From Herbaspirillum sp. AP02 (lineage in GTDB: Bacteria; Pseudomonadota; Gammaproteobacteria; Burkholderiales; Burkholderiaceae_D), in NCBI RefSeq assembly GCF_015767275.1, contig NZ_JADWMY010000001.1:806001-870000 (forward strand): a DNA stretch of 64,000 nt, in the 5' to 3' direction. A model generated the notes under the pieces. The model saw only the letters and a program-made list of their open reading frames with translations. It ran no database searches and was not told the DNA's origin. Made by a program: the position numbers and the translations under genes. Position 1 is the first letter of the stretch, and the number at the start of each line of letters is the position of its first letter. Shown in pieces: positions 1-64,000 of this stretch.

Positions 1-1488
1 ATCCAGGGCGAAACCCTGCGCTACCTGGAAAAGCTGGGCGTGAACCCGCAGCGCATCATCATCGAGCTGACCGAGAACGAGCCTACCTACGACTACGCCC
101 TGCTGCGCAATGCCGCCATGCACTACCGCGACATGGGCTTCCAGATCGCCATCGACGACCTCGGCGAAGGCTTCTCCAGCCTGCGCCTGTGGTCGGAACT
201 GCAGCCGGAATACGTGAAGATCGACATGCACTTCGTGCAGGGCATCAACCATGATCCGATGAAGCTGCAGTTCGTGCGCTCGATCCAGGAGATCGCCGAG
301 AAGTCCGGCTCCATCGTCATCGCCGAAGGCATCGAATCGCAGGCCGAGCTGCTGACCATCCGCGACCTGGGCATCGCCTGCGGCCAGGGCTACCACATCT
401 CGCGCCCGCTGCCGGAGCCGCCAGTCTCGATCTCGGAGGATGTCAGCAAGACCCTGCGCCGCGACAAGGTGCCGCTCAATGCCAACAAGTACGGCCCCGG
501 CAAGCGCAGCGCCACCGTCGCCAAGCTACTGCGCGAGACGCAATACGTGAGCCCGGAGGTTACCAATGATGCGGCCTACGACCTGTTCGTCAACGATCCG
601 CAGCTGCAGGCCCTGCCGGTGGTCAGCAATGGCTTGCCGATCGGGCTGATCAACCGCTACAGCATGGTGGAGCGCTTCGCCCGCCTGTATGGGCGCGAGC
701 TGTACGGCAAGAAGTCCTGCGCCTTCTTCATGGATCCCAATCCCCTGCTGACCGAGCAGGACACCAGCCTGCAAGACCTCTCCAACCTGCTGGTGCAGGC
801 CGAGACGCACCACCTTTCCAACGGTTTCATCATCACCGACCGGGGCCAGTACGTGGGCCTGGGCACCGGTCACGACCTGTTGCGCGAAATCACCCAGATG
901 CAGATCGACGCCGCCCGCCACGCCAATCCGCTCACGCAGCTGCCGGGCAACGTCCCCATCAACGACCACATCGAATACCTGCTGCAAAGCGGAGTCGAAT
1001 TCTGCATCTGCTACTGCGACCTGGACCAGTTCAAGCCCTACAACGATGTCTATGGCTATCGCAAGGGTGACGACATGATCCAGGCCACCGGCCGCGTGCT
1101 GCAGCAGGCTTGCGACGCCGACCTGGACTTCATCGGCCACATCGGCGGCGACGATTTCCTGATCATGTTCCAGAGCGAAGACTGGGAAAAACGTTGCCGC
1201 GTCATCCTCGACAACTTCGACGCCGAGACCCGCGCCCTCTACTATGACGAGGACGTGGCGCGTGGCGGCTACTACACCGAGGATCGCCAGGGCAACCGGG
1301 TGTTCCACCCGCTGGTCTCGCTGTCGCTGGGCGCGGTGAAGATCGAACCCTCGCAATATTCATCGCCGCACCAGATTGCCTCGGCCGCCACCCGCGCCAA
1401 GAAGCAGGCCAAGAAGATCCAGGGCAACAGCCTCTTCATCGAGCGCCGCATCCCGGCCACCTTCTCCTGGGCCATGAAGGACGCCTAG
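1..1488 (+). CDS. EAL-CBS-GGDEF cyclic-di-GMP protein, 5' truncated
   Basis: The frame is open from base 1, so the start and the EAL signature lie outside the window. The first ~145 visible residues hold later EAL-domain motifs: ELTEN, DDLGEGFSS (DDFGTG position), YVKID, AEGIES and GQGYHISRPLP. A CBS-pair-like middle follows. The last ~180 residues are a GGDEF domain with the metal-site motif DLDQFKPYND and the signature GGDDF in place of GGDEF/GGEEF. I see no RxxD inhibitory site before it. EAL domains hydrolyse c-di-GMP and GGDEF domains make it. The EAL residues visible look intact; the Glu-to-Asp change leaves cyclase activity uncertain. CBS modules often bind nucleotides, so the GGDEF and CBS parts may be regulatory. 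Confidence 0.9.
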   Translation: MQGETLRYLEKLGVNPQRIIIELTENEPTYDYALLRNAAMHYRDMGFQIAIDDLGEGFSSLRLWSELQPEYVKIDMHFVQGINHDPMKLQFVRSIQEIAEKSGSIVIAEGIESQAELLTIRDLGIACGQGYHISRPLPEPPVSISEDVSKTLRRDKVPLNANKYGPGKRSATVAKLLRETQYVSPEVTNDAAYDLFVNDPQLQALPVVSNGLPIGLINRYSMVERFARLYGRELYGKKSCAFFMDPNPLLTEQDTSLQDLSNLLVQAETHHLSNGFIITDRGQYVGLGTGHDLLREITQMQIDAARHANPLTQLPGNVPINDHIEYLLQSGVEFCICYCDLDQFKPYNDVYGYRKGDDMIQATGRVLQQACDADLDFIGHIGGDDFLIMFQSEDWEKRCRVILDNFDAETRALYYDEDVARGGYYTEDRQGNRVFHPLVSLSLGAVKIEPSQYSSPHQIASAATRAKKQAKKIQGNSLFIERRIPATFSWAMKDA

Positions 1489-1529
1489 CCGTCGCGATCA
1501 GGAAAACGTTTTCTCCGTCGCGCACCCAT

Positions 1530-1564
1530 AAAAAAACGGCCACCTCATCAACGAGGCGGCCGTT
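1530..1564 (-). terminator. Rho-independent terminator of serS
   Basis: A stem of ACGGCC/GGCCGT extended by CCTC/GAGG, with one mismatch, lies between the convergent ends of the c-di-GMP gene and serS. Read on the minus strand it is followed by a run of T, so it should end serS transcription. Confidence 0.8.
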
Positions 1565-1590
1565 CGTGCGTCCTGCAGTGGTACAGCGGA

Positions 1591-2952
<1,362 letters not shown>

Positions 2953-3067
2953 TCACGGGGTTCCGGCCCCCTTCCCCCTCAAGAAAATGCTGCGACCGTG
3001 GTAGCGGCCACCGGCCTCGCGGGTTACCATTCGGCCCATTCCCGTCATCCAGAGAGCCTCCCCGCCC

Positions 3068-3712
3068 ATGTCCGACCAGCCCGACCCGCGCCCGCAGCGC
3101 GATGTTCCCGTCCTGTTTTCCCTGCTGGGCCTGGTGGCCGCCTTCGCCGTGGGGCTGTGGGCCGGCATCCACTACATGTCCAACGACGCCAGCCTGTTCT
3201 ACGGACTGATCGCCGGCCTGTCCTTCGGTGCCGCCTTCGCCTTCGGGCAGCAGATCAAGAACCGCTTCATCCCGCCCAAGGTGCGCAAGACCGACTGGAA
3301 GGTGCAGGCTCCGGGCGCGGCCGAACTGTCCAGCGGCCGCCTGGCGGCACAGCAGGCGCGCAAGATCAGCGTGGAATTCGACGATCAGGAAATCCGTACC
3401 ATGGTGCGTGGCGCCAGGCGTGAAGGTATCGCCTGGAACGCGATCGACGACGTCACCATCCGCATCAGCGAAGACAGCCTGCCCCAGCCGCAATGGATCA
3501 TCGCCGGCCAGGCAACCGAGGGTATCAAGGGCGTACTGGTCCCCAATGATGCCGACGGCCTGGAAGAGCTGATGGAAGCGATGAAGCAACGCCTGCCCGG
3601 CTATGACAACGACAAGAACTATGAAACCGTGATCGCCGCCATGTCCGCCATGGAGGGCAGCTTCCACGTCTGGCACCGGGCGGCCGCCGGAGAGCTGAGG
3701 CCTGATCGCTGA
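3068..3712 (+). CDS. Small membrane protein of unknown function
   Basis: A 214-aa protein with two adjacent hydrophobic segments near the N-terminus (VPVLFSLLGLVAAFAVGLWAG and SLFYGLIAGLSFGAAFAFG). A basic stretch and a soluble C-terminal part of ~140 residues follow, with alternating strands and a final helix. The layout resembles membrane-anchored PH-like (YcxB/YdbT-type) proteins, but I do not recognise a named family. It is divergent from serS across 175 bp and convergent with the LysR gene. An inverted repeat near its stop (about 3700-3728) could terminate transcription but has no T-run. Confidence 0.75.
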   Translation: MSDQPDPRPQRDVPVLFSLLGLVAAFAVGLWAGIHYMSNDASLFYGLIAGLSFGAAFAFGQQIKNRFIPPKVRKTDWKVQAPGAAELSSGRLAAQQARKISVEFDDQEIRTMVRGARREGIAWNAIDDVTIRISEDSLPQPQWIIAGQATEGIKGVLVPNDADGLEELMEAMKQRLPGYDNDKNYETVIAAMSAMEGSFHVWHRAAAGELRPDR

Positions 3713-3741
3713 AGCGAGACATCAGGCCCGGCCGGCACGGA

Positions 3742-4686
3742 TCAGCCTGGTCCGCCGGTATCGGCCAAGGTTGGCTCCCGGGCCAGCCGTTCTGCCAGGA
3801 AGTTGACGAAAGCCCCCAGCCGCGGCGGTAGATGGCGGGTAGCCGGATAGAGCGCCCACAGATCGCCGCAATAGTGCGTCCTGAAACTCCATTGCGGCAA
3901 GACCTGGACGATACGCCCCTGCGCCAGCGCCTCCCGAGCGACGAAATACGGCAGGCTGCCGATACCGAGATGGCGCAGCACCGCATCCAGTCGTACCCCG
4001 GTATGGTTGGCCGCATAGCGCCCCCGCACCTCGACCGTGACCCGTTCGCCCTGCCGGCGGAAGCGCCAGCGCGCGTCCCCGGGCGCCTCGCCCAGGTAGA
4101 TGCAGGAATGTGTCTTGAGTCCCTGTGGATGCTGAGGCGTCCCATGCTGCGCCAGGTACTCGGGCGTGGCACACAGCAGGTGCTCGATGCGCGTCAACCT
4201 TCGCCCCATCAGGCCCGGCGGCGGCTGGTCGGTGATGCGGATGGCCAGGTCCACCTCTTCGTCGATCAGGTCCATGTAGCGGTCTTCCAGTCTCAACAGG
4301 ACGTCCACCCTGGGATGGGCGGCGAGGAAATCCGGCACATGCGGATGCACCAGGTAATGCCCGACCGCCTTGGGCACGCTCACCCTGACCTGCCCCTGCG
4401 GCGCGGCCTCGAAGCCACCCGAAGCGGCCAGCACCGACTGGGCTGCGTCCAGCATCTCCCGGCAACGCTGGTGGATGTCACGCCCGCTGTCGCTCAGGCG
4501 CAGCTTGCGGGTGGTCCGCTGCAGCAGCTGCGTGCCCAGTGCCTTTTCCAGGCGTGCAATGGCACGGCTGATGGCCGAGGGCGTCGCCCCCAGCTGACGC
4601 GCCGCTTCCGAGAAACTGCCGGTCTCCACCACCTTGGCAAAGACGGCCATCTCGTTGAGCAGGGCGATGCTTTGATTTGTGCTCAT
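3742..4686 (-). CDS. LysR-family transcriptional regulator
   Basis: A 314-aa regulator. The N-terminal winged helix-turn-helix (residues ~10-70) contains FAKVVETGSFSEAARQLGATPSAIS, written here as two pieces: FAKVVETGSFSEAARQ and LGATPSAISRAIARLE. A substrate-binding domain of the type-2 periplasmic fold follows (residues ~95-300). The subgroup looks like the DNA-binding YhjC/DsdC-unrelated 'CrgA-like' LysRs that often regulate the divergent gene. Here that gene encodes an AlaX-type editing protein. The effector cannot be read from the sequence. Confidence 0.92.
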   Translation of the reverse strand: MSTNQSIALLNEMAVFAKVVETGSFSEAARQLGATPSAISRAIARLEKALGTQLLQRTTRKLRLSDSGRDIHQRCREMLDAAQSVLAASGGFEAAPQGQVRVSVPKAVGHYLVHPHVPDFLAAHPRVDVLLRLEDRYMDLIDEEVDLAIRITDQPPPGLMGRRLTRIEHLLCATPEYLAQHGTPQHPQGLKTHSCIYLGEAPGDARWRFRRQGERVTVEVRGRYAANHTGVRLDAVLRHLGIGSLPYFVAREALAQGRIVQVLPQWSFRTHYCGDLWALYPATRHLPPRLGAFVNFLAERLAREPTLADTGGPG

Positions 4687-4694
4687 GAGGCAAA

Positions 4695-4721
4695 GATAAT
4701 TTGCTTGGGTAATGGATTATC
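4695..4721. promoter_or_regulatory. Candidate LysR operator between lysR-type gene and alaX-type gene
   Basis: The inverted repeat GATAAT-N15-ATTATC lies 9 bp upstream of the LysR start codon. It overlaps the -35 position of a possible alaX promoter whose -10 is TACAAT at 4740-4745. The location fits autoregulation plus control of the divergent gene. The assignment is inference. Confidence 0.4.
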
Positions 4722-4779
4722 GCAACTTCACCCGGGCGATACAATGCATGTACCTCCCTGATCGACCGAAAGGCCAGCC

Positions 4780-5418
4780 GTGACCGACCGCCTCTACCTG
4801 ACCCAGCCGGCGCTGGAAGCCGATACCGAAGTGTTGAGCTGCACTCCCCTGGAAGATGGTCGCTACGCCGTCCACCTCGCGGCCACGCCGTTTCATCCGC
4901 AAGGCGGCGGCCAGCCCAGCGATGTCGGCTGGCTCGGCGAGGTCGAGGTAACGAAGGTCGTGAGCGAAGGCGACGAGATCATCCATTACACCAGCGCGGC
5001 CGTTGCAGCCGGCCAGATCCGCGCCAGGGTGGATGCCCAGCCACGGCAGCTGCATGCGCGGCTGCACTCCGGTGGGCATGTCATCGGCTATGTGATGGCA
5101 CAACTGGGATGGCGCGCCACCAAGGCCCACCACTGGCCAGGGGAAGGTCGTGTCGTCGGCGTCAGCGCCCCCGACGCCGGCGTGCAGGAACTGGAAGCGG
5201 CGGAGATCGAAAGCCGCTGCAATGCCCTCATTGCCGACGACCTGGCCTGCGCGCTCTCCAGCGAAGGTGGCCGGCGCCAGGTCGGCTTTGGCGCCCTGCC
5301 TGCCTATCCCTGCGGCGGCACGCATGTGGCATCACTGGGCGAGATCGGCAGGATCGCCATCCAGTCGGTACGGGTGAAAAAAGGTGAGGCCTCGATCCGC
5401 TACGATGTGGTGGTCTAA
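4780..5418 (+). CDS. AlaX-type alanyl-tRNA editing protein
   Basis: A 212-aa free-standing homologue of the alanyl-tRNA synthetase editing domain. It is expected to hydrolyse mischarged Ser-tRNA-Ala or Gly-tRNA-Ala. Both zinc-ligand motifs are present: HSGGH (HxxxH) near residue 97 and CGGTH near residue 181. The FHPQGGGQPSD block near residue 30 is also typical. The start is GTG at 4780 with AAAGG 8 bp upstream. A GGCCGT/ACGGCC hairpin at 5419-5435 separates it from the convergent rarA end. Confidence 0.85.
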   Translation: MTDRLYLTQPALEADTEVLSCTPLEDGRYAVHLAATPFHPQGGGQPSDVGWLGEVEVTKVVSEGDEIIHYTSAAVAAGQIRARVDAQPRQLHARLHSGGHVIGYVMAQLGWRATKAHHWPGEGRVVGVSAPDAGVQELEAAEIESRCNALIADDLACALSSEGGRRQVGFGALPAYPCGGTHVASLGEIGRIAIQSVRVKKGEASIRYDVVV

Positions 5419-5439
5419 GGCCGTCTTCTACGGCCGCAC

Positions 5440-6744
5440 TCAGTCGTTACCGGCTTCCTCATCCCACTTGCGCAGGGTCGCCAGCTTCTCGCCGATCTTG
5501 ATCTCCAGCCCACGCGGCACCGGCTGATACCAGCCCGGCTCATCGATACCATCCGGCAGATAGGTCTCCCCGGCCGCATAGGCATTGGGCTCGTCATGGG
5601 CATAACGGTATTCATGTCCGTAGCCCAGCTCCTTCATCAGCTTGGTCGGCGCATTGCGCAGGTGCACCGGCACCTCGCGGCTCTTGTCCTGCTTCACGAA
5701 GGCGCGGGCGGCGTTGTAGGCGTTGTAGCCGGCATTGCTCTTGGCCGCCACGGCCAGGTAGATCACCGCCTGGCCCAGCGCCAGTTCGCCTTCGGGACTC
5801 CCCAGGCGCTCATAGGTCAGCGCAGCGTCGTTGGCGATCTGCATGGCGCGGGGGTCAGCCAGGCCGATATCCTCCCAGGCCATGCGCACGATGCGGCGCG
5901 ACAGGTAGCGCGGATCGGCGCCACCATCCAGCATGCGGGTCAGCCAGTACAGCGCCGCGTCCGGGTGGGAACCGCGCACCGACTTGTGCAGGGCTGAAAT
6001 CTGGTCGTAGAAATTATCCCCGCCCTTGTCGAAACGGCGGCTGTTCAGGGTCAGCGCATTCTGCAGGAAATCGGCCGTCACCAGCACCGTACCGGTGGTG
6101 CGCGCGGCAGTTTCAGTCTGCTCCAGCAGGTTCAGGAAGCGACGCGCATCGCCGTCGGCGTAGCCGATGATGGTGTCGATGGCCTGCTCGTCGAAATGCA
6201 GTTCACCCAGCGCCTTTTCCTGGGCGCGCTTGAGCAGGAGCTTCAGTTCGTCGTCACTCAGGGATTTGAGCACATACACCTGCGCCCGCGACAGCAGCGC
6301 CGAGTTGACCTCGAAGGAGGGATTCTCGGTGGTGGCGCCGATGAAGGTCACCAGGCCGCTCTCGGCGTAGGGCAGCAGCGCATCCTGCTGCGACTTGTTG
6401 AAGCGATGGATTTCATCCACGAACAGGATGGTGTGCTTGCCCATGGCCAGGTTCTGCTCGGCCTGCTCCATCGCCGCACGGATATCCTTGACCCCCGAGA
6501 ACACCGCCGACAAGGCGATGAATTCGCACTGGAAGGCCGTTGCCGTCAGGCGCGCCAGCGTGGTCTTGCCCACCCCCGGCGGCCCCCAGAAGATCATGGA
6601 ATGCGGCTTGCCCGACTGGAAGGCCAGGCGCAAGGGCTTGCCTTCGCCCAGCAGGTGCGACTGGCCGATGACCTCGTCCAGCGTCTTGGGACGCAGGGCT
6701 TCGGCCAGCGGCGCGGCGGGTTCTTGTGCAAACAGGTCAGCCAT
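5440..6744 (-). CDS. rarA: Replication-associated recombination protein A (MgsA/RarA)
   Basis: A 434-aa AAA+ ATPase that acts at stalled replication forks and is related to clamp-loader subunits and eukaryotic WRNIP1. It has Walker A GPPGVGKTT near residue 54 and Walker B ILFVDEIHRFNKSQQDALL near residue 105. Sensor motif GATTENPSF and the C-terminal tetramerisation region (GYNAYNAARAFV, VPVHLRNAPTKLMKELGYG) follow. The N-terminus MADLFAQEPAAPLAEALRP is usual. It lies downstream of lolA in the ancestral order ftsK-lolA-rarA-serS, but fdxA on the other strand is inserted before it. Confidence 0.96.
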   Translation of the reverse strand: MADLFAQEPAAPLAEALRPKTLDEVIGQSHLLGEGKPLRLAFQSGKPHSMIFWGPPGVGKTTLARLTATAFQCEFIALSAVFSGVKDIRAAMEQAEQNLAMGKHTILFVDEIHRFNKSQQDALLPYAESGLVTFIGATTENPSFEVNSALLSRAQVYVLKSLSDDELKLLLKRAQEKALGELHFDEQAIDTIIGYADGDARRFLNLLEQTETAARTTGTVLVTADFLQNALTLNSRRFDKGGDNFYDQISALHKSVRGSHPDAALYWLTRMLDGGADPRYLSRRIVRMAWEDIGLADPRAMQIANDAALTYERLGSPEGELALGQAVIYLAVAAKSNAGYNAYNAARAFVKQDKSREVPVHLRNAPTKLMKELGYGHEYRYAHDEPNAYAAGETYLPDGIDEPGWYQPVPRGLEIKIGEKLATLRKWDEEAGND

Positions 6745-7003
6745 GGGGGTGCTCCCCGGCCAGACTGGTTGCGTGGTCCGGCGATGGCGAGCGCATCGGG
6801 GCGGTCTCGAAAATCGGTTTCATGTTCTTTCAGGATGCGGGCGCGGCGCCGGATTGCAAGGCGCATTCGCCAAAGGCCGTAGTCTAACGCAGCAGCGGGA
6901 CGATGAGGGCAGATGGCGGGCAGAGGGCCGGCAGAGGGCAGCAGGCATCGGGCGCAGGCGTTACAATGCCGCCTGCCCTTTTGACTGCCCACCCCGAGTT
7001 GCC

Positions 7004-7342
7004 ATGCCCTTCGTCGTCACCGATTCCTGTATCCAGTGCAAGTACACCGATTGCGTCAGCGTCTGCCCCATGGACTGTTTCATGGAGGGGCCAAACTTCC
7101 TGGTCATCGATCCGGACGGCTGCATCGATTGTTCCATGTGCGTACCGGAATGCCCGGTCGGGGCCATCTACAACGCCACTGACCTGCCGGCGGCGCTGGC
7201 GCACTTCGAGGACCTCAACGCCAAGCTGGCCAGGCAAGCCGGCTGGAAGCCCATCACCCAGGCCAAGGCGCCCCTGCCGGAACACACGCAATGGAAGGAC
7301 CGGACCGACAAGCTGCCGCTGCTGCAGATGCCACCGGCCTGA
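7004..7342 (+). CDS. fdxA: Seven-iron ferredoxin, FdxA type
   Basis: A 112-aa electron carrier. The N-terminal half has the ligand pattern of a [3Fe-4S] cluster (C-x7-C-x3-CP in SCIQCKYTDCVSVCP). The second motif CIDCSMCVPECP supplies a [4Fe-4S] cluster. The C-terminal extension after VGAIYNATDLPAAL is typical of the FdxA group. A TACAAT hexamer at 6962-6967 may be the -10. The 259 bp between rarA and this gene otherwise contain only GGCAGA-rich simple sequence at about 6908-6950. Confidence 0.93.
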   Translation: MPFVVTDSCIQCKYTDCVSVCPMDCFMEGPNFLVIDPDGCIDCSMCVPECPVGAIYNATDLPAALAHFEDLNAKLARQAGWKPITQAKAPLPEHTQWKDRTDKLPLLQMPPA

Positions 7343-7360
7343 TCTGTCCTCGTCAAATCA

Positions 7361-7396
7361 AACAGCCCCGCAAGGCTTACGCTTGCGGGGCTGTTT
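7361..7396. terminator. Bidirectional terminator between fdxA and lolA
   Basis: A 13-bp perfect stem ACAGCCCCGCAAG/CTTGCGGGGCTGT with a 7-nt loop, flanked by AAA and TTT, lies between convergent genes. The T-runs are short. Confidence 0.75.
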
Positions 7397-7414
7397 GCAT
7401 GGAGCGCAGCGGGA

Positions 7415-8134
7415 TCAGTTGTCGAACACGTCCGCGCCCTTGGGGACCACGAAATTGAAGCTGTTGCCTTTCAGCGAGGGGTTCTTCTCGAAGCTGTCGA
7501 AAGTCAGCACCGACACCTGGCCGAAGGAATCATGCAATTCCATCGCCACCGGCGTGCCATTCTTCAGGCCGATACCGATGTTGTCGAAGGTGGTGTCACG
7601 GCTCTTGGGGGTGGCTTGCAGCCATTCCAGGCCATCCTTGTTGCCGGCTTCCTTCAAGGTGAAGTTCTTTTCCAGGTCGTTGCTGCCGAACAGGATCGCG
7701 GCCGGGGAAGAACCCAGCGCATTGCCCAGCTTCTTGGTGGTGACCTGGTTCAGGTCCTTGTCATAGATGAAGAGTTTTTCTCCATCGGCCTGGATCACCT
7801 GCTCATAGGGTTTCTGGTAGGTCCAGATGAACTTGCCCGGGCGCGAAAACACGAAGCTGCCGCTGGAGGTGTTGACCACCTTGGATGTGCCGTTCTCGTT
7901 GCGCACCATGCGCTGGGTGAAGCTGCCCTTGGCCGATTGCGTGCTGCTGACGAATTGCTTGAACTGGTCCAGGGCGGCGGCCGAAGCACGGCCCGGCGTG
8001 AGCGCGGTGATGGCAATGGCCCCGGCCACGGCCAGTGCCGATAGGCCGGCGGCCATGACCATGCGACGCAGCTTGAAGTTGATGGTGCGGGCTTGCGCGG
8101 TACGCGAGCGCAAAGCGGTTCTGGAATTGTCCAT
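7415..8134 (-). CDS. lolA: Outer-membrane lipoprotein carrier protein LolA
   Basis: The periplasmic chaperone that takes lipoproteins from LolCDE to the outer membrane receptor LolB. The protein starts MDNSRTALRSRT and has a hydrophobic signal segment (MVMAAGLSALAVAGAIAITAL). The mature LolA fold shows GSFTQRMV, GSFVFSRPGKFIWTYQKPYEQ and the C-terminal FNFVVPKGADVFDN. The ATG at 8134 was chosen because AAGGAA lies 9 bp upstream. The gene follows ftsK after 97 bp on the same strand. Confidence 0.95.
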   Translation of the reverse strand: MDNSRTALRSRTAQARTINFKLRRMVMAAGLSALAVAGAIAITALTPGRASAAALDQFKQFVSSTQSAKGSFTQRMVRNENGTSKVVNTSSGSFVFSRPGKFIWTYQKPYEQVIQADGEKLFIYDKDLNQVTTKKLGNALGSSPAAILFGSNDLEKNFTLKEAGNKDGLEWLQATPKSRDTTFDNIGIGLKNGTPVAMELHDSFGQVSVLTFDSFEKNPSLKGNSFNFVVPKGADVFDN

Positions 8135-8231
8135 GTTGTTCGGTTCCTTCTTGATTTGGACCCACCCGGAGGTAGCGGCCGGCACGAAAGTGGCCGGCCT
8201 TCAGGGCGTGGTGGAAGATCTGTGCGGGAGC

Positions 8232-10580
8232 TTATTCAGCAGCGTCGGCGGCGCCCGCTGGCACCAGGATTTCACGGTTGCCGTTGGATTGCATGGTCGA
8301 CACCAGTCCGCTCTGCTCCATCTGCTCCAGCAGGCGCGCGGCGCGGTTGTAGCCGATGCGCAGATGACGCTGCACCAGCGAGATCGAAGCCCGGCGATGC
8401 TTGAGGACCACGGCCACGGCCTGGTCGTACATCTCGTCGCCTTCGCCACCACCCGCACCGGTTGCGGCACCGCTGCCACCGCTACCACCACCGTCAGCGT
8501 CTTCCAGCACGCCTCCCTCTAGGATGCCCTCGATGTAATTCGGTTCCCCCTGGGATTTCAGGTGTTCCACCACCCGGTGCACTTCATCGTCGGAGACAAA
8601 GGCGCCGTGCACCCGCACCGGCAAGCCGGTGCCAGGCGGGTTGTAGAGCATGTCGCCCATGCCCAGCAGGGCCTCGGCGCCCATCTGGTCGAGGATGGTG
8701 CGAGAGTCGATCTTGGACGACACCTGGAAGGCGATGCGGGTCGGCACGTTGGCCTTGATCAGGCCGGTGATCACGTCCACCGAGGGCCGCTGGGTCGCCA
8801 GGATCAGGTGGATGCCGGCCGCGCGCGCCTTCTGGGCGATGCGGGCGATCAGTTCCTCGACCTTCTTGCCCACCACCATCATCAGGTCAGCCAGTTCGTC
8901 GATGATGATGACGATGGTTTCCAGCTGCTCCAGCGGTTCCGGTGCATCCGGAGTGAGGCTGAAGGGGTTGGGGATCTTCTCGCCACGCTTGTCGGCATCG
9001 ACGATCTTCTGGTTGTAGCCGGCCAGGTTGCGCACGCCCAGCTTGGACATCTTCTTGTAGCGGCGCTCCATCTCTTCCACCGCCCAGTTCAGGGCGTGGC
9101 CGGCCTGGCGCATGTCTGTCACCACCGGCGCCAGCAGGTGCGGGATGCCTTCGTAGATCGACAATTCCAGCATCTTGGGGTCGATCAGGATCAGGCGCAC
9201 CTGGCGCGGCGAAGACTTGTACAGCAGCGACAGGATGGTGGCGTTGATGCCCACCGACTTGCCCGAACCGGTGGTACCGGCCACCAGCAGGTGGGGCATC
9301 TTGGCCAGGTCGGCCACCACCGGGTTGCCGGCGATGTCCTTGCCCAGCGCCACGGTGAGGCTGGAATGGCTGTCGTTGTAGACCTTGGAGCCGAGGATTT
9401 CGGTCAGGCGCACAATCTGGCGCTTGGGATTGGGCAGTTCCAGGCCCATGTAATTCTTGCCCTGGATGACTTCCACCACGCGGATCGAGGTCAGCGAGAG
9501 CGAGCGCGCCAGGTCGCGCGCCAGATTGACGATCTGGCTACCCTTGACGCCGGTGGCCGGTTCGATCTCGTAGCGGGTGATCACCGGGCCGGGATAGGCG
9601 GCCACCACCTTGACCTCGACGCCGAAGTCGGAAAGCTTCTTCTCGATCAGCCGGCTGGTGAATTCCAGGGTTTCCACCGACACCGTCTGCTGCGACGGCG
9701 GCGCTTCATCCAGCAGCGACAGCGGCGGAAGTTCGCTGTTGAGGTCGTCGAACAGGCTGGTCTGCTTTTCCTTCTGCACCCGGTCCGACTTCTGCACTTC
9801 CACGATCTGCGGTTCGATGCGGATCGGTGGCGCCTCCACGATCTTGGCGCGCTCCTGGACTACGGTTTCCTCACGCTTGACGGCGGCTTCCTGGCCGGCG
9901 CGGCGGTCGGCACGGGCCGCAAAGAAATCGCGCACCCAGAACAGGCCATCCTCGATCAGGCCGCCGATGCGCTCCACCGCTGCCAGCCAGGACACCTGGA
10001 ACAGCAGCGAGAACCCCAGCCCGAACAGCAGCAACAGCAGTAGCGTCGATCCGGTGAAGCCGAAGGTCGGCTGCATGCCGGCGCCAATCATCTCGCCCAG
10101 CACGCCGCCTGAGGAATGCGGCAGCATGGGAGTGAAACGATGCATGCGGGTGAACTCGATGCCCATGCTGCCGGTGAGCATGAAGACGAAGCCCACGGCC
10201 CGGATCAGCGGCTCCTGCTGGTGCTCCGGCTCGACCGGCTGCTCCATCAGGAAGCGATTGGACAGGCGGCGATAGCCGCTCCACACCGAACGCGCCACCA
10301 GCACGCACCACCACCAGGCCGACAGGCCAAAGATGTAGAGCATCAGGTCGGCCATCCAGGCGCCCACCCGGCCGCCCCAGTTACCCACGCGCGGCACCGA
10401 ACTGGCCACCGACCAGCCAGGGTCGGTCTTGGAATAGCTCAGCAGGATCAGTACCAGGTAGACCAGCAAGGCCGCCAGCGCCAGCCAGCGTGCCTCCGAT
10501 AGCAACCGCACCAGGCGACTGGGCATGGGAGGCGCCGGCGCCTTGGTATTGCGGATGTGGGCTTGACTCGTCTTCGACAT
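8232..10580 (-). CDS. ftsK: DNA translocase FtsK
   Basis: A septum-anchored motor that pumps DNA and activates XerCD recombination at dif. The N-terminal ~190 residues hold several membrane segments ([35 protein letters not shown]). A linker precedes the RecA-like motor with Walker [12 protein letters not shown] and Walker [14 protein letters not shown]. The C-terminal winged-helix gamma domain ([23 protein letters not shown]) reads KOPS sites. The length of 782 aa is usual for this group. The ATG at 10580 ([13 protein letters not shown]) has GGAAG 7 bp upstream; the longer frame is not needed. Confidence 0.97.
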
Positions 10581-12011
<1,431 letters not shown>

Positions 12012-12052
12012 AAAATGCTGCGCTGCGAGAACTCGCAGCACAACAAGGCATC

Positions 12053-12089
12053 AAAACGCCGGTGACGAGTGTTCGTCCCGGCGTTTTTT
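12053..12089 (+). terminator. Rho-independent terminator of trxB
   Basis: A stem AAAACGCCGG-t-GACGA paired with TCGTC-CCGGCGTTTT, loop GTGT, followed by a T-run. It lies 42 bp after the trxB stop. Confidence 0.9.
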
Positions 12090-12155
12090 GTTTACATTAA
12101 GCTTATTCTAAAGACAACAAAGCGCCTGTCCCCTCTCTTCAACAAGGAAAGCACC

Positions 12156-12470
12156 GTGCCACGCTCATCTGCTGCCGTCACTACCGTGTTTGCCTCGCTG
12201 ACCCTGGGCGCCTTGCTGGCCGCCTGCAGTGCCTCGCGCGAAAGTGCCGACGCCCCGTCCGGCCCCGGTCTGTGCGATGCCTCGCGTGCTGATCACCTGA
12301 TCGGCGAGAATCTGAGCGGCTACCTGGAACGCCAGGCGCAAGCTGAATCGGGCGCCGCCGATGTGCGCGTGCTCAAGCCGGACGATGTGGCCACGATGGA
12401 GTTCAATCCACGTCGCCTCAATCTCTACATCGATCCGGGCAAGGTCATCATCAAGGTCGCCTGCGGCTGA
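12156..12470 (+). CDS. I78-type peptidase-inhibitor lipoprotein
   Basis: A 104-aa lipoprotein. A signal segment ends in the lipobox LAAC (LGALLAACSAS). The mature part matches the inhibitor I78 pattern: LIGENLSGYLERQA, VRVLKPDDVATMEFNPRRLN and a terminal KVACG. Family members inhibit serine proteases, and envelope localisation would suit defence against host or competitor enzymes. The start is GTG at 12156 with AAGGAA 6 bp upstream; the longer open frame would begin inside the trxB terminator and is unlikely. Confidence 0.8.
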   Translation: MPRSSAAVTTVFASLTLGALLAACSASRESADAPSGPGLCDASRADHLIGENLSGYLERQAQAESGAADVRVLKPDDVATMEFNPRRLNLYIDPGKVIIKVACG

Positions 12471-12555
12471 TGCCTGCGATCACGCTGTAGAGCGACTGCA
12501 CTTCTGCTAAAGTTGCCAGTTCAGGGAAACGTAGGCTACAGGGTTGGGTGCTGTC

Positions 12556-13209
12556 ATGGCGACAATGAAGGACTTCTCGGCGCTCAAGGGATTGCGCCGC
12601 GATCTGCAGGAGCAGGAAAAAGCGCGCGCGCTGGCCTTGGCCGAGCGCCAGCGCCAGGAAACGGCCGCCCGCGAGGAGGCCAATCTGTTCCGCCACAGCA
12701 TCGGCCAGGTGGCGCCGCTGCATCAGCGGGCGGCCGACAAGGCCCTTCACCTGCCCGATCCCCCCTTACCCATTCCACGCCAGCACCTGGCCGATGAACA
12801 GGCGGCACTGCTGGAGTCGCTCTCCGACGAATTCACCATCGAAACCCTGATGGACAGCGACGAGAATCTCAGTTTCGCCCGCCCTGGCGTAGGTGCCGAC
12901 GTGCTCGGCAAGCTGCGGCGCGGCAACTGGGTGATCCAGGCCCAGCTCGACCTGCACGGTTATCGTCGCGACCAGGCACGTGAAGCGCTGGGCGAGTTCC
13001 TGCGCCAGTCGCGCCGGCGCGGTCTGCGCTGCGTGCGCATCATCCACGGCAAGGGACTGGGTTCGGTCAACAAGGAGCCCGTGCTCAAGCACAAGGTACG
13101 CAACTGGCTCGCGCAAAAAGATGAAGTGATGGCCTTCTGCCAGGCCCGCGCCGCCGATGGCGGGGCCGGCGCGCTGGTGGTGCTGCTCAAGTCCAGCGAG
13201 CGCAGCTAG
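12556..13209 (+). CDS. Smr-domain protein
   Basis: A 217-aa protein. The N-terminal third is charged and helical (LRRDLQEQEKARALALAERQ). The C-terminal Smr domain has the marker motifs LDLHGYRRDQA near residue 134 and IIHGKGLGS near residue 162. Stand-alone Smr proteins are nucleases acting on DNA or on collided-ribosome mRNA (SmrA/SmrB types); which applies cannot be told here. The ATG at 12556 was taken, with a second ATG 9 bp on. Its stop overlaps the end of the convergent LRR-kinase gene by 4 bp. Confidence 0.88.
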   Translation: MATMKDFSALKGLRRDLQEQEKARALALAERQRQETAAREEANLFRHSIGQVAPLHQRAADKALHLPDPPLPIPRQHLADEQAALLESLSDEFTIETLMDSDENLSFARPGVGADVLGKLRRGNWVIQAQLDLHGYRRDQAREALGEFLRQSRRRGLRCVRIIHGKGLGSVNKEPVLKHKVRNWLAQKDEVMAFCQARAADGGAGALVVLLKSSERS

Positions 13210-14516
13210 GCAAGTTCGTCGAGCATGGCCACGATGGCCTCGAAATGCGGGCGCGAGGCCGCATCCGCCGACAGGCAGGCCTGCCGCAATCCGGCCAGCA
13301 CCGCCCTTGCCTTTTCATCGGCCGGCTGGCTGTACGCCAGCAACTCTTCCAGCAGACAACCGTAAGCCCGCACCTCCATGGCCTGCACGCCCCAGGCATA
13401 GGGCTGGTCGGTATCGTAGAACCAGGCCGCACCGAAGTCGCCCAGCAGTGCCGCGTCGGAACGATGCAGGATGTTGTGGGCATACAGGTCACCATGGACG
13501 ATGCCCTGTGCATGCAGGTGCGCCGCCGCCGAAGCGATATCGCGGGCGATTGCCAGCGCCTGCGACCACGGCAGCACCATTGCTTCGGGATACACATCGC
13601 GGGTGCAGGAATGCAGGCTGGGCGGCCCGGCCAGGTTGGTATAGTCCGGGTCGATCAGCGGCATCACCAGCCCCGCCACCCCCTGCGGATACCCCTGCAG
13701 GCGGCCCAGCACAGGAATCAGCCCGCGATGCCGTCCGGCCATGATGCAGGCGGCCATTTCGCGTTCCGGCAGGCCATCGCTGGTGACGGCGCCCTTGAAG
13801 AGCTTGACCGCCACCGGCTGTGACGCACCGCCGACATGCCAGCGGGCGGCATGGATCACTCCGGAAGCGCCCTCGCCCAGCTTGTCCTGCAGCTGCAGAT
13901 CGTCCCAGGCAATGTCCGCCACCTGCGCCAGGCCATCGGCCCGTTCTTCCACCGGCGCGCACCAGGGGTTGCCGGCCATGGCCAGCCAGCTCAGTCGCGG
14001 CAAGGTCAACAGCCAGTGCGGGAATTCTTCCAGCGCATTGGCGGCCAGGCGCAGCAGTTCCAGATTGCGGCAGGCCGCCAGTTCCGGCGGCAAGGCACGC
14101 AGGCGGTTACCGGCCAGCATCAGCTTCTGCAGAGGCCGGCAACGGCCGATGCTGGCCGGTAGCGCTTCGATGCGATTGTCGGTCAGCACCAGCCAGCGCA
14201 GCGAGGGCGGGAGGGAGTCGGCCGGCACCTCCACAATCTGGTTGGCCTTGAAACCGATCATCTCCAGCGACGGGCAACGGCCGAGGACAGCCGGCAATTC
14301 GGTGAACCGATTGTCGGAACAGAAGACGATGCGCAGCCGGGTCAGGCGTGGCAGGTCGTCCGGCAAGGCGCTGAGCTGGTTGCCGCTCAGATCGAGGATT
14401 TCCAGCGTATCGGCCAGGGTGAAAATCTCCGGCGGGAATTCACGCAGGCCGCAAGACAGCGAAAGCCTTGTCACGCCAGCCAGCGCGCCACTACGCAATT
14501 GTTCCAGGGTATGCAT
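13206..14516 (-). CDS. Leucine-rich-repeat protein kinase
   Basis: A 436-aa protein. Residues ~15-185 contain about seven leucine-rich repeats of ~23 residues (LEILDLSGNQLSALPDDL, LQKLMLAGNRLRALPPEL). Residues ~208-436 form a eukaryote-like kinase: glycine loop LGEGASGVIHAA (213-224), Lys238 in VAVKLFKG, helix-C Glu252, catalytic loop HGDLYAHN (341-348) and DFG (360-362). The Arg of HRD is Gly, so it is a non-RD kinase. No membrane segment is seen, so it is probably cytosolic. The gene follows the LexA-preceded radical SAM gene by 65 bp. No Shine-Dalgarno precedes the ATG. Substrate unknown. Confidence 0.87.
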   Translation of the reverse strand: MHTLEQLRSGALAGVTRLSLSCGLREFPPEIFTLADTLEILDLSGNQLSALPDDLPRLTRLRIVFCSDNRFTELPAVLGRCPSLEMIGFKANQIVEVPADSLPPSLRWLVLTDNRIEALPASIGRCRPLQKLMLAGNRLRALPPELAACRNLELLRLAANALEEFPHWLLTLPRLSWLAMAGNPWCAPVEERADGLAQVADIAWDDLQLQDKLGEGASGVIHAARWHVGGASQPVAVKLFKGAVTSDGLPEREMAACIMAGRHRGLIPVLGRLQGYPQGVAGLVMPLIDPDYTNLAGPPSLHSCTRDVYPEAMVLPWSQALAIARDIASAAAHLHAQGIVHGDLYAHNILHRSDAALLGDFGAAWFYDTDQPYAWGVQAMEVRAYGCLLEELLAYSQPADEKARAVLAGLRQACLSADAASRPHFEAIVAMLDELA

Positions 14517-14518
14517 GC

Positions 14519-14542
14519 AAAAAAGCCTGATTCGATCAAAGC
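14519..14542 (-). terminator. Weak terminator or attenuator before the LRR-kinase gene
   Basis: On the minus strand GCTT(t)GAT-CGA-ATCAGGC forms a 7-bp stem with one bulge and one G-T pair. It is followed at once by six T and then GC-ATG of the kinase gene. It could partly separate this gene from the upstream radical SAM gene. Confidence 0.4.
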
Positions 14543-14581
14543 GCGCAGTGTACCAGCCAAGCTCCTTCCCAAGACTTCAGT

Positions 14582-15886
14582 TCAGAACAGATCAAGCTGA
14601 TCATTCTTGGTCCGCTTGCCCTGCCCGCCCCGGGCCGGCGGCACCAGCAGCGGCCGCCGGAAACGGCTGGCATCCAGCGTGGTGAAGGCGCGGTTGCGAT
14701 GGTCGATGCCCAGCCGGCGGCTGGCCTTGTCGAAGCGCTGCTGCAGAAGCTCGGCCCAGACACCGGTGCCACGCATGCGGGTGGCGAAATCGGCGTCGTA
14801 ATCCTTGCCGCCCCGCATGTCCTGGATGCGGTTCATCACCCGTGCCGCCCGGTCCGGGAAGTGCGCCTGCAGCCACTGCCTGAACAAGGGGCTGACTTCC
14901 CATGGCAGGCGCAGCACGATATAGCCGGCCTGGCCGGCACCAGCCTCCACGGCAGCTTCCATGACCCGCTCCAGATCTGGCTCGGTGACGAAGGGAATCA
15001 CCGGCGCAATCGATACGCTCACCGGAATACCGGCCTCGGCGAGCGTACGGATCACCCGCAGGCGCCGCGCCGGACTGGCCGCCCGAGGTTCCAGGGTGCG
15101 GGCGATGGCCGGGTCCAGCGTGGTGATGGTGACAGCGGCAATGGCCTGGCGCTTGGCTGCCATCGCCGCCAGCAGGTCGATGTCACGCTCGATCAGGGAC
15201 GACTTGGTGATCAGGGCCACCGGGTTTTCGCAATCGTGCAGGATCTGCAGGATGCGGCGGGTCAACTGGCGCTCGCGCTCGATGGGCTGGTAGGCGTCGG
15301 TATTGATGCCCACCGTGATGGTGTCAGGCTGGTAGGACGGCCGGGCCAGCTCGCGCAGCAATAGCTCGGGGGCATTGGTCTTGGCCACCAGCCGGCTTTC
15401 GAAATCCAGGCCCGGCGAGAGGCCCAGGTAACTGTGCGAGGGTCGGGCAAAACAGTAGATGCAGCCGTGCTCGCAGCCGCGATAGGGATTCAGGGACAGC
15501 GAGAACGGCAAGTCGGGCGAGGCATTGCGGCTGATGATGGACTTGGCCGTCTCTTCCATGACGATGGTCTTCAGGCGCGGCGATTCGGCGTCCTGATCGC
15601 CATGATCGACAGTATTGGCCTGTTCTGTGCCGACGACCTCTTCGCCGGTCGTTGGGCCGTCACCGGCAAATTGCAGGGGCTGCCAGCCGTCATCGAACGC
15701 CTCTCGGTCCACCGATTCATAGCGCCCGCGCAGGTTGGTGACCGCGCCCCGGCCCTTTTGCGCCACCTGCTGGCGATGGATGAACGCGGCCGGCGTGAGG
15801 GTCGCATCGTCGGCCGACGACGATGGCGCCGGCTGGTCAGGAAACGGCCGGGCGATGCCCTGGGGAAATTTGGGGAAGGAAGCCAT
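14582..15886 (-). CDS. PA0069-family radical SAM protein, SOS-type promoter, C-terminal clamp motif
   Basis: A 434-aa radical SAM enzyme, distantly related to spore photoproduct lyase. The N-terminal ~125 residues are polar and variable (GRGAVTNLRGRYES conserved). The [4Fe-4S]/SAM motif CEHGCIYC (Cys138, 142, 145) follows NPYRG. A TIM-barrel part includes VGINTDAYQPIERE, LITKSSLIERD and APVIPFVTEPDLE. The last five residues are QLDLF, identical to the canonical beta-clamp-binding pentapeptide QL[SD]LF. A LexA box lies 14 bp upstream of the ATG at 15886. No Shine-Dalgarno is visible; the leader is very short. A role in damage tolerance or repair is inferred. From memory, the Pseudomonas PA0069 gene is LexA-controlled. 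The substrate is unknown. Confidence 0.88.
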   Translation of the reverse strand: MASFPKFPQGIARPFPDQPAPSSSADDATLTPAAFIHRQQVAQKGRGAVTNLRGRYESVDREAFDDGWQPLQFAGDGPTTGEEVVGTEQANTVDHGDQDAESPRLKTIVMEETAKSIISRNASPDLPFSLSLNPYRGCEHGCIYCFARPSHSYLGLSPGLDFESRLVAKTNAPELLLRELARPSYQPDTITVGINTDAYQPIERERQLTRRILQILHDCENPVALITKSSLIERDIDLLAAMAAKRQAIAAVTITTLDPAIARTLEPRAASPARRLRVIRTLAEAGIPVSVSIAPVIPFVTEPDLERVMEAAVEAGAGQAGYIVLRLPWEVSPLFRQWLQAHFPDRAARVMNRIQDMRGGKDYDADFATRMRGTGVWAELLQQRFDKASRRLGIDHRNRAFTTLDASRFRRPLLVPPARGGQGKRTKNDQLDLF

Positions 15887-15900
15887 GTATAGCCGAATAA

Positions 15901-15920
15901 TACTGTATATATTTACAGTA
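15901..15920. promoter_or_regulatory. LexA (SOS) box
   Basis: The sequence TACTGTATATATTTACAGTA fits the LexA consensus TACTGTATATATATACAGTA at 19 of 20 positions, with the invariant CTGT-N8-ACAG core. It lies 14 bp before the radical SAM start codon and would cover its promoter. The divergent sigma54-activator gene begins 165 bp away on the other side. Confidence 0.92.
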
Positions 15921-16085
15921 TTTTGCCCACACTTCAGGTCTCCTGCAAACCCTGTTTCAATTTAGCCGGCTGCCACATTAATCGGGTATGCTTGTTCACC
16001 CCTAGCCTCTCGGAACATAAGAAATAGAACACCGGGCGGTCACGAAGATCGGGCATAAGGATCGCAAAGGTCCAAGGAGACAAGG

Positions 16086-18110
16086 ATGCAATACCAGGCA
16101 AACCGGCCCGGCGCCGGTGCATTGCTGGGCGCGGCGCCCCTGGTGCAGGCCACGGCCGACGGCGAGCCGGACCTGCAGACCATTGCGCGCTCGCACCAGC
16201 GCAGCTCGTCCTACGGCATCGCCCGCGGCCAGCTGCCGGATCTGGAACAGCTCTCGCGCGCCGACCTGGCGCAGACACTGGAGGCCAGCCAGTCCCTGTC
16301 CGGCCACGCCCGCCCGGTGATGGAAACCCTCTACGACCAGATTCGCAACACCCACAGCATGGTGATCCTCTCGGACGCCGAAGGCACCATCATCCATACC
16401 CTGGGCGACCGCGATTTCCTGGCCAAGGCCGACCGCGTGGCGCTCGGCCCCGGCGGGCGCTGGTCGGAGCAGTTGCGCGGCACCAATGCCATCGGCACGG
16501 CGCTGTTCGAACAGAAACCGACCACGGTCCACGCCCAGCAGCACTACCTGGATGCCAACCGCTTCCTGACCTGCTCGGCGGCCCCTATCTTCGATCATCG
16601 CGGCAAGGTGCTGGGGGTGCTGGACGTGTCGGGCGAATGCGGCAGCTTCCACAAGCACACCATGGCCTTGGTGCGCATGTCGGCGCAGATGATAGAAAAC
16701 CACCTGCTGGCCGGCAGTTTTCCCGATTGCATCACCCTGCACTTCCACAGCCGCGCCGAATTCGTGGGTACGCTGGTGGAGGGCATCGTCAGCTTCACGC
16801 CGGGCGGACGTTTCCTGGCGGCCAACCGCAGTGCCCAGTTCCAGCTGGGCCTGACGCTGGCGGCACTGCAGTCGCATACCTTCACCTCGCTGTTCGGGGT
16901 GCCGTTGTCGCTGTTGTTCGAGCAGCACCGCAAGGCCGCGCCCGGCCTGCTGGAACTGTGCCTGCACAATGGCATCCGCATCCACGGTCGCGCCGAGTTG
17001 CGGCTGCGCGACCAGCATTTCCAGAATGCCCGTGAAGCGGTCATCGAGGCGCCTGAACTTGGAGCGGCGTCAGCAGCGTCTGCACCAGCGTTGGCGCCGG
17101 TCAGCCACCCACCGGTCGTGCGCGGACCTGCAAACCTGCCCGACCTGCAGGCGCTGGAGACCGGCGACGCCCGCATGAGCGACATCATCGGCAAGCTGCG
17201 CCGGGTGATCGACCGCGCCATCCCGGTCTTGATCACCGGCGAGACCGGCACCGGCAAGGAGTGGCTGGCGCAGGCCATCCACCGCGCCAGCGCCTGTTCG
17301 CGCATGGCGCTGAGCCGAGGGCTGGTGGCGCCCTTCGTGGCGGTCAACTGCTCGGCCATTCCGGAAAACCTGATCGAAGCCGAACTGTTTGGTTATGAGG
17401 ATGGCGCCTTCACCGGCGCCCGCCGCAAGGGCGCCATCGGCAAGATCGCGCAGGCCCAGGGGGGCACGCTGTTCCTGGATGAAATTGGCGACATGCCGTT
17501 GTCACTGCAAGGCCGCCTGTTGCGGGTACTGCAGGAGCGCGCCGTCACGCCGCTGGGCAGCCAGCGCGTGATCCCGGTGGATTTCGCGCTGGTCTGCGCC
17601 ACCAACCAGCCGCTGCGCGAAATGACGGCGCGTCACGCCTTCCGCGAAGACCTGTACTACCGCATCAATGGCTTGCAGGTCAGGCTGCCCGCCCTGCGCG
17701 AACGCAGCGATCTGGATTGCCTGATCGAGCGCATCCTGCAGGAAGAAGGCGGCCCGCAGGCGCCGCGCTTCGATGCCCAGGCCCTGGCGCTGCTGCAGGC
17801 CAGCCACTGGCCGGGCAACCTGCGGCAATTGTCCAACCTGGTCCGCACCGCGCTGGCCATGGCCGAGGGCGAAGCAGCCATCGGCCTGCAGCACCTGCCG
17901 GACGACTTCCTGGAAGACGCTGACACCGCCTCGTCGCTGGCCAGCGCCGCTGACGAACCGGCCCGCCCACCACTGTCCATGCAGGACACGGAATGGGCCG
18001 CCATCGAACGCGCCCTGCGCAAGCATGACGGCAATGTCAGCGCGGCCGCCAAGGCGCTCGGGCTGTCGCGCAATACCCTGTACCGACGCTTCAAGTCACG
18101 CGGGCACTGA
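16086..18110 (+). CDS. Sigma54-dependent activator, AcoR type
   Basis: A 674-aa enhancer-binding protein. A GAF-type sensor occupies residues ~80-215 (LGPGGRWSEQLRGTNAIGTAL is characteristic of AcoR-like proteins; here split as LGPGGRWSEQL and RGTNAIGTAL). A PAS-like segment follows at ~235-320. The AAA+ domain has Walker A GETGTGKE (~385-392), the sigma54-contact loop GAFTGA (~440) and Walker B GGTLFLDEIGD. A Fis-type HTH (NVSAAAKALGLSRNTLYRRF) ends the protein. Homologues control acetoin, alcohol or aldehyde catabolism. The adjacent aldehyde dehydrogenase with a -24/-12 promoter is the likely target. Its 3' end overlaps the DUF779 gene by 20 bp, tail to tail. Confidence 0.93.
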   Translation: MQYQANRPGAGALLGAAPLVQATADGEPDLQTIARSHQRSSSYGIARGQLPDLEQLSRADLAQTLEASQSLSGHARPVMETLYDQIRNTHSMVILSDAEGTIIHTLGDRDFLAKADRVALGPGGRWSEQLRGTNAIGTALFEQKPTTVHAQQHYLDANRFLTCSAAPIFDHRGKVLGVLDVSGECGSFHKHTMALVRMSAQMIENHLLAGSFPDCITLHFHSRAEFVGTLVEGIVSFTPGGRFLAANRSAQFQLGLTLAALQSHTFTSLFGVPLSLLFEQHRKAAPGLLELCLHNGIRIHGRAELRLRDQHFQNAREAVIEAPELGAASAASAPALAPVSHPPVVRGPANLPDLQALETGDARMSDIIGKLRRVIDRAIPVLITGETGTGKEWLAQAIHRASACSRMALSRGLVAPFVAVNCSAIPENLIEAELFGYEDGAFTGARRKGAIGKIAQAQGGTLFLDEIGDMPLSLQGRLLRVLQERAVTPLGSQRVIPVDFALVCATNQPLREMTARHAFREDLYYRINGLQVRLPALRERSDLDCLIERILQEEGGPQAPRFDAQALALLQASHWPGNLRQLSNLVRTALAMAEGEAAIGLQHLPDDFLEDADTASSLASAADEPARPPLSMQDTEWAAIERALRKHDGNVSAAAKALGLSRNTLYRRFKSRGH

Positions 18111-18471
18111 GCGGTTCCAGAGCGTCATATTCCTCATCGGAAAACAGCCGCGAGCGCGTCAGGAAGCGCTTGCCGCTGCCGTTCTCCAGCGAGAACATAC
18201 CGCCGTTGCCATTGACGACATCAATGATCAGCTGTGTGTGCTTCCAGTACTCAAACTGGTCGGCGCCGATATAGAACGGCACGCCATCGATCTCCCCCAG
18301 GTACACATCGGTGTCGCCCAAGGTGAAGTCCCCTTCGGGGTAGCACATCGGCGCGCTGCCATCGCAACAGCCGCCGGACTGGAAAAAGATCAAGGCGCCA
18401 TGGCGCGCCTTCAACTGACGCAGCAGTGCCACCGTGGCGTCGGTGGCGGTAACCCGGGGTAAGGTGCTCAT
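18091..18471 (-). CDS. DUF779 protein, companion of aldehyde dehydrogenase
   Basis: A 126-aa protein with the DUF779 hallmark SGGCCDGSAPMCYP, a Cys-rich motif, and the FEYWKHTQLIIDVV block. These proteins are commonly encoded next to ExaC/AldB-type dehydrogenases; a role in their maturation or in metal or thiol handling is only guessed. ATG at 18471 has AGGAG 7 bp upstream; the in-frame GTG at 18477 is too close to it. Confidence 0.85.
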   Translation of the reverse strand: MSTLPRVTATDATVALLRQLKARHGALIFFQSGGCCDGSAPMCYPEGDFTLGDTDVYLGEIDGVPFYIGADQFEYWKHTQLIIDVVNGNGGMFSLENGSGKRFLTRSRLFSDEEYDALEPLSARVT

Positions 18472-18496
18472 CGGCACGCTCCTGGAAAGTCCACAT

Positions 18497-18533
18497 AAAA
18501 AAGGCGCCGGCCGTGGGAGAACGGACCGGCGCC
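18497..18533 (-). terminator. Terminator between aldehyde dehydrogenase and DUF779 genes
   Basis: On the minus strand GGCGCCGG-t-CCGT pairs with ACGG-CCGGCGCC, loop TCTCCC, followed by TTTTTTAT. It stands between two co-directional genes, so it may set a lower level for DUF779. Confidence 0.8.
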
Positions 18534-18586
18534 CAAGCTACCTTGCTGCAAGGAGCCAAGGAGTCAAACGAAGGATCGGAACCCGA

Positions 18587-20107
18587 TCAGAAGAAGCCCA
18601 GCGCCTTGGGGCTGTAGCTGACCAGCAGGTTCTTGGTCTGCTGGTAGTGGTCCAGCATCATCTTGTGGTTTTCGCGGCCGATGCCGGACTGCTTGTAGCC
18701 ACCGAAGGCCGCATGCGCCGGATACAGGTGATAGCAGTTGGTCCACACGCGCCCGGCCTGGATCTCGCGACCCATGCGGAAGGCACGGGTGCCATCACGG
18801 GTCCACAGGCCGGCACCCAGGCCGTACAGGGTATCGTTGGCGATGGCCAGGGCTTCTTCCTCATCCTTGAAGGTGGTCACCGAGACCACCGGGCCAAAGA
18901 TCTCTTCCTGGAAGATGCGCATCTTGTTGTTGCCCTCGAACACCGTCGGCTTGACGTAGTAGCCCGAGGCCAGATCGCCGCCCAGTGCTTCGCGACCGCC
19001 GCCGGCCAGCACCTTGGCGCCTTCCTGCTTGCCGATGTCGATATAGGACAGGATCTTTTCCAGCTGCTCCTGCGAGGCCTGGGCACCGATCATGGTGCTC
19101 TTGTCCAGCGGGTTGCCTTGCTTGATCGCGGCCACGCGCTTCAAGGCACGTTCGATGAAGCGCTCGTAGATCGATTCCTGCACCAGCACGCGCGAGGGGC
19201 AGGTGCAGACTTCACCTTGGTTCAGCGCGAACATGGCAAAACCTTCCAGGGCCTTGTCGAAGAAATCGTCGTCCCGGTCCAGCACGTCGGCGAAGAAGAT
19301 ATTGGGCGACTTGCCGCCCAGCTCCAGGGTCACCGGAATCAGGTTCTGCGAAGCGTACTGCATGATCAGGCGGCCGGTGGTGGTCTCGCCGGTGAAGGCG
19401 ATCTTGGCGATGCGCTTGTTGGAGGCCAGCGGCTTGCCGGCTTCCACGCCGAAGCCCTGCACGATGTTGAGCACGCCCGGCGGGATCAGGTCGGCGATCA
19501 GTTCGATCAGCACCATGATCGAGGCCGGGGTCTGTTCGGCCGGCTTCAACACCACGCAGTTGCCGGCAGCCAGGGCCGGGGCCAGTTTCCATACCGCCAT
19601 CAGGATGGGGAAGTTCCAGGGAATGATCTGGCCTACCACGCCCAGCGGCTCGTGGAAGTGATAGGCGTAGGTGTCGTTGTCGATGGTGCCGATGCTGCCT
19701 TCCTGGGTGCGCACGGCGGCCGCGAAGTAGCGGAAATGGTCAATCGCCAGCGGGATGTCGGCGGCCATGGTTTCGCGGATGGGCTTGCCGTTGTCCAGGG
19801 TCTCGGCGGTGGCCAGCAGTTCCAGGTTGGCTTCCATGCGATCGGCGATCTTCAGCAGCAGGTTGGCACGATCGGTGGGCGAGGTCTTGCCCCAGCTCTT
19901 CTTGGCGGCGTGAGCGGCGTCCAGGGCCAGTTCCACGTCTTCGGCGCTGGAACGGGCCACTTCACAGAAGGCGCGTCCGATCACCGGGCTGATGTTCTCG
20001 AAGTATTCCCCCTTGACCGGCGGGACGAATTTGCCGCCGATGAAGTTGTCGTAACGCTGCTTGAAAGGGTCACGTACGCCGAGTTTGCTGATGTCTGCCA
20101 GGTTCAT
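18587..20107 (-). CDS. NAD-dependent aldehyde dehydrogenase, ExaC/AldB type
   Basis: A 506-aa enzyme that oxidises aldehydes, probably acetaldehyde, to acids. It has the NAD-binding [21 protein letters not shown], catalytic Glu in [14 protein letters not shown], and the catalytic Cys in [15 protein letters not shown]. The C-terminal [10 protein letters not shown] is also typical. The ATG at 20107 ([10 protein letters not shown]) has GGAG 7-8 bp upstream; the 63-codon upstream extension is discarded. A -24/-12 promoter lies about 75-90 bp upstream, and a sigma54 activator gene is on the other side of DUF779. Confidence 0.94.
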
Positions 20108-20180
20108 GTCGTCTCCGTTGGGGTTATGGTTGAAATCCCGCTCGCATCGATGGCCGCGGCGGACGTTCGACCTCCTGAGG

Positions 20181-20197
20181 GGCAAATCGCATGCCAG
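20181..20197 (-). promoter_or_regulatory. Sigma54 (-24/-12) promoter of the aldehyde dehydrogenase gene
   Basis: The minus strand reads CTGGCATGCGATTTGCC, against the consensus YTGGCACGRNNNTTGCW. The invariant GG and GC are present with the exact 10-bp spacing. The transcription start would be near 20170, giving a leader of ~60 nt. Confidence 0.75.
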
Positions 20198-20250
20198 CCG
20201 CCAGACGCCCGTCCCAGGCGGCCCACCGGCCTGTACCACAAGTGTGCCGC

Positions 20251-20306
20251 TGTCACGCTGTGTCAGACTGGCGCAATCCGTCACGCCACGGCGCAACAGA
20301 CTGCAA
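20251..20306 (-). promoter_or_regulatory. Candidate upstream activator sites for the sigma54 regulator
   Basis: A repeat-rich stretch lies 55-110 bp upstream of the -24 element. TGTCA occurs at 20251 and 20261, and GGCGCAA at 20270 and 20290 (20 bp apart). GTCACGC occurs at 20252 and 20280. Helical-turn spacing and distance fit an enhancer, but the specific site of this regulator is unknown. Confidence 0.35.
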
Positions 20307-20330
20307 CAGCTTTCCGGCTGCGACGGACGT

Positions 20331-20355
20331 AAAAAAACCGGCCAGCGGCCGGTTT
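20331..20355 (-). terminator. Rho-independent terminator of glnB
   Basis: A 9-bp perfect stem AAACCGGCC/GGCCGGTTT with a 3-nt loop; on the minus strand a T-run follows. Confidence 0.88.
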
Positions 20356-20374
20356 CTGGGAGAGCCGATCCGGC

Positions 20375-20836
<462 letters not shown>

Positions 20837-20892
20837 TCAGGCTCGCGCAGCTTTCAACCACCCCGCGCAAGCGAGTCCCTAAAAAGCCGGTT

Positions 20893-22950
<2,058 letters not shown>

Positions 22951-23075
22951 ATCGTGCGGACTTTCTTGCTCTGTGCAGGTCGCCGCGATGGCGACGCGTT
23001 CTGTCGGTTTTGCGTAGAATGCCTGTTCGAGCGGGGCCGTGGGCCGCGCCTTCTTACGCAGGTCACTCGCAGTCC

Positions 23076-24218
23076 ATGGATTATCGCACGCGAATCGTTT
23101 CTTCTCTGGCCGAGATCGGCCCCGACCGCTGGGACGCCCTGGTGGCCGCCCAGGCCGAAGGCAATCCCTTCCTCAGCTACGCTTTCCTGCATGCGCTGCA
23201 CGAGAGCGGTGCAGCCAGTGCCGACACCGGCTGGGAGCCGCACTACCTGACGCTGTGGCAGAACGAAGCGCTGGTGGCGGCGTTGCCTCTCTATCGCAAG
23301 TTCCACTCCTATGGCGAATATGTCTTCGACTGGGCCTGGGCCGAGGCCTACCAGCGCCACGGCGTCGAATACTATCCCAAGCTGCTGGCCGCCATCCCCT
23401 TCACGCCGGTGCGCGGAGCGCGGCTGATGGCAGTCGATGAGACCGCCCGCGCCGGTCTGCTGGCCGCCTTGCAGGCCCTGCAGCAGGAGGGCGAGCATTC
23501 GTCCACCCACATCCTCTACCCGCCCCAGGAACAGGCCGAACAACTGGCCGATGCCGGTTTCCTGCTGCGCAGCGGCGTGCAGTTCCACTGGCACAACGAA
23601 GGCTATGGCAGCTTTGCCGAGTTCGTCGATACCCTGGATCGCAAGAAGCGCAAGAACATCCTGGCCGAGCGGCGCAAGGTGGCCGAACAGGGCGTGCAAT
23701 TCACCTGGCTGCGAGGCAGCGAGATCACCGAGGCCCACTGGCGATTCTTCAACCGCTGCTATCGCCACACCTATGCGGCGCATTATTCGACGCCCTACCT
23801 GAACCTGGATTTCTTCCGCCGCATCGGTGCCACCATGCCGCAGCACCTGCTGCTGACCCTGGCCCTGCGCGATGGCCAACCGATTGCCTCCTCGCTCACC
23901 GTGCATGACGGCGACACCCTCTACGGTCGCTACTGGGGCGCGCTGGAACACGTCCCCTGCCTGCACTTCGAGACCGCCTACTACCAGCCGCTGGAATTCT
24001 GCATCGCCGAAAAGATCCGCTGGTTCGAAGGCGGTGCCCAGGGCGAGCACAAGATGGCACGCGGCTTCCTGCCGCAGAAGACCTGGTCGGCGCACTGGCT
24101 GGCGCATCCGGGCTTCTACGATGCGGTGGAACACTTCCTGGCCCGCGAAGGCGGTGGCATCGATGGTTATATCAACGAGCTCAACGAGCGCAATCCCTTC
24201 CGCGATCCGCCCCGCTGA
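23076..24218 (+). CDS. GNAT/FemAB-like N-acyltransferase (DUF482)
   Basis: A 380-aa protein beginning [22 protein letters not shown]. The blocks [47 protein letters not shown] and [14 protein letters not shown] mark the DUF482 group of GNAT-fold proteins related to peptidoglycan FemAB transferases. The substrate is unknown. A TAGAAT hexamer about 60 bp upstream may be its -10. It is divergent from nadE across 125 bp. Confidence 0.85.
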
Positions 24219-24225
24219 GGCGGCG

Positions 24226-24262
24226 TAAAAAAAGCCGGCCCGCAGCAATGCTGCGGGCCGGC
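24226..24262 (-). terminator. Strong terminator of the ferric-iron binding protein gene
   Basis: A 13-bp perfect stem GCCGGCCCGCAGC/GCTGCGGGCCGGC with loop AAT. On the minus strand it is followed by seven T. On the plus strand no T-run follows. Confidence 0.9.
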
Positions 24263-24281
24263 CTCCTGCCAGACATCCGGA

Positions 24282-25316
24282 TTACTTGTAACCGACGCGA
24301 TCCAGCATCTGCAGCACCTTCTGCTGGTTGGCACCGACGGCACCGATGTTGATCACTTCGGCCTTGAACGGGCCCATCTTGACCAGCGCCGGGTTCTCGG
24401 TCTTCACGCTCTTGACGGCCGGCCATTCGTTATTGCCTTCGGCGAAGTAGCGCTGGGCCGCATCGCTGGCCAGGTATTCCAGGAACTGCACGGCTTCGGC
24501 CTTGTGCGGGGCATGCTTGGCCACGCCACCACCGGCGATGTTGACGTGCGCGCCATAGCTCTTCTGGTTGGGCCAGACGATGCCGACCTTTTCCATCAGG
24601 GCCACGTCTTCCGGCTTGGTGGAGCGCAGCAGGCGGGCCACATAGTAGGAGTTGGAAATGGCCACGCCACATTCGCCCGAACCCACGGCCTTGATCTGGT
24701 CGGTATCGCCGCCCACCGGCTGGCGCGCCTGGTTGGCGACCATGCCCTTCAAGATGGCTTCGGTCTTGGCGGCGCCATCATGCTCCAGCAGCGCGCCGAA
24801 CAGCGAGACGTTGTAGGGGTGCGAGCCGCTGCGGGTGCACAGCTTGCCCTTGTTCTTCGGATCGCCCAGGGCTTCGTAGGTGTCCACGTCTTCCGGCTTG
24901 ACGCGGGTCTTGTTGTAGACGATCACGCGGGCGCGGGTGGAGAAACCGAACCACTGGGTGCCGTCGCTGCCTTCCTTGCTGTGCAGGTTGGCGGGGATGC
25001 GTTCGTCCAGCAGCTTGGACTTGACGGGCTGGAACAAGCCATCGCTCTGGGCCTTCCACAGGCGCGCCGCATCCACCAGCAGGATCACGTCGGCCGGGCT
25101 GGAAGCACCCTCGCTCTTCAGGCGCGCCAGGATGCCGGCATCATCGCCGTCGACGCGGTTGATCTTGATGCCGGTAGCCTTGGTGAAGTCGGCGTAGAGC
25201 GCTTCATCGGTCTGATAGTGGCGTGCCGAATAGAGATTGAGGACCTTTTCCTGCGCGAAGCTGGAGGCGGCAATGGCAGCCAGTACGGCGCCGACGGCGA
25301 ATTGACGGGAAAACAT
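24282..25316 (-). CDS. Fe(3+) ABC transporter substrate-binding protein
   Basis: A 344-aa periplasmic binding protein of the FbpA/FutA group. The signal peptide MFSRQFAVGAVLAAIAASSFA is cleaved before QEKVLNLYSARHYQTDE; the YSARHY stretch is typical of this group. Tyr residues in ISNSYYVARLL correspond to the iron-binding tyrosines. The permease and ATPase genes are not adjacent, so the transporter is encoded elsewhere. A candidate Fur box lies ~200 bp upstream. Confidence 0.9.
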   Translation of the reverse strand: MFSRQFAVGAVLAAIAASSFAQEKVLNLYSARHYQTDEALYADFTKATGIKINRVDGDDAGILARLKSEGASSPADVILLVDAARLWKAQSDGLFQPVKSKLLDERIPANLHSKEGSDGTQWFGFSTRARVIVYNKTRVKPEDVDTYEALGDPKNKGKLCTRSGSHPYNVSLFGALLEHDGAAKTEAILKGMVANQARQPVGGDTDQIKAVGSGECGVAISNSYYVARLLRSTKPEDVALMEKVGIVWPNQKSYGAHVNIAGGGVAKHAPHKAEAVQFLEYLASDAAQRYFAEGNNEWPAVKSVKTENPALVKMGPFKAEVINIGAVGANQQKVLQMLDRVGYK

Positions 25317-25462
25317 GGACCATCCTTTTCAAAAAGAGTGAACGACCGCCGTGGCGAAACGGCGTTTTCTTTTGGCGCGGAAGGCGGTCCGGGGAGCAGG
25401 CTCCAGGATGGACTTGGCTGTCGCAGCGGGCGGCCTGATGGCTGCCTCGTTATGGGTATGCG

Positions 25463-25480
25463 CGTGCATGTGCATGCACG
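25463..25480. repeat. Short palindromic CGTGCAT element
   Basis: CGTGCATGTGCATGCACG is built around the perfect palindrome GTGCATGCAC, in the leader region of the iron-binding protein gene. Function unknown. Confidence 0.35.
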
Positions 25481-25517
25481 TTCGCGGTAGGTAAAGCGCA
25501 GGCGAATATATCACAAA

Positions 25518-25532
25518 TAAGAAGCATTATCA
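25518..25532 (-). promoter_or_regulatory. Candidate Fur box
   Basis: The minus strand reads TGATAATGCTTCTTA, against the 7-1-7 Fur motif TGATAAT-n-ATTATCA. The first half is perfect and the second matches 4 of 7. A TATATT hexamer follows at 25510-25505, so the box would sit between -35 and -10 of the iron-binding protein gene. The rest of the 340-bp gap holds only the ppx terminator and the palindrome described. Confidence 0.45.
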
Positions 25533-25571
25533 TCTTCTGGAAGACATATCGGGAAACCACGCAGTGAACGC

Positions 25572-25609
25572 AAAAACGCCCTCGCCGACCACTGCGGCAA
25601 GGGCGTTTT
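25572..25609 (-). terminator. Rho-independent terminator of ppx
   Basis: A stem AAAACGCCCT/AGGGCGTTTT with an inner partly paired loop; on the minus strand it ends in a T-run. Confidence 0.75.
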
Positions 25610-25656
25610 GAGGTTCTTTGAAAGCGGCGAAAGCTGCTTGGGCAGGCGAAGCGCGC

Positions 25657-27114
25657 TCAGATCACCTTGACGGCAAAATCGACGCCGATGCCGGCCCACC
25701 ACTCCTGTTCCTTCTGGAACCAGAAGGAAATGCTGGGATGCTCCTTGATGTAATCGCGGCGTATCTCCAGATCGATGCGGCTCTTGAGCTTGACCCGCAC
25801 CTTGTCCAGGTCCAGCGTGATGTGCGCATGGCGGAACATCACCGCCAGCCGCAGCGCCAGCACCGCCTTGGCAAAATCGACGTCGGCCAGCATCTCGCTG
25901 ATCTTCTTCAGGTTGCCCTTCTGGCCGAGGATCAAGGTACTCATCAGGCGCTGCTCGCGGGTAGTAAAGCCCGGCAGGTCGGCGTTGGCGATCATGTAGG
26001 CCGAATGCTTGTGGTAACCGGTGGGCGACACCACCAGTCCGGTCTCATGCAGCAAGGCGCTCCAGTAGAGATAGCGGGCGTAGGAATCGGTGGCCGGCTT
26101 CAACAGATCGAAGAAACCCAGCGCGGTATCAGCCACGCCATGGGCGCGGGCGGCATCGACATGGAAGCGGCGGGCGAACTCTTCCACCGAACGGTCGCGG
26201 CGGTCGGCCTTGGTGGCGCGCAGTTGCAAGTCCCACATCACGCCCATGCGCAGGCCGGCTTCCACCGGGGTGATGACCTCGATGCGAAACTCCTGCATGA
26301 AACCGATCAGCACCGCCAGCCCGCCCATGATGACGCCGGCGCGGTCGGGTTTCATGCCGTCCAGCGCAATCTGGCTGACATGGCCAAAGTCGATCAGGCG
26401 CTGCATCAGGTCGGCCAGGCTGGGCAGGCTTACGCGGCCATCGCCCATGCCGTTGCGACGGATGGTATCGGCAATCGCCCGCATGGTGCCGGACGAGCCA
26501 TAGACATTCACCTTCATCGGATCGAAACTGAACAGATGTACCGCGTCTTCCACATGCGAGCGGGCCGAGATGATGGCACGCTCGAAGGCTGCGGCGGTAA
26601 TGGCGCCATCCGGGAAGAAGGCCAGGCTTTGATTGACGGTACCGATGCCGAAGGATTCGACGTGACGGATATGTTCGCCCAGGCCGCGGATGACCTCGGT
26701 GGAACCGCCGCCGATGTCGATGACCATGCGCTCTTCGCCGGCATTGGCCAGCACGCCGGCCACGCCCATGTAGATCAGGCGCCCCTCTTCCTCGCCGGAA
26801 ATGATTTCTACCGGATAACCGATGGCCCGCTCCAGTTCCGGCAGCAGGTCGGCGGCATTCTTGGCTACGCGCAAGGTATTGGTGGCGACCACCCGCACCG
26901 CGGTCAGCGGATAGTCACGCAGGATGGCGCGAAAGCGCGTGAGCGAATCGATGGCACTCTGACAGGCCTGCTGGGTCAGATTGCCGCTCTTGTCGATGCC
27001 CGCCGCCAGGCGGATGGGGTCACGCGCGCTCTTGATGACGCGTATGCCGTCGTCCTCGTACTTGCCGATATGCAAGCGAAAACTGTTGGAACCGAGATCT
27101 ACCGCTGCAAACAT
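25657..27114 (-). CDS. ppx: Exopolyphosphatase (Ppx/GppA family)
   Basis: A 485-aa member of the ASKHA phosphotransferase superfamily that releases phosphate from polyphosphate ends or hydrolyses pppGpp. It has the N-terminal phosphate-loop AAVDLGSNSFRLHI, the second motif VIDIGGGSTEVIRG, and EEGRLIYMGVAG. A C-terminal HD-like helical domain (HETGLVVSPTGYHKHSAYMI) fits the long form. Ppx and GppA cannot be told apart with certainty from the sequence alone. Confidence 0.93.
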   Translation of the reverse strand: MFAAVDLGSNSFRLHIGKYEDDGIRVIKSARDPIRLAAGIDKSGNLTQQACQSAIDSLTRFRAILRDYPLTAVRVVATNTLRVAKNAADLLPELERAIGYPVEIISGEEEGRLIYMGVAGVLANAGEERMVIDIGGGSTEVIRGLGEHIRHVESFGIGTVNQSLAFFPDGAITAAAFERAIISARSHVEDAVHLFSFDPMKVNVYGSSGTMRAIADTIRRNGMGDGRVSLPSLADLMQRLIDFGHVSQIALDGMKPDRAGVIMGGLAVLIGFMQEFRIEVITPVEAGLRMGVMWDLQLRATKADRRDRSVEEFARRFHVDAARAHGVADTALGFFDLLKPATDSYARYLYWSALLHETGLVVSPTGYHKHSAYMIANADLPGFTTREQRLMSTLILGQKGNLKKISEMLADVDFAKAVLALRLAVMFRHAHITLDLDKVRVKLKSRIDLEIRRDYIKEHPSISFWFQKEQEWWAGIGVDFAVKVI

Positions 27115-27303
27115 GCATGTCCTTTCGCAATGGCACTAGTAGCCAATTGCTAAATAATTTAAACCTCACCTTGTCTCCATCCCGACAAGATAATCGGCGC
27201 GCATTACACTTTGATGACAGCCGGCACCCTGTAGAATGGCGGCTCGGCGCTGCCATGCTGCGTCGCACATATTATTTTATACAATTTATTCCATTTCCCT
27301 TCC

Positions 27304-28068
27304 ATGCCCGGCATTCTTTACCTGGTTCCCAACACGCTGGGACCCACCGAGCTTCCCGCCGACGCCAGCGCCATGCATCCGCTGGAGAGCATCATCCCGC
27401 GCCAGGTGCAGGCCATCGCGGCACGCCTGGATTATTTCGTCGCGGAGAACGCCAAGACCACACGGGCCTTCCTGAAACTGCTGGGTAGCAGCCAGCCACT
27501 GACCCAGCCCATCCAGGAAATCCAGATCGCCGAGCTCAACGTCAATACGCCGCCGGCGGCCCTACCCTCGCTGCTGGCTCCCTTGCTGGAAGGCCGTGAC
27601 GGTGGCCTGATCTCTGAAGCGGGCGTACCGGCGGTGGCCGATCCCGGTGCCAACCTGGTCCGGCTGGCCCATCAGCATGGCATCCAGGTGCGGCCGCTGG
27701 TAGGCCCCTCGTCCTTGCTGCTGGCGGTCATGGCCAGTGGGCTCAATGGCCAGAGCTTCGCCTTCAACGGCTACCTGCCCACCGACGCCGAAGCGCGTGC
27801 CAAGCGCATCCGCCAGCTGGAAGACCGCGCCCGCAAGGAAAAGCAGACCCAGTTGCTCATCGAAACGCCCTATCGCAATACCGCCATGCTGGAAGCGCTG
27901 GTGCAATCCTGTCAGCCCGGCACGCTCATCTGCGTGGCCACCGACCTGTCGCTTGCCAGCGAATCGGTGCGCACGCAGACCGCCGCGCAGTGGAAAACCG
28001 CCCTGGCCGTCGGCAAGGCACCGGACTTCCACAAGAAGCCGACCGTCTTCCTGCTGCTGGCCGAATAA
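27304..28068 (+). CDS. RsmI-like SAM-dependent methyltransferase
   Basis: A 254-aa tetrapyrrole-methylase-fold protein. The N-terminus MPGILYLVPNTLGP stands where RsmI has a TPIGN motif, and SEAGVPAVADPGANLV stands where RsmI has DAGTP..SDPG. VGPSSLLLAVMASGL and IETPYRNTAMLEAL are also shared with the fold. It is therefore a paralogous subfamily rather than RsmI itself, which methylates 16S rRNA C1402. Its substrate is not known to me. A TAGAAT at about 27233 may be its -10. Confidence 0.85.
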   Translation: MPGILYLVPNTLGPTELPADASAMHPLESIIPRQVQAIAARLDYFVAENAKTTRAFLKLLGSSQPLTQPIQEIQIAELNVNTPPAALPSLLAPLLEGRDGGLISEAGVPAVADPGANLVRLAHQHGIQVRPLVGPSSLLLAVMASGLNGQSFAFNGYLPTDAEARAKRIRQLEDRARKEKQTQLLIETPYRNTAMLEALVQSCQPGTLICVATDLSLASESVRTQTAAQWKTALAVGKAPDFHKKPTVFLLLAE

Positions 28069-28100
28069 TCCGGAAAAAGAACGCGCAGCACCACAATGAC

Positions 28101-28134
28101 AAAGGCCGGTTGTGATACACAACCGGCCTTTTTT
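28101..28134. terminator. Bidirectional terminator between methylase gene and sppA
   Basis: A 13-bp perfect stem AAAGGCCGGTTGT/ACAACCGGCCTTT flanked by A and T runs between convergent genes. Confidence 0.9.
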
Positions 28135-28157
28135 GCATGCACCTTCCTGCTACGGCG

Positions 28158-29192
28158 TCAGCGCAAGGTGGAAAGCGGCGTCGACATCAGGGTCTTGGCA
28201 AAGCCCGCACCGAAGGCCACGCCGAATTTCTTGAGCACCCGTTCGGAGAGGTTTTCAGTCTGGGTATAGTCCACCACATCCTCGGCCTTGAGCACATCGC
28301 GGGCCACGCTGTCGACCGTGCCATAGCCATCGGCCAGGCCCAGCTCGATCGCCTTGGAGCCGGTCCACACCAGCCCGGAGAAGGTATCCGGCGTTTCCTT
28401 CAGTCGCGTGCCACGGCCCTGGCGCACCACTTCGATGAACTGCTGGTGGATTTCCTGCAGCATCGATTGCGCGTACTCGCGCTGCTTCGGGCTTTGCGGG
28501 CTGAAGGGGTCGAGGAAGCTCTTGTTCTCGCCCGCGGTCAGCAGGCGACGTTCCACACCCAGTTTGTCCATCAGGCCGGTGAAGCCGAACCCGTCCATGA
28601 GCACGCCCACCGAGCCGATCAGGCTGGCCTTGTTGACGTAGATCTTGTCGGCCGCTGCGGCAATGTAATAGCCACCGGAGGCGCACACTTCCTCCACAAC
28701 CACGTAGATCGGTTTCTTGGGATAGGCCTTGCGCAGGCGGTTGATCTCGTCATTGATCATGCCGGCCTGCACCGGGCTGCCGCCGGGGCTGTTGATCTTG
28801 AGGATGACGCCCACCGAGTCGGAGGCAGCAAAGGCCTTGTCCAGTGCCGGGATCACCACCCCGGCCGAACCCTGCCCTTCGGAATCGATGGCGCCCCTGA
28901 TCTCGACCAGGGCGGTATGGGTGCCCAGCGGCTCGCTCTCGGTCTTGTTGTAGGTGAAGGCCAGCCAGGCGCCCAGCACGATCACCACCAGGATGGAGAT
29001 GCGGAAGAAGATGCCCCAGCGGCGCCGGGCGCGCTGCTCCTTGACGGCGAACAGGGCCAGTTTCTCCAGTACGTCGCGCTCCCAGCCGGTCTTCTTGTCC
29101 TCGCGCACGCTGGCGGGAATGGATGACGCCGGAGCGGCTTGCGGAGGGACTGGCGGCTTGTTTTGCTGGTTTTCAGATTCGTTGTTGCTCAT
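28158..29192 (-). CDS. sppA: S49 signal peptide peptidase
   Basis: A 344-aa inner-membrane serine protease of the short (Bacillus-like) SppA type. A single membrane anchor (IFFRISILVVIVLGAWLAF) follows a basic cytoplasmic stretch. The oxyanion glycines are in INSPGGSP, the nucleophile Ser in VCASGGYY, and the general-base Lys in TAGENKSFLDPFSP. It degrades leftover signal peptides. It is the last gene of a minus-strand run rluC, HAD phosphatase, Rieske, sppA, 47 bp after the Rieske gene. Confidence 0.93.
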   Translation of the reverse strand: MSNNESENQQNKPPVPPQAAPASSIPASVREDKKTGWERDVLEKLALFAVKEQRARRRWGIFFRISILVVIVLGAWLAFTYNKTESEPLGTHTALVEIRGAIDSEGQGSAGVVIPALDKAFAASDSVGVILKINSPGGSPVQAGMINDEINRLRKAYPKKPIYVVVEEVCASGGYYIAAAADKIYVNKASLIGSVGVLMDGFGFTGLMDKLGVERRLLTAGENKSFLDPFSPQSPKQREYAQSMLQEIHQQFIEVVRQGRGTRLKETPDTFSGLVWTGSKAIELGLADGYGTVDSVARDVLKAEDVVDYTQTENLSERVLKKFGVAFGAGFAKTLMSTPLSTLR

Positions 29193-29239
29193 AGGCTCAC
29201 TCTAAGCAGCGCAGCAGCCTGCGCCGGTTTCCCCGAAGC

Positions 29240-29632
29240 TCATGCCTCGACGGGCTTGACGATGTCGTCCGGACGCCAGTAGACCTGACCGTCGCGTTCC
29301 ATCGCCATGATCTTACGCAAGTGGGCGCCGGTACAAGGACCGCCCTCGCATTTTCCGGTATCGGGCGCATAAACGGCGCCATGTGTTGCACACATGAGAT
29401 AGAGGCCACTGGATTCGAAGAACTCTCCCTCGGCCCAGTCCAGTTCGATGGGGACATGCGCGCAGCGGTTCAGGTAGCCATAGACCACCCCGCCGTAGCG
29501 CACCACGAAACCGGTGGTCTCGTCGCCATGCACCTGGACCGGGAAGCGTTTGCCCAAGCCGCCTTCGGCCAGCTCGCCAGACGCACAGATCAGGATCTCG
29601 CGGGAAGGGTTCACGTGGCCGGTCTCAGGCAT
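29240..29632 (-). CDS. Rieske [2Fe-2S] protein
   Basis: A 130-aa soluble single-domain protein beginning MPETGHVNPSREILICASG. Cluster ligands are CAH in LNRCAHVPIELDW and CATH in LYLMCATHGAVY. No membrane segment or oxygenase domain is present, so it is a small ferredoxin-like Rieske protein of unknown partner. Its ATG overlaps the stop of the HAD gene by 8 bp, which implies translational coupling. Confidence 0.9.
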   Translation of the reverse strand: MPETGHVNPSREILICASGELAEGGLGKRFPVQVHGDETTGFVVRYGGVVYGYLNRCAHVPIELDWAEGEFFESSGLYLMCATHGAVYAPDTGKCEGGPCTGAHLRKIMAMERDGQVYWRPDDIVKPVEA

Positions 29633-30284
29633 GCTCGTTGAGCCACTGGTGCAATTCGCGGATGGAACGCGCCGAATACAGCGGTGACAGTGTCTGCAAC
29701 TGCTGGGGCGGGTGCGCACCGAATTCCACCGCGACCCCCACGGCGCCGGCATTGATCGCCATCTGCAGGTCATGGGTGGTGTCGCCGATCATCAGGGTGC
29801 GGTGCATGTCTTGGCCCAGCTCGCGGGTCAGCTCCTGCAACATGGCCGGATGTGGCTTGGAGAAGGTCTCGTCGGCACAGCGGGTGGCGTCGAACATGGA
29901 CAGCAAGCCGGTGCTGTTCATGGCCCGGTTCAAGCCCACCCGGCTCTTGCCGGTGGCCACCGCCAGGAAATAGCCCTGTTGCGACAGGTCGGTCAGCATC
30001 GCCGGCACGCCCTCGAAGAGCGTAAGGTCCTTGTCCTGGCCCAGGTAATGATGGCGGTAACGCTCCACGATGCGCGGATAGTATTTGGGATCGACATCGG
30101 GAATGGCCGCCTGCATCGCATCCTGCAAGCCCAGGCCGATCACGTAGGACGCCGCGCTCTTGTCGGGAATCGGCAGACCCAGGTCGCGCGCCGCCGCCTG
30201 GATGCAACGCACGATGGTGGACGTGCTATCCATCAGGGTGCCATCCCAGTCGAAGACGATCAGGTCGAATTGCTTTCTTGCCAT
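29625..30284 (-). CDS. HAD-family phosphatase, phosphoglycolate-phosphatase-like
   Basis: A 219-aa HAD hydrolase starting MARKQFDLIVFDWDGTLMDS. Motif I is DWDGT with nucleophile and acid aspartates, motif II is VATGKSR, the motif III Lys is in FSKPHPAML, and motif IV is IGDTTHD. The cap is the small helical type of Gph. Physiological substrate uncertain. The upstream 71 codons of open frame lack family similarity, so the ATG at 30284 was chosen. It follows rluC by 128 bp. Confidence 0.9.
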   Translation of the reverse strand: MARKQFDLIVFDWDGTLMDSTSTIVRCIQAAARDLGLPIPDKSAASYVIGLGLQDAMQAAIPDVDPKYYPRIVERYRHHYLGQDKDLTLFEGVPAMLTDLSQQGYFLAVATGKSRVGLNRAMNSTGLLSMFDATRCADETFSKPHPAMLQELTRELGQDMHRTLMIGDTTHDLQMAINAGAVGVAVEFGAHPPQQLQTLSPLYSARSIRELHQWLNEHA

Positions 30285-30412
30285 GTCTGATGCTCTTTCT
30301 GCTGGCATGACCGCCGCTGGATTGCCATCAAGACAAGGAAGCGGCGAAACATGCGATTTTGTTAATGCCGGGCAGAAAGTATCATATCCCGGCCGACTAC
30401 GTGCACTGTCCT

Positions 30413-31480
30413 TCAGTCCTCCGTGCCAGCCAGCATGTTGTAGGGCAACAGATCGCCCTCGGCACCGCCCTCCAGGCTGCGCAGGAATTTGGCGCACTCT
30501 TCGGGCAGGCCGGCCTTCAGGGTGACGGTCTGGCCGCTTTCCGGATGCAGGAAGCTGATGCGCCAGGCATGCAGGAACATGCGCTTGAAAGCAATACGCT
30601 TGCCATCGGCCTTCTGCAGCGCCTTGTTCAAGGGGAAGTCGCCATACTTGTCGTCGCCGACGATGGGAAAACCGCTGGAAGACAGGTGTACCCGGATCTG
30701 ATGGGTGCGACCGGTCTTCAGTTCAGCTTCCAGCAAAGCAAATTCACCGAAGCGGCGCAGCAGCGAGAACACCGTATGGGACGGCTGGCCATCGGCCTGC
30801 ACCCGCACCCGGCGCTCGCCGTCAGGCGTGCTGTACTTGAACAGCGGCAACTTCACGTGCTGGCGGGCATTCTTCCAGTCACCCTGGACCAGGGTCAGGT
30901 AGCGCTTGTCGGTCTGGCCCTCGCGCATCTGCTCGTGCAGGTTGGTCAGGGCAGAACGCTTCTTGGCAATGAGCAGCACGCCCGAGGTATCGCGGTCCAG
31001 GCGATGCACCAGTTCCAGGAACTTGGCCTCCGGCCGGGCTGCCCGCAGTTGCTCGATCACGCCGTAGCTCACGCCCGATCCACCATGCACGGCCACCCCC
31101 GCCGGCTTGTCGATGACCAGCATGTGGCTGTCTTCCAGCAGGATGCGGAATTCCGCCCCCGGCACCACGGCTTCTTGCTTCTCTGCAACTCGTATTGGCG
31201 GCACGCGCAGGACATCGCCCTCAACCAGGCGATAGGTCTGGTCGATACGGCCCTTGTTGACGCGCACCTCGCCCGAACGCAGGACCCGATAGATATGGCT
31301 CTTGGGAACGCCCTTGCAGATCCGCAGCAGGAAATTGTCAATCCGCTGCCCCGCTTCTTCGTCAGAAATGGTCAGCAACTGCACCTGAGGGACGCTCTGC
31401 GAGGCGGCTGCGTTCCGGGAGGCCGGCGCCGCGTCGGCGCTTTCAGAAGCCCCCCTAGAAAATCTCGCTAAGTCCTTCAT
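30413..31480 (-). CDS. rluC: 23S rRNA pseudouridine synthase RluC
   Basis: A 355-aa enzyme expected to modify 23S rRNA U955, U2504 and U2580. An S4 RNA-binding domain lies at ~38-100 (GQRIDNFLLRICKGVPKSHIYRVLRSG). The catalytic Asp is in HRLDRDTSGVLL. KTGRTHQIRVHLSSSGFPIVGDDKYG completes the RluA-family core (shown here in part: GRTHQIRVHL). It is divergent from rne, the same arrangement as in Escherichia coli. A hairpin TGACGCCG/CGGCGTCA lies ~20-45 bp before its start. Confidence 0.94.
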   Translation of the reverse strand: MKDLARFSRGASESADAAPASRNAAASQSVPQVQLLTISDEEAGQRIDNFLLRICKGVPKSHIYRVLRSGEVRVNKGRIDQTYRLVEGDVLRVPPIRVAEKQEAVVPGAEFRILLEDSHMLVIDKPAGVAVHGGSGVSYGVIEQLRAARPEAKFLELVHRLDRDTSGVLLIAKKRSALTNLHEQMREGQTDKRYLTLVQGDWKNARQHVKLPLFKYSTPDGERRVRVQADGQPSHTVFSLLRRFGEFALLEAELKTGRTHQIRVHLSSSGFPIVGDDKYGDFPLNKALQKADGKRIAFKRMFLHAWRISFLHPESGQTVTLKAGLPEECAKFLRSLEGGAEGDLLPYNMLAGTED

Positions 31481-32279
31481 TTTGAATATATAATCGATTG
31501 ACGCCGATCAAAAAACGGCGTCAGTAGAATAAAAAAGGAACATTCTACACAAGAGGAGACTTCGTCAGCCTCGCTCATTTGCAAAATTGACGAAGGGGGC
31601 CCCGAAAACCACGACGCGCGCCATCGCAGACGCAATAAAAGCGCTGCAACGGTTGACAATACAACCGATCATGTCGCTTGCCTGGTCCACGTAAAGGCCT
31701 CGAAACGAGTACGCACCTTCCCTTTGCGAGTCCAGTTTGCACCGCAGTTGCAATCGGACAGCGCACTTGGAAGTGGAACAGAATTGTTTGGATCATCAGG
31801 ATAAAAGTCTGGCAAGACTCGCATCCGGTGACCTGACCCAGGACAGCAGCGCACAGCCCCCCGGCGACCAGCAGCGCAAGCGTGACAGGCTCATCAGCCC
31901 GCCGCCTTGCAGCGCATCGCTCGGGCCATGCCGCAATTCGGGCCGGGCCATCGCGAAGCTTGCCGGTTGATGCAGTAGAACCCGATCGCCGTCGCCAACC
32001 CTCACTATGTTACGTTTGGCTCCACAGACCAGCTTACCGTCCGCAGTTGCCTGCGCGACCGCCTATGGCGGAGCGCGCGGCGCGGATACGGTGCTGCCCG
32101 GCGTCCCGGTCCACTGCATCCGCGCCCCCTTGTGCTGGAGCGCCCGCTAAGGCGCATTCACACAATCAAGGCAATTCCCTCCCCAATCACTTCGTTCTCG
32201 CGTACATCCCCTGTACTTTTGGCCCGCTACCACATACGGACGGGCCATTTGAAGGATCTTCGGATCCCGGAGTGAAAAC
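31481..32279. promoter_or_regulatory. rluC-rne intergenic region with rne leader hairpins
   Basis: This 800-bp gap holds no gene I can support. Just before rne it has TGGCCCG (32220-32226) paired with CGGGCCA (32241-32247). Then comes GGATC-TTCG-GATCC (32254-32267), a UUCG-capped hairpin 12 bp before the rne start, with the Shine-Dalgarno GGAG right behind it. Long leaders mediating RNase E autoregulation are known in enterobacteria; such a role here is inferred. Confidence 0.5.
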
Positions 32280-35200
32280 ATGAAACGTATGTTGTTCAAC
32301 GCAACGCAGCAGGAAGAACTGCGCGTGGCGATCGTTGACGGTCAGAAGCTGATCGACATCGACATCGAAACCACCGGACGCGAGCAGCGCAAGTCCAACA
32401 TCTACAAGGGCGTGATCACCCGCATCGAGCCCTCGCTGGAAGCCTGCTTCGTCAACTACGGCGAGGAGCGCCACGGTTTCCTGCCGTTCAAGGAAGTCGC
32501 CCGCACCTACTTCAAGGAAGGCGTCGACGTCCGTAGCGCCAGCATCAAGGAAGCGCTGCGCGAAGGCCAGGAAATCATCGTCCAGGTCGAAAAGGAAGAG
32601 CGCGGCAACAAGGGCGCCGCCCTGACCTCCTTCATCTCGCTGGCCGGCCGCTATCTGGTCCTGATGCCCAACAACCCGCGTGGTGGTGGTGTTTCCCGCC
32701 GCGTCGAAGGTGAAGACCGCCAGGAACTGCGCGAGACCATGGACAAGCTGGACCTGCCCAACGGCATGTCCGTCATCGCCCGCACCGCCGGCATCGGCCG
32801 TAACGTCGATGAACTGCAGTGGGACCTGAACTACCTGATGCAACTGTGGCGCGCCATCGAAGGCGCCGGCCAGTCGTCCTCGGGTGCCTTCCTGATCTAT
32901 CAGGAATCGTCGCTGGTCATCCGCGCCATCCGCGACTACTTCCAGCCCGACATCGGCGAAATCCTGATTGACACCGACGACATCCACGACCAGGCCCAGC
33001 AGTTCATGGCCCACGTGATGCCGGACATGGTCCATCGCGTCAAGCGCTATCGCGACGACGTGCCGCTGTTCTCGCGCTTCCAGATCGAACACCAGATCGA
33101 GACCGCCTACTCGCGTACGGTGCCGCTGCCCTCGGGCGGCGCCATCGTGATCGACCACACCGAAGCGCTGGTGTCGGTGGACGTGAACTCGGCACGCGCC
33201 ACCCGTGGCAGCGACATCGAGACCACCGCCTTCAATACCAACCTCGAAGCGGCTGATGAAGTGGCCCGCCAGTTGCGCCTGCGCGATCTGGGTGGCCTGA
33301 TCGTGATCGACTTCATCGACATGGAGAATTCCAAGAACCAGCGCGAAGTCGAAGGTCGCCTGAAGGATGCCCTGCACCACGACCGTGCCCGCGTCCAGAT
33401 GGGCAAGATCTCGCGCTTCGGCCTGATGGAACTGTCGCGTCAGCGCCTGCGTCCGTCGCTGTCCGAAGGCAGCCACGTGACCTGCCCGCGCTGCAATGGC
33501 ACCGGCCACATCCGCGATACCGAATCCTCCGCCCTGCAGGTGCTGCGCATCATCCAGGAAGAGGCGATGAAGGAAAATTCCGCCGCCATCCACGTGCAGG
33601 CACCGGTGGACGTCGCCGCCTTCCTGTTGAACGAAAAGCGTGGCGAAATCCTGAAGATCGAAACGCGTCATCGCGTCACGGTCATCATGATCCCCAACAA
33701 GCACCTGGAAACCCCGCACTACAAGATGGAACGGATCAAGCACGACGATCCGCGCCTGGACGAATCCCAGGCCAGCTACGCCATGGCCGAGCAGGCCGAT
33801 ACCGACATCGGCTACAGCAAGCGTCAGAAGGAAGAAGAGCGTCCGCGCCAGGAAGCCATGGTCAAGGGCATCACCCCCGACCAGCCGGCCCCGATCGTCG
33901 AACGCAAGGCAGCCGAACCGGTCGCCGCTGCCGTCCCGCCGCCGACCCTGGCACCGGAATCGGGCCTGCTGGGCAAGATCTTCGCCTTCTTCCGCAAGAA
34001 GCCCGTGGCCCCGCTGGAAGTGCCGGCCCCGGTCGAAGCCAAGGCCCCTGCCAAGCGCGACACCGAACGTGGCGGCCGTGGTGGAGACCGCAACGGTCGC
34101 GGCCGCAATCGCAATGATCGCAACGACCGTGGTGATCGTGCCGAACGTGGCGAGCGCAATGGCAATGGCGAACAACGCAATGCCCGCGGCCCGGCTGCGG
34201 TCGAGATGAAGGCAGGTGAACTGGCTGAAGCCAAGCAGGCACGCCCACCGCGTGGCCCGCGTGAGCCCAAGGAAGGTCGTGAACCGCGCGAAGGCCGTGA
34301 ACCGCGTGAAGCCCGCGAGGGTCGTGAAGTCCAGGGCCAGGAAGCCAAGGAAGCCCGTCGCAACGAGCCACGCGAAGCCCGTGAGCCGCGTGAAGGCCGT
34401 GAAACTCGCGAACCCCGCGAAGGTCGCGAACCGCGTCAACCACGTGAACCACGCGCCCCCCGTGGTGAACGCAAGGAAGCCCGCACCGAGGAAGGTCTGC
34501 CGCTGGAAGCCGCTCTGGCAGCCGGCGCCGCAACTGCCGGCGTCGCCGTGGCCGCTGGTGCCGTGGCACTGGCCAATGACGAGCAGGCAGCACAGCTGGA
34601 AGTGGCACAGGTCGAAGGTGGCGAAGGCGTTGAAGCCTCGGAAAATGCCGAAGGCGGCACCGAACCGCGCCGTCGTCGTCGTCGTGGCGGCCGCAACCGT
34701 CATCGTCGCGAACGTGACGAGAACGGCAACCTGATCGAAAACGCCGATGCCGATGCAGCTGAAGCTGAAGCTGGCGAAACCGGTGAAAACGGTGAACCCG
34801 TGTTCACTGCGACGCCGGCCGCAACGGTGGAAGTCGCCCAGGCCGCTGTGGCCCAGGCCTCTTTTGCTGCCTCGCCGGTTCCGGCCGACGTGGTTGAAGC
34901 AAGCGCAGCGCCGGCCGCTGTCCGTAGCGAAGCTGTCGCAGTGGAAAGCGGCGTGAACTCGGTGGAAGCCGTGGCCGCAGCCGCAGCCGAAGCGACCGAA
35001 GCCGTGTTCTCGCAGCAGGAAGCCATCGAACCACCGGCGCCGTCCATCGACGCCAGCTTCGCTCCGACGCCGGCCTTCGAACCTGCCCCGGCGCCTGCGC
35101 CCGTGCAAGCCCCTGCTGCCACTCCGGCAGCGTCGGAAGCACCGGTGCAGGTCGAGGTAGTGCAGCATGCCGCTCCGGCTACCAACCTGCCTCAACAGAT

Positions 35201-35498
35201 CAGCCTGCTGGATGCGGTGGAAACCACTGCGGCACCGGCCCCGGCTGCGTTCGCGCCTGCAGCCGCTGTCGAAGCTGCTGCTCCGGCCGCAACTGCCGGC
35301 AACGGCGGCCAGCCGGAGTCGCTGCAGCACATGCTGTCGCAAGCCGGCCTGACGCTGGCCACGACCGATCCGGTCAAGCTGCGCGCTGCACAAGAAGCCG
35401 CCGCCGCCTTCGTCCCGGCACCGCGTGCACCGCGCGAGCGCAAGCCGCTGCCGCCGCAGTCGAGCGAACCGCTGGTCCAGGTGGAAACGCGTCGCTGA
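32280..35498 (+). CDS. rne: Ribonuclease E
   Basis: A 1072-aa endoribonuclease and degradosome scaffold. The catalytic half (~1-510) has the S1 domain (SNIYKGVITRIEPSLEACFVNYG, shown in part as KGVITRIEPSLEA), the DNase I-like part with VSVDVNSARAT and LIVIDFIDMEN, and the Zn-link TCPRCNGTGH. An amphipathic GLLGKIFAFFRKKP near residue 562 is a likely membrane-targeting helix. The rest is disordered: Arg/Glu/Pro-rich repeats (REPREGREPREAREGRE, ~660-745), an Arg cluster RRRRRRGGRNRHRRE, and Ala/Pro-rich sequence. It ends LVQVETRR. The start ATG has GGAG 8 bp upstream. Confidence 0.97.
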   Translation: MKRMLFNATQQEELRVAIVDGQKLIDIDIETTGREQRKSNIYKGVITRIEPSLEACFVNYGEERHGFLPFKEVARTYFKEGVDVRSASIKEALREGQEIIVQVEKEERGNKGAALTSFISLAGRYLVLMPNNPRGGGVSRRVEGEDRQELRETMDKLDLPNGMSVIARTAGIGRNVDELQWDLNYLMQLWRAIEGAGQSSSGAFLIYQESSLVIRAIRDYFQPDIGEILIDTDDIHDQAQQFMAHVMPDMVHRVKRYRDDVPLFSRFQIEHQIETAYSRTVPLPSGGAIVIDHTEALVSVDVNSARATRGSDIETTAFNTNLEAADEVARQLRLRDLGGLIVIDFIDMENSKNQREVEGRLKDALHHDRARVQMGKISRFGLMELSRQRLRPSLSEGSHVTCPRCNGTGHIRDTESSALQVLRIIQEEAMKENSAAIHVQAPVDVAAFLLNEKRGEILKIETRHRVTVIMIPNKHLETPHYKMERIKHDDPRLDESQASYAMAEQADTDIGYSKRQKEEERPRQEAMVKGITPDQPAPIVERKAAEPVAAAVPPPTLAPESGLLGKIFAFFRKKPVAPLEVPAPVEAKAPAKRDTERGGRGGDRNGRGRNRNDRNDRGDRAERGERNGNGEQRNARGPAAVEMKAGELAEAKQARPPRGPREPKEGREPREGREPREAREGREVQGQEAKEARRNEPREAREPREGRETREPREGREPRQPREPRAPRGERKEARTEEGLPLEAALAAGAATAGVAVAAGAVALANDEQAAQLEVAQVEGGEGVEASENAEGGTEPRRRRRRGGRNRHRRERDENGNLIENADADAAEAEAGETGENGEPVFTATPAATVEVAQAAVAQASFAASPVPADVVEASAAPAAVRSEAVAVESGVNSVEAVAAAAAEATEAVFSQQEAIEPPAPSIDASFAPTPAFEPAPAPAPVQAPAATPAASEAPVQVEVVQHAAPATNLPQQISLLDAVETTAAPAPAAFAPAAAVEAAAPAATAGNGGQPESLQHMLSQAGLTLATTDPVKLRAAQEAAAAFVPAPRAPRERKPLPPQSSEPLVQVETRR

Positions 35499-35532
35499 TC
35501 GCTCAAGTGCAGTCGCACCGGTGATCACCAGG

Positions 35533-35558
35533 AAAAAGGGAGCTTCGGCTCCCTTTTT
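35533..35558 (+). terminator. Rho-independent terminator of rne
   Basis: A 10-bp stem AAAAGGGAGC/GCTCCCTTTT with a TTCG loop and a T-run. Confidence 0.93.
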
Positions 35559-35561
35559 TCT

Positions 35562-35609
35562 TGCCGGCTTTCCTACCGGTTTGCGTGCCGGCTTTCGTGC
35601 CGGTCTTTC
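35562..35609. repeat. Two-copy 24-bp tandem repeat
   Basis: The unit TGCCGGCTTTCnTnCCGGT plus five bases occurs twice head to tail, 18 of 24 positions identical, right behind the rne terminator. The remaining ~260 bp to moaA show nothing further that I can support; a TATCTT near 35840 is a weak -10 candidate. Confidence 0.55.
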
Positions 35610-35869
35610 ACCTCAGTCGGGCGACTGCCACCCTCCTGCCCTCTTGCCATCGGCAACTTGCCCCCTATCTGGTGACAGTTGGCCCGCCCTGGCAGCGATA
35701 CAGTGTCGGCCGCGCTGTGCCACAGTCACCCTGGTCGTGCGGCAAGGCCAGGCTGGTACAGGCTTTGCGCACGTTACCTGCACTTGCGGCATACTGAATA
35801 TGCATGAACCGACAGCAACGCCGTAGCGCCAGCCGTGCTATCTTTACACACCCTTTTTCACCAGCCCGT

Positions 35870-36985
35870 ATGAACAAGCGCGTCATTCCCATCGTCGATT
35901 ACCGGCAAGCGCCGTCCGCCAGCACGGCAGGCGTGATTGCGCCCCTGGCGATGGCACCGACCGGCTGGCTGGCCGACTCCCTGGGCCGCCCCCTGCACGA
36001 CCTGCGCATCTCGGTCACGGACCGCTGCAATTTCCGCTGTGTCTATTGCATGCCCAAGGATGTCTTCGACAAGCAATACCAGTTCCTGCCGCATTCCGAC
36101 CTGCTGACCTTCGAAGAGCTGACCCGCGTGGCCGCCCAGTTTGTCGCGCATGGCGTGCGCAAGATCCGCCTCACCGGCGGCGAACCGCTGCTGCGCAAGA
36201 ACATCGAGACCCTGATCGCCATGCTGGCCGCCTTGCGCACGCCCGATGGCGAGCCTGTCGATCTCACCCTGACCACCAATGGCACCCTGCTCAAGCAGAA
36301 GGCGCAGGCGCTCAAGGCTGCCGGCCTGCGGCGCGTGACGGTCTCGCTGGATTCGCTGGATGACGAGAGCTTCCGCCGCATGAACGATGTCGACTTCCCG
36401 GTGGCACGCGTGCTGGAAGGCATCGACGCCGCCCACGCCGCCGGCCTGGGACCGATCAAGATCAACATGGTGGTCAAGAAGGGCGTCAACGACGACCAGA
36501 TCCTGCCGATGGCGCGCCACTTCAAGGGGACACCGGCCATCCTGCGCTTCATCGAATACATGGATGTGGGCAGCTCCAACGGCTGGCGCATGGACGAGGT
36601 ACTGCCCTCCAGCGAAGTGGTGCGACGCATCTCGGCCGAGATGCCACTGCAGGTGGCCGACCCCAACTACACCGGCGAGACCGCCGAGCGCTGGCGCTAT
36701 GTCGATGGCGGCGGTGAGATTGGCGTGATCTCCAGCGTGACCCAGGCCTTCTGCCAGGATTGCTCGCGCGCCCGGCTCTCCACCGAAGGCAAGGTCTACA
36801 CTTGCCTGTTCGCCAGCGAGGGCCACGACCTGCGCAGCCTCCTGCGCAATGGCGCCAGCGACGCCGAGATGGCAGGCGCCATCGCCGCGCTGTGGGGCCA
36901 ACGGGGCGACCGCTATTCCGAATTGCGCAGCGCCATGCAAGCCGCCCCGGCACGCAAGGTCGAGATGTCCTATATCGGTGGCTAG
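35870..36985 (+). CDS. moaA: GTP 3',8-cyclase
   Basis: A 371-aa radical SAM enzyme for the first step of molybdenum-cofactor synthesis. The N-terminal cluster motif is CNFRCVYC, followed by MPKDVF. The C-terminal cluster ligands are in [10 protein letters not shown]...TC. The protein ends with the required Gly-Gly (YIGG). The ATG at 35870 ([12 protein letters not shown]) was chosen over an upstream in-frame ATG. First gene of a moaA-mobA-moeA run, 47 bp before mobA. Confidence 0.96.
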
Positions 36986-37032
36986 GCCTTCAGTTCCGCC
37001 TCCCGCCGCCCTGCCTCCTGTCCTCACCCGCC

Positions 37033-37653
37033 ATGGCCTCCCCCACCGCCAACACCCTGACCGCCAGCCACATCACCGGCCTGGTGCTGGCCGGCGGACG
37101 CGGCACGCGCATGGGCGGGGTCGACAAGGGCCTGCAACGGCTGCATGGCAAGCCGCTGGTGCAGCACGTGCTGGAGCGGCTGGCGCCGCAGGTCGGCACC
37201 CTGGCCGTCAACGCCAATCGCTCGCAACTGCACTATGCCAGCTTCGGCTACCCGGTCTGGAGCGACCTGCAAGCCGGCTTCCCCGGCCCGCTGGCGGGGC
37301 TGCAGAGTGGCCTGGCCCATTGCACCACCCCCTGGCTGGCCTGCGCCCCCTGCGATGCACCGCTGATCCCGTTTGACCTGGTGGCGCATCTGGCCGATGC
37401 CATTGCCGAGGTCGGCGCCGAGGCCGCCATCGCCGTTACCATCGGCGCGCAAGGCCGGCAGCGTCATCCTGTCTGCGCCTTGCTCAGCAGGAGCACCCGC
37501 GACGCCCTGGATGCCTTCCTCGCCACGGGTGAACGCAAGATGGAGCGCTGGTTCGCCACCCTCCAGTGCGTGGAAGTGGAATTCCCCGAAGAACACGCCT
37601 TCAGCAACATCAACACCGCGCCGGAGTTGCAACGGCTCGAAGAAGAACAATGA
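37033..37653 (+). CDS. mobA: Molybdenum cofactor guanylyltransferase
   Basis: A 206-aa nucleotidyltransferase that attaches GMP to Mo-molybdopterin, giving the MGD cofactor used by DMSO-reductase-family enzymes. The signature LAGGRGTRMGGVDKGL, with HGKPLVQHVLERL and CDAPLIPFDL, is complete. The ATG was placed at 37033 (MASPTANTLTASHITG). The stop overlaps the moeA start (ATGA). Confidence 0.95.
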   Translation: MASPTANTLTASHITGLVLAGGRGTRMGGVDKGLQRLHGKPLVQHVLERLAPQVGTLAVNANRSQLHYASFGYPVWSDLQAGFPGPLAGLQSGLAHCTTPWLACAPCDAPLIPFDLVAHLADAIAEVGAEAAIAVTIGAQGRQRHPVCALLSRSTRDALDAFLATGERKMERWFATLQCVEVEFPEEHAFSNINTAPELQRLEEEQ

Positions 37654-38936
37654 CCCATCCTTCCCTGAACGACATCGTCAGCTGCATCAGTGGCTATGAC
37701 CCCCACGCCATGACCGTGGCCCGTGCCCAGGCCGTGATCCAGGACTTCATCACCCCCATCGAGACGGTGGAAAAGCTGGCCATCCGCAGCGCGCTCTCGC
37801 GGGTACTGGCACGGGACATCATCTCCCGCATCGACGTCCCGGCCCATGACAACTCGGCCATGGATGGCTACGCCCTGCGCGGCGAAGACATTGCCGACGG
37901 CCAGGCGCGGCGCCTGCAGATCGTCGGCGCGGTCCATGCGGGCCAGCGCTTCGAGGGCAGCGTGCAGCGCGGCCAGTGCGTGCGCATCATGACCGGCGCC
38001 CCCATGCCGACCGGATGCGACACCGTCATCCCGCAGGAACTGACCACCGACGCCGACGACCAGGGCGTGACCCTGCCGCCCGGACGCGTACGGCCCGGTG
38101 ACAACCGCCGCCTGCGCGGCGAAGACCTGATGCAAGGCAGCGTGGCGCTGCCGCGCGGGCGCATCCTGCGGCCCTCCGACATCGGCCTGCTGGCCTCGCT
38201 GGGCATCGCCGAGGTGCCGGTGCAGCGCCGCCTGCGCGTGGCCTTCTTCTCCACGGGCGACGAACTGCGCTCGGTGGGCGAGCCGCTGGACGCAGGCTGC
38301 GTCTATGACTCCAACCGCTACACCCTGCACGGCATGCTGACCCGCCTGGGTTGCGAGGTACTGGACATGGGCGTGGTACCAGACGATCCGGTGGCGCTGG
38401 AAGCAGCCTTCCGCAGTGCCTGCGAAGAGGCCGACGCCGTCATCACCTCCGGCGGCGTGTCGGTGGGTGCCGCCGACTACACCAAGCAGATCATGGCCAG
38501 CCTGGGTGAAATGACGTTCTGGAAGATCGCCATGCGTCCCGGCCGGCCGCTGGCCTTTGGCCGCATCAGCTCGCGTGGACGCGATGCCTACCTGTTCGGC
38601 CTGCCCGGCAATCCGGTGGCGGTGACCGTCAGTTTTTCCTTCTTTGTACGCGACGCGCTGCTGCGGCTGGCCGGTGCCGAGTCCCGACCCTTGCCACGTC
38701 TACGGGTGACGACCGCCACGCCCATCCGCAAGAAGGCCGGTCGCACCGAATACCAGCGCGGCATCCTGGCACCCGACGCCGATGGCCGGTGGAGCGTGCG
38801 CCTGACCGGCATGCAGGGCTCAGGCATCCTGCGCTCGATGTCGGACGCCAATTGCATTCTCGAACTGGAGCATGCGCGCGGCGACGTGGCTGCCGGCGAA
38901 GAGGTCTCGGTGGTGCTGTTCGACGGTCTGGTCTGA
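37650..38936 (+). CDS. moeA: Molybdopterin molybdenumtransferase
   Basis: A 428-aa enzyme that inserts molybdate into adenylated molybdopterin. It has DVPAHDNSAMDGYAL, IMTGAPMPTGCDTVIPQE, the MoaB/Mog-like core STGDEL and TSGGVSVGAADYTK, and LPGNPVAVTVSF. A C-terminal beta-barrel domain IV follows. The start codon overlaps the mobA stop, so the two are probably translationally coupled. Confidence 0.96.
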   Translation: MTHPSLNDIVSCISGYDPHAMTVARAQAVIQDFITPIETVEKLAIRSALSRVLARDIISRIDVPAHDNSAMDGYALRGEDIADGQARRLQIVGAVHAGQRFEGSVQRGQCVRIMTGAPMPTGCDTVIPQELTTDADDQGVTLPPGRVRPGDNRRLRGEDLMQGSVALPRGRILRPSDIGLLASLGIAEVPVQRRLRVAFFSTGDELRSVGEPLDAGCVYDSNRYTLHGMLTRLGCEVLDMGVVPDDPVALEAAFRSACEEADAVITSGGVSVGAADYTKQIMASLGEMTFWKIAMRPGRPLAFGRISSRGRDAYLFGLPGNPVAVTVSFSFFVRDALLRLAGAESRPLPRLRVTTATPIRKKAGRTEYQRGILAPDADGRWSVRLTGMQGSGILRSMSDANCILELEHARGDVAAGEEVSVVLFDGLV

Positions 38937-38953
38937 AGCCGTCCCAGGATGAA

Positions 38954-38981
38954 AAAAGCGCGGTCAAGGCCGCGCTTTTTC
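38954..38981. terminator. Bidirectional terminator between moeA and rmuC
   Basis: A 10-bp stem AAAAGCGCGG/CCGCGCTTTT with loop TCAAGG, flanked by A and T runs. Confidence 0.88.
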
Positions 38982-39006
38982 GTTGTTGGACAGACGAATC
39001 AGCCGC

Positions 39007-40488
39007 TCAGACCGCCTCATCCGTATCACCCAGGTCCAGTTCCGCCGTCCCCAGCAGCTTCTGCGCATTGTCCGCCGGCAGTGCCTCCACCGACTTGAGC
39101 TTGCGGGTCATCTGGCGCGTACGGGTCTCGGCCTGATCGATGTTGCGGGCGGCGCGCTCCAATGCCACCTTGGTCGAAGCCAGCACTTCGCCGAACTTGC
39201 CGAACTCGGTCTTGACCGCACCCAGCACCTGCCACACTTCGGAGGATCGCTTCTCCAGCACCAGCGTGCGGAAGCCCATCTGCAGGCTATTCAACAGTGC
39301 CGACAGCGTCGACGGCCCGGCGATGGTCACCCGGCAGGTACGCTGCAGATCGTCGGACAGGCCCGGTCGGCGCATCACCTCGGCATACAGGCCTTCGGTG
39401 GGCAGGAACAAGATGGCGAAATCGGTCGTCAGCGGGGGCGACAGGTATTTCTCGGCGATGGTCTTGGCCTCGTTGCGCACGGCGCGCTCCAGCTCCTTGC
39501 CGGCGCTGGCGACGCCATCGGCGTCGGCGCGCTCGGCGGCATCGACCAGGCGTTCGTACTGTTCCTTGGGGAATTTGGCGTCGATGGGCATCCACACCGG
39601 CTCGCCCTCGTCCTTCGCACCCGGCAGGCGGATGGCGAATTCGACGCGCTCGCCGGTGCCGCGCACGGTCTCGACGTTCTTGGCGTACTGCTCGGGCGTG
39701 AGCATCTGTTCCAGCAGGATTTCCAGCTGCACTTCACCCCAGGTCCCACGGGTCTTGACGTTGGTCAGCACGCGCTTGAGATCGCCCACGCCGGTGGCCA
39801 GCTGCTGCATCTCGCCCAGGCCCTGATGCACCTTGTCCAGACGGTCCGAGACCAGCTTGAAGGATTCACCCAGGCGCTGTTCCAGCGTGGCGTGCAGCTT
39901 CTCGTCCACGGTCTTGCGCATCTCTTCCAGCTTGAGCGCGTTGTCATTCTGCAGATCCTTGATGCGGGCTTCCAGCGTGGCCCGCACTTCGCCCATGCGC
40001 TGGGCGTTGGATTCGGTCAGTGCCGACAGTTGCTGGTGCAGGGTATCGCCGAAGCGCTTGAGCGAGACCGCCTGCTCTTCGCGGTTGACCTGCGCCTGCA
40101 GGGTGACGGACTGGCGCATGCTGTCCAGTTGCTGGGCATTGGTTTCGTTCAGTTTCACGAGTTGCCGTGCGAAGCCATCGATCTGCTGGTTCTGCAGTCC
40201 GGCCACGCTGGACATCTGCGTGGCCAGCGTCTGCTGCAACTGGGCGAAGTTGCTGCCCAGCTCCTGGCGCGTGCTCTGGGCGCTGGCCTGGACCTGGCTG
40301 CGCAACTCGCGCTCGATGCGCTCGCCGGTGTCCTGCTGGTGGCGTTGCAGTTCCTGCTGCAGCTGCAACAGCATGTCCTCGATGGCAGCACTTGGATCGT
40401 CGCGCGAGCCGCCGCGCAGCAGCACCAGTAGCTGCAAGACGATGCCGACCACCACCAGGCCGGCCAGGATCATGTCAAATGTGTTCAT
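39007..40488 (-). CDS. rmuC: DNA recombination protein RmuC
   Basis: A 493-aa protein. One N-terminal membrane segment (MILAGLVVVGIVLQLLVLL) is followed by ~200 residues of coiled coil. The RmuC core has TRGTWGEVQLEILLEQML, MPIDAKFPKEQYERL and FAILFLPTEGLYAEVMR, a PD-(D/E)XK nuclease-like fold. RmuC limits recombination between short inverted repeats. It is last in a minus-strand group after the truncated haemoglobin gene, only 6 bp away. Confidence 0.94.
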   Translation of the reverse strand: MNTFDMILAGLVVVGIVLQLLVLLRGGSRDDPSAAIEDMLLQLQQELQRHQQDTGERIERELRSQVQASAQSTRQELGSNFAQLQQTLATQMSSVAGLQNQQIDGFARQLVKLNETNAQQLDSMRQSVTLQAQVNREEQAVSLKRFGDTLHQQLSALTESNAQRMGEVRATLEARIKDLQNDNALKLEEMRKTVDEKLHATLEQRLGESFKLVSDRLDKVHQGLGEMQQLATGVGDLKRVLTNVKTRGTWGEVQLEILLEQMLTPEQYAKNVETVRGTGERVEFAIRLPGAKDEGEPVWMPIDAKFPKEQYERLVDAAERADADGVASAGKELERAVRNEAKTIAEKYLSPPLTTDFAILFLPTEGLYAEVMRRPGLSDDLQRTCRVTIAGPSTLSALLNSLQMGFRTLVLEKRSSEVWQVLGAVKTEFGKFGEVLASTKVALERAARNIDQAETRTRQMTRKLKSVEALPADNAQKLLGTAELDLGDTDEAV

Positions 40489-40494
40489 GGGGTC

Positions 40495-40896
40495 TTACTC
40501 GGGCTTGTTGCGCATCCAGTCGGCGGTCTGGTAGAGCGCCGCCAGCAGGCGTTTCATCAGCTCGTCGGGCAGGCCCACGTCCTGCATGGCCCAGGTCATG
40601 CAACGCAGCCACTGGTCGCGCTCGGAGATGCCGATGGGGAAAGGCAGGTGACGTGCACGCAGGCGCGGATGGCCGAATTTTTCCATGTACAGGCTGGGAC
40701 CGCCGGTCCAGCCGGAGAGGAACATGTAGGTCTTCTCCCGCGAACCTTCCAGCGAAGGCGGATGCAGGGCGCGAATGCCGGCGAACTCCGGCTCCAGGTC
40801 CATCAGGTCGTAGAAACGGTCGACCATCTCGCGCAGTTTTTCAGCGCCGCCGATGAGGTCGAACGTGGTGGGTTGGTTGGGATCTTCGATTTGCAT
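40495..40896 (-). CDS. Group II truncated haemoglobin
   Basis: A 133-aa haem protein. The proximal-His region FGHPRLRARHLPFPI and the conserved Trp of helix G (QWLRCMTWAMQDVG) mark group II (trHbO). Likely roles are oxygen, NO or peroxide chemistry. The ATG at 40896 (MQIEDPNQPTTFDLIGG) was chosen over an upstream start. It precedes rmuC by 6 bp and is likely co-transcribed with it. Confidence 0.92.
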   Translation of the reverse strand: MQIEDPNQPTTFDLIGGAEKLREMVDRFYDLMDLEPEFAGIRALHPPSLEGSREKTYMFLSGWTGGPSLYMEKFGHPRLRARHLPFPIGISERDQWLRCMTWAMQDVGLPDELMKRLLAALYQTADWMRNKPE

Positions 40897-40977
40897 AAGA
40901 CCGCCATGATACCGCAGCCAACCCGCCATCGTCGGGCCGGCCGGCTGCGATCTGCAGCGCCTTTGACCTGGTGCGGA

Positions 40978-43476
40978 TCAGGCTTCGCGCAAGGTCTGCA
41001 AAGGGGGACGACGCAACACATGACGCAGTCCGGCCCAGCCGCCCAGTGCCGAGCAGGCCGCGCCCAGCCCCATGCCGGCGACCCACACCAGCGGGCTGAA
41101 GCTCCAGTCGAAATTGAAGACGTAATGCGCCAGCGCCCAGCCGATGCCGGCGGCACCACTGGCCGCCAGCAGTCCGGCCAGCGAACCCACCAGCAGCACT
41201 TCGATGCGCTGCGCCCGCGACAGCTCCTGGCGCGTGGCGCCCAGGGCGCGCAACAGGCCCGCCTCGCGCACCCGCTCGTCCTGCGACCCGGCCAGGGCCG
41301 CATACAGCACCAGTACGCCCGAGCAGAGCGTGAAGAGGAACAGGAACTCCACCGCCGAAATCACCTGCCCCACCACCTCCTGGATCTGGCGCAGCACGCT
41401 GCCGATATCGACCACGGTGAGATTGGGGAAGTCGCGGGTCAGGCGATTGCCCAGGGCTTCCTGCTGCGGAGCCAGATGCACCGCCGTGATCCAGCTCTGC
41501 GGCGTATCGCGCATCAGGGTCGGGTTCAGGATCACGAAGAAGTTGACCCGCAAGGAACCCCACTCCAGCTTGCGCAGGCTGGTCACCGGCGCCTCCACCA
41601 ACTGGCCGGCGATGTCGAATTGCAGGCGATCACCCAACTGGATGCCCAGGGTCTGCGCCAGGCCGCGCTCCACCGAGGCCTCCGGCTGGCGATCGTCGTA
41701 CCAGCGGCCGGCGACGATGCCGTTGCCGGGCGGGATCTCGGCCATGGTGGAGAGGTTGAACTCACGATCGACCAGCCGCTTGGCGCGATCTTCCTGGTAA
41801 TCCGCCGGGTTCACCGGGCGCCCGTTGATCTGCACCAGGCGGCCGCGGATCATCGGATACAGGGCGGCGTCCTTCACCCCGCCCTGCTGCAGCACCTGCT
41901 GCACCGGCTGGCGCTGGTCGGGCTGGATATTGATGATAAAACGATTGGGCGCGTCGGCCGGGGTGGCCTGGCGCCAGGCGCCCACCAGATCGCCACGGAT
42001 GACGGTGAGCAGCAGCAGCGCCATCAAGCCCAGCCCGAGCGCCACCACCTGCATCACAGCGGCCGCCGGACGACGCTGCAGGCCATCGATGGCAAAGCGC
42101 CAGCTCTGGCGATCCACCAGGCCGCGCATGGAACGCAGCGCGCGCAGGCAAAGCCAGGCCACCAATGCGAACAGGCCGAAGCCGCCGAGGAAACCGGCAA
42201 TGGTCAGCAAGCCCAGCTTGAGGTCACCGGCCTGCCACAGCAGCAAGCCAGAAAACACCAGCGTGCCCAACACATAGGTGAGCACCGTCATCGCCTGCGG
42301 TGCGCCCTGGTCGCGCCGGATCACCCGGTTATGCGGCACATTGCGCAACTGCAGGATGGGTGGCAGCGCAAAGCCGACCAGCAACAGCAGTCCGGTGGTC
42401 ACGCCCTGCACCGCCGGTGCCCAGCCCGGCGCCGGCAAGGCAGTCGGCATGAAGCTGCCCAGCCACTGCAGCAGCGCAAAATGCGCGGCAAAGCCGACCA
42501 GCATGCCAATCACGCTGGCGGCCAGGCCGATGACGATGAATTCGGTCAGATACAGCCGCGTCACCTGCGCCTGGGTCAGGCCGAAACAGCGCAGCATGGC
42601 ACAGGCGTCCAGGTGGCGCAGCATGAAGCGGCGCGCCGCCATGGCCACCGCCAGCGCCGCCAGCATGGCCGAGAGCAGGCCCACCAGCGAGAGGAACTGT
42701 TCGGCCCGGTCCAGCGTGGCGCGCATCTCGGGACGACCGTTTTCCAATGACTCCAGGCGCACGCCGCGCAGCTTGTCGGCGTCGATCTGGCGCTCGATCT
42801 GCTTCTGGTAGCGCTGGACCTCCCCGGCCGGGCCGGCGATCAGCAGCCGGTAGGTCACCCGCGAACCGAGCTGCACCAGATGGGTGGCGGCCAGATCGGC
42901 TTCGCCCAGCATCACGCGGGGGGCGAAGTTGACGAAGGCGCTGCCACGGTCCGGTTCCACCGAGATGATGGCGGCGATCTTCAGCGGCAAGTCGCCCAGC
43001 TTGATGGTATCGCCCAGTTTCACGTCCAGTTGTGACAGGATCTGCGGGTCCACCCACACCGTCCCGGGCTGTGGAATGCCTTCGGCCGGCCGGTCGCTGC
43101 CATCAGCGGCGCGCAGCCTGAGCTGCCCGCGCAGCGGATAGCCCGGCGTGACGGCCTTGATGGAAGAGAGCACCGAACGTGCCACATCACCCTCGCCCGC
43201 CAGCGCCATGCTGGGAAAGACCTGGGTCTGGGCCTGCAACAGCCCCTGCTGGCCGGCCTGCTGCACCCATTGCGGCGGCAGCGGCTGGTCGGCCGCCACC
43301 AACAGGTCGGCCCCCAGCAACTGGTGGGCGTCGCGGGCCATGCCGGCCCGCATGCGGTCAACGAAGAAACCCACCGACGACAGGGCCGCCACCGCCACGA
43401 TCAGGGCGATCAGCAGGAAGCGGAGTTCACCGGTACGCCAGTCGCGCAGGGTCATGCGCAATGCTTGTTGGAACAT
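40978..43476 (-). CDS. FtsX-like ABC transporter permease (YbbP type)
   Basis: An 832-aa inner-membrane protein with the duplicated MacB/FtsX layout. There is an N-terminal membrane segment, a large periplasmic domain, then clusters of membrane helices near ~265-500 and again at the C-terminus (FLFLFTLCSGVLVLYAALAG). REAGLLRALGATRQEL is the conserved coupling region. Homologue YbbP works with ATPase YbbA. No ATPase gene is adjacent. Substrate unknown; lipid or lipoprotein handling is usual for the type. Confidence 0.88.
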   Translation of the reverse strand: MFQQALRMTLRDWRTGELRFLLIALIVAVAALSSVGFFVDRMRAGMARDAHQLLGADLLVAADQPLPPQWVQQAGQQGLLQAQTQVFPSMALAGEGDVARSVLSSIKAVTPGYPLRGQLRLRAADGSDRPAEGIPQPGTVWVDPQILSQLDVKLGDTIKLGDLPLKIAAIISVEPDRGSAFVNFAPRVMLGEADLAATHLVQLGSRVTYRLLIAGPAGEVQRYQKQIERQIDADKLRGVRLESLENGRPEMRATLDRAEQFLSLVGLLSAMLAALAVAMAARRFMLRHLDACAMLRCFGLTQAQVTRLYLTEFIVIGLAASVIGMLVGFAAHFALLQWLGSFMPTALPAPGWAPAVQGVTTGLLLLVGFALPPILQLRNVPHNRVIRRDQGAPQAMTVLTYVLGTLVFSGLLLWQAGDLKLGLLTIAGFLGGFGLFALVAWLCLRALRSMRGLVDRQSWRFAIDGLQRRPAAAVMQVVALGLGLMALLLLTVIRGDLVGAWRQATPADAPNRFIINIQPDQRQPVQQVLQQGGVKDAALYPMIRGRLVQINGRPVNPADYQEDRAKRLVDREFNLSTMAEIPPGNGIVAGRWYDDRQPEASVERGLAQTLGIQLGDRLQFDIAGQLVEAPVTSLRKLEWGSLRVNFFVILNPTLMRDTPQSWITAVHLAPQQEALGNRLTRDFPNLTVVDIGSVLRQIQEVVGQVISAVEFLFLFTLCSGVLVLYAALAGSQDERVREAGLLRALGATRQELSRAQRIEVLLVGSLAGLLAASGAAGIGWALAHYVFNFDWSFSPLVWVAGMGLGAACSALGGWAGLRHVLRRPPLQTLREA

Positions 43477-43565
43477 TCAGTGGCCAGGAATAAAAAAGGA
43501 AGAAGAAAATGCGCAGGCCATACCTGCACCATAGCGGGAATACCGATTCCACGCCGCCTGCAGGC

Positions 43566-43916
43566 TCAACGCAACCAGAGCGCCACCAGCCCCACGGCCA
43601 GCAGCACGCAGCCAGCGGTCAACATGCGCAGGCGCGAACGCATGCGGTCCATGGTGGCGACCAGTTGCGCATTCTGCTCGGCCAGGGTGTTGATCAACTG
43701 GCTGGCTTCCAGTTGCTCGGCCTCCAGCTGCCGGATGCGCTGGGCGAACAGTTCGGCATCGCTGGCCGCCGGCATGGCCTCCTGCGCCTCCACCGCCGAC
43801 TTGGCCTTGCGGGTGCGCGACCATAGATCACGTGCGCCCTTGACGATGCCCGGGGTGGCCTGGACCACATCGCCCCAGGGAATCAACTTGATGGCAGACA
43901 ACCAGCTCAATCCCAT
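43566..43916 (-). CDS. Small coiled-coil, tail-anchored membrane protein, unknown
   Basis: A 116-aa protein starting MGLSWLSAIKLIPWGDVV. A helical stretch (AELFAQRIRQLEAEQLEASQ, continuing to ~90) is predicted coiled coil. A C-terminal membrane segment (LTAGCVLLAVGLVALWLR) ends the protein. AAGGAG lies 6 bp upstream of the ATG at 43916. I do not recognise a named family. It lies on the same strand as the permease gene, 89 bp upstream. Confidence 0.75.
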   Translation of the reverse strand: MGLSWLSAIKLIPWGDVVQATPGIVKGARDLWSRTRKAKSAVEAQEAMPAASDAELFAQRIRQLEAEQLEASQLINTLAEQNAQLVATMDRMRSRLRMLTAGCVLLAVGLVALWLR

Positions 43917-44064
43917 ATGTTTCTCCTTTGTCCGCAGGGTCGGGTACGGCTTGTTGCAATTTTCTTGCACGCCTGGGAGAACCGTGACCCCGCACTGTCT
44001 TCTAAGACAGGCAAAATGCAATTCTATCCCGAGCATCCGGTAACCATGATGGAGTTTCCCGACG

Positions 44065-44454
44065 ATGAAAGCCCCCCTGCCCCTGCTGGGCGCCCTGCTG
44101 TTCCTGTGCGCCGGCGCCAGCTACGCCGCCGATTGCAGCAAGGCCGCCACCCAGGCCGAAATGAATGCCTGCGCCTCGCAGACCCTGACCCAGAACGACA
44201 GCGACCTCAATGCCACCTATCTGGCCTACCGCGAGAAGCTGAGCAAGGCCCAGCAGAACCAGCTGCGCGAAGTGCAACTGGCCTGGCTGAAATACCGCGA
44301 CCTGTCCTGCCGGTTCGAGAGCTCCGCCAGCGCCGGCGGTTCGGCGGCCTCGCTGGCCCTGCAGACCTGCCTGGCCGACAAGACCCGGCAGCGCGCCGAT
44401 GAGCTCAAGGCCCTGGCCGGCTGCCAGGAGGGTGACCTGAACTGCGTGCGCTAG
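44065..44454 (+). CDS. LprI-type lysozyme inhibitor (DUF1311)
   Basis: A 129-aa exported protein. The signal peptide MKAPLPLLGALLFLCAGASYA is cleaved before ADCSKAATQAEMNACA. The DUF1311 pattern is seen in LNATYLAYREKLSKAQQNQL and AWLKYRDLSCRFESS, with paired cysteines. Some members inhibit lysozyme in the envelope; that activity here is inferred. GGAG is 11 bp before the ATG. Confidence 0.85.
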   Translation: MKAPLPLLGALLFLCAGASYAADCSKAATQAEMNACASQTLTQNDSDLNATYLAYREKLSKAQQNQLREVQLAWLKYRDLSCRFESSASAGGSAASLALQTCLADKTRQRADELKALAGCQEGDLNCVR

Positions 44455-44533
44455 GCAGTCGCAAACTTTCATGCTGTAATGCTCCCGTCTGAACTTTCAG
44501 ACAGACGAATCCACACTGCCCAGGGAGTATTCA

Positions 44534-44833
44534 ATGAAAAAATTGCTCATCGCCATCACCTCTTTCGCACTGACCGCCCCGCTGCTCGTGGCTAGCCCCG
44601 TCATGGCGGAAAACGCCCAGCAGAACAAGATGAAGCAATGTAATGCGGACGCCACCGCCGCCGGCAAGAAAGGGGACGAGCGCAAGGCCTTCATGTCGTC
44701 CTGCCTGAAGAAGGAGCAGCCCAAGCCGGCCACCCAGCAGGACAAGATGAAGCAGTGCAATGCCGACGCCGCCGGCAAGAAGGGCGATGAGCGCAAGGCC
44801 TTCATGTCGTCGTGTTTGAAAAAGGACAAATGA
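44534..44833 (+). CDS. PsiF-repeat exported protein
   Basis: A 99-aa protein with a signal peptide (MKKLLIAITSFALTAPLLVA...VMA). It carries two copies of the PsiF repeat, each KMKQCNADA followed by GKKGDERKAFMSSCLK. E. coli psiF is phosphate-starvation induced, but I see no convincing Pho box here. AGGGAG lies 8 bp before the ATG. Function unknown. Confidence 0.88.
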   Translation: MKKLLIAITSFALTAPLLVASPVMAENAQQNKMKQCNADATAAGKKGDERKAFMSSCLKKEQPKPATQQDKMKQCNADAAGKKGDERKAFMSSCLKKDK

Positions 44834-44899
44834 AGCTGAAGTGAAGGAAAAGGCAGGCGCAGGCCATTCCATCGGCCTCACCGGCCTGCCCGGATGAAA

Positions 44900-44932
44900 A
44901 AAACCCGCAAGTTTGTGACTTGCGGGTTTTTT
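44900..44932. terminator. Bidirectional terminator between psiF-like and lysE-like genes
   Basis: A 13-bp perfect stem AAAACCCGCAAGT/ACTTGCGGGTTTT with a 5-nt loop and T-run on each strand. Confidence 0.92.
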
Positions 44933-44960
44933 GTTGGGCGCGTGGTCCTGCGCGCGTGGT

Positions 44961-45620
44961 TCAGTGCTGGGTGCGCTTGAAGAAGAACAGTCCCGCGCCC
45001 ACCAGCATCAGCACGCCACCGAAGAAACGGTTCTGCGCCTTGATCGCCTTCTGGCTGCGGAAGAAGCGCTGCAGGCGGCTGGCCGCGAACGCGTAGCCAT
45101 GCATCACCACCAGATCCACCACCACCATGGTCACCGCCAGCACCAGCAATTGCAGCCACAGCGGACGCTGGTGGTCGATGAACTGCGGCAGCACGGCCAC
45201 CATGAAGACGATGCCCTTGGGATTGGTGGCATTGGTCAGGAAGCCGGTCATGCAGCGCTGCCACCAGAGCTGGCCACGATTGGCGCGGGCAGCGGCATTG
45301 GCCGCGTCCAGCGCTTCGCCCTGCTGCTCGGTCGGCACCGGCGCGCGCCATTGCGAGAAACCGAGATAGATCAGATACAGCGCACCGGCCACCTTGATGA
45401 CATTGAAGGCGGTCTCGGAGGCCACCAGCAGCGAACCGACGCCGGCACCGGCGATGACCAGGATCACCACCAGCGCGATCTCCAGCCCGAGGATGGTGGC
45501 GCTGGTGCGGCGCACGCCATAATTGAGACCGTGGCTCATGGACAGGACCGCGCCCGATCCGGGCGAAATGGCGATGACGCATGCAGCAGCGAAGAAAGTG
45601 AACCAGGTCTGATAGTCCAT
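44961..45620 (-). CDS. LysE/RhtB-family amino-acid exporter
   Basis: A 219-aa protein with about six membrane segments. The N-terminal ISPGSGAVLSMSHGLNYGVR matches the LysE motif after the first helix. GALYLIYLGFSQWRAP and TGFLTNATNPKGIVFMVAVLPQF are also typical. It likely exports an amino acid or related metabolite. The substrate cannot be deduced. Confidence 0.9.
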   Translation of the reverse strand: MDYQTWFTFFAAACVIAISPGSGAVLSMSHGLNYGVRRTSATILGLEIALVVILVIAGAGVGSLLVASETAFNVIKVAGALYLIYLGFSQWRAPVPTEQQGEALDAANAAARANRGQLWWQRCMTGFLTNATNPKGIVFMVAVLPQFIDHQRPLWLQLLVLAVTMVVVDLVVMHGYAFAASRLQRFFRSQKAIKAQNRFFGGVLMLVGAGLFFFKRTQH

Positions 45621-45825
45621 GAGGCGCTCGGTGAGGCAAAAAAGTGAAGGTTCTCATTATAAGCACAGCCGCAACGATTGCTTACAAATCCACGATGAAT
45701 TGAAACACTTTGACGTCGTCCTGCACGTCGGCGGCTCGTTATAGGAAGCAAGGCGCAAGGAAATCATCATCGATTACGCAAAATCAAGCGCCGAACGTAA
45801 CAACCACTTTCTAAAGGAAATTGCC

Positions 45826-46143
45826 ATGAAAACCCAATCCGTCATCGTCGCTTCCCTGCTGACCGCGCTGGCCCTGCCGGTGTTTGCCCAGACCGGCGCC
45901 ACCGCACCTGCCACCGCCGCCCCAGCCGCGACCACGGCCGCACCGGCCAAGGCGGAAGCAGGCAAGACCGACACCACGACCAAGACCAAGTCCGAACATC
46001 AGGCCAAGCACAAGAAGGCCGAAAAGAAGGCTGCCACCAAGGCTGAAGGCAAGACCGGAAAGAAGGCGGAAAAGAAGGACGCCGCCGGCAGCGAAGCCAA
46101 GCCGGCCGCTGATGCCGCACCGGCCGCCGCCAAGACCAAGTAA
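45826..46143 (+). CDS. Exported Ala/Lys-rich protein, Asr-like (copy 1)
   Basis: A 105-aa protein: signal peptide MKTQSVIVASLLTALALPVFA-QT, then low-complexity Ala/Thr and Lys/Glu sequence (HQAKHKKAEKKAATKAEGK). Composition resembles acid-shock protein Asr, an intrinsically disordered basic periplasmic protein, but no unique domain is visible. AAAGGAAA lies 6 bp upstream. A paralogue follows 87 bp later. Confidence 0.75.
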   Translation: MKTQSVIVASLLTALALPVFAQTGATAPATAAPAATTAAPAKAEAGKTDTTTKTKSEHQAKHKKAEKKAATKAEGKTGKKAEKKDAAGSEAKPAADAAPAAAKTK

Positions 46144-46230
46144 TCCTGCAGTACACCGTACTACCGATCACTGATACACCTAGCAACGCAGCATCCAAAT
46201 CGATTTCCGTCTCCTTGAAAGGACACCATC

Positions 46231-46482
46231 ATGAACACCAAGACCATCATCGTTGCCTCCCTGCTGTCGGCCCTGACCCTGCCCGTGTTCGCCCAGACCG
46301 GCGCAGCAGCAGCACCGGCCGCCGCCCCGGCCAAGACCGAAGCCGCCAAGGCCGAGGCTGCGCCCAAGGCCAAGCATCACGTGAAGCACAAGAAGTCGGA
46401 AAAGAAGGCCGAAGCCAAGACTGAAAAGAAGGAAGCCACCGGCGAGCAAGCCAAGCCGGCCACCGACGGCGCCAAGAAGTAA
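46231..46482 (+). CDS. Exported Ala/Lys-rich protein, Asr-like (copy 2)
   Basis: An 83-aa paralogue of the preceding gene: signal peptide MNTKTIIVASLLSALTLPVFA-QTG, then APAKTEAAKAEAAPKAKHHV and KHKKSEKKAEAKTEKKEA. Signal peptides and the KHKKxEKKA block align closely with copy 1. AAAGGA precedes the ATG by 8 bp. Confidence 0.75.
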   Translation: MNTKTIIVASLLSALTLPVFAQTGAAAAPAAAPAKTEAAKAEAAPKAKHHVKHKKSEKKAEAKTEKKEATGEQAKPATDGAKK

Positions 46483-46556
46483 GCCGTCTGCAAGGAGCAA
46501 GACCGGGCGCGGCGCATCTTCTGCCACGCCCACCCATGTCAGGGATGACAGGGATG

Positions 46557-46594
46557 CCGCACCCTCGCTAGTAGCCAGGGTGCGGTATTTTTTA
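46557..46594 (+). terminator. Terminator after the Asr-like pair
   Basis: A 9-bp stem CCGCACCCT/AGGGTGCGG with an 11-nt loop, followed by TATTTTTTAT. Confidence 0.82.
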
Positions 46595-46622
46595 TATTGT
46601 TTAGATAATTTGAACCCAACAC

Positions 46623-48041
46623 TCAGTCGGGTTGCCAGCGCAAGGCGATGCGCTCGCCCTGCGTGACGAAACGGGTGCAGTCCATGCCGATGCCGGCGGC
46701 CAGGAGCAAGGTGTCGCCGGCCCATACCAGCGGCAGGTAAGGTCGCTCCCAGGCGGGGACGTCGGCACTCTGGTATTGCTGCTTGAGGCTGCGCGCCGGC
46801 CGGTTGGCCGCCAGTCGGACGCGCTCGCCGCCGCCGCGACCACACACCAGCAAGGATTGCGACCGCAACCAGGCCGGATCGAAGCCTCCCCTGCCATCGG
46901 CGTCAGTATCAGTGCCGACCATGGGCTCGAAATGCAGCGTGCCGTAGAAAGCCGGCACGCGCACCTGGGCCTGGCCTTGCCAGCGCAGTTGCAGGGACTC
47001 GCCCTCCTCCGGCGGCCGGCGGCGCGGGGCCAGGAAAACACGGTCGCGATAGCGGTGGACCTCGCCATCGGGGTGCGAGACACACAATTGCGCCTCGACG
47101 TCGGCCTGCAGCAGTTGACTGCGCATCTCCTGCATCCAGGCTGCCGAGGGCATGCGCATGCCGCGCAGCGCAAACCAGTGGCGCATCAGGTTGAGGAAGC
47201 GCTGCTCGCTCAACTGACGCAGCGCCGGCATGCGCAGATGATCGTCCTGCCGACATTGCTCCAGGTCCGCCTGGGCCACTTCACGCAGCAATTCCTGCGC
47301 GCCCTGGGCATGGCCTGCGGCCCGCGCCAACCGCTGCTGGTAGCCGGGAAAGACCTGGCCCAGCGCCGGCATCACCTGATGACGCAGCGCATTGCGGGCG
47401 TAGCGCGGATCGTGGTTGGATTCATCCTCGACCCAGGTCAGCGACTGTGCCTGCGCGACACTTTCCAGTTGCGCCCGCGTCACGCCCAGCAGGGGCCGCG
47501 CCATCAGGGTATCGGGGTCGCCCAGCAAGCCCGGCGCGGCATTGCAGCGATCCATGCCGGACAGGCCGGCCAGGCCGCTGCCGCGCAGGAGTTGCAGCAG
47601 GACGGTTTCGGCCTGGTCGTCGAGGTGGTGCGCGGTCAGCAAGAGGCGCGCGCCCTGCTGGCGACACAGACGCCCCAACGCGGCATAGCGCGCCAGACGC
47701 GCCGCTTCTTCGACACCGCTGTCGGCGACCTGCTGCAGTTGTACGCGCTCGGCCTGGAAGGACACACCGCGTTCCTCGCAACAAGCTTGCGCATGCGCCA
47801 GCCAGGCATCGGCATGGGGGCTGAGCCCATGATGGACATGCAAGGCCACCAGCCTGCCGCCGCCTTCCTGCGCCCATTCGGCGGCCACCTGCAGCAGCAC
47901 GGTGGAATCCAGACCGCCGCTGTAGGCCACGGCCAGCGTGTCGCGCGTGGCATCGAAGCCGGCACCCGCAAGCGTCGTTTGCAGTGCCTGCTTCAGGGTG
48001 ACCAGAGTCTTGTCGTGGGAAGCGGAAGGATGATCGGACAT
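46623..48041 (-). CDS. tilS: tRNA(Ile)-lysidine synthetase
   Basis: A 472-aa ATP-dependent ligase that converts C34 of the CAU-anticodon tRNA-Ile to lysidine. The PP-loop AYSGGLDSTVLL is near residue 40. HVHHGLSPHADAWL and LTAHHLDDQAETVLLQLLRG follow. A C-terminal TilS substrate-binding region ends the protein (GGERVRLAANRPARSLKQQYQ). The start MSDHPSASHDKT at 48041 avoids overlap with accA; no Shine-Dalgarno is obvious. It follows accA on the same strand. Confidence 0.94.
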   Translation of the reverse strand: MSDHPSASHDKTLVTLKQALQTTLAGAGFDATRDTLAVAYSGGLDSTVLLQVAAEWAQEGGGRLVALHVHHGLSPHADAWLAHAQACCEERGVSFQAERVQLQQVADSGVEEAARLARYAALGRLCRQQGARLLLTAHHLDDQAETVLLQLLRGSGLAGLSGMDRCNAAPGLLGDPDTLMARPLLGVTRAQLESVAQAQSLTWVEDESNHDPRYARNALRHQVMPALGQVFPGYQQRLARAAGHAQGAQELLREVAQADLEQCRQDDHLRMPALRQLSEQRFLNLMRHWFALRGMRMPSAAWMQEMRSQLLQADVEAQLCVSHPDGEVHRYRDRVFLAPRRRPPEEGESLQLRWQGQAQVRVPAFYGTLHFEPMVGTDTDADGRGGFDPAWLRSQSLLVCGRGGGERVRLAANRPARSLKQQYQSADVPAWERPYLPLVWAGDTLLLAAGIGMDCTRFVTQGERIALRWQPD

Positions 48042-48063
48042 GGGAAAGGCAGCGGCTGAAAAG

Positions 48064-48091
48064 ACAAACGCCAGCGAAGCAATCGCTGGCG
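48064..48091 (-). terminator. Hairpin between accA and tilS
   Basis: A 9-bp perfect stem CGCCAGCGA/TCGCTGGCG with a 5-nt loop. The minus-strand tail TTTGTCTTTT is an interrupted T-run, so termination may be partial. Confidence 0.55.
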
Positions 48092-48136
48092 CCTGAACGG
48101 TGGAAGCTGAAACCGGGGGGAAGACTATCCGCCGGC

Positions 48137-49117
48137 TTATTCCGCCGAATTCAATTCCTTGAACTTGCCATAGGCCATCAGCTTTTCGTGACGGGCCGCC
48201 AACAGGTCCTTGGTCTTCATGCCCTGGAACTGGCGCAGCGAATCCGACAGGGCGCGCTTGAGCAGGCCGGCCATCTGCTTGGGATCGCGATGGGCGCCGC
48301 CCAGCGGTTCGTTGACGATCTTGTCGATCAGACCGATGGCCTTGAGGCGATGGGCGGTCAGGCCCAGTGCTTCGGCGGCATCGGCGGCGCGGTCGGCGGT
48401 CTTCCACAGGATGGAAGCGCAACCTTCCGGCGAGATCACCGAGTAGGTCGCATATTGCAGCATCAGCACCTGGTCGCCCACGGCAATGGCCAGCGCGCCG
48501 CCAGAACCACCTTCACCGATGATGGTGGCGATCAGCGGCACCTTCAGTTCGGCCATCACGTACAGGTTGTGACCGATGGCTTCGGACTGGCCGCGCTCTT
48601 CGGCATCGATGCCGGGGAAGGCACCCGGGGTGTCGACGAAGGTGAAGATCGGCAGGCCGAATTTCTCTGCAACCTTCATCAGGCGCATGGCCTTGCGATA
48701 GCCTTCGGGCTTGGGCATGCCGAAGTTGCGCATGGCGCGCTCCTTGGTGTCGCGCCCCTTCTGGTGGCCGATGACCATGCAGGCCTGGCCATTGAAGCGG
48801 GCCAGACCACCGACGATGGACTGGTCGTCGGCGAAGGTGCGGTCACCGTGCAGTTCGTGGAAGTCGGTGAAGCACTCGCGCACGTAGTCCATGGTGTAGG
48901 GACGTTGCGGGTGGCGGGCGATCTGCGACACCTGCCAGGGGGTCAGCTTGGCGTAGATGTCCTTGGTCAGCTGCTGGCTTTTCTTGACCAGGCGCTCGAT
49001 CTCTTCGGAGATGTCGACGGCCGAATCGTCCTGCACAAAACGCAACTCTTCGATCTTGGCATCCAGCTCGGCGATGGCCTGCTCGAAGCCCAGAAAAGTC
49101 GTTGTCGATTTACTCAT
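48137..49117 (-). CDS. accA: Acetyl-CoA carboxylase carboxyltransferase subunit alpha
   Basis: A 326-aa subunit that with AccD transfers CO2 from biotin to acetyl-CoA, the first committed step of fatty-acid synthesis. It has [58 protein letters not shown], and [11 protein letters not shown]. The ATG at 49117 ([13 protein letters not shown]) has AAGGAA 4-5 bp upstream. Confidence 0.97.
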
Positions 49118-49264
49118 TGTGTTCCTTTTCAACAAGTCCGTTCATCGGCGGGAGGCCGCCCCGTTGCGGGTTGCGGCGTGATGGTCCCGGATAAATCGGT
49201 TTGCCTTAAATCTTGAGAGGAGCGGAGTATACACCAGAGGCATCCGCGCCCTCTTCCCCTTGGA

Positions 49265-49924
49265 TCAATAATCGGATGGCAGCGGGTCCAGGCTGCGCCA
49301 CAGGTACCAGGTGGCCACGGTGCGCCACGGTTCCCAGTTCGCGGCGACCTCGCGCGCATCGCTGCGCGAAACCGGCTCGCCCGAGAAATAACTGTTGCTG
49401 ATGCCCTTGAGCAATCCCAGGTCATCCAGCGGCAGCACATTCGGGCGCAGCAGATTAAATATCAAAAACATCTCGGCTGTCCAGCGGCCGATGCCGCGAA
49501 TCTGGATCATCTCGGCAATGACGGCTTCGTCTTCCATCTCCGCCCATTTGTCGGGATGTACCGTCTTGGCCTTGAAATGGGCCGCCAGGTCCAGGATGTA
49601 TTCGGCCTTGCGCTTGGACAGGCCGCAGGCGGCGAGCGCCTCCGGACCGGTACGAATCACCTGGCCCGGCGTGCAGCGCGGGCAGGCTTCCAGGAAGCGC
49701 TGCCAGACCGCATTGGCGGCCTTGGTCGAAATCTGCTGGCCGATCACCGAACGCGCCAGGGTCGTGAAGGCATCGCCCCGCACCGTCAATTGCAGGTCCC
49801 CGAACTGCGGGATGAGCTTGCGCATGATGCGGTCGCGCTTCATCAGCTCGGCCTTGGCCTCTTCCCAGTAGGCCGGAACGATCAGGCTGGGATCGACGTC
49901 GCTGGCTTTTCGGTTGGTATTCAA
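49265..49924 (-). CDS. HhH-GPD DNA-3-methyladenine glycosylase
   Basis: A 219-aa base-excision glycosylase of the AlkA superfamily. It has IGQQISTKAANAVWQRF, the helix-hairpin-helix IRGIGRWTAEMFLIF, and the catalytic Asp region PNVLPLDDLGLLKG. It lacks the N-terminal extra domain of E. coli AlkA, so it is the short form. It removes alkylated purines. It begins 1 bp after cysS ends and is surely co-transcribed with it. Confidence 0.92.
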   Translation of the reverse strand: MNTNRKASDVDPSLIVPAYWEEAKAELMKRDRIMRKLIPQFGDLQLTVRGDAFTTLARSVIGQQISTKAANAVWQRFLEACPRCTPGQVIRTGPEALAACGLSKRKAEYILDLAAHFKAKTVHPDKWAEMEDEAVIAEMIQIRGIGRWTAEMFLIFNLLRPNVLPLDDLGLLKGISNSYFSGEPVSRSDAREVAANWEPWRTVATWYLWRSLDPLPSDY

Positions 49925-49925
49925 A

Positions 49926-51317
49926 TCAAGCTCTCCGCCATTCGGTCAGGCCGCCCGGCTTGTCTTCCAGAACGATGCCGGCGTCGGTCAGTTCGGCACG
50001 GATGCGGTCGGCTTCGGCAAAGTTCTTGCCGGCCTTGGCCGCCTTGCGGGCCGCGATCAGGGCTTCGATGGCCGCTTCGTCCAGACCACCGGCGGCACTG
50101 GCGCCGCCCTTGAGGTATTCGCCCGGCGCGCGCTGCAGCAGGCCCAGGATGCCGGCCAGCGCCTTCAACTGGCGCGCCTGTGCCGGCGAGCGGCTGCGAT
50201 TGACCTCGTTGGCCAGCTCGAACAGCACCGAGATCGCCACCGGGGTGTTGAAGTCGTCGTTCAGGGCATCGGCGAAGCGCTGGGCATGGGCTTCGTCGGC
50301 GACCAGGCCACCGGCCTCGGGGGGCACATCCTTCAATGCGGTATACAGACGGGTCAAGGCCTGGCGGGCGTCGTCCAGGTGCGCATCCGAATAATTGAGC
50401 GGACTGCGATAGTGGGCGCGCAGGATGAAGAAGCGCAGCACTTCCGGGTCGTATTGCTTCAGGACGTCGCGGATGGTGAAGAAATTGCCCAGGGACTTCG
50501 ACATCTTCTCGTTATCGATACGCACAAAGCCGTTGTGCATCCAATAATTGACGAAGGTGTGCTGGTGCGCGCCTTCGGACTGGGCGATTTCATTTTCGTG
50601 GTGCGGGAACTGCAGATCCTGACCGCCGCCGTGGATGTCGAAGTGGTCGCCCAGCAGGTCGCTGGACATGGCCGAGCACTCGATATGCCAGCCCGGGCGG
50701 CCACAGCCCCAGGGCGAATCCCACTTGGCCTCGTCCGGCTCGGTCGGCTTGGCCGCCTTCCACAGGACGAAGTCCAGCGGGTCGCGCTTGCCGGTGTTGA
50801 CATCGACGCGCTCGCCGGCGCGCAGGTCGTCCAGCGACTTGCCGGACAGCTTGCCGTAGCCGGGGAAGTCACGCACCGAGTAATTGACGTCGCCGTCGCT
50901 GGCCTTGTAGGCCAGGCCATTCTTTTCCAGCTTGCCGATCAGGTCCAGCATCTGCGGCACGTACCGGGTGGCGCGCGGCTCATGGTCGGGGCGCTGCACG
51001 CCCAGGGCGCCGGCATCCTCGTTCATGGCGTCGATGAAGCGATGGGTCAGCTGGCTGATGGTTTCGCCGTTTTCCAGGGCGCGCTTGATGATCTTGTCAT
51101 CGATGTCGGTAATGTTGCGCACATAGGTCACTGCATAACCGGAAGCGCGCAGCCAGCGCTGCACCATGTCGAACACCACCAGCACTCGCGCATGGCCGAT
51201 ATGGCAATAGTCATACACGGTCATGCCGCACACGTACAGGCGCACCTTGCCAGGTTCGATCGGGGAAAAGGTCTGCTTATCACGCGCTAGCGTGTTGTAA
51301 ATCTTGAGCTCGCTCAT
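49926..51317 (-). CDS. cysS: Cysteinyl-tRNA synthetase
   Basis: A 463-aa class I enzyme. The zinc Cys and HIGH signature are in [18 protein letters not shown], followed by [19 protein letters not shown] and KMSKS in [15 protein letters not shown]-terminal helical anticodon region ends in [11 protein letters not shown]. It is divergent from the envelope cluster that contains ppiB and lpxH, echoing the cysS/ppiB/lpxH arrangement in E. coli. Confidence 0.97.
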
Positions 51318-51497
51318 GGGATGGGAATTCTGGTTCTGGCGTTACCGCTGGGGGTGCCGGGTTCATGCAAATTGCGCGGGGTCCGCACCGGGGAAAGACT
51401 TGGCGCTGGAATGCCCCTGCCTGGGGATCATTGTTCTAGCAGCAATTGCGACATGAACGGGTCACGGTAGCCAAACCTCTTTTTGTCTTACCTGTTT

Positions 51498-51540
51498 GTT
51501 ATAAAATGCCAGCTTTCTTTGAATTTCTTCGAATTTCTTC
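51498..51540 (+). promoter_or_regulatory. Candidate promoter and 10-bp tandem repeat before the TPR gene
   Basis: GTTATAAAAT offers a TATAAA -10 near 51500. Twenty bases later GAATTTCTTC is repeated perfectly twice (51521-51540) in the presumed leader. The 244-bp divergent spacer to cysS shows no other clear element. Confidence 0.45.
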
Positions 51541-51561
51541 GAGTATAGCATCGATAAAACC

Positions 51562-53073
51562 ATGGCCCCAGAATCACAAGAACAGACATCCATTCATGGT
51601 TTGCGCGGTTTGATCAGCAAGACTGCCCACAAGACAGCAGTGTTGTCCAGCCTGGTGGCCGCCCTGTTCGGGGCAGCGCCCGGGCTCGCGCATGCCAGCG
51701 AAATGTCTGACATCAACAAGCTGATGCGGGCAGGCCAGTATGCCGAGGCGCTGACCAAGACCGATGCCGTGCTGGCGAAACACCCGCGCGATGCGCAACT
51801 GCGTTTCACGAAGGGGCTGATCTTAGCAGAACAAAACCGTTCTGCGGAGGCCATCGCGGTGTTCAGCAAGCTGACCGAAGATTTCCCCGACCTGCCCGAG
51901 CCCTACAACAACCTGGCCGTGCTGTACGCAGCCGACGGCCAGTACGACAAGGCCCGTGGCGCGCTGGACATGGCCATGCGCACCAACCCGACCTATGCCA
52001 CGGCGCTGGAAAACCTGGGCGACGTCTATGCCAAGCTGGCCAGTCAGGCTTATGACAAGGCACTGCAGATCGATCCGGGTGCCAACGTGCCGCAACCCAA
52101 GCTGACCCTGCTGCGCTCCCTGAACGGCAATACCACCGGCGGCACCGTGCCGCGCCTGGCCTCCGCGGCCAGCGCTCAGCGCGACGCCAAAGCCAAGGCC
52201 GACGCCAGCGCCGCCGAACAGCAGCAGCGCGTCAAGGCCCTGGCGGCGGAAAAAGCGGCCCAGCAGGCTGCCGCCGACAAGGCCGAAGCGGAAAAGACTG
52301 CCATTGCCCAGGCTACTGCCGACAAGGAAAAGGCTCAGGCCGACAAGGCCGCTGCAGACAAGGCAGCCGCCGACAAGGCTGCTTCGGATAAGGCAGCGGC
52401 AGAAAAGGCTGCCGCGGACAAGGCTGCTGCCGACAAGGCCCGCTCCGACAAGGCACGTGCCGAGCAACTGGCCGCCGAACAGGCGCGCGCGCAAAAGGCC
52501 GCCGCCGACAAGGCCGCCGCCGATCAGAAGCAGGCCGAACTGCTGGCTCAGAAGGAAAAGGACAAGTCCGACAAGCTGGCCAAGGAACAGGCCGCCCGCG
52601 CCGAGAAGGAAAAAGCCGCCCAGGCCGCCGCCGAGAAGGCCCGTGCCGACAAGCTGGCGGCCGCCGAGAAGGCCAAGGCTGACAAGGCCCGCGCCGACAA
52701 GGAAAAGGCCAAGGCCGAAGCCGGTGCCGAACAGGAGAAGACAGCGATCCTGGCGGCCCTCAACGGCTGGGCCAAGTCGTGGAGCGACAAGGATGTGCGC
52801 AGCTACCTGGGCCACTATGCCAGCGATTTCGATACCCCCAAGGGCGCGTCCCGCAAGGAATGGGCCGAAGAACGCCGCGCCCGTATCGAGGACAAGGGCC
52901 GCATCAGCGTCAAGGTCAGCAATGCCACGGTCAGCATCAATGGCAACACCGCCACCGTGCGCTATCGCCAGATATATAATTCGGATCGGCTGACGGTGGA
53001 CAGCCGCAAGACCCTGATTTTCGTCAAACAGGGCAATCGATGGCTGATCAAACAGGAACGATCGGGAGGGTAA
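51562..53073 (+). CDS. TPR / Ala-Lys-Asp coiled-coil / NTF2-like envelope protein
   Basis: A 503-aa protein. An N-terminal segment (TAVLSSLVAALFGAAPGLAHAS) is a likely signal peptide. Three TPR units lie at ~50-165 (EPYNNLAVLYAADGQYDKAR). Residues ~205-395 are low-complexity ADKAAADKA repeats, strongly helical. The C-terminal ~105 residues (ILAALNGWAKSWSDKDVRSY, ending NRWLIKQERSGG) form an NTF2-like Csd6-type domain. The next gene, an L,D-transpeptidase, has a domain of the same kind at its C-terminus and starts 3 bp later. A structural or targeting role with that enzyme is inferred. No Shine-Dalgarno is obvious at ATG 51562. Confidence 0.85.
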   Translation: MAPESQEQTSIHGLRGLISKTAHKTAVLSSLVAALFGAAPGLAHASEMSDINKLMRAGQYAEALTKTDAVLAKHPRDAQLRFTKGLILAEQNRSAEAIAVFSKLTEDFPDLPEPYNNLAVLYAADGQYDKARGALDMAMRTNPTYATALENLGDVYAKLASQAYDKALQIDPGANVPQPKLTLLRSLNGNTTGGTVPRLASAASAQRDAKAKADASAAEQQQRVKALAAEKAAQQAAADKAEAEKTAIAQATADKEKAQADKAAADKAAADKAASDKAAAEKAAADKAAADKARSDKARAEQLAAEQARAQKAAADKAAADQKQAELLAQKEKDKSDKLAKEQAARAEKEKAAQAAAEKARADKLAAAEKAKADKARADKEKAKAEAGAEQEKTAILAALNGWAKSWSDKDVRSYLGHYASDFDTPKGASRKEWAEERRARIEDKGRISVKVSNATVSINGNTATVRYRQIYNSDRLTVDSRKTLIFVKQGNRWLIKQERSGG

Positions 53074-53076
53074 TTG

Positions 53077-54327
53077 GTGGCTAGCGCTTTGCAAGGGCGT
53101 TCCATGCGCATGCTGGGACGCCTGCTGATGTTATGTCTGGCAGGTCTGCCCTCGATGGGCAGCGTGGCCTCTTCTTCTTCCATTCCGCCGCAGAGCAGTC
53201 CGGCCGGCGCGGCCGAGGCCAAGCCTGATCCGGAAGCCTTGCTGATCGACATCTACAAGGACCTCGGGGCCAATCGCCTGCGCGAGGCCCAGGTCAAGGC
53301 CGACGCCTTGGTGGCGGCCTATCCGACCTTCCGCCTGGGCCATCTGGTGCGGGGCGACCTGCTGCTGATGCACGCGCGTCCGGTACGCAACTTTGGCGCC
53401 ATGGCCGACGGCCCGACCGACAAGCTCAAGGAACTGCGTGACGAAGCCATGGTGCGCATACGGTCACTGCAGGAAAAACCAGATCCCCACCTGATCCCCA
53501 AGGCCGTGCTGCAGGTCGGCGACGACCAGAAAAACGTGCTGGTGGTCGACACCACCCGTTCGCGGCTGTACGTGTATGAGAACCAGGGCGGCGAACTGAA
53601 GTACCTGACCGACTACTACGTCTCGCAGGGCCGCTTTGGCGCCAACAAGACCAAGTCCGGCGACCAGCGCACACCCATCGGCGTGTACTACGTCAACAAC
53701 CGCATCCCCGGCCCCAAGCTGCCCGATTTCTATGGTACCGGCGCCCTGCCGCTGTCCTACCCCAACGAATGGGATAAGCGCAATGGCCGCAGCGGCTATG
53801 GCATCTGGCTGCACGGTACGCCCTCGGACAACTTCAGCCGCCCACCCCTGTCTTCCGACGGCTGCGTGGTATTGGCCAATCCCGACCTGCAGAGCCTGTA
53901 TTCCACGGCCGAGGTCGGCAGGACGGTGGTGGTGATCAGCCAGCACGTGCAGTTCGTGGACAAGGGCGAATGGGCCAAACAGCGCGATGCCGCCAACGCC
54001 ATGCTGGAAGACTGGGGCCAGTCGCTGGAAAACGCCGATGCCGACAAGGTCCTGTCGTACTATTCCCCCGAATTCCGCTCGGCCCAGGGCGAAAACCTGA
54101 GCACCTGGTTCGGCCGCCAGCAAAAGAGCCTGAACGGCGCGCGCTATACCAGTGTCAAACTGCGCGATGTCAGCCTGTTCCGCTATCCCGGCACACCGGA
54201 AGACATGATCGTCAGCACCTTCACCCAGGAAAGTGCCGTCGGCAAGAGCAAGAACGCGATCCGCAAGCGCCAGTACTGGGTGCGAGAAGGGTCGCAATGG
54301 AAAATCATTTACGAAGGCAACGCATGA
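53077..54327 (+). CDS. L,D-transpeptidase/carboxypeptidase with C-terminal NTF2-like domain
   Basis: A 416-aa exported YkuD enzyme acting on peptidoglycan tetrapeptides. The signal peptide is followed by ~100 helical residues. The YkuD domain spans ~145-290 ([16 protein letters not shown]) with catalytic His246 (WLHGTP) and Cys263 (SSDGCVVL). The C-terminal domain ([20 protein letters not shown] to WKIIYEGNA) is NTF2-like, the layout of Helicobacter Csd6. GTG at 53077 is preferred because GGGAGG lies 7-8 bp upstream; ATG at 53104 is an alternative. The stop overlaps the next start (ATGA). Confidence 0.9.
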
Positions 54328-54893
54328 TCATTTCTCGTCGTCAACTGCTGCATGTGGCAGCAGCCCTCTCCCTGTCGGCTACGCTGGCCTCCCCGGCGCT
54401 GGCCGCCGACGCCCCCCGCGTGCTGCTCAAGACCAACATGGGCGACATCACCCTCGAGCTGAATCCGGAAAAAGCGCCGGTCTCGGTCGACAACTTCCTC
54501 AAGTACGTCAAGAAGGGCCAGTACAACGGCACCGTGTTCCACCGCATCATCAACGGTTTCATGATCCAGGGCGGCGGCATGGACCAGAACCTGCGCGAAA
54601 AGCCCACCGATGCGCCCATCAAGAACGAGGCCAATAACGGTTTGAAGAACGAGGTTTATACTGTGGCCATGGCGCGCACCTCGGCGCCGCATTCGGCCAC
54701 CGCGCAATTCTTCATCAACGTCGCCAACAACCGCTTCCTGGACTATCCGGGTCAGGATGGTTGGGGTTATGCGGTGTTCGGCAAGGTGATCGCCGGCACC
54801 GACGTGGTCGACAAGATCAAGCAGGTGCGCACCGGTGGCGGTGATGTCCCGACCACTCCGGTGGTGATCGAATCGGCCAGCATCGTCAAGTAA
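54324..54893 (+). CDS. ppiA: Periplasmic cyclophilin-type peptidyl-prolyl isomerase
   Basis: A 189-aa PPIase with signal peptide [27 protein letters not shown]. The cyclophilin core shows [30 protein letters not shown] and [10 protein letters not shown], with the catalytic Arg in FHR. The ATG overlaps the transpeptidase stop, so the two are coupled. It is closely similar to the cytosolic PpiB encoded next. Confidence 0.93.
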
Positions 54894-54915
54894 GTCTGGA
54901 CCGCACCGGCATGCC

Positions 54916-54951
54916 AGGCGGGCCAGCGTTGCCCGCCTCGTTTTTTTATTT
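54916..54951 (+). terminator. Terminator between ppiA and ppiB
   Basis: An 8-bp stem AGGCGGGC/GCCCGCCT followed by CG and TTTTTTTATTTTT. It closes the TPR-transpeptidase-ppiA operon. Confidence 0.9.
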
Positions 54952-54975
54952 TTACCCTCAAGCAAAGGATTCAAC

Positions 54976-55464
54976 ATGGCAGTTCTGCTCACCACCAACC
55001 ACGGCAACATCAAGATCGAACTGGACGCGGAAAAAGCGCCGAAGACCGTTGAAAACTTCCTGGCTTACGTCAATGCAGGTCACTACAACGGCACCATCTT
55101 CCACCGCGTCATCGACGGTTTCATGATCCAGGGCGGCGGCTTCGAACCCGGCATGAAGCAGAAGGAAACCAAAGAACCCATCGAGAACGAAGCCAAGAAT
55201 GGCCTAAAGAACGAGCCCTACACCCTGGCCATGGCCCGCACCGCCGCCCCGCACTCGGCCTCGGCGCAGTTCTTCATCAACGTCAAGAACAACAGCTTCC
55301 TGGATTTCCCGGGCCAGGACGGTTGGGGCTACTGCGTCTTCGGCAAGGTCGTCGAAGGCACTGAAGTGGTCGACAAGATCAAGGGCGTCAAGACCACCCG
55401 CTCCGGCATGTTCGCCGACGTCCCGGCGGAAGATGTGGTGATCGAGAAGGCCGAAGTGGTCTGA
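54976..55464 (+). CDS. ppiB: Cytosolic peptidyl-prolyl cis-trans isomerase B
   Basis: A 162-aa cyclophilin without signal peptide. It has [47 protein letters not shown] and [20 protein letters not shown] lies 7 bp before the ATG. It precedes lpxH, as in E. coli. Confidence 0.96.
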
Positions 55465-55486
55465 GCCAGACCCTCTTCACCCGACC

Positions 55487-56278
55487 ATGACTGATTTCCA
55501 GTTCATGCAAAAAGCGCAACCGACGGTTGCGCTTTTTGTTTCCGACCTCCATCTACAAGCCTCCCTGCCGCGTACCACGGCGGCCTTCCTGTCCTTCCTG
55601 CAGAACCACGCCGCGCGCACGCAGCAGCTCTACCTGCTGGGCGACATCTTCGAATACTGGGCTGGCGACGACGACCTGGTCACCCCCTACAACCAGCAGA
55701 TCGCCGACGCCCTGAAGGCCGTGCAGGCGCACGGCGTTCAACTGTTCTGGATGGCCGGCAACCGTGATTTCCTGGTGGGCCAGGGCTTTGCGGACGCCGC
55801 CGGACTGACGCTGCTGGACGATCCGACGGTGATCACCGTCGCCGGGCGCAAGCTGGCGCTGGCCCATGGCGATGCCCAGTGCACCGATGACCACGCCTAC
55901 ATGGCCTTTCGCGCCCAGGTGCGGCAGCCGGCCTACCAGCAGCAGTTCCTGGCCATGCCGCTGGCGCAGCGCAAGGCCATCATCGAAGGCATCCGCAAGA
56001 ACAGCCAGGACGCCAACCAGAGCAAGGAAATGGCCATCATGGATGTCAATGCCGACGCCATCGCTGCGCTCTTCGCGCAGACCGGCAGCGACGTACTGAT
56101 CCACGGTCATACGCACCGCCCTGCCCTGCATCGGCTGGATGACGGTGAGACCCGCCGGCTGCGCTACGTCCTGCCGGACTGGGAATACGACGTCGAGACG
56201 CCGCGCGGTGGCTGGATCAGCCTGAGCGCCGACGGCATGCTGCATCGGCATGACACCCAAGGCGACGAGATCGCCTGA
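55487..56278 (+). CDS. lpxH: UDP-2,3-diacylglucosamine diphosphatase
   Basis: A 263-aa metallophosphoesterase of lipid A synthesis that forms lipid X from UDP-diacylglucosamine. Metal motifs are FVSDLHL, LLGDIFEYW, AGNRDFLVG, LAHGDAQCTDD and IHGHTHRP. ATG 55487 and ATG 55505 are both possible; neither has a clear Shine-Dalgarno. The first codons contain a strong terminator-like hairpin. Confidence 0.95.
   Translation: MTDFQFMQKAQPTVALFVSDLHLQASLPRTTAAFLSFLQNHAARTQQLYLLGDIFEYWAGDDDLVTPYNQQIADALKAVQAHGVQLFWMAGNRDFLVGQGFADAAGLTLLDDPTVITVAGRKLALAHGDAQCTDDHAYMAFRAQVRQPAYQQQFLAMPLAQRKAIIEGIRKNSQDANQSKEMAIMDVNADAIAALFAQTGSDVLIHGHTHRPALHRLDDGETRRLRYVLPDWEYDVETPRGGWISLSADGMLHRHDTQGDEIA
55509..55537 (+). 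terminator. Terminator hairpin inside the 5' end of lpxH
   Basis: A 13-bp perfect stem AAAAAGCGCAACC/GGTTGCGCTTTTT with a 3-nt loop and a T-run. It spans codons ~8-17 of lpxH and lies 44 bp after the ppiB stop. It looks like the ppiB terminator embedded in the next gene. Confidence 0.8.
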
Positions 56279-56297
56279 ATCCCGGCGCCACCGTGCA

Positions 56298-56324
56298 CCG
56301 CAGCCGGCTTGGTTCCGGCTGCGG
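56298..56324. terminator. GC-rich hairpin between lpxH and cysE
   Basis: A 10-bp perfect stem CCGCAGCCGG/CCGGCTGCGG with a 7-nt loop lies between convergent genes. There is no T-run on either side, so terminator function is uncertain. Confidence 0.45.
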
Positions 56325-56338
56325 ACTCCGGCCTCACT

Positions 56339-57091
56339 TCAGTCCACCAGCCGGTTCAACCGGGCGGCGTCGAAGTGGGTTGTTTCTTCCAGTCGTCGAC
56401 ACCCTATCCCCGCGCCCTTCAAGGCTGCCAGCACCACCTCAAGCTGCTGCTCCTGTGCCGCCACCTGGTTGATCAGGCCATGCAGCGCCTTGGAGAGCGG
56501 GTCATCGCCATTGGGCATGACGCCGTAGGCCGCGAACAGGCGAGCGGCCGCCTGGTCGCGCTCGACCGGCCCGGGATTGCGTTCGACGATGCGGGCCGGG
56601 TTGCCGACCGCCGTGGCGCCCGCTGGCACTTCCTTGGTCACCACCGCATTGGAGCCGACCTTGGCGCCATCACCCACCGTAAAGCCGCCCAGGACCTTGG
56701 CGCCGGCACCGATGATGACGCCGCGTCCCAGGGTAGGATGGCGCTTGGCGCCCTTGGACAGCGACGTCCCCCCCAGGGTCACGCCCTGGTAGATGGTCGA
56801 ATCATCGCCGACCACAGCGGTCTCGCCGATGACCACGCCCATGCCGTGGTCGATGAAGACACGGCGGCCGATGGTGGCGCCGGGATGGATCTCGATACCG
56901 GTCAGCGTGCGCCCCAGTTGCGAGATGAAGCGTCCCAGCCACTTCAGGTCGGCGTGCCAGCAGGCCTTGGCCCAGCGGTGCAGGATCACCGCATGCAGGC
57001 CGGGATAACAGGTCAGCACCTCCCAGCTATTGCGTGCGGCGGGGTCGCGCTCACGGATGCTGGCGATGTCTTCTCTGAGTCGGCTGAACAT
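56339..57091 (-). CDS. cysE: Serine O-acetyltransferase
   Basis: A 250-aa hexapeptide-repeat enzyme that acetylates serine for cysteine synthesis. It begins [21 protein letters not shown]. The left-handed beta-helix shows [40 protein letters not shown] and [22 protein letters not shown]. The ATG at 57091 has AGGAAA 6 bp upstream. The C-terminal tail is longer than in the shortest family members. Confidence 0.95.
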
Positions 57092-57133
57092 GGTGGTTTC
57101 CTGAAACGTTGAACGAACTGCGGGGTGGAACGA

Positions 57134-57166
57134 CAAAAAAAATCGCCGGACACAAAGTCCGGCGAT
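57134..57166 (-). terminator. Rho-independent terminator of rlmB
   Basis: A 10-bp stem ATCGCCGGAC/GTCCGGCGAT with loop ACAAA; the minus-strand tail is TTTTTTTT. Confidence 0.92.
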
Positions 57167-57190
57167 GTTGTCATGCGGGGATGACCGGAC

Positions 57191-57928
57191 TTACCTGGGC
57201 AAGCGCTGGCGTCGCGCCTCGTACAGACACACGCCCGATGCCACCGACACGTTCAGGCTCTCGACCGAGCCGAACATGGGGATGTTGACCAGCACGTCGC
57301 AGGTCTCGCGGGTCAGGCGGCGCATGCCCTCGCCTTCGGAACCCATGACCAGTGCGGTGGGGCCGGTGAAGTCGCCCTCGTAGAGGCCCTTCTCGGCGTC
57401 GTCGGTGGTGCCGATGATCCAGACGCCACGCTCCTTCAGGTCGCGCATGGTGCGCGCCAGGTTGGTGACGGTGATGTAGGGCACGGTGTCGGAAGCACCG
57501 CTGGAGACCTTCATGGCGGTGGCGTTCAGGCCCACGGCGCGGTCCTTGGGAGCGATCACGGCATGCGCGCCGGCACCATCGGCCACGCGCAGGCAGGCCC
57601 CCAGGTTGTGCGGATCGGTGATGCCGTCCAGGATCAGCAGCAGCGGCGGGCCGACCACGGCGTCCAGCAACTCATCCAGGGTGCGCGCCAGCGACAGTGT
57701 GGCAGCCTTGGCGACCACACCCTGGTGGCGGCGCGTCCCGACCATGGCCGAGAGGCGCTGGTCATCGGCCTGGATGATGCGTACGTTGGCTTCCTTGGCG
57801 GCATGCAGCATATCCAGCATGCGGCGGTCGCGGCGCTCTGCATCCACGTAGATCTCGTCCACCGAGGAGGCCTCGTGACGGATGCGGGAGGTCACGGCAT
57901 GGAAGCCGAAAATCATTTTGCTCTTCAT
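57191..57928 (-). CDS. rlmB: 23S rRNA (guanosine-2'-O)-methyltransferase RlmB
   Basis: A 245-aa SPOUT methyltransferase that modifies G2251 of 23S rRNA. The N-terminal substrate-binding part starts [18 protein letters not shown]. Knot motifs are [33 protein letters not shown] and [20 protein letters not shown]. The ATG at 57928 has CAGGAT 4-5 bp upstream. It follows rnr by 90 bp, the same order as in E. coli. Confidence 0.95.
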
Positions 57929-58018
57929 AGATCCTGCTTGTGTCTTTCGTCTTGCGGTCAAATCATTCCATCAAACCCGGCCGCACGCTGCCTTGGCAAT
58001 CGGCCGCCGGGGACATGC

Positions 58019-60532
58019 TCATCGCTTCTTCTTGCTGCCCTTGCTGAAACCCTTGTTGGCGGCGCGCTTGCGGTCGGCTTCGCCGGATCGGGCATGGCCG
58101 CCGGCACCCGCCTTGGCCTGGGCCGGTTTGCCCTTGCCGGCTGCGACCGCGGGCTTGGCAGCGGCATTTCTCTTGCCGCGTGCTGGCGGCTGGGCGGCAT
58201 CGCTGTCGGCATTGTTCCTGGCCGTTCCTGACTTGCCGCGCGCGGCGCTTTCGGCGCGCTTGGCTTCGTTCTTGATCAGGGTACGGATGCCCGGCTCGTT
58301 GACCAGCGACAGATCGATCTTGCGCGCATCCAGATCGACCCGGCTGACCTGCACGGTCACGCGATCGGTCAGCTGGTAACGGATGCCGGTGCGTTCGCCG
58401 CGCAGTTCGTGGCGTGCTTCGTCGTACTGGAAGTAGTCGGCGCCCAGTTCGGTGACGTGCACCAGGCCTTCGATATAGAGCGCATCGAGCTGCACGAAGA
58501 TACCGAAGGTCGCCACGCCGGCGATGGTGCCGGTGAATTCCTCGCCCAGCTTGTCGCGGATGAAGTAGCACTTCAGCCATGCTTCCACATCACGCGAGGC
58601 CTCGTCAGCGCGACGTTCGTTGGCCGAGCAGTGCAAGCCCAGCGCTTCCCAGATCGCCAGCGCGCTTTCGCCGCGCGGCTTCTTGCCGGCCGCCTTGTCG
58701 GTGGCGCGCTGCAGTGCCTGGGCCTTGCGGGCAGCCGGCGAGATCGAGGTATTGAGCACGCTGCTGTCGATACCCTTGGGCTCGTAGCGCTTGCCCTGCA
58801 GCACGGCCTTGATGGCACGATGGGTCAGCAGGTCGGGATAGCGGCGGATCGGGCTGGTGAAGTGCGCGTAGGACTCGTAGGACAGACCGAAGTGACCGAT
58901 GTTGTCCGGACTGTAGACCGCCTGCTGCATCGAGCGCAGCAGCATGGTCTGGATCAGGATGGCATCCGGACGCGCCTTGACCTTCGGCATCAGTTCCGCA
59001 TAGTCGGACGCGCTGGGGGTGTCGCCACCACCCAGCGTGAGGCCGACCTGCTTGAGGAAGGTCCGCAGCTGGGTCAGTTTTTCCTTGGTCGGGCCGGCGT
59101 GGATACGGTACAGCGCCGGATGATCGTGGCGCTTCAACAGGTCGGCGGCGCAGACGTTGGCCGCCAGCATGCACTCTTCGATCAGGCGGTGCGCATCGTT
59201 GCGGGTACGCGGCAGGATCTTCTCGATCTTGCCGGCGGCATTGCAGACGATGTAGGTCTCGGTGGTCTCGAAGTCGATGGCGCCACGCGCCTGGCGCGCC
59301 GTCAGCAGCGCCTGGAAGACTTCGTAGAGATGCGTCAGGTGCGGCACCAGGCCGATGCGACGCGCCGCTTCCGGTCCCTTGGTATTGCCCAGGATCGAGG
59401 CCACTTCGGTATAGGTCAGGCGGGCCGCCGAGTGGATCACGGCGGGGTAGAACTGGTAGGCCTTGATCTCGCCCTTGGCGGTGATCACGGCATCGCATAC
59501 CAGGGTCAGGCGATCGACATCGGGGTTCAACGAGCACAGGCCGTTGGAGAGCTTTTCCGGCAGCATCGGGATGACCCGGCGCGGGAAATAGACCGAGGTG
59601 CTGCGTTCCAGCGCGTCGGTATCCAGGGCGTCGTTGGGCTTGACGTAGTGGCTGACGTCGGCGATCGCCACGATCAGGCGGTAACCCTTGGTGCGACCGA
59701 TCTTGACCGGTTCGCAATAGACCGCGTCGTCGAAGTCGCGGGCGTCTTCGCCGTCGATGGTGACCATCGGCACATCGCGCAGATCGACACGGTCCTTCAG
59801 GTCGGCCGCCTTGACTTCGCTGGGCAGCTTGGCGGAGAGCTTCTTGGCCGCGTCCGAGAATTCATGGGGCACGCCGTACTTGCGCACGGCGATTTCGATT
59901 TCCATGCCGGGGTCGTCGATATCGCCGAGGATTTCGACGATCTTGCCCACGGGCTGGGTATAGCGCGAGGGATGCTCGGTCAATTCCACGCTGACCACCT
60001 GTCCTGCCTTGGCCTTGCCTGGCGAACCGGCCAACAGCACGTCATGGCCGATACGCTTGTCTTCGGGGGCGACCACCCAGACGCCGTTCTCGTTGAGCAG
60101 GCGACCGATCACATGGGTATTGGCGCGATCCACCACTTCGACGATGGTCCCCTCCGGGCGGCCGCGACGGTCGGTGCCGACGATGCGGGCCTGGACGCGG
60201 TCACCGTGCATGACCTTCTGCATTTCCTTCTCGGGCAGGAACAGGTCGGCGCTGCCATCATCGGGCAGCAGGAAGCCGAAACCGTCGCGATGGCTGGAGA
60301 CGCGGCCCAGGATGAAGTCCGGTGAATGGGTCAGCTTGTAGTGACCAGCGCGATCCGGCTTGATCTGGCCGTCACGCTCCATGGCGTTGAGGCGGCGCGT
60401 CAGACCATCCATTTCTTCAGGCTTGACGCCAAGCGCGGCTGCCAGTGCGGCAGCGTTTTGCGCGCCGGAGGAAGTACGCAGGATGCCGAGGATTTCTTCC
60501 CGGCTGGGAATGGAATAGGGGAATTGGCTCAA
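58019..60532 (-). CDS. rnr: Ribonuclease R
   Basis: A 3'-5' exoribonuclease, 837 aa from the start proposed. A helix-turn-helix-like N-terminus (SIPSREEILGILRTSSG) leads to cold-shock domains (FILGRVSSHRDGFGFLLPDD). The RNB domain carries the metal site IDGEDARDFDDAVY. An S1 domain follows (FTGTIAGVATFGIFVQLDAL), then a Lys/Ala/Gly-rich basic tail. The frame extends 39 codons upstream to 60649 without family similarity. TTG at 60532 (LSQFPYSIPS) fits where relatives start, but it has no clear Shine-Dalgarno, so the start is uncertain. Confidence 0.93.
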   Translation of the reverse strand: MSQFPYSIPSREEILGILRTSSGAQNAAALAAALGVKPEEMDGLTRRLNAMERDGQIKPDRAGHYKLTHSPDFILGRVSSHRDGFGFLLPDDGSADLFLPEKEMQKVMHGDRVQARIVGTDRRGRPEGTIVEVVDRANTHVIGRLLNENGVWVVAPEDKRIGHDVLLAGSPGKAKAGQVVSVELTEHPSRYTQPVGKIVEILGDIDDPGMEIEIAVRKYGVPHEFSDAAKKLSAKLPSEVKAADLKDRVDLRDVPMVTIDGEDARDFDDAVYCEPVKIGRTKGYRLIVAIADVSHYVKPNDALDTDALERSTSVYFPRRVIPMLPEKLSNGLCSLNPDVDRLTLVCDAVITAKGEIKAYQFYPAVIHSAARLTYTEVASILGNTKGPEAARRIGLVPHLTHLYEVFQALLTARQARGAIDFETTETYIVCNAAGKIEKILPRTRNDAHRLIEECMLAANVCAADLLKRHDHPALYRIHAGPTKEKLTQLRTFLKQVGLTLGGGDTPSASDYAELMPKVKARPDAILIQTMLLRSMQQAVYSPDNIGHFGLSYESYAHFTSPIRRYPDLLTHRAIKAVLQGKRYEPKGIDSSVLNTSISPAARKAQALQRATDKAAGKKPRGESALAIWEALGLHCSANERRADEASRDVEAWLKCYFIRDKLGEEFTGTIAGVATFGIFVQLDALYIEGLVHVTELGADYFQYDEARHELRGERTGIRYQLTDRVTVQVSRVDLDARKIDLSLVNEPGIRTLIKNEAKRAESAARGKSGTARNNADSDAAQPPARGKRNAAAKPAVAAGKGKPAQAKAGAGGHARSGEADRKRAANKGFSKGSKKKR

Positions 60533-60717
60533 AAGTTTCGTTTCGCGCAATTGTTGACAAGGCCGGAGCAGGAAAATAGCGAAAAAATACGGGCACCGGC
60601 GGATGGAGTGCCTAGTGTAACGGAGTTGCATCCATTTACCTAACCGCAATAATAGCGTGCTGACCGGTTAAAGCATCGTAATGCAACGAAAAAACCTTCA
60701 TCGCAGCAAAAAAACCA

Positions 60718-60745
60718 TTGACAGCATTCACAGACCATCTATAAT
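60718..60745 (+). promoter_or_regulatory. Consensus sigma70 promoter of tRNA-Leu
   Basis: Perfect -35 TTGACA (60718-60723) and perfect -10 TATAAT (60740-60745) with a 16-bp spacer. The start would be near 60752, 17 bp before the mature tRNA. Confidence 0.92.
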
Positions 60746-60768
60746 CACGGTCTTCGCTTTACAGCGCA

Positions 60769-60853
60769 GCCCACGTGGCGGAATTGGTAGACGCGCATGG
60801 TTCAGGTCCATGTGCCGCGAGGTGTGGGGGTTCGAGTCCCTCCGTGGGCACCA
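60769..60853 (+). tRNA. tRNA-Leu (anticodon CAG)
   Basis: An 85-nt class II tRNA with encoded CCA. The acceptor stem is GCCCACG/CGTGGGC. The anticodon stem CATGG/CCATG encloses loop TTCAGGT, with CAG at 60803-60805. A long variable arm and the T-loop GTTCGAGTC follow. It decodes CUG, the dominant Leu codon in this GC-rich DNA. No integrated element follows it. Confidence 0.97.
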
Positions 60854-60860
60854 AAACAAA

Positions 60861-60894
60861 AAAGGTCGATTGATGAAAATCAATCGGCCTTTTG
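60861..60894 (+). terminator. Terminator after tRNA-Leu
   Basis: A 14-bp stem AAAGGTCGATTGAT/ATCAATCGGCCTTT with one G-T pair and loop GAAA, followed by TT. It sits 7 bp behind the tRNA. Confidence 0.8.
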
Positions 60895-60957
60895 CGTTTT
60901 TGACCTTCCTTGGGGACCACGCGCAAAGCGCCTGCGCGCCTTGCCCCCCTTCCCTAC

Positions 60958-62499
60958 CTATCCGCGCAGCCGGAACACGCTCACCGTCTCGCTCAGGGAA
61001 GCAGCCTGTTCCTGCATCTGGCGCGCCGCGGCGGCGGCCTGCTCGACCAGTGCCGCATTCTGCTGGGTCGCCTCGTCCATCAGGTTGATGGCCTGGTTGA
61101 CCTGCTCGATGCCATCACTCTGCTCCTGCGAGGCGGACGTGATCTCGCCCACGATGTCGGTCACCCGGCGTACGCTGGCCACCACTTCCTCCATGGTCGT
61201 ACCGGCCTGCTCGACCAGCTTGCTGCCGGCCTCGACCTTGCCTACCGAATCGCCGATCAGCTCCTTGATTTCCTTGGCCGCACTGGCCGACCGCTGGGCC
61301 AGGGTGCGCACTTCCGAGGCCACCACCGCGAAGCCACGCCCCTGTTCACCGGCACGGGCCGCTTCCACCGCGGCGTTCAAGGCCAGGATGTTGGTCTGGA
61401 AAGCGATGCCATCGATCACTGCGATGATGTCCACGATCTTGCGCGAGGAATCGTTGATCGAGCCCATCGTCGCCACCACCTCCGACACCACCGAGCCGCC
61501 CTGCACCGCCACCTCGGACGCAGACGCCGCCAGTTGGTTGGCCTGGCGCGCATTGTCGGCGTTCTGCTTGACCGTGGAGGTCAGTTCTTCCATCGCCGAG
61601 GCAGTCTCTTCCAGCGAACTGGCCTGCTGTTCGGTGCGATTGGACAGGTCCAGATTGCCGTCGGCGATTTCGGTAGAGGCCGTGGCAATGGTGTCGGTAC
61701 CCTGGCGCACGCGACTGACGATGCCCACCAGGTTGTCGTTCATTTCCTTGAGCGCGCGCATCAGTTGCCCGGTCTCATCGCCGCGACTGACCTCGATCTG
61801 GTTGTCCAGCTGCCCCTTGGCCACGCGACTGGCGACATCGACCGCCTTGTTCAGCGGCGTCGTGATGGAGCGCGTGATGACCAGCGCCAGCACGATTCCC
61901 AACAGGATGGCGATCACCCCCAGCGTCATCATCACGATGCGCGCCGTCCGGAACAGGCCGTCGATCTCCACCGTCAGGCTCTGGATGCGCTCGGTCTGCA
62001 GGTTCGCCAGCTTTTCGATGGCGGCCAGGTAGACCCGCGTGCTGGGCAACAGCTGTTCGTCAACCGCCTTGCGCGCGGCTTCCTCGTTGCCGGCATCCTT
62101 TTCCTTGAAGACGGCGGCATTGGCCGCCAGCACCACCTTGCGCCGCTCGTTGATCTCGTTCAGACCGGCCCGACCGGCATCGTCGGTGATCAGCTCTTCC
62201 ATGCGCTTGACCAGCTCATTGTTCTTGCTGATGGTGGCACCGATTTCCTGCTTGTAGAACTTCTGCTGCTCGGGGTCCGCATTCTTGGCCGCCGCCACGA
62301 TGCGCCCGATGTTGATTTCGATGGACTTGTAGAAGGTGTTGACCAGCCGCTCCTTGACCAGCGCATCGTTGACCATCATGTCGTTGAGTTTGCTTACGGC
62401 CTGCAGGCGCCAGACGCCGATGCCGGTAATCATTGCCATCAACACCAGAACCGCCGCAAATGCCAACCCCAGACGGACACCAATTGTCATATTCTTCAT
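60958..62499 (-). CDS. Methyl-accepting chemotaxis protein
   Basis: A 513-aa chemoreceptor. Membrane segment 1 ([20 protein letters not shown]), a periplasmic four-helix-bundle domain (~30-185), membrane segment 2 ([20 protein letters not shown]), HAMP, then the signalling domain with the conserved hairpin tip [20 protein letters not shown]. No C-terminal NWETF-type pentapeptide is present. The start [11 protein letters not shown] at 62499 was chosen: GGGAAG is 2-3 bp upstream and a sigma28-type -10 covers the more distal ATG at 62583. ATGs at 62517 and 62535 remain possible. The ligand is unknown. Confidence 0.93.
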
Positions 62500-62582
62500 T
62501 GCTTCCCCATCTCCCATTGTGTGAGACGCAGCCATTGCACCTGCGCCGCTGCCCGCACTCGCATCCTCATACGGATGAGTCA

Positions 62583-62609
62583 TTATCGGTCAGCTGATGT
62601 CGCACTTGA
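62583..62609 (-). promoter_or_regulatory. Candidate sigma28 (FliA) promoter of the chemoreceptor gene
   Basis: The minus strand reads TCAAGTGC-N11-ACCGATAA, against the FliA consensus TAAAGTTT-N11-GCCGATAA. The -10 matches 7 of 8, the -35 matches 5 of 8 and the spacing is exact. The predicted start is near 62575, upstream of the ATG at 62499. Confidence 0.7.
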
Positions 62610-62737
62610 GATGCTTCGCGTCAAATCGGCAGAAATCTTTTATCATCCGGGACAGACGCTACCAATCAGTAGCCAGCATCGGAAAGCGAGCTTTTCTTTC
62701 CGAACGCGATCCTGAGCAACCCCAACCTGCAAACGCA

Positions 62738-64000
62738 ATGCCCCACTTCGAGAATTCCCTGGTCTGGTTCCGCCGCGACCTGCGTCACACCGACCACGCC
62801 GCCCTGTACCATGCGCTCTCTCAGAGCGCCAAGGTCTGGTGCGCATTCGTCTTCGATACCGACATCCTGGACGCCCTCAAGGCCGAAGGCGTCACCCGCG
62901 ACCGCCGCATCGACTTCCTGCTGGCCAGCGTGGCTGAACTGGATGCCGCCTTGCGCGAGGCCGGTGGCGGCCTGATCGTGCTGCATGGCGCAGCGGCGCA
63001 GCGCATTACCGAGCTGGCGGCCGAACTGAAGGTGCAGGCGGTCTTCACCAATGCCGACTATGAACCGGCGGCCATCGCGCGTGACCAGTGGGTGGCACGA
63101 CAACTGAAGCAACAAGGAACGCAGCTGCTGAGCTACAAGGATCAGGTCATCTTCGAGAAAGAGGAAGTGCTGACCCAGTCGGCCAAGCCCTTCTCGGTCT
63201 TCACGCCCTACAAGAACGCCTGGATGGCCAAGCTGGCCGCCGCCGGTGGCGATTTCTACCTCAAACCCTATCCGGTGGAAAAATACCTCAAAGCGCTGGC
63301 CAGGCCGCCCGCCAGGCTGGCCCACGCCCTGCCCAGCCACGAGCAACTCGGCTTTGCGCCCAGCAATCTGCAGGAACTGAAGATCCCCACCGGCATGTCC
63401 GGCGGCCAGGCGCTGCTGGATGACTTCCTCGGCCGCATCGGCGCCTACGGCACGGCGCGTGATTTCCCGGCGGTGAAGGGGCCGTCCTACCTGTCGGTCC
63501 ACCTGCGCTTCGGCACGGTGTCCATCCGTACCCTGGCGCGCACGGCGATGCAGGCCATGCACGCCGGCCAGGGTGCGGCCGGGGCCGCGGTATGGCTGTC
63601 GGAGCTGACCTGGCGCGATTTCTACTTCATGATCCTTCACCATCATCCGCGTGTGACTGAAAAAGCCTTCAAGCCAGAGTACGACGCCATCCGCTGGGAA
63701 CAGGGCCCGCATGCCGATGAATTGTTCGCCGCCTGGTGCGAGGGCCGCACCGGCTACCCGCTGGTGGACGCGGCCATGGCCCAGATCAACCAGACCGGCT
63801 ACATGCACAATCGCCTGCGCATGGTGGTGGCCAGCTTCCTGACCAAGGACCTGGGCATCGACTGGCGCCGGGGCGAGCGCTATTTCGCCATCCACCTCAA
63901 TGACTTCGACCTGTCCGCCAACAATGGCGGCTGGCAATGGGCCTCTTCCTCGGGTTGCGATGCCCAACCCTATTTCCGCATCTTCAACCCGGTCACGCAG
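62738..64000 (+). CDS. phrB: Deoxyribodipyrimidine photolyase, 3' truncated by window end
   Basis: 421 codons are visible and no stop is reached. It is a light-driven repair enzyme for cyclobutane pyrimidine dimers. The N-terminal antenna-binding domain starts MPHFENSLVWFRRDLRHTDH. The FAD domain shows GPSYLSVHLRFGTVS, LTWRDFYFMIL, GYPLVDAAMAQ and LNDFDLSANNGGWQW, the latter lining the flavin and lesion pocket. The family is usually ~470-500 aa, so roughly 60-80 codons are missing. No Shine-Dalgarno is obvious; the gene is divergent from the chemoreceptor gene. Confidence 0.95.
   Translation, partial: MPHFENSLVWFRRDLRHTDHAALYHALSQSAKVWCAFVFDTDILDALKAEGVTRDRRIDFLLASVAELDAALREAGGGLIVLHGAAAQRITELAAELKVQAVFTNADYEPAAIARDQWVARQLKQQGTQLLSYKDQVIFEKEEVLTQSAKPFSVFTPYKNAWMAKLAAAGGDFYLKPYPVEKYLKALARPPARLAHALPSHEQLGFAPSNLQELKIPTGMSGGQALLDDFLGRIGAYGTARDFPAVKGPSYLSVHLRFGTVSIRTLARTAMQAMHAGQGAAGAAVWLSELTWRDFYFMILHHHPRVTEKAFKPEYDAIRWEQGPHADELFAAWCEGRTGYPLVDAAMAQINQTGYMHNRLRMVVASFLTKDLGIDWRRGERYFAIHLNDFDLSANNGGWQWASSSGCDAQPYFRIFNPVTQ

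Follow-up and report, generated by a model that had tools for sequence, protein, structure and literature searches.

A putative leaky intrinsic terminator within the first codons of lpxH in Herbaspirillum and related genera

Leaky terminators between the genes of an operon set expression ratios, and the leader peptides of pyrBI and of the trp and his operons are ribosome-coupled attenuators whose terminator lies close to or overlaps a translated frame, as in lpxH. The lpxH hairpin described here differs from these attenuators in that the frame concerned belongs to the enzyme gene; it has neither a separate leader peptide nor a known signal, and no conserved helix was seen to compete with it. 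It resembles the leaky operon terminators in the proposed outcome, high expression of the upstream gene and low expression of the downstream one, although those terminators sit between genes and the hairpin of lpxH is inside the downstream gene.

Partial terminators in operons are mentioned in passages of PMC4824070, which also describe a close parallel to the present case, a tR2 construct in which a stem and U-tract follow soon after an AUG and more than 27 nt past an upstream stop codon, the ended transcripts having no stop codon. That construct is an engineered Escherichia coli reporter, whereas the lpxH hairpin, a putative terminator, occurs naturally, recurs in related genera and overlaps conserved codons of an enzyme. 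RNA 3′ ends within coding sequences of E. coli, some of them formed by intrinsic termination, are the subject of passages in PMC7815308, where, in one condition, about 20% of the scored ends fit intrinsic termination; unlike the lpxH hairpin, no terminator kept across genera by codon choice is described in those passages, and lpxH is absent from the main text. The uORF attenuator treated in a passage of PMC12218461 is thought to use Rho and is of another kind, and PMC2965389 concerns terminators of 5′ UTRs, lpxH being absent from its main text. No report of a terminator in lpxH was found in the open-licence literature, which is weak evidence of absence as many matches lay beyond those listed. 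ORF-internal terminators are already known, and the lpxH case would add a natural, cross-genus example that is kept by codon choice.

Hairpin at the start of lpxH

The window, the whole stretch of 64,000 nt of Herbaspirillum sp. AP02 DNA that was analysed, carries on the + strand two tandem cyclophilin genes, the first ending at 54893 and the second ppiB-like, followed by lpxH; cysE lies on the opposite strand. The relevant parts, with the evidence for each in brackets, are:

54916–54950, + strand: intergenic terminator of ordinary type that follows the first cyclophilin gene, included as a comparison (scan and fold)
54976–55464, + strand: ppiB-like cytoplasmic cyclophilin gene, stop TGA at 55462–55464 (open reading frame)
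55487–56278, + strand: lpxH, UDP-2,3-diacylglucosamine diphosphatase, 263 aa, start ATG at 55487 (open reading frame)
55487–55528, + strand: N-terminal extension, residues 1–14, ahead of the LpxH profile (profile and solved chains)
55509–55521, + strand: 5′ arm AAAAAGCGCAACC, within the codons for QKAQP (sequence, fold and covariation)
55522–55524, + strand: loop GAC (sequence)
55525–55537, + strand: 3′ arm GGTTGCGCTTTTT, over the V-A-L-F codons (sequence and covariation)
55533–55541, + strand: U-tract TTTTTGTTT, rare codons CTT TTT GTT (codon choice and conservation)

The ppiB-like gene matches NCBIfam NF008057 (6.4e-75, 250.4 bits, under the curated cut-off of 297), and the lpxH product matches TIGR01854 (4.7e-80) and NF003743 (6e-89), both over cut-off and from residue 15 on. 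Solved LpxH chains likewise align from residue 15 or 16 of the product. The 5′ arm falls in the N-terminal extension, the sequence before AQP being variable among relatives, and the V-A-L-F under the 3′ arm is what we take, from established knowledge of the fold and a statement to that effect in the initial annotation, to be the first beta strand of LpxH.

The initial annotation had described a perfect 13-bp stem with a T-run over approximately codons 8–17 of lpxH, and both sequence and fold agree. The 13 Watson–Crick pairs can be extended to 15 through C55508–G55538 and G55507–U55539, and GTTT directly follows the 3′ arm. Counted from the ATG at 55487 the hairpin takes up codons 8–17 and reads in frame, from the start of the stem, CAA AAA GCG CAA CCG ACG GTT GCG CTT TTT GTT TCC. 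The stem begins 22 nt past the A of the lpxH ATG and 44 nt past the ppiB stop, the gap from that stop to the ATG being 22 nt. Codon reading also confirms the earlier observation that no start codon separates the hairpin from SDLHL: there is no in-frame ATG, GTG or TTG between the start of the stem and this motif in the window's lpxH, the second in-frame ATG (55505) lying just ahead of the stem. The hairpin is thereby within translated sequence, and a position upstream of the gene, by way of a later start codon, was rejected for the window.

The RNA of 55505–55548 has a minimum free energy of −22.6 kcal/mol (z = −5.70, equalled by none of 200 shuffles), and the longer segment 55480–55550 folds with z = −5.08. 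Two sequence marks of an intrinsic terminator are present, a G+C-rich stem with a short loop (13–15 pairs, 7 of them G–C, loop of 3) and a U-tract at the stem end (TTTTTGTTT). This U-tract is interrupted, and the terminator at 54916–54950 has a longer one. None of 20,000 synonymous recodings drawn from the codon use of neighbouring genes gave an equally long stem with a T-rich end, and none of 2,000 folded equally well. With up to three mismatches allowed, the exact hairpin pattern occurs at one place in the 5.33-Mb genome, matched on both strands. A survey of 464 kb of that genome (20 stretches and the window, 371 predicted ORFs) returned 51 terminator-like hairpins by a fixed rule, 46 of them intergenic, two partly overlapping an ORF, one inside an ORF in antisense and two inside in sense, counts that are approximate because the ORFs were called by a simple codon score. 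The hairpin of lpxH is the sole one of the 51 that lies wholly within the first 100 nt of a predicted gene on the sense strand; the other sense-internal hairpin has an 8-bp stem and lies at nt 1968 in an ORF of 2,595 nt. A chance origin was rejected on the fold z, the 20,000 recodings and this survey, and a dispersed repeat on the single place in the genome.

A simple terminator scan of the window did not list the lpxH hairpin, probably because its stem runs through the T-run, and between 54939 and 56300 it listed no further terminator-like site on the + strand. Rfam 15 gave no match at the hairpin; its two matches elsewhere, to microRNA families at 55895–55989 on the − strand, are far below gathering scores.

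Conservation, covariation and codon choice

The relatives' genomes belong to a family that is presumably Oxalobacteraceae. Conservation in related species had been named as a check in the initial annotation, and the hairpin is indeed kept: 29 of the 30 genus loci (own included) have a stem with 9 or more pairs (p ≤ 0.02), the thirtieth (L028) having 7 pairs and seven T, and a stem is present at 61 of 99 anchored family lpxH loci. The family set consisted of 30 genus loci (own included), 30 best-scoring loci and 40 picked across genera, and is not a random sample; one of these 100 (L060) was not anchorable and was left out. Three of the 61 passing loci (L033, L047 and L076) have a different or shifted stem, while among the 38 that fail a few are near-misses or shifted hairpins, the failing loci including L065, with a shifted hairpin of 8 pairs, and L068 and L093, where a mismatch interrupts the hairpin. 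Outside the family, none of 29 anchored lpxH loci, each from another family of the class, has the stem (longest stem 7); these were the 30 best-scoring of 108 matching genomes less L191, which was not anchorable.

The lpxH gene is present in 33 of 34 genus genomes; three of the 33 (G018, G029 and G032) lie outside the locus set, and a strict pattern, which allows a mismatch at two pairs, fits G032 but not G018 or G029. Across the family this pattern fits 93 of 392 genomes in 15 of 44 genera, or 14 genera once g37, whose match is probably outside lpxH, is set aside. Thirty of the 93 matches were read as loci and all 30 are at lpxH; the match in G192 is probably not lpxH, its string being identical to one that L121 bears outside lpxH. 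A pattern search over 84,980 species found 68 places, 62 of them at lpxH, in Herbaspirillum, Herminiimonas, Noviherbaspirillum, Undibacterium, Oxalicibacterium, Paucimonas and unclassified Oxalobacteraceae, Burkholderiaceae and Burkholderiales, as well as in a few metagenome records named Duganella, Polynucleobacter, ‘Proteobacteria bacterium’ and ‘uncultured bacterium’.

The hairpin-free loci are of more than one form. In L046, L048, L053 and L055 lpxH starts a few nt from the ppiB stop, near the beta strand, and in L034–L043 the N-terminal extension is kept and the stem is absent. The existence of such loci means that the element is dispensable there and is not needed everywhere. On a tree of LpxH with 65 rows the hairpin label changes five times, at least three of these changes being forced by well-supported branches; gains and losses are not countable from it, since the ‘hairpin’ rows L033 and L047 are in another register and the ‘no’ row L028 keeps a shortened stem. 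With the stemless relatives as natural controls, the lpxH hairpin offers a clean system for ribosome override of termination near a start codon, and it also bears on how cells would cope with the resulting non-stop messages and on the question whether LpxH dose is deliberately limited.

Two loci present stems of their own kind. L032 has a perfect stem, GTGCAACCG/CGGTTGCAC, reached through paired changes and followed by the tail CTCTTTATC with no U-tract, which looks like a decaying copy. Near the lpxH start of L047 there is another strong hairpin, of 11 pairs (8 G–C) with a 14-nt loop holding an ATG and no U-tract, which may be a structure around the start codon in a different genus of the family.

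Covariation was assessed in an alignment (A1) of 56 distinct sequences comprising the genus set, the hairpin-bearing family loci and near-misses, and leaving out L033, L047 and the lineages whose lpxH start is near the beta strand. In this alignment 86.0% of cells are paired, against 38–51% when the partner is slid by 1–3 columns, and double changes occur at 7 of the 13 pairs in 18 cells, counts that do not represent independent events as the sequences are related. No shuffle out of 500 reached the observed value on any of five covariation measures. One of the slid controls, −3, has double changes at 6 pairs (versus 7) and in 13 cells and shows 19 further pair types, the same number as the true structure; it falls short of the true structure in cells paired and in covariation score. 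The two pairs left free in the strict pattern are paired in 93 and 92 of its 93 matches. Paired-arm variants include GCGCAGCC/GGCTGCGC, GCGCGACC/GGTCGCGC (L090), ACGCAACC/GGTTGCGT (L099) and GCGCAATC/GATTGCGC (L077, with P to S and V to I), and the amino acids vary along with the pairing, giving T-Q-P, A-R-P and A-Q-S variants. Protein constraint alone was rejected on these grounds, the arms covarying while the residues change with them.

The arms also hold to one reading frame. Loops measure 3 or 6 nt at all 62 named lpxH loci matching a pattern that allowed 3–9 nt, and a multiple of three at one of six matches outside lpxH. Since the 3′ arm is fixed in the beta-strand codons, an untranslated 5′ arm would allow any loop length; the restriction to 3 or 6 nt thus argues that the arms are kept in one frame and that the hairpin is translated. 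An in-frame start lies upstream of the stem core at 72 of 72 distinct loci (L002–L031 and L102–L169, minus 20 present twice and 6 not at lpxH). A later in-frame start, after the 5′ arm begins, is found at 12 of the 72 (8 ATG, 2 GTG and 2 TTG), where the lpxH start could be inside the hairpin. The distance from ATG to stem core is 18–45 nt (median 27; 67 distinct loci with an ATG assigned), and that from the cyclophilin stop, found upstream in 65 of the 72 distinct loci, is 34–76 nt (median 50). In L102, L116, L127, L133, L135, L144, L145 and L152 an in-frame ATG is seen in the hairpin loop, just before VALF or AALF.

The U-tract is written in codons that the gene otherwise tends to avoid. Among the 61 hairpin loci CTT is used in 55, TTT in 52 and GTT or ATT in 57, and CTT occurs in only 3 of the 38 failing loci (L065, L068 and L093). 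In the rest of the 30 genus lpxH genes CTT makes up 2.4% of Leu, GTT 3.4% of Val, TTT 24.6% of Phe and ATT 10.5% of Ile codons. Of the five positions after the core at least four are T in 46 of 46 core-keeping rows of A1, while at least four of the five before it are A in 22 of 46. The U-tract is kept far more than the opposite A-tract, so that termination on the + strand looks selected; a terminator on the − strand, with its A-tract kept in 22 of the 46 rows only, is not favoured. Terminators predicted inside coding regions are easily dismissed as false, and the one in lpxH is kept by rare codons and paired changes. Synonymous recoding or codon optimization of such genes may alter their expression by deleting a hidden terminator.

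Probable leaky termination and its alternatives

The hairpin is probably a real and long-kept control on the level of lpxH expression. We consider, with a probability of roughly two in three, that it is a leaky intrinsic (Rho-independent) terminator which lies in frame in the first lpxH codons, ends most ppiB transcripts and holds lpxH low. Polymerase leaving ppiB would meet the hairpin about 45 nt past the ppiB stop and would mostly release, with predicted RNA 3′ ends at approximately 55538–55543, and the minority that reads through would yield the full lpxH message, the terminator braking lpxH with constant strength and keeping the lpxH:ppiB ratio low. As no start codon follows the hairpin in this species, full-length lpxH mRNA from any promoter must cross it, and it is this obligatory crossing that would make the brake constant. 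Termination in the cell, its efficiency and its purpose, a low dose of LpxH, are matters that we infer from the strong stem (−22.6 kcal/mol) with its U-tract, the covariation, the frame, the rare codons and the 22-nt gap. Counted against this reading are the 38 of 99 family loci that fail, the short and interrupted U-tract, the 12 of 72 loci with later starts and the slide −3 control, as well as the expectation that ended transcripts would have the lpxH AUG but no stop codon; in PMC4824070 a design of this type was accompanied by about half the expression of the upstream gene. The initial annotation had proposed that the hairpin could end ppiB transcripts, and the placement, 44 nt past the ppiB stop, suits this, the ending itself being predicted from the DNA.

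That annotation had further suggested that translation of lpxH antagonises the terminator and so couples lipid A synthesis to ribosome loading. A translation-sensitive attenuator of this sort, in which a ribosome quick to start on lpxH, or one arriving from ppiB, covers the 5′ arm so that polymerase can pass, would make lpxH track ribosome loading or polymerase speed, comparable to pyrBI, a known terminator inside a short ORF that is opened by a catching-up ribosome, with pause sites allowing the ribosome to catch up (passages of PMC4824070). The single reading frame of the arms and the 18–45 nt (median 27) from ATG to core would accommodate it, yet we regard it as unlikely. Passages of the same paper indicate that in E. 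coli a terminator can be efficient when it lies within 100 bp of the beginning of a coding region, that one placed 30 bp past the AUG lost only about 10% of its efficiency to translation, and that tR2 is fully efficient more than 27–30 nt past an upstream stop codon, the reach of a terminating ribosome, beyond which the lpxH core lies. At 34–76 nt past the stop and 18–45 nt past the ATG the hairpin is where ribosomes should interfere least. Shine–Dalgarno matches of at least 4 nt precede the lpxH start at 3 of 67 distinct hairpin-bearing loci, compared with 21% among random 14-mers and 36% among this genome's long ORFs, the latter control using the furthest upstream start, which is often not the true one. 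This scarcity, seen among related hairpin-bearing loci with no hairpin-free lineages in the comparison, fits a need to keep ribosomes off ended transcripts. Nor does the locus show two hallmarks of ribosome-mediated attenuation, the stem lying within lpxH itself, 22 nt of gap leaving no separate leader peptide with regulatory codons, and no alternative antiterminator structure being seen: a consensus fold built from 16 of the 30 genus loci, considered as the best structure only, has no conserved helix that competes with the stem arms, and neither in this fold nor in Rfam 15 was a conserved antiterminator or riboswitch seen. The proposed antagonism by translation is thus disfavoured, and with it the coupling to ribosome loading is left unsupported. 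A broader proposal, which we think improbable, is that lpxH in Oxalobacteraceae is a self-embedded attenuator, every full-length message crossing a terminator in its own first beta strand, with read-through, governed by polymerase speed, NusA/NusG or translation, as a regulated dial on lipid A synthesis.

Other roles would dispense with termination as the selected function. The hairpin might have been selected for RNA stability or processing, by blocking the 3′ end of ppiB mRNA or offering an RNase site, or because it slows the first steps of lpxH translation, which appears distinctly unlikely to us. A strong, nearly uninterrupted stem with variable loop letters would suit such roles, and a stem at codons 8–17 could slow early elongation, but rare codons keep the U-tract outside the GC core and a mere stem needs none. 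Hfq-bound RNAs derived from 3′ ends carry a terminator with a U-tail, which speaks for a small RNA that is made from the final part of ppiB and finishes at this terminator, as does the existence of ORF-internal RNAs in E. coli (passages of PMC7815308). The stretch from ppiB stop to lpxH ATG is poorly conserved, however, with indels even within the genus and no evident seed in this stretch, which the comparison covered, and a small RNA seems to us very unlikely. It is scarcely credible that the repeat is a DNA-level palindrome serving as a protein operator, an antisense terminator, or the mere product of constraint on the protein sequence AQP..VALF. In the window the repeat is bidirectional and matched on both strands, but the 3-nt steps in spacing and the paired arm changes are unlike a fixed operator; the A-tract needed for an antisense terminator on the − strand is kept in less than half of the rows (22/46); and, against protein constraint, the amino acids vary with the pairing and none of 20,000 synonymous recodings recreates the hairpin.

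The surroundings of the lpxH start have further features. No Shine–Dalgarno match precedes the lpxH ATG in 55467–55489 of the window (longest 1 nt), against 5 nt for ppiB. The start codon (MTDFQFM) is inside a small predicted stem at 55486–55507, and the consensus fold of the 16 genus sequences has a 5-bp helix at the lpxH start with some double changes. Elsewhere in the window, at 60718–60745, a sigma-70 promoter of full consensus (TTGACA-16-TATAAT, 12/12) lies near a long hairpin at 60855–60905.
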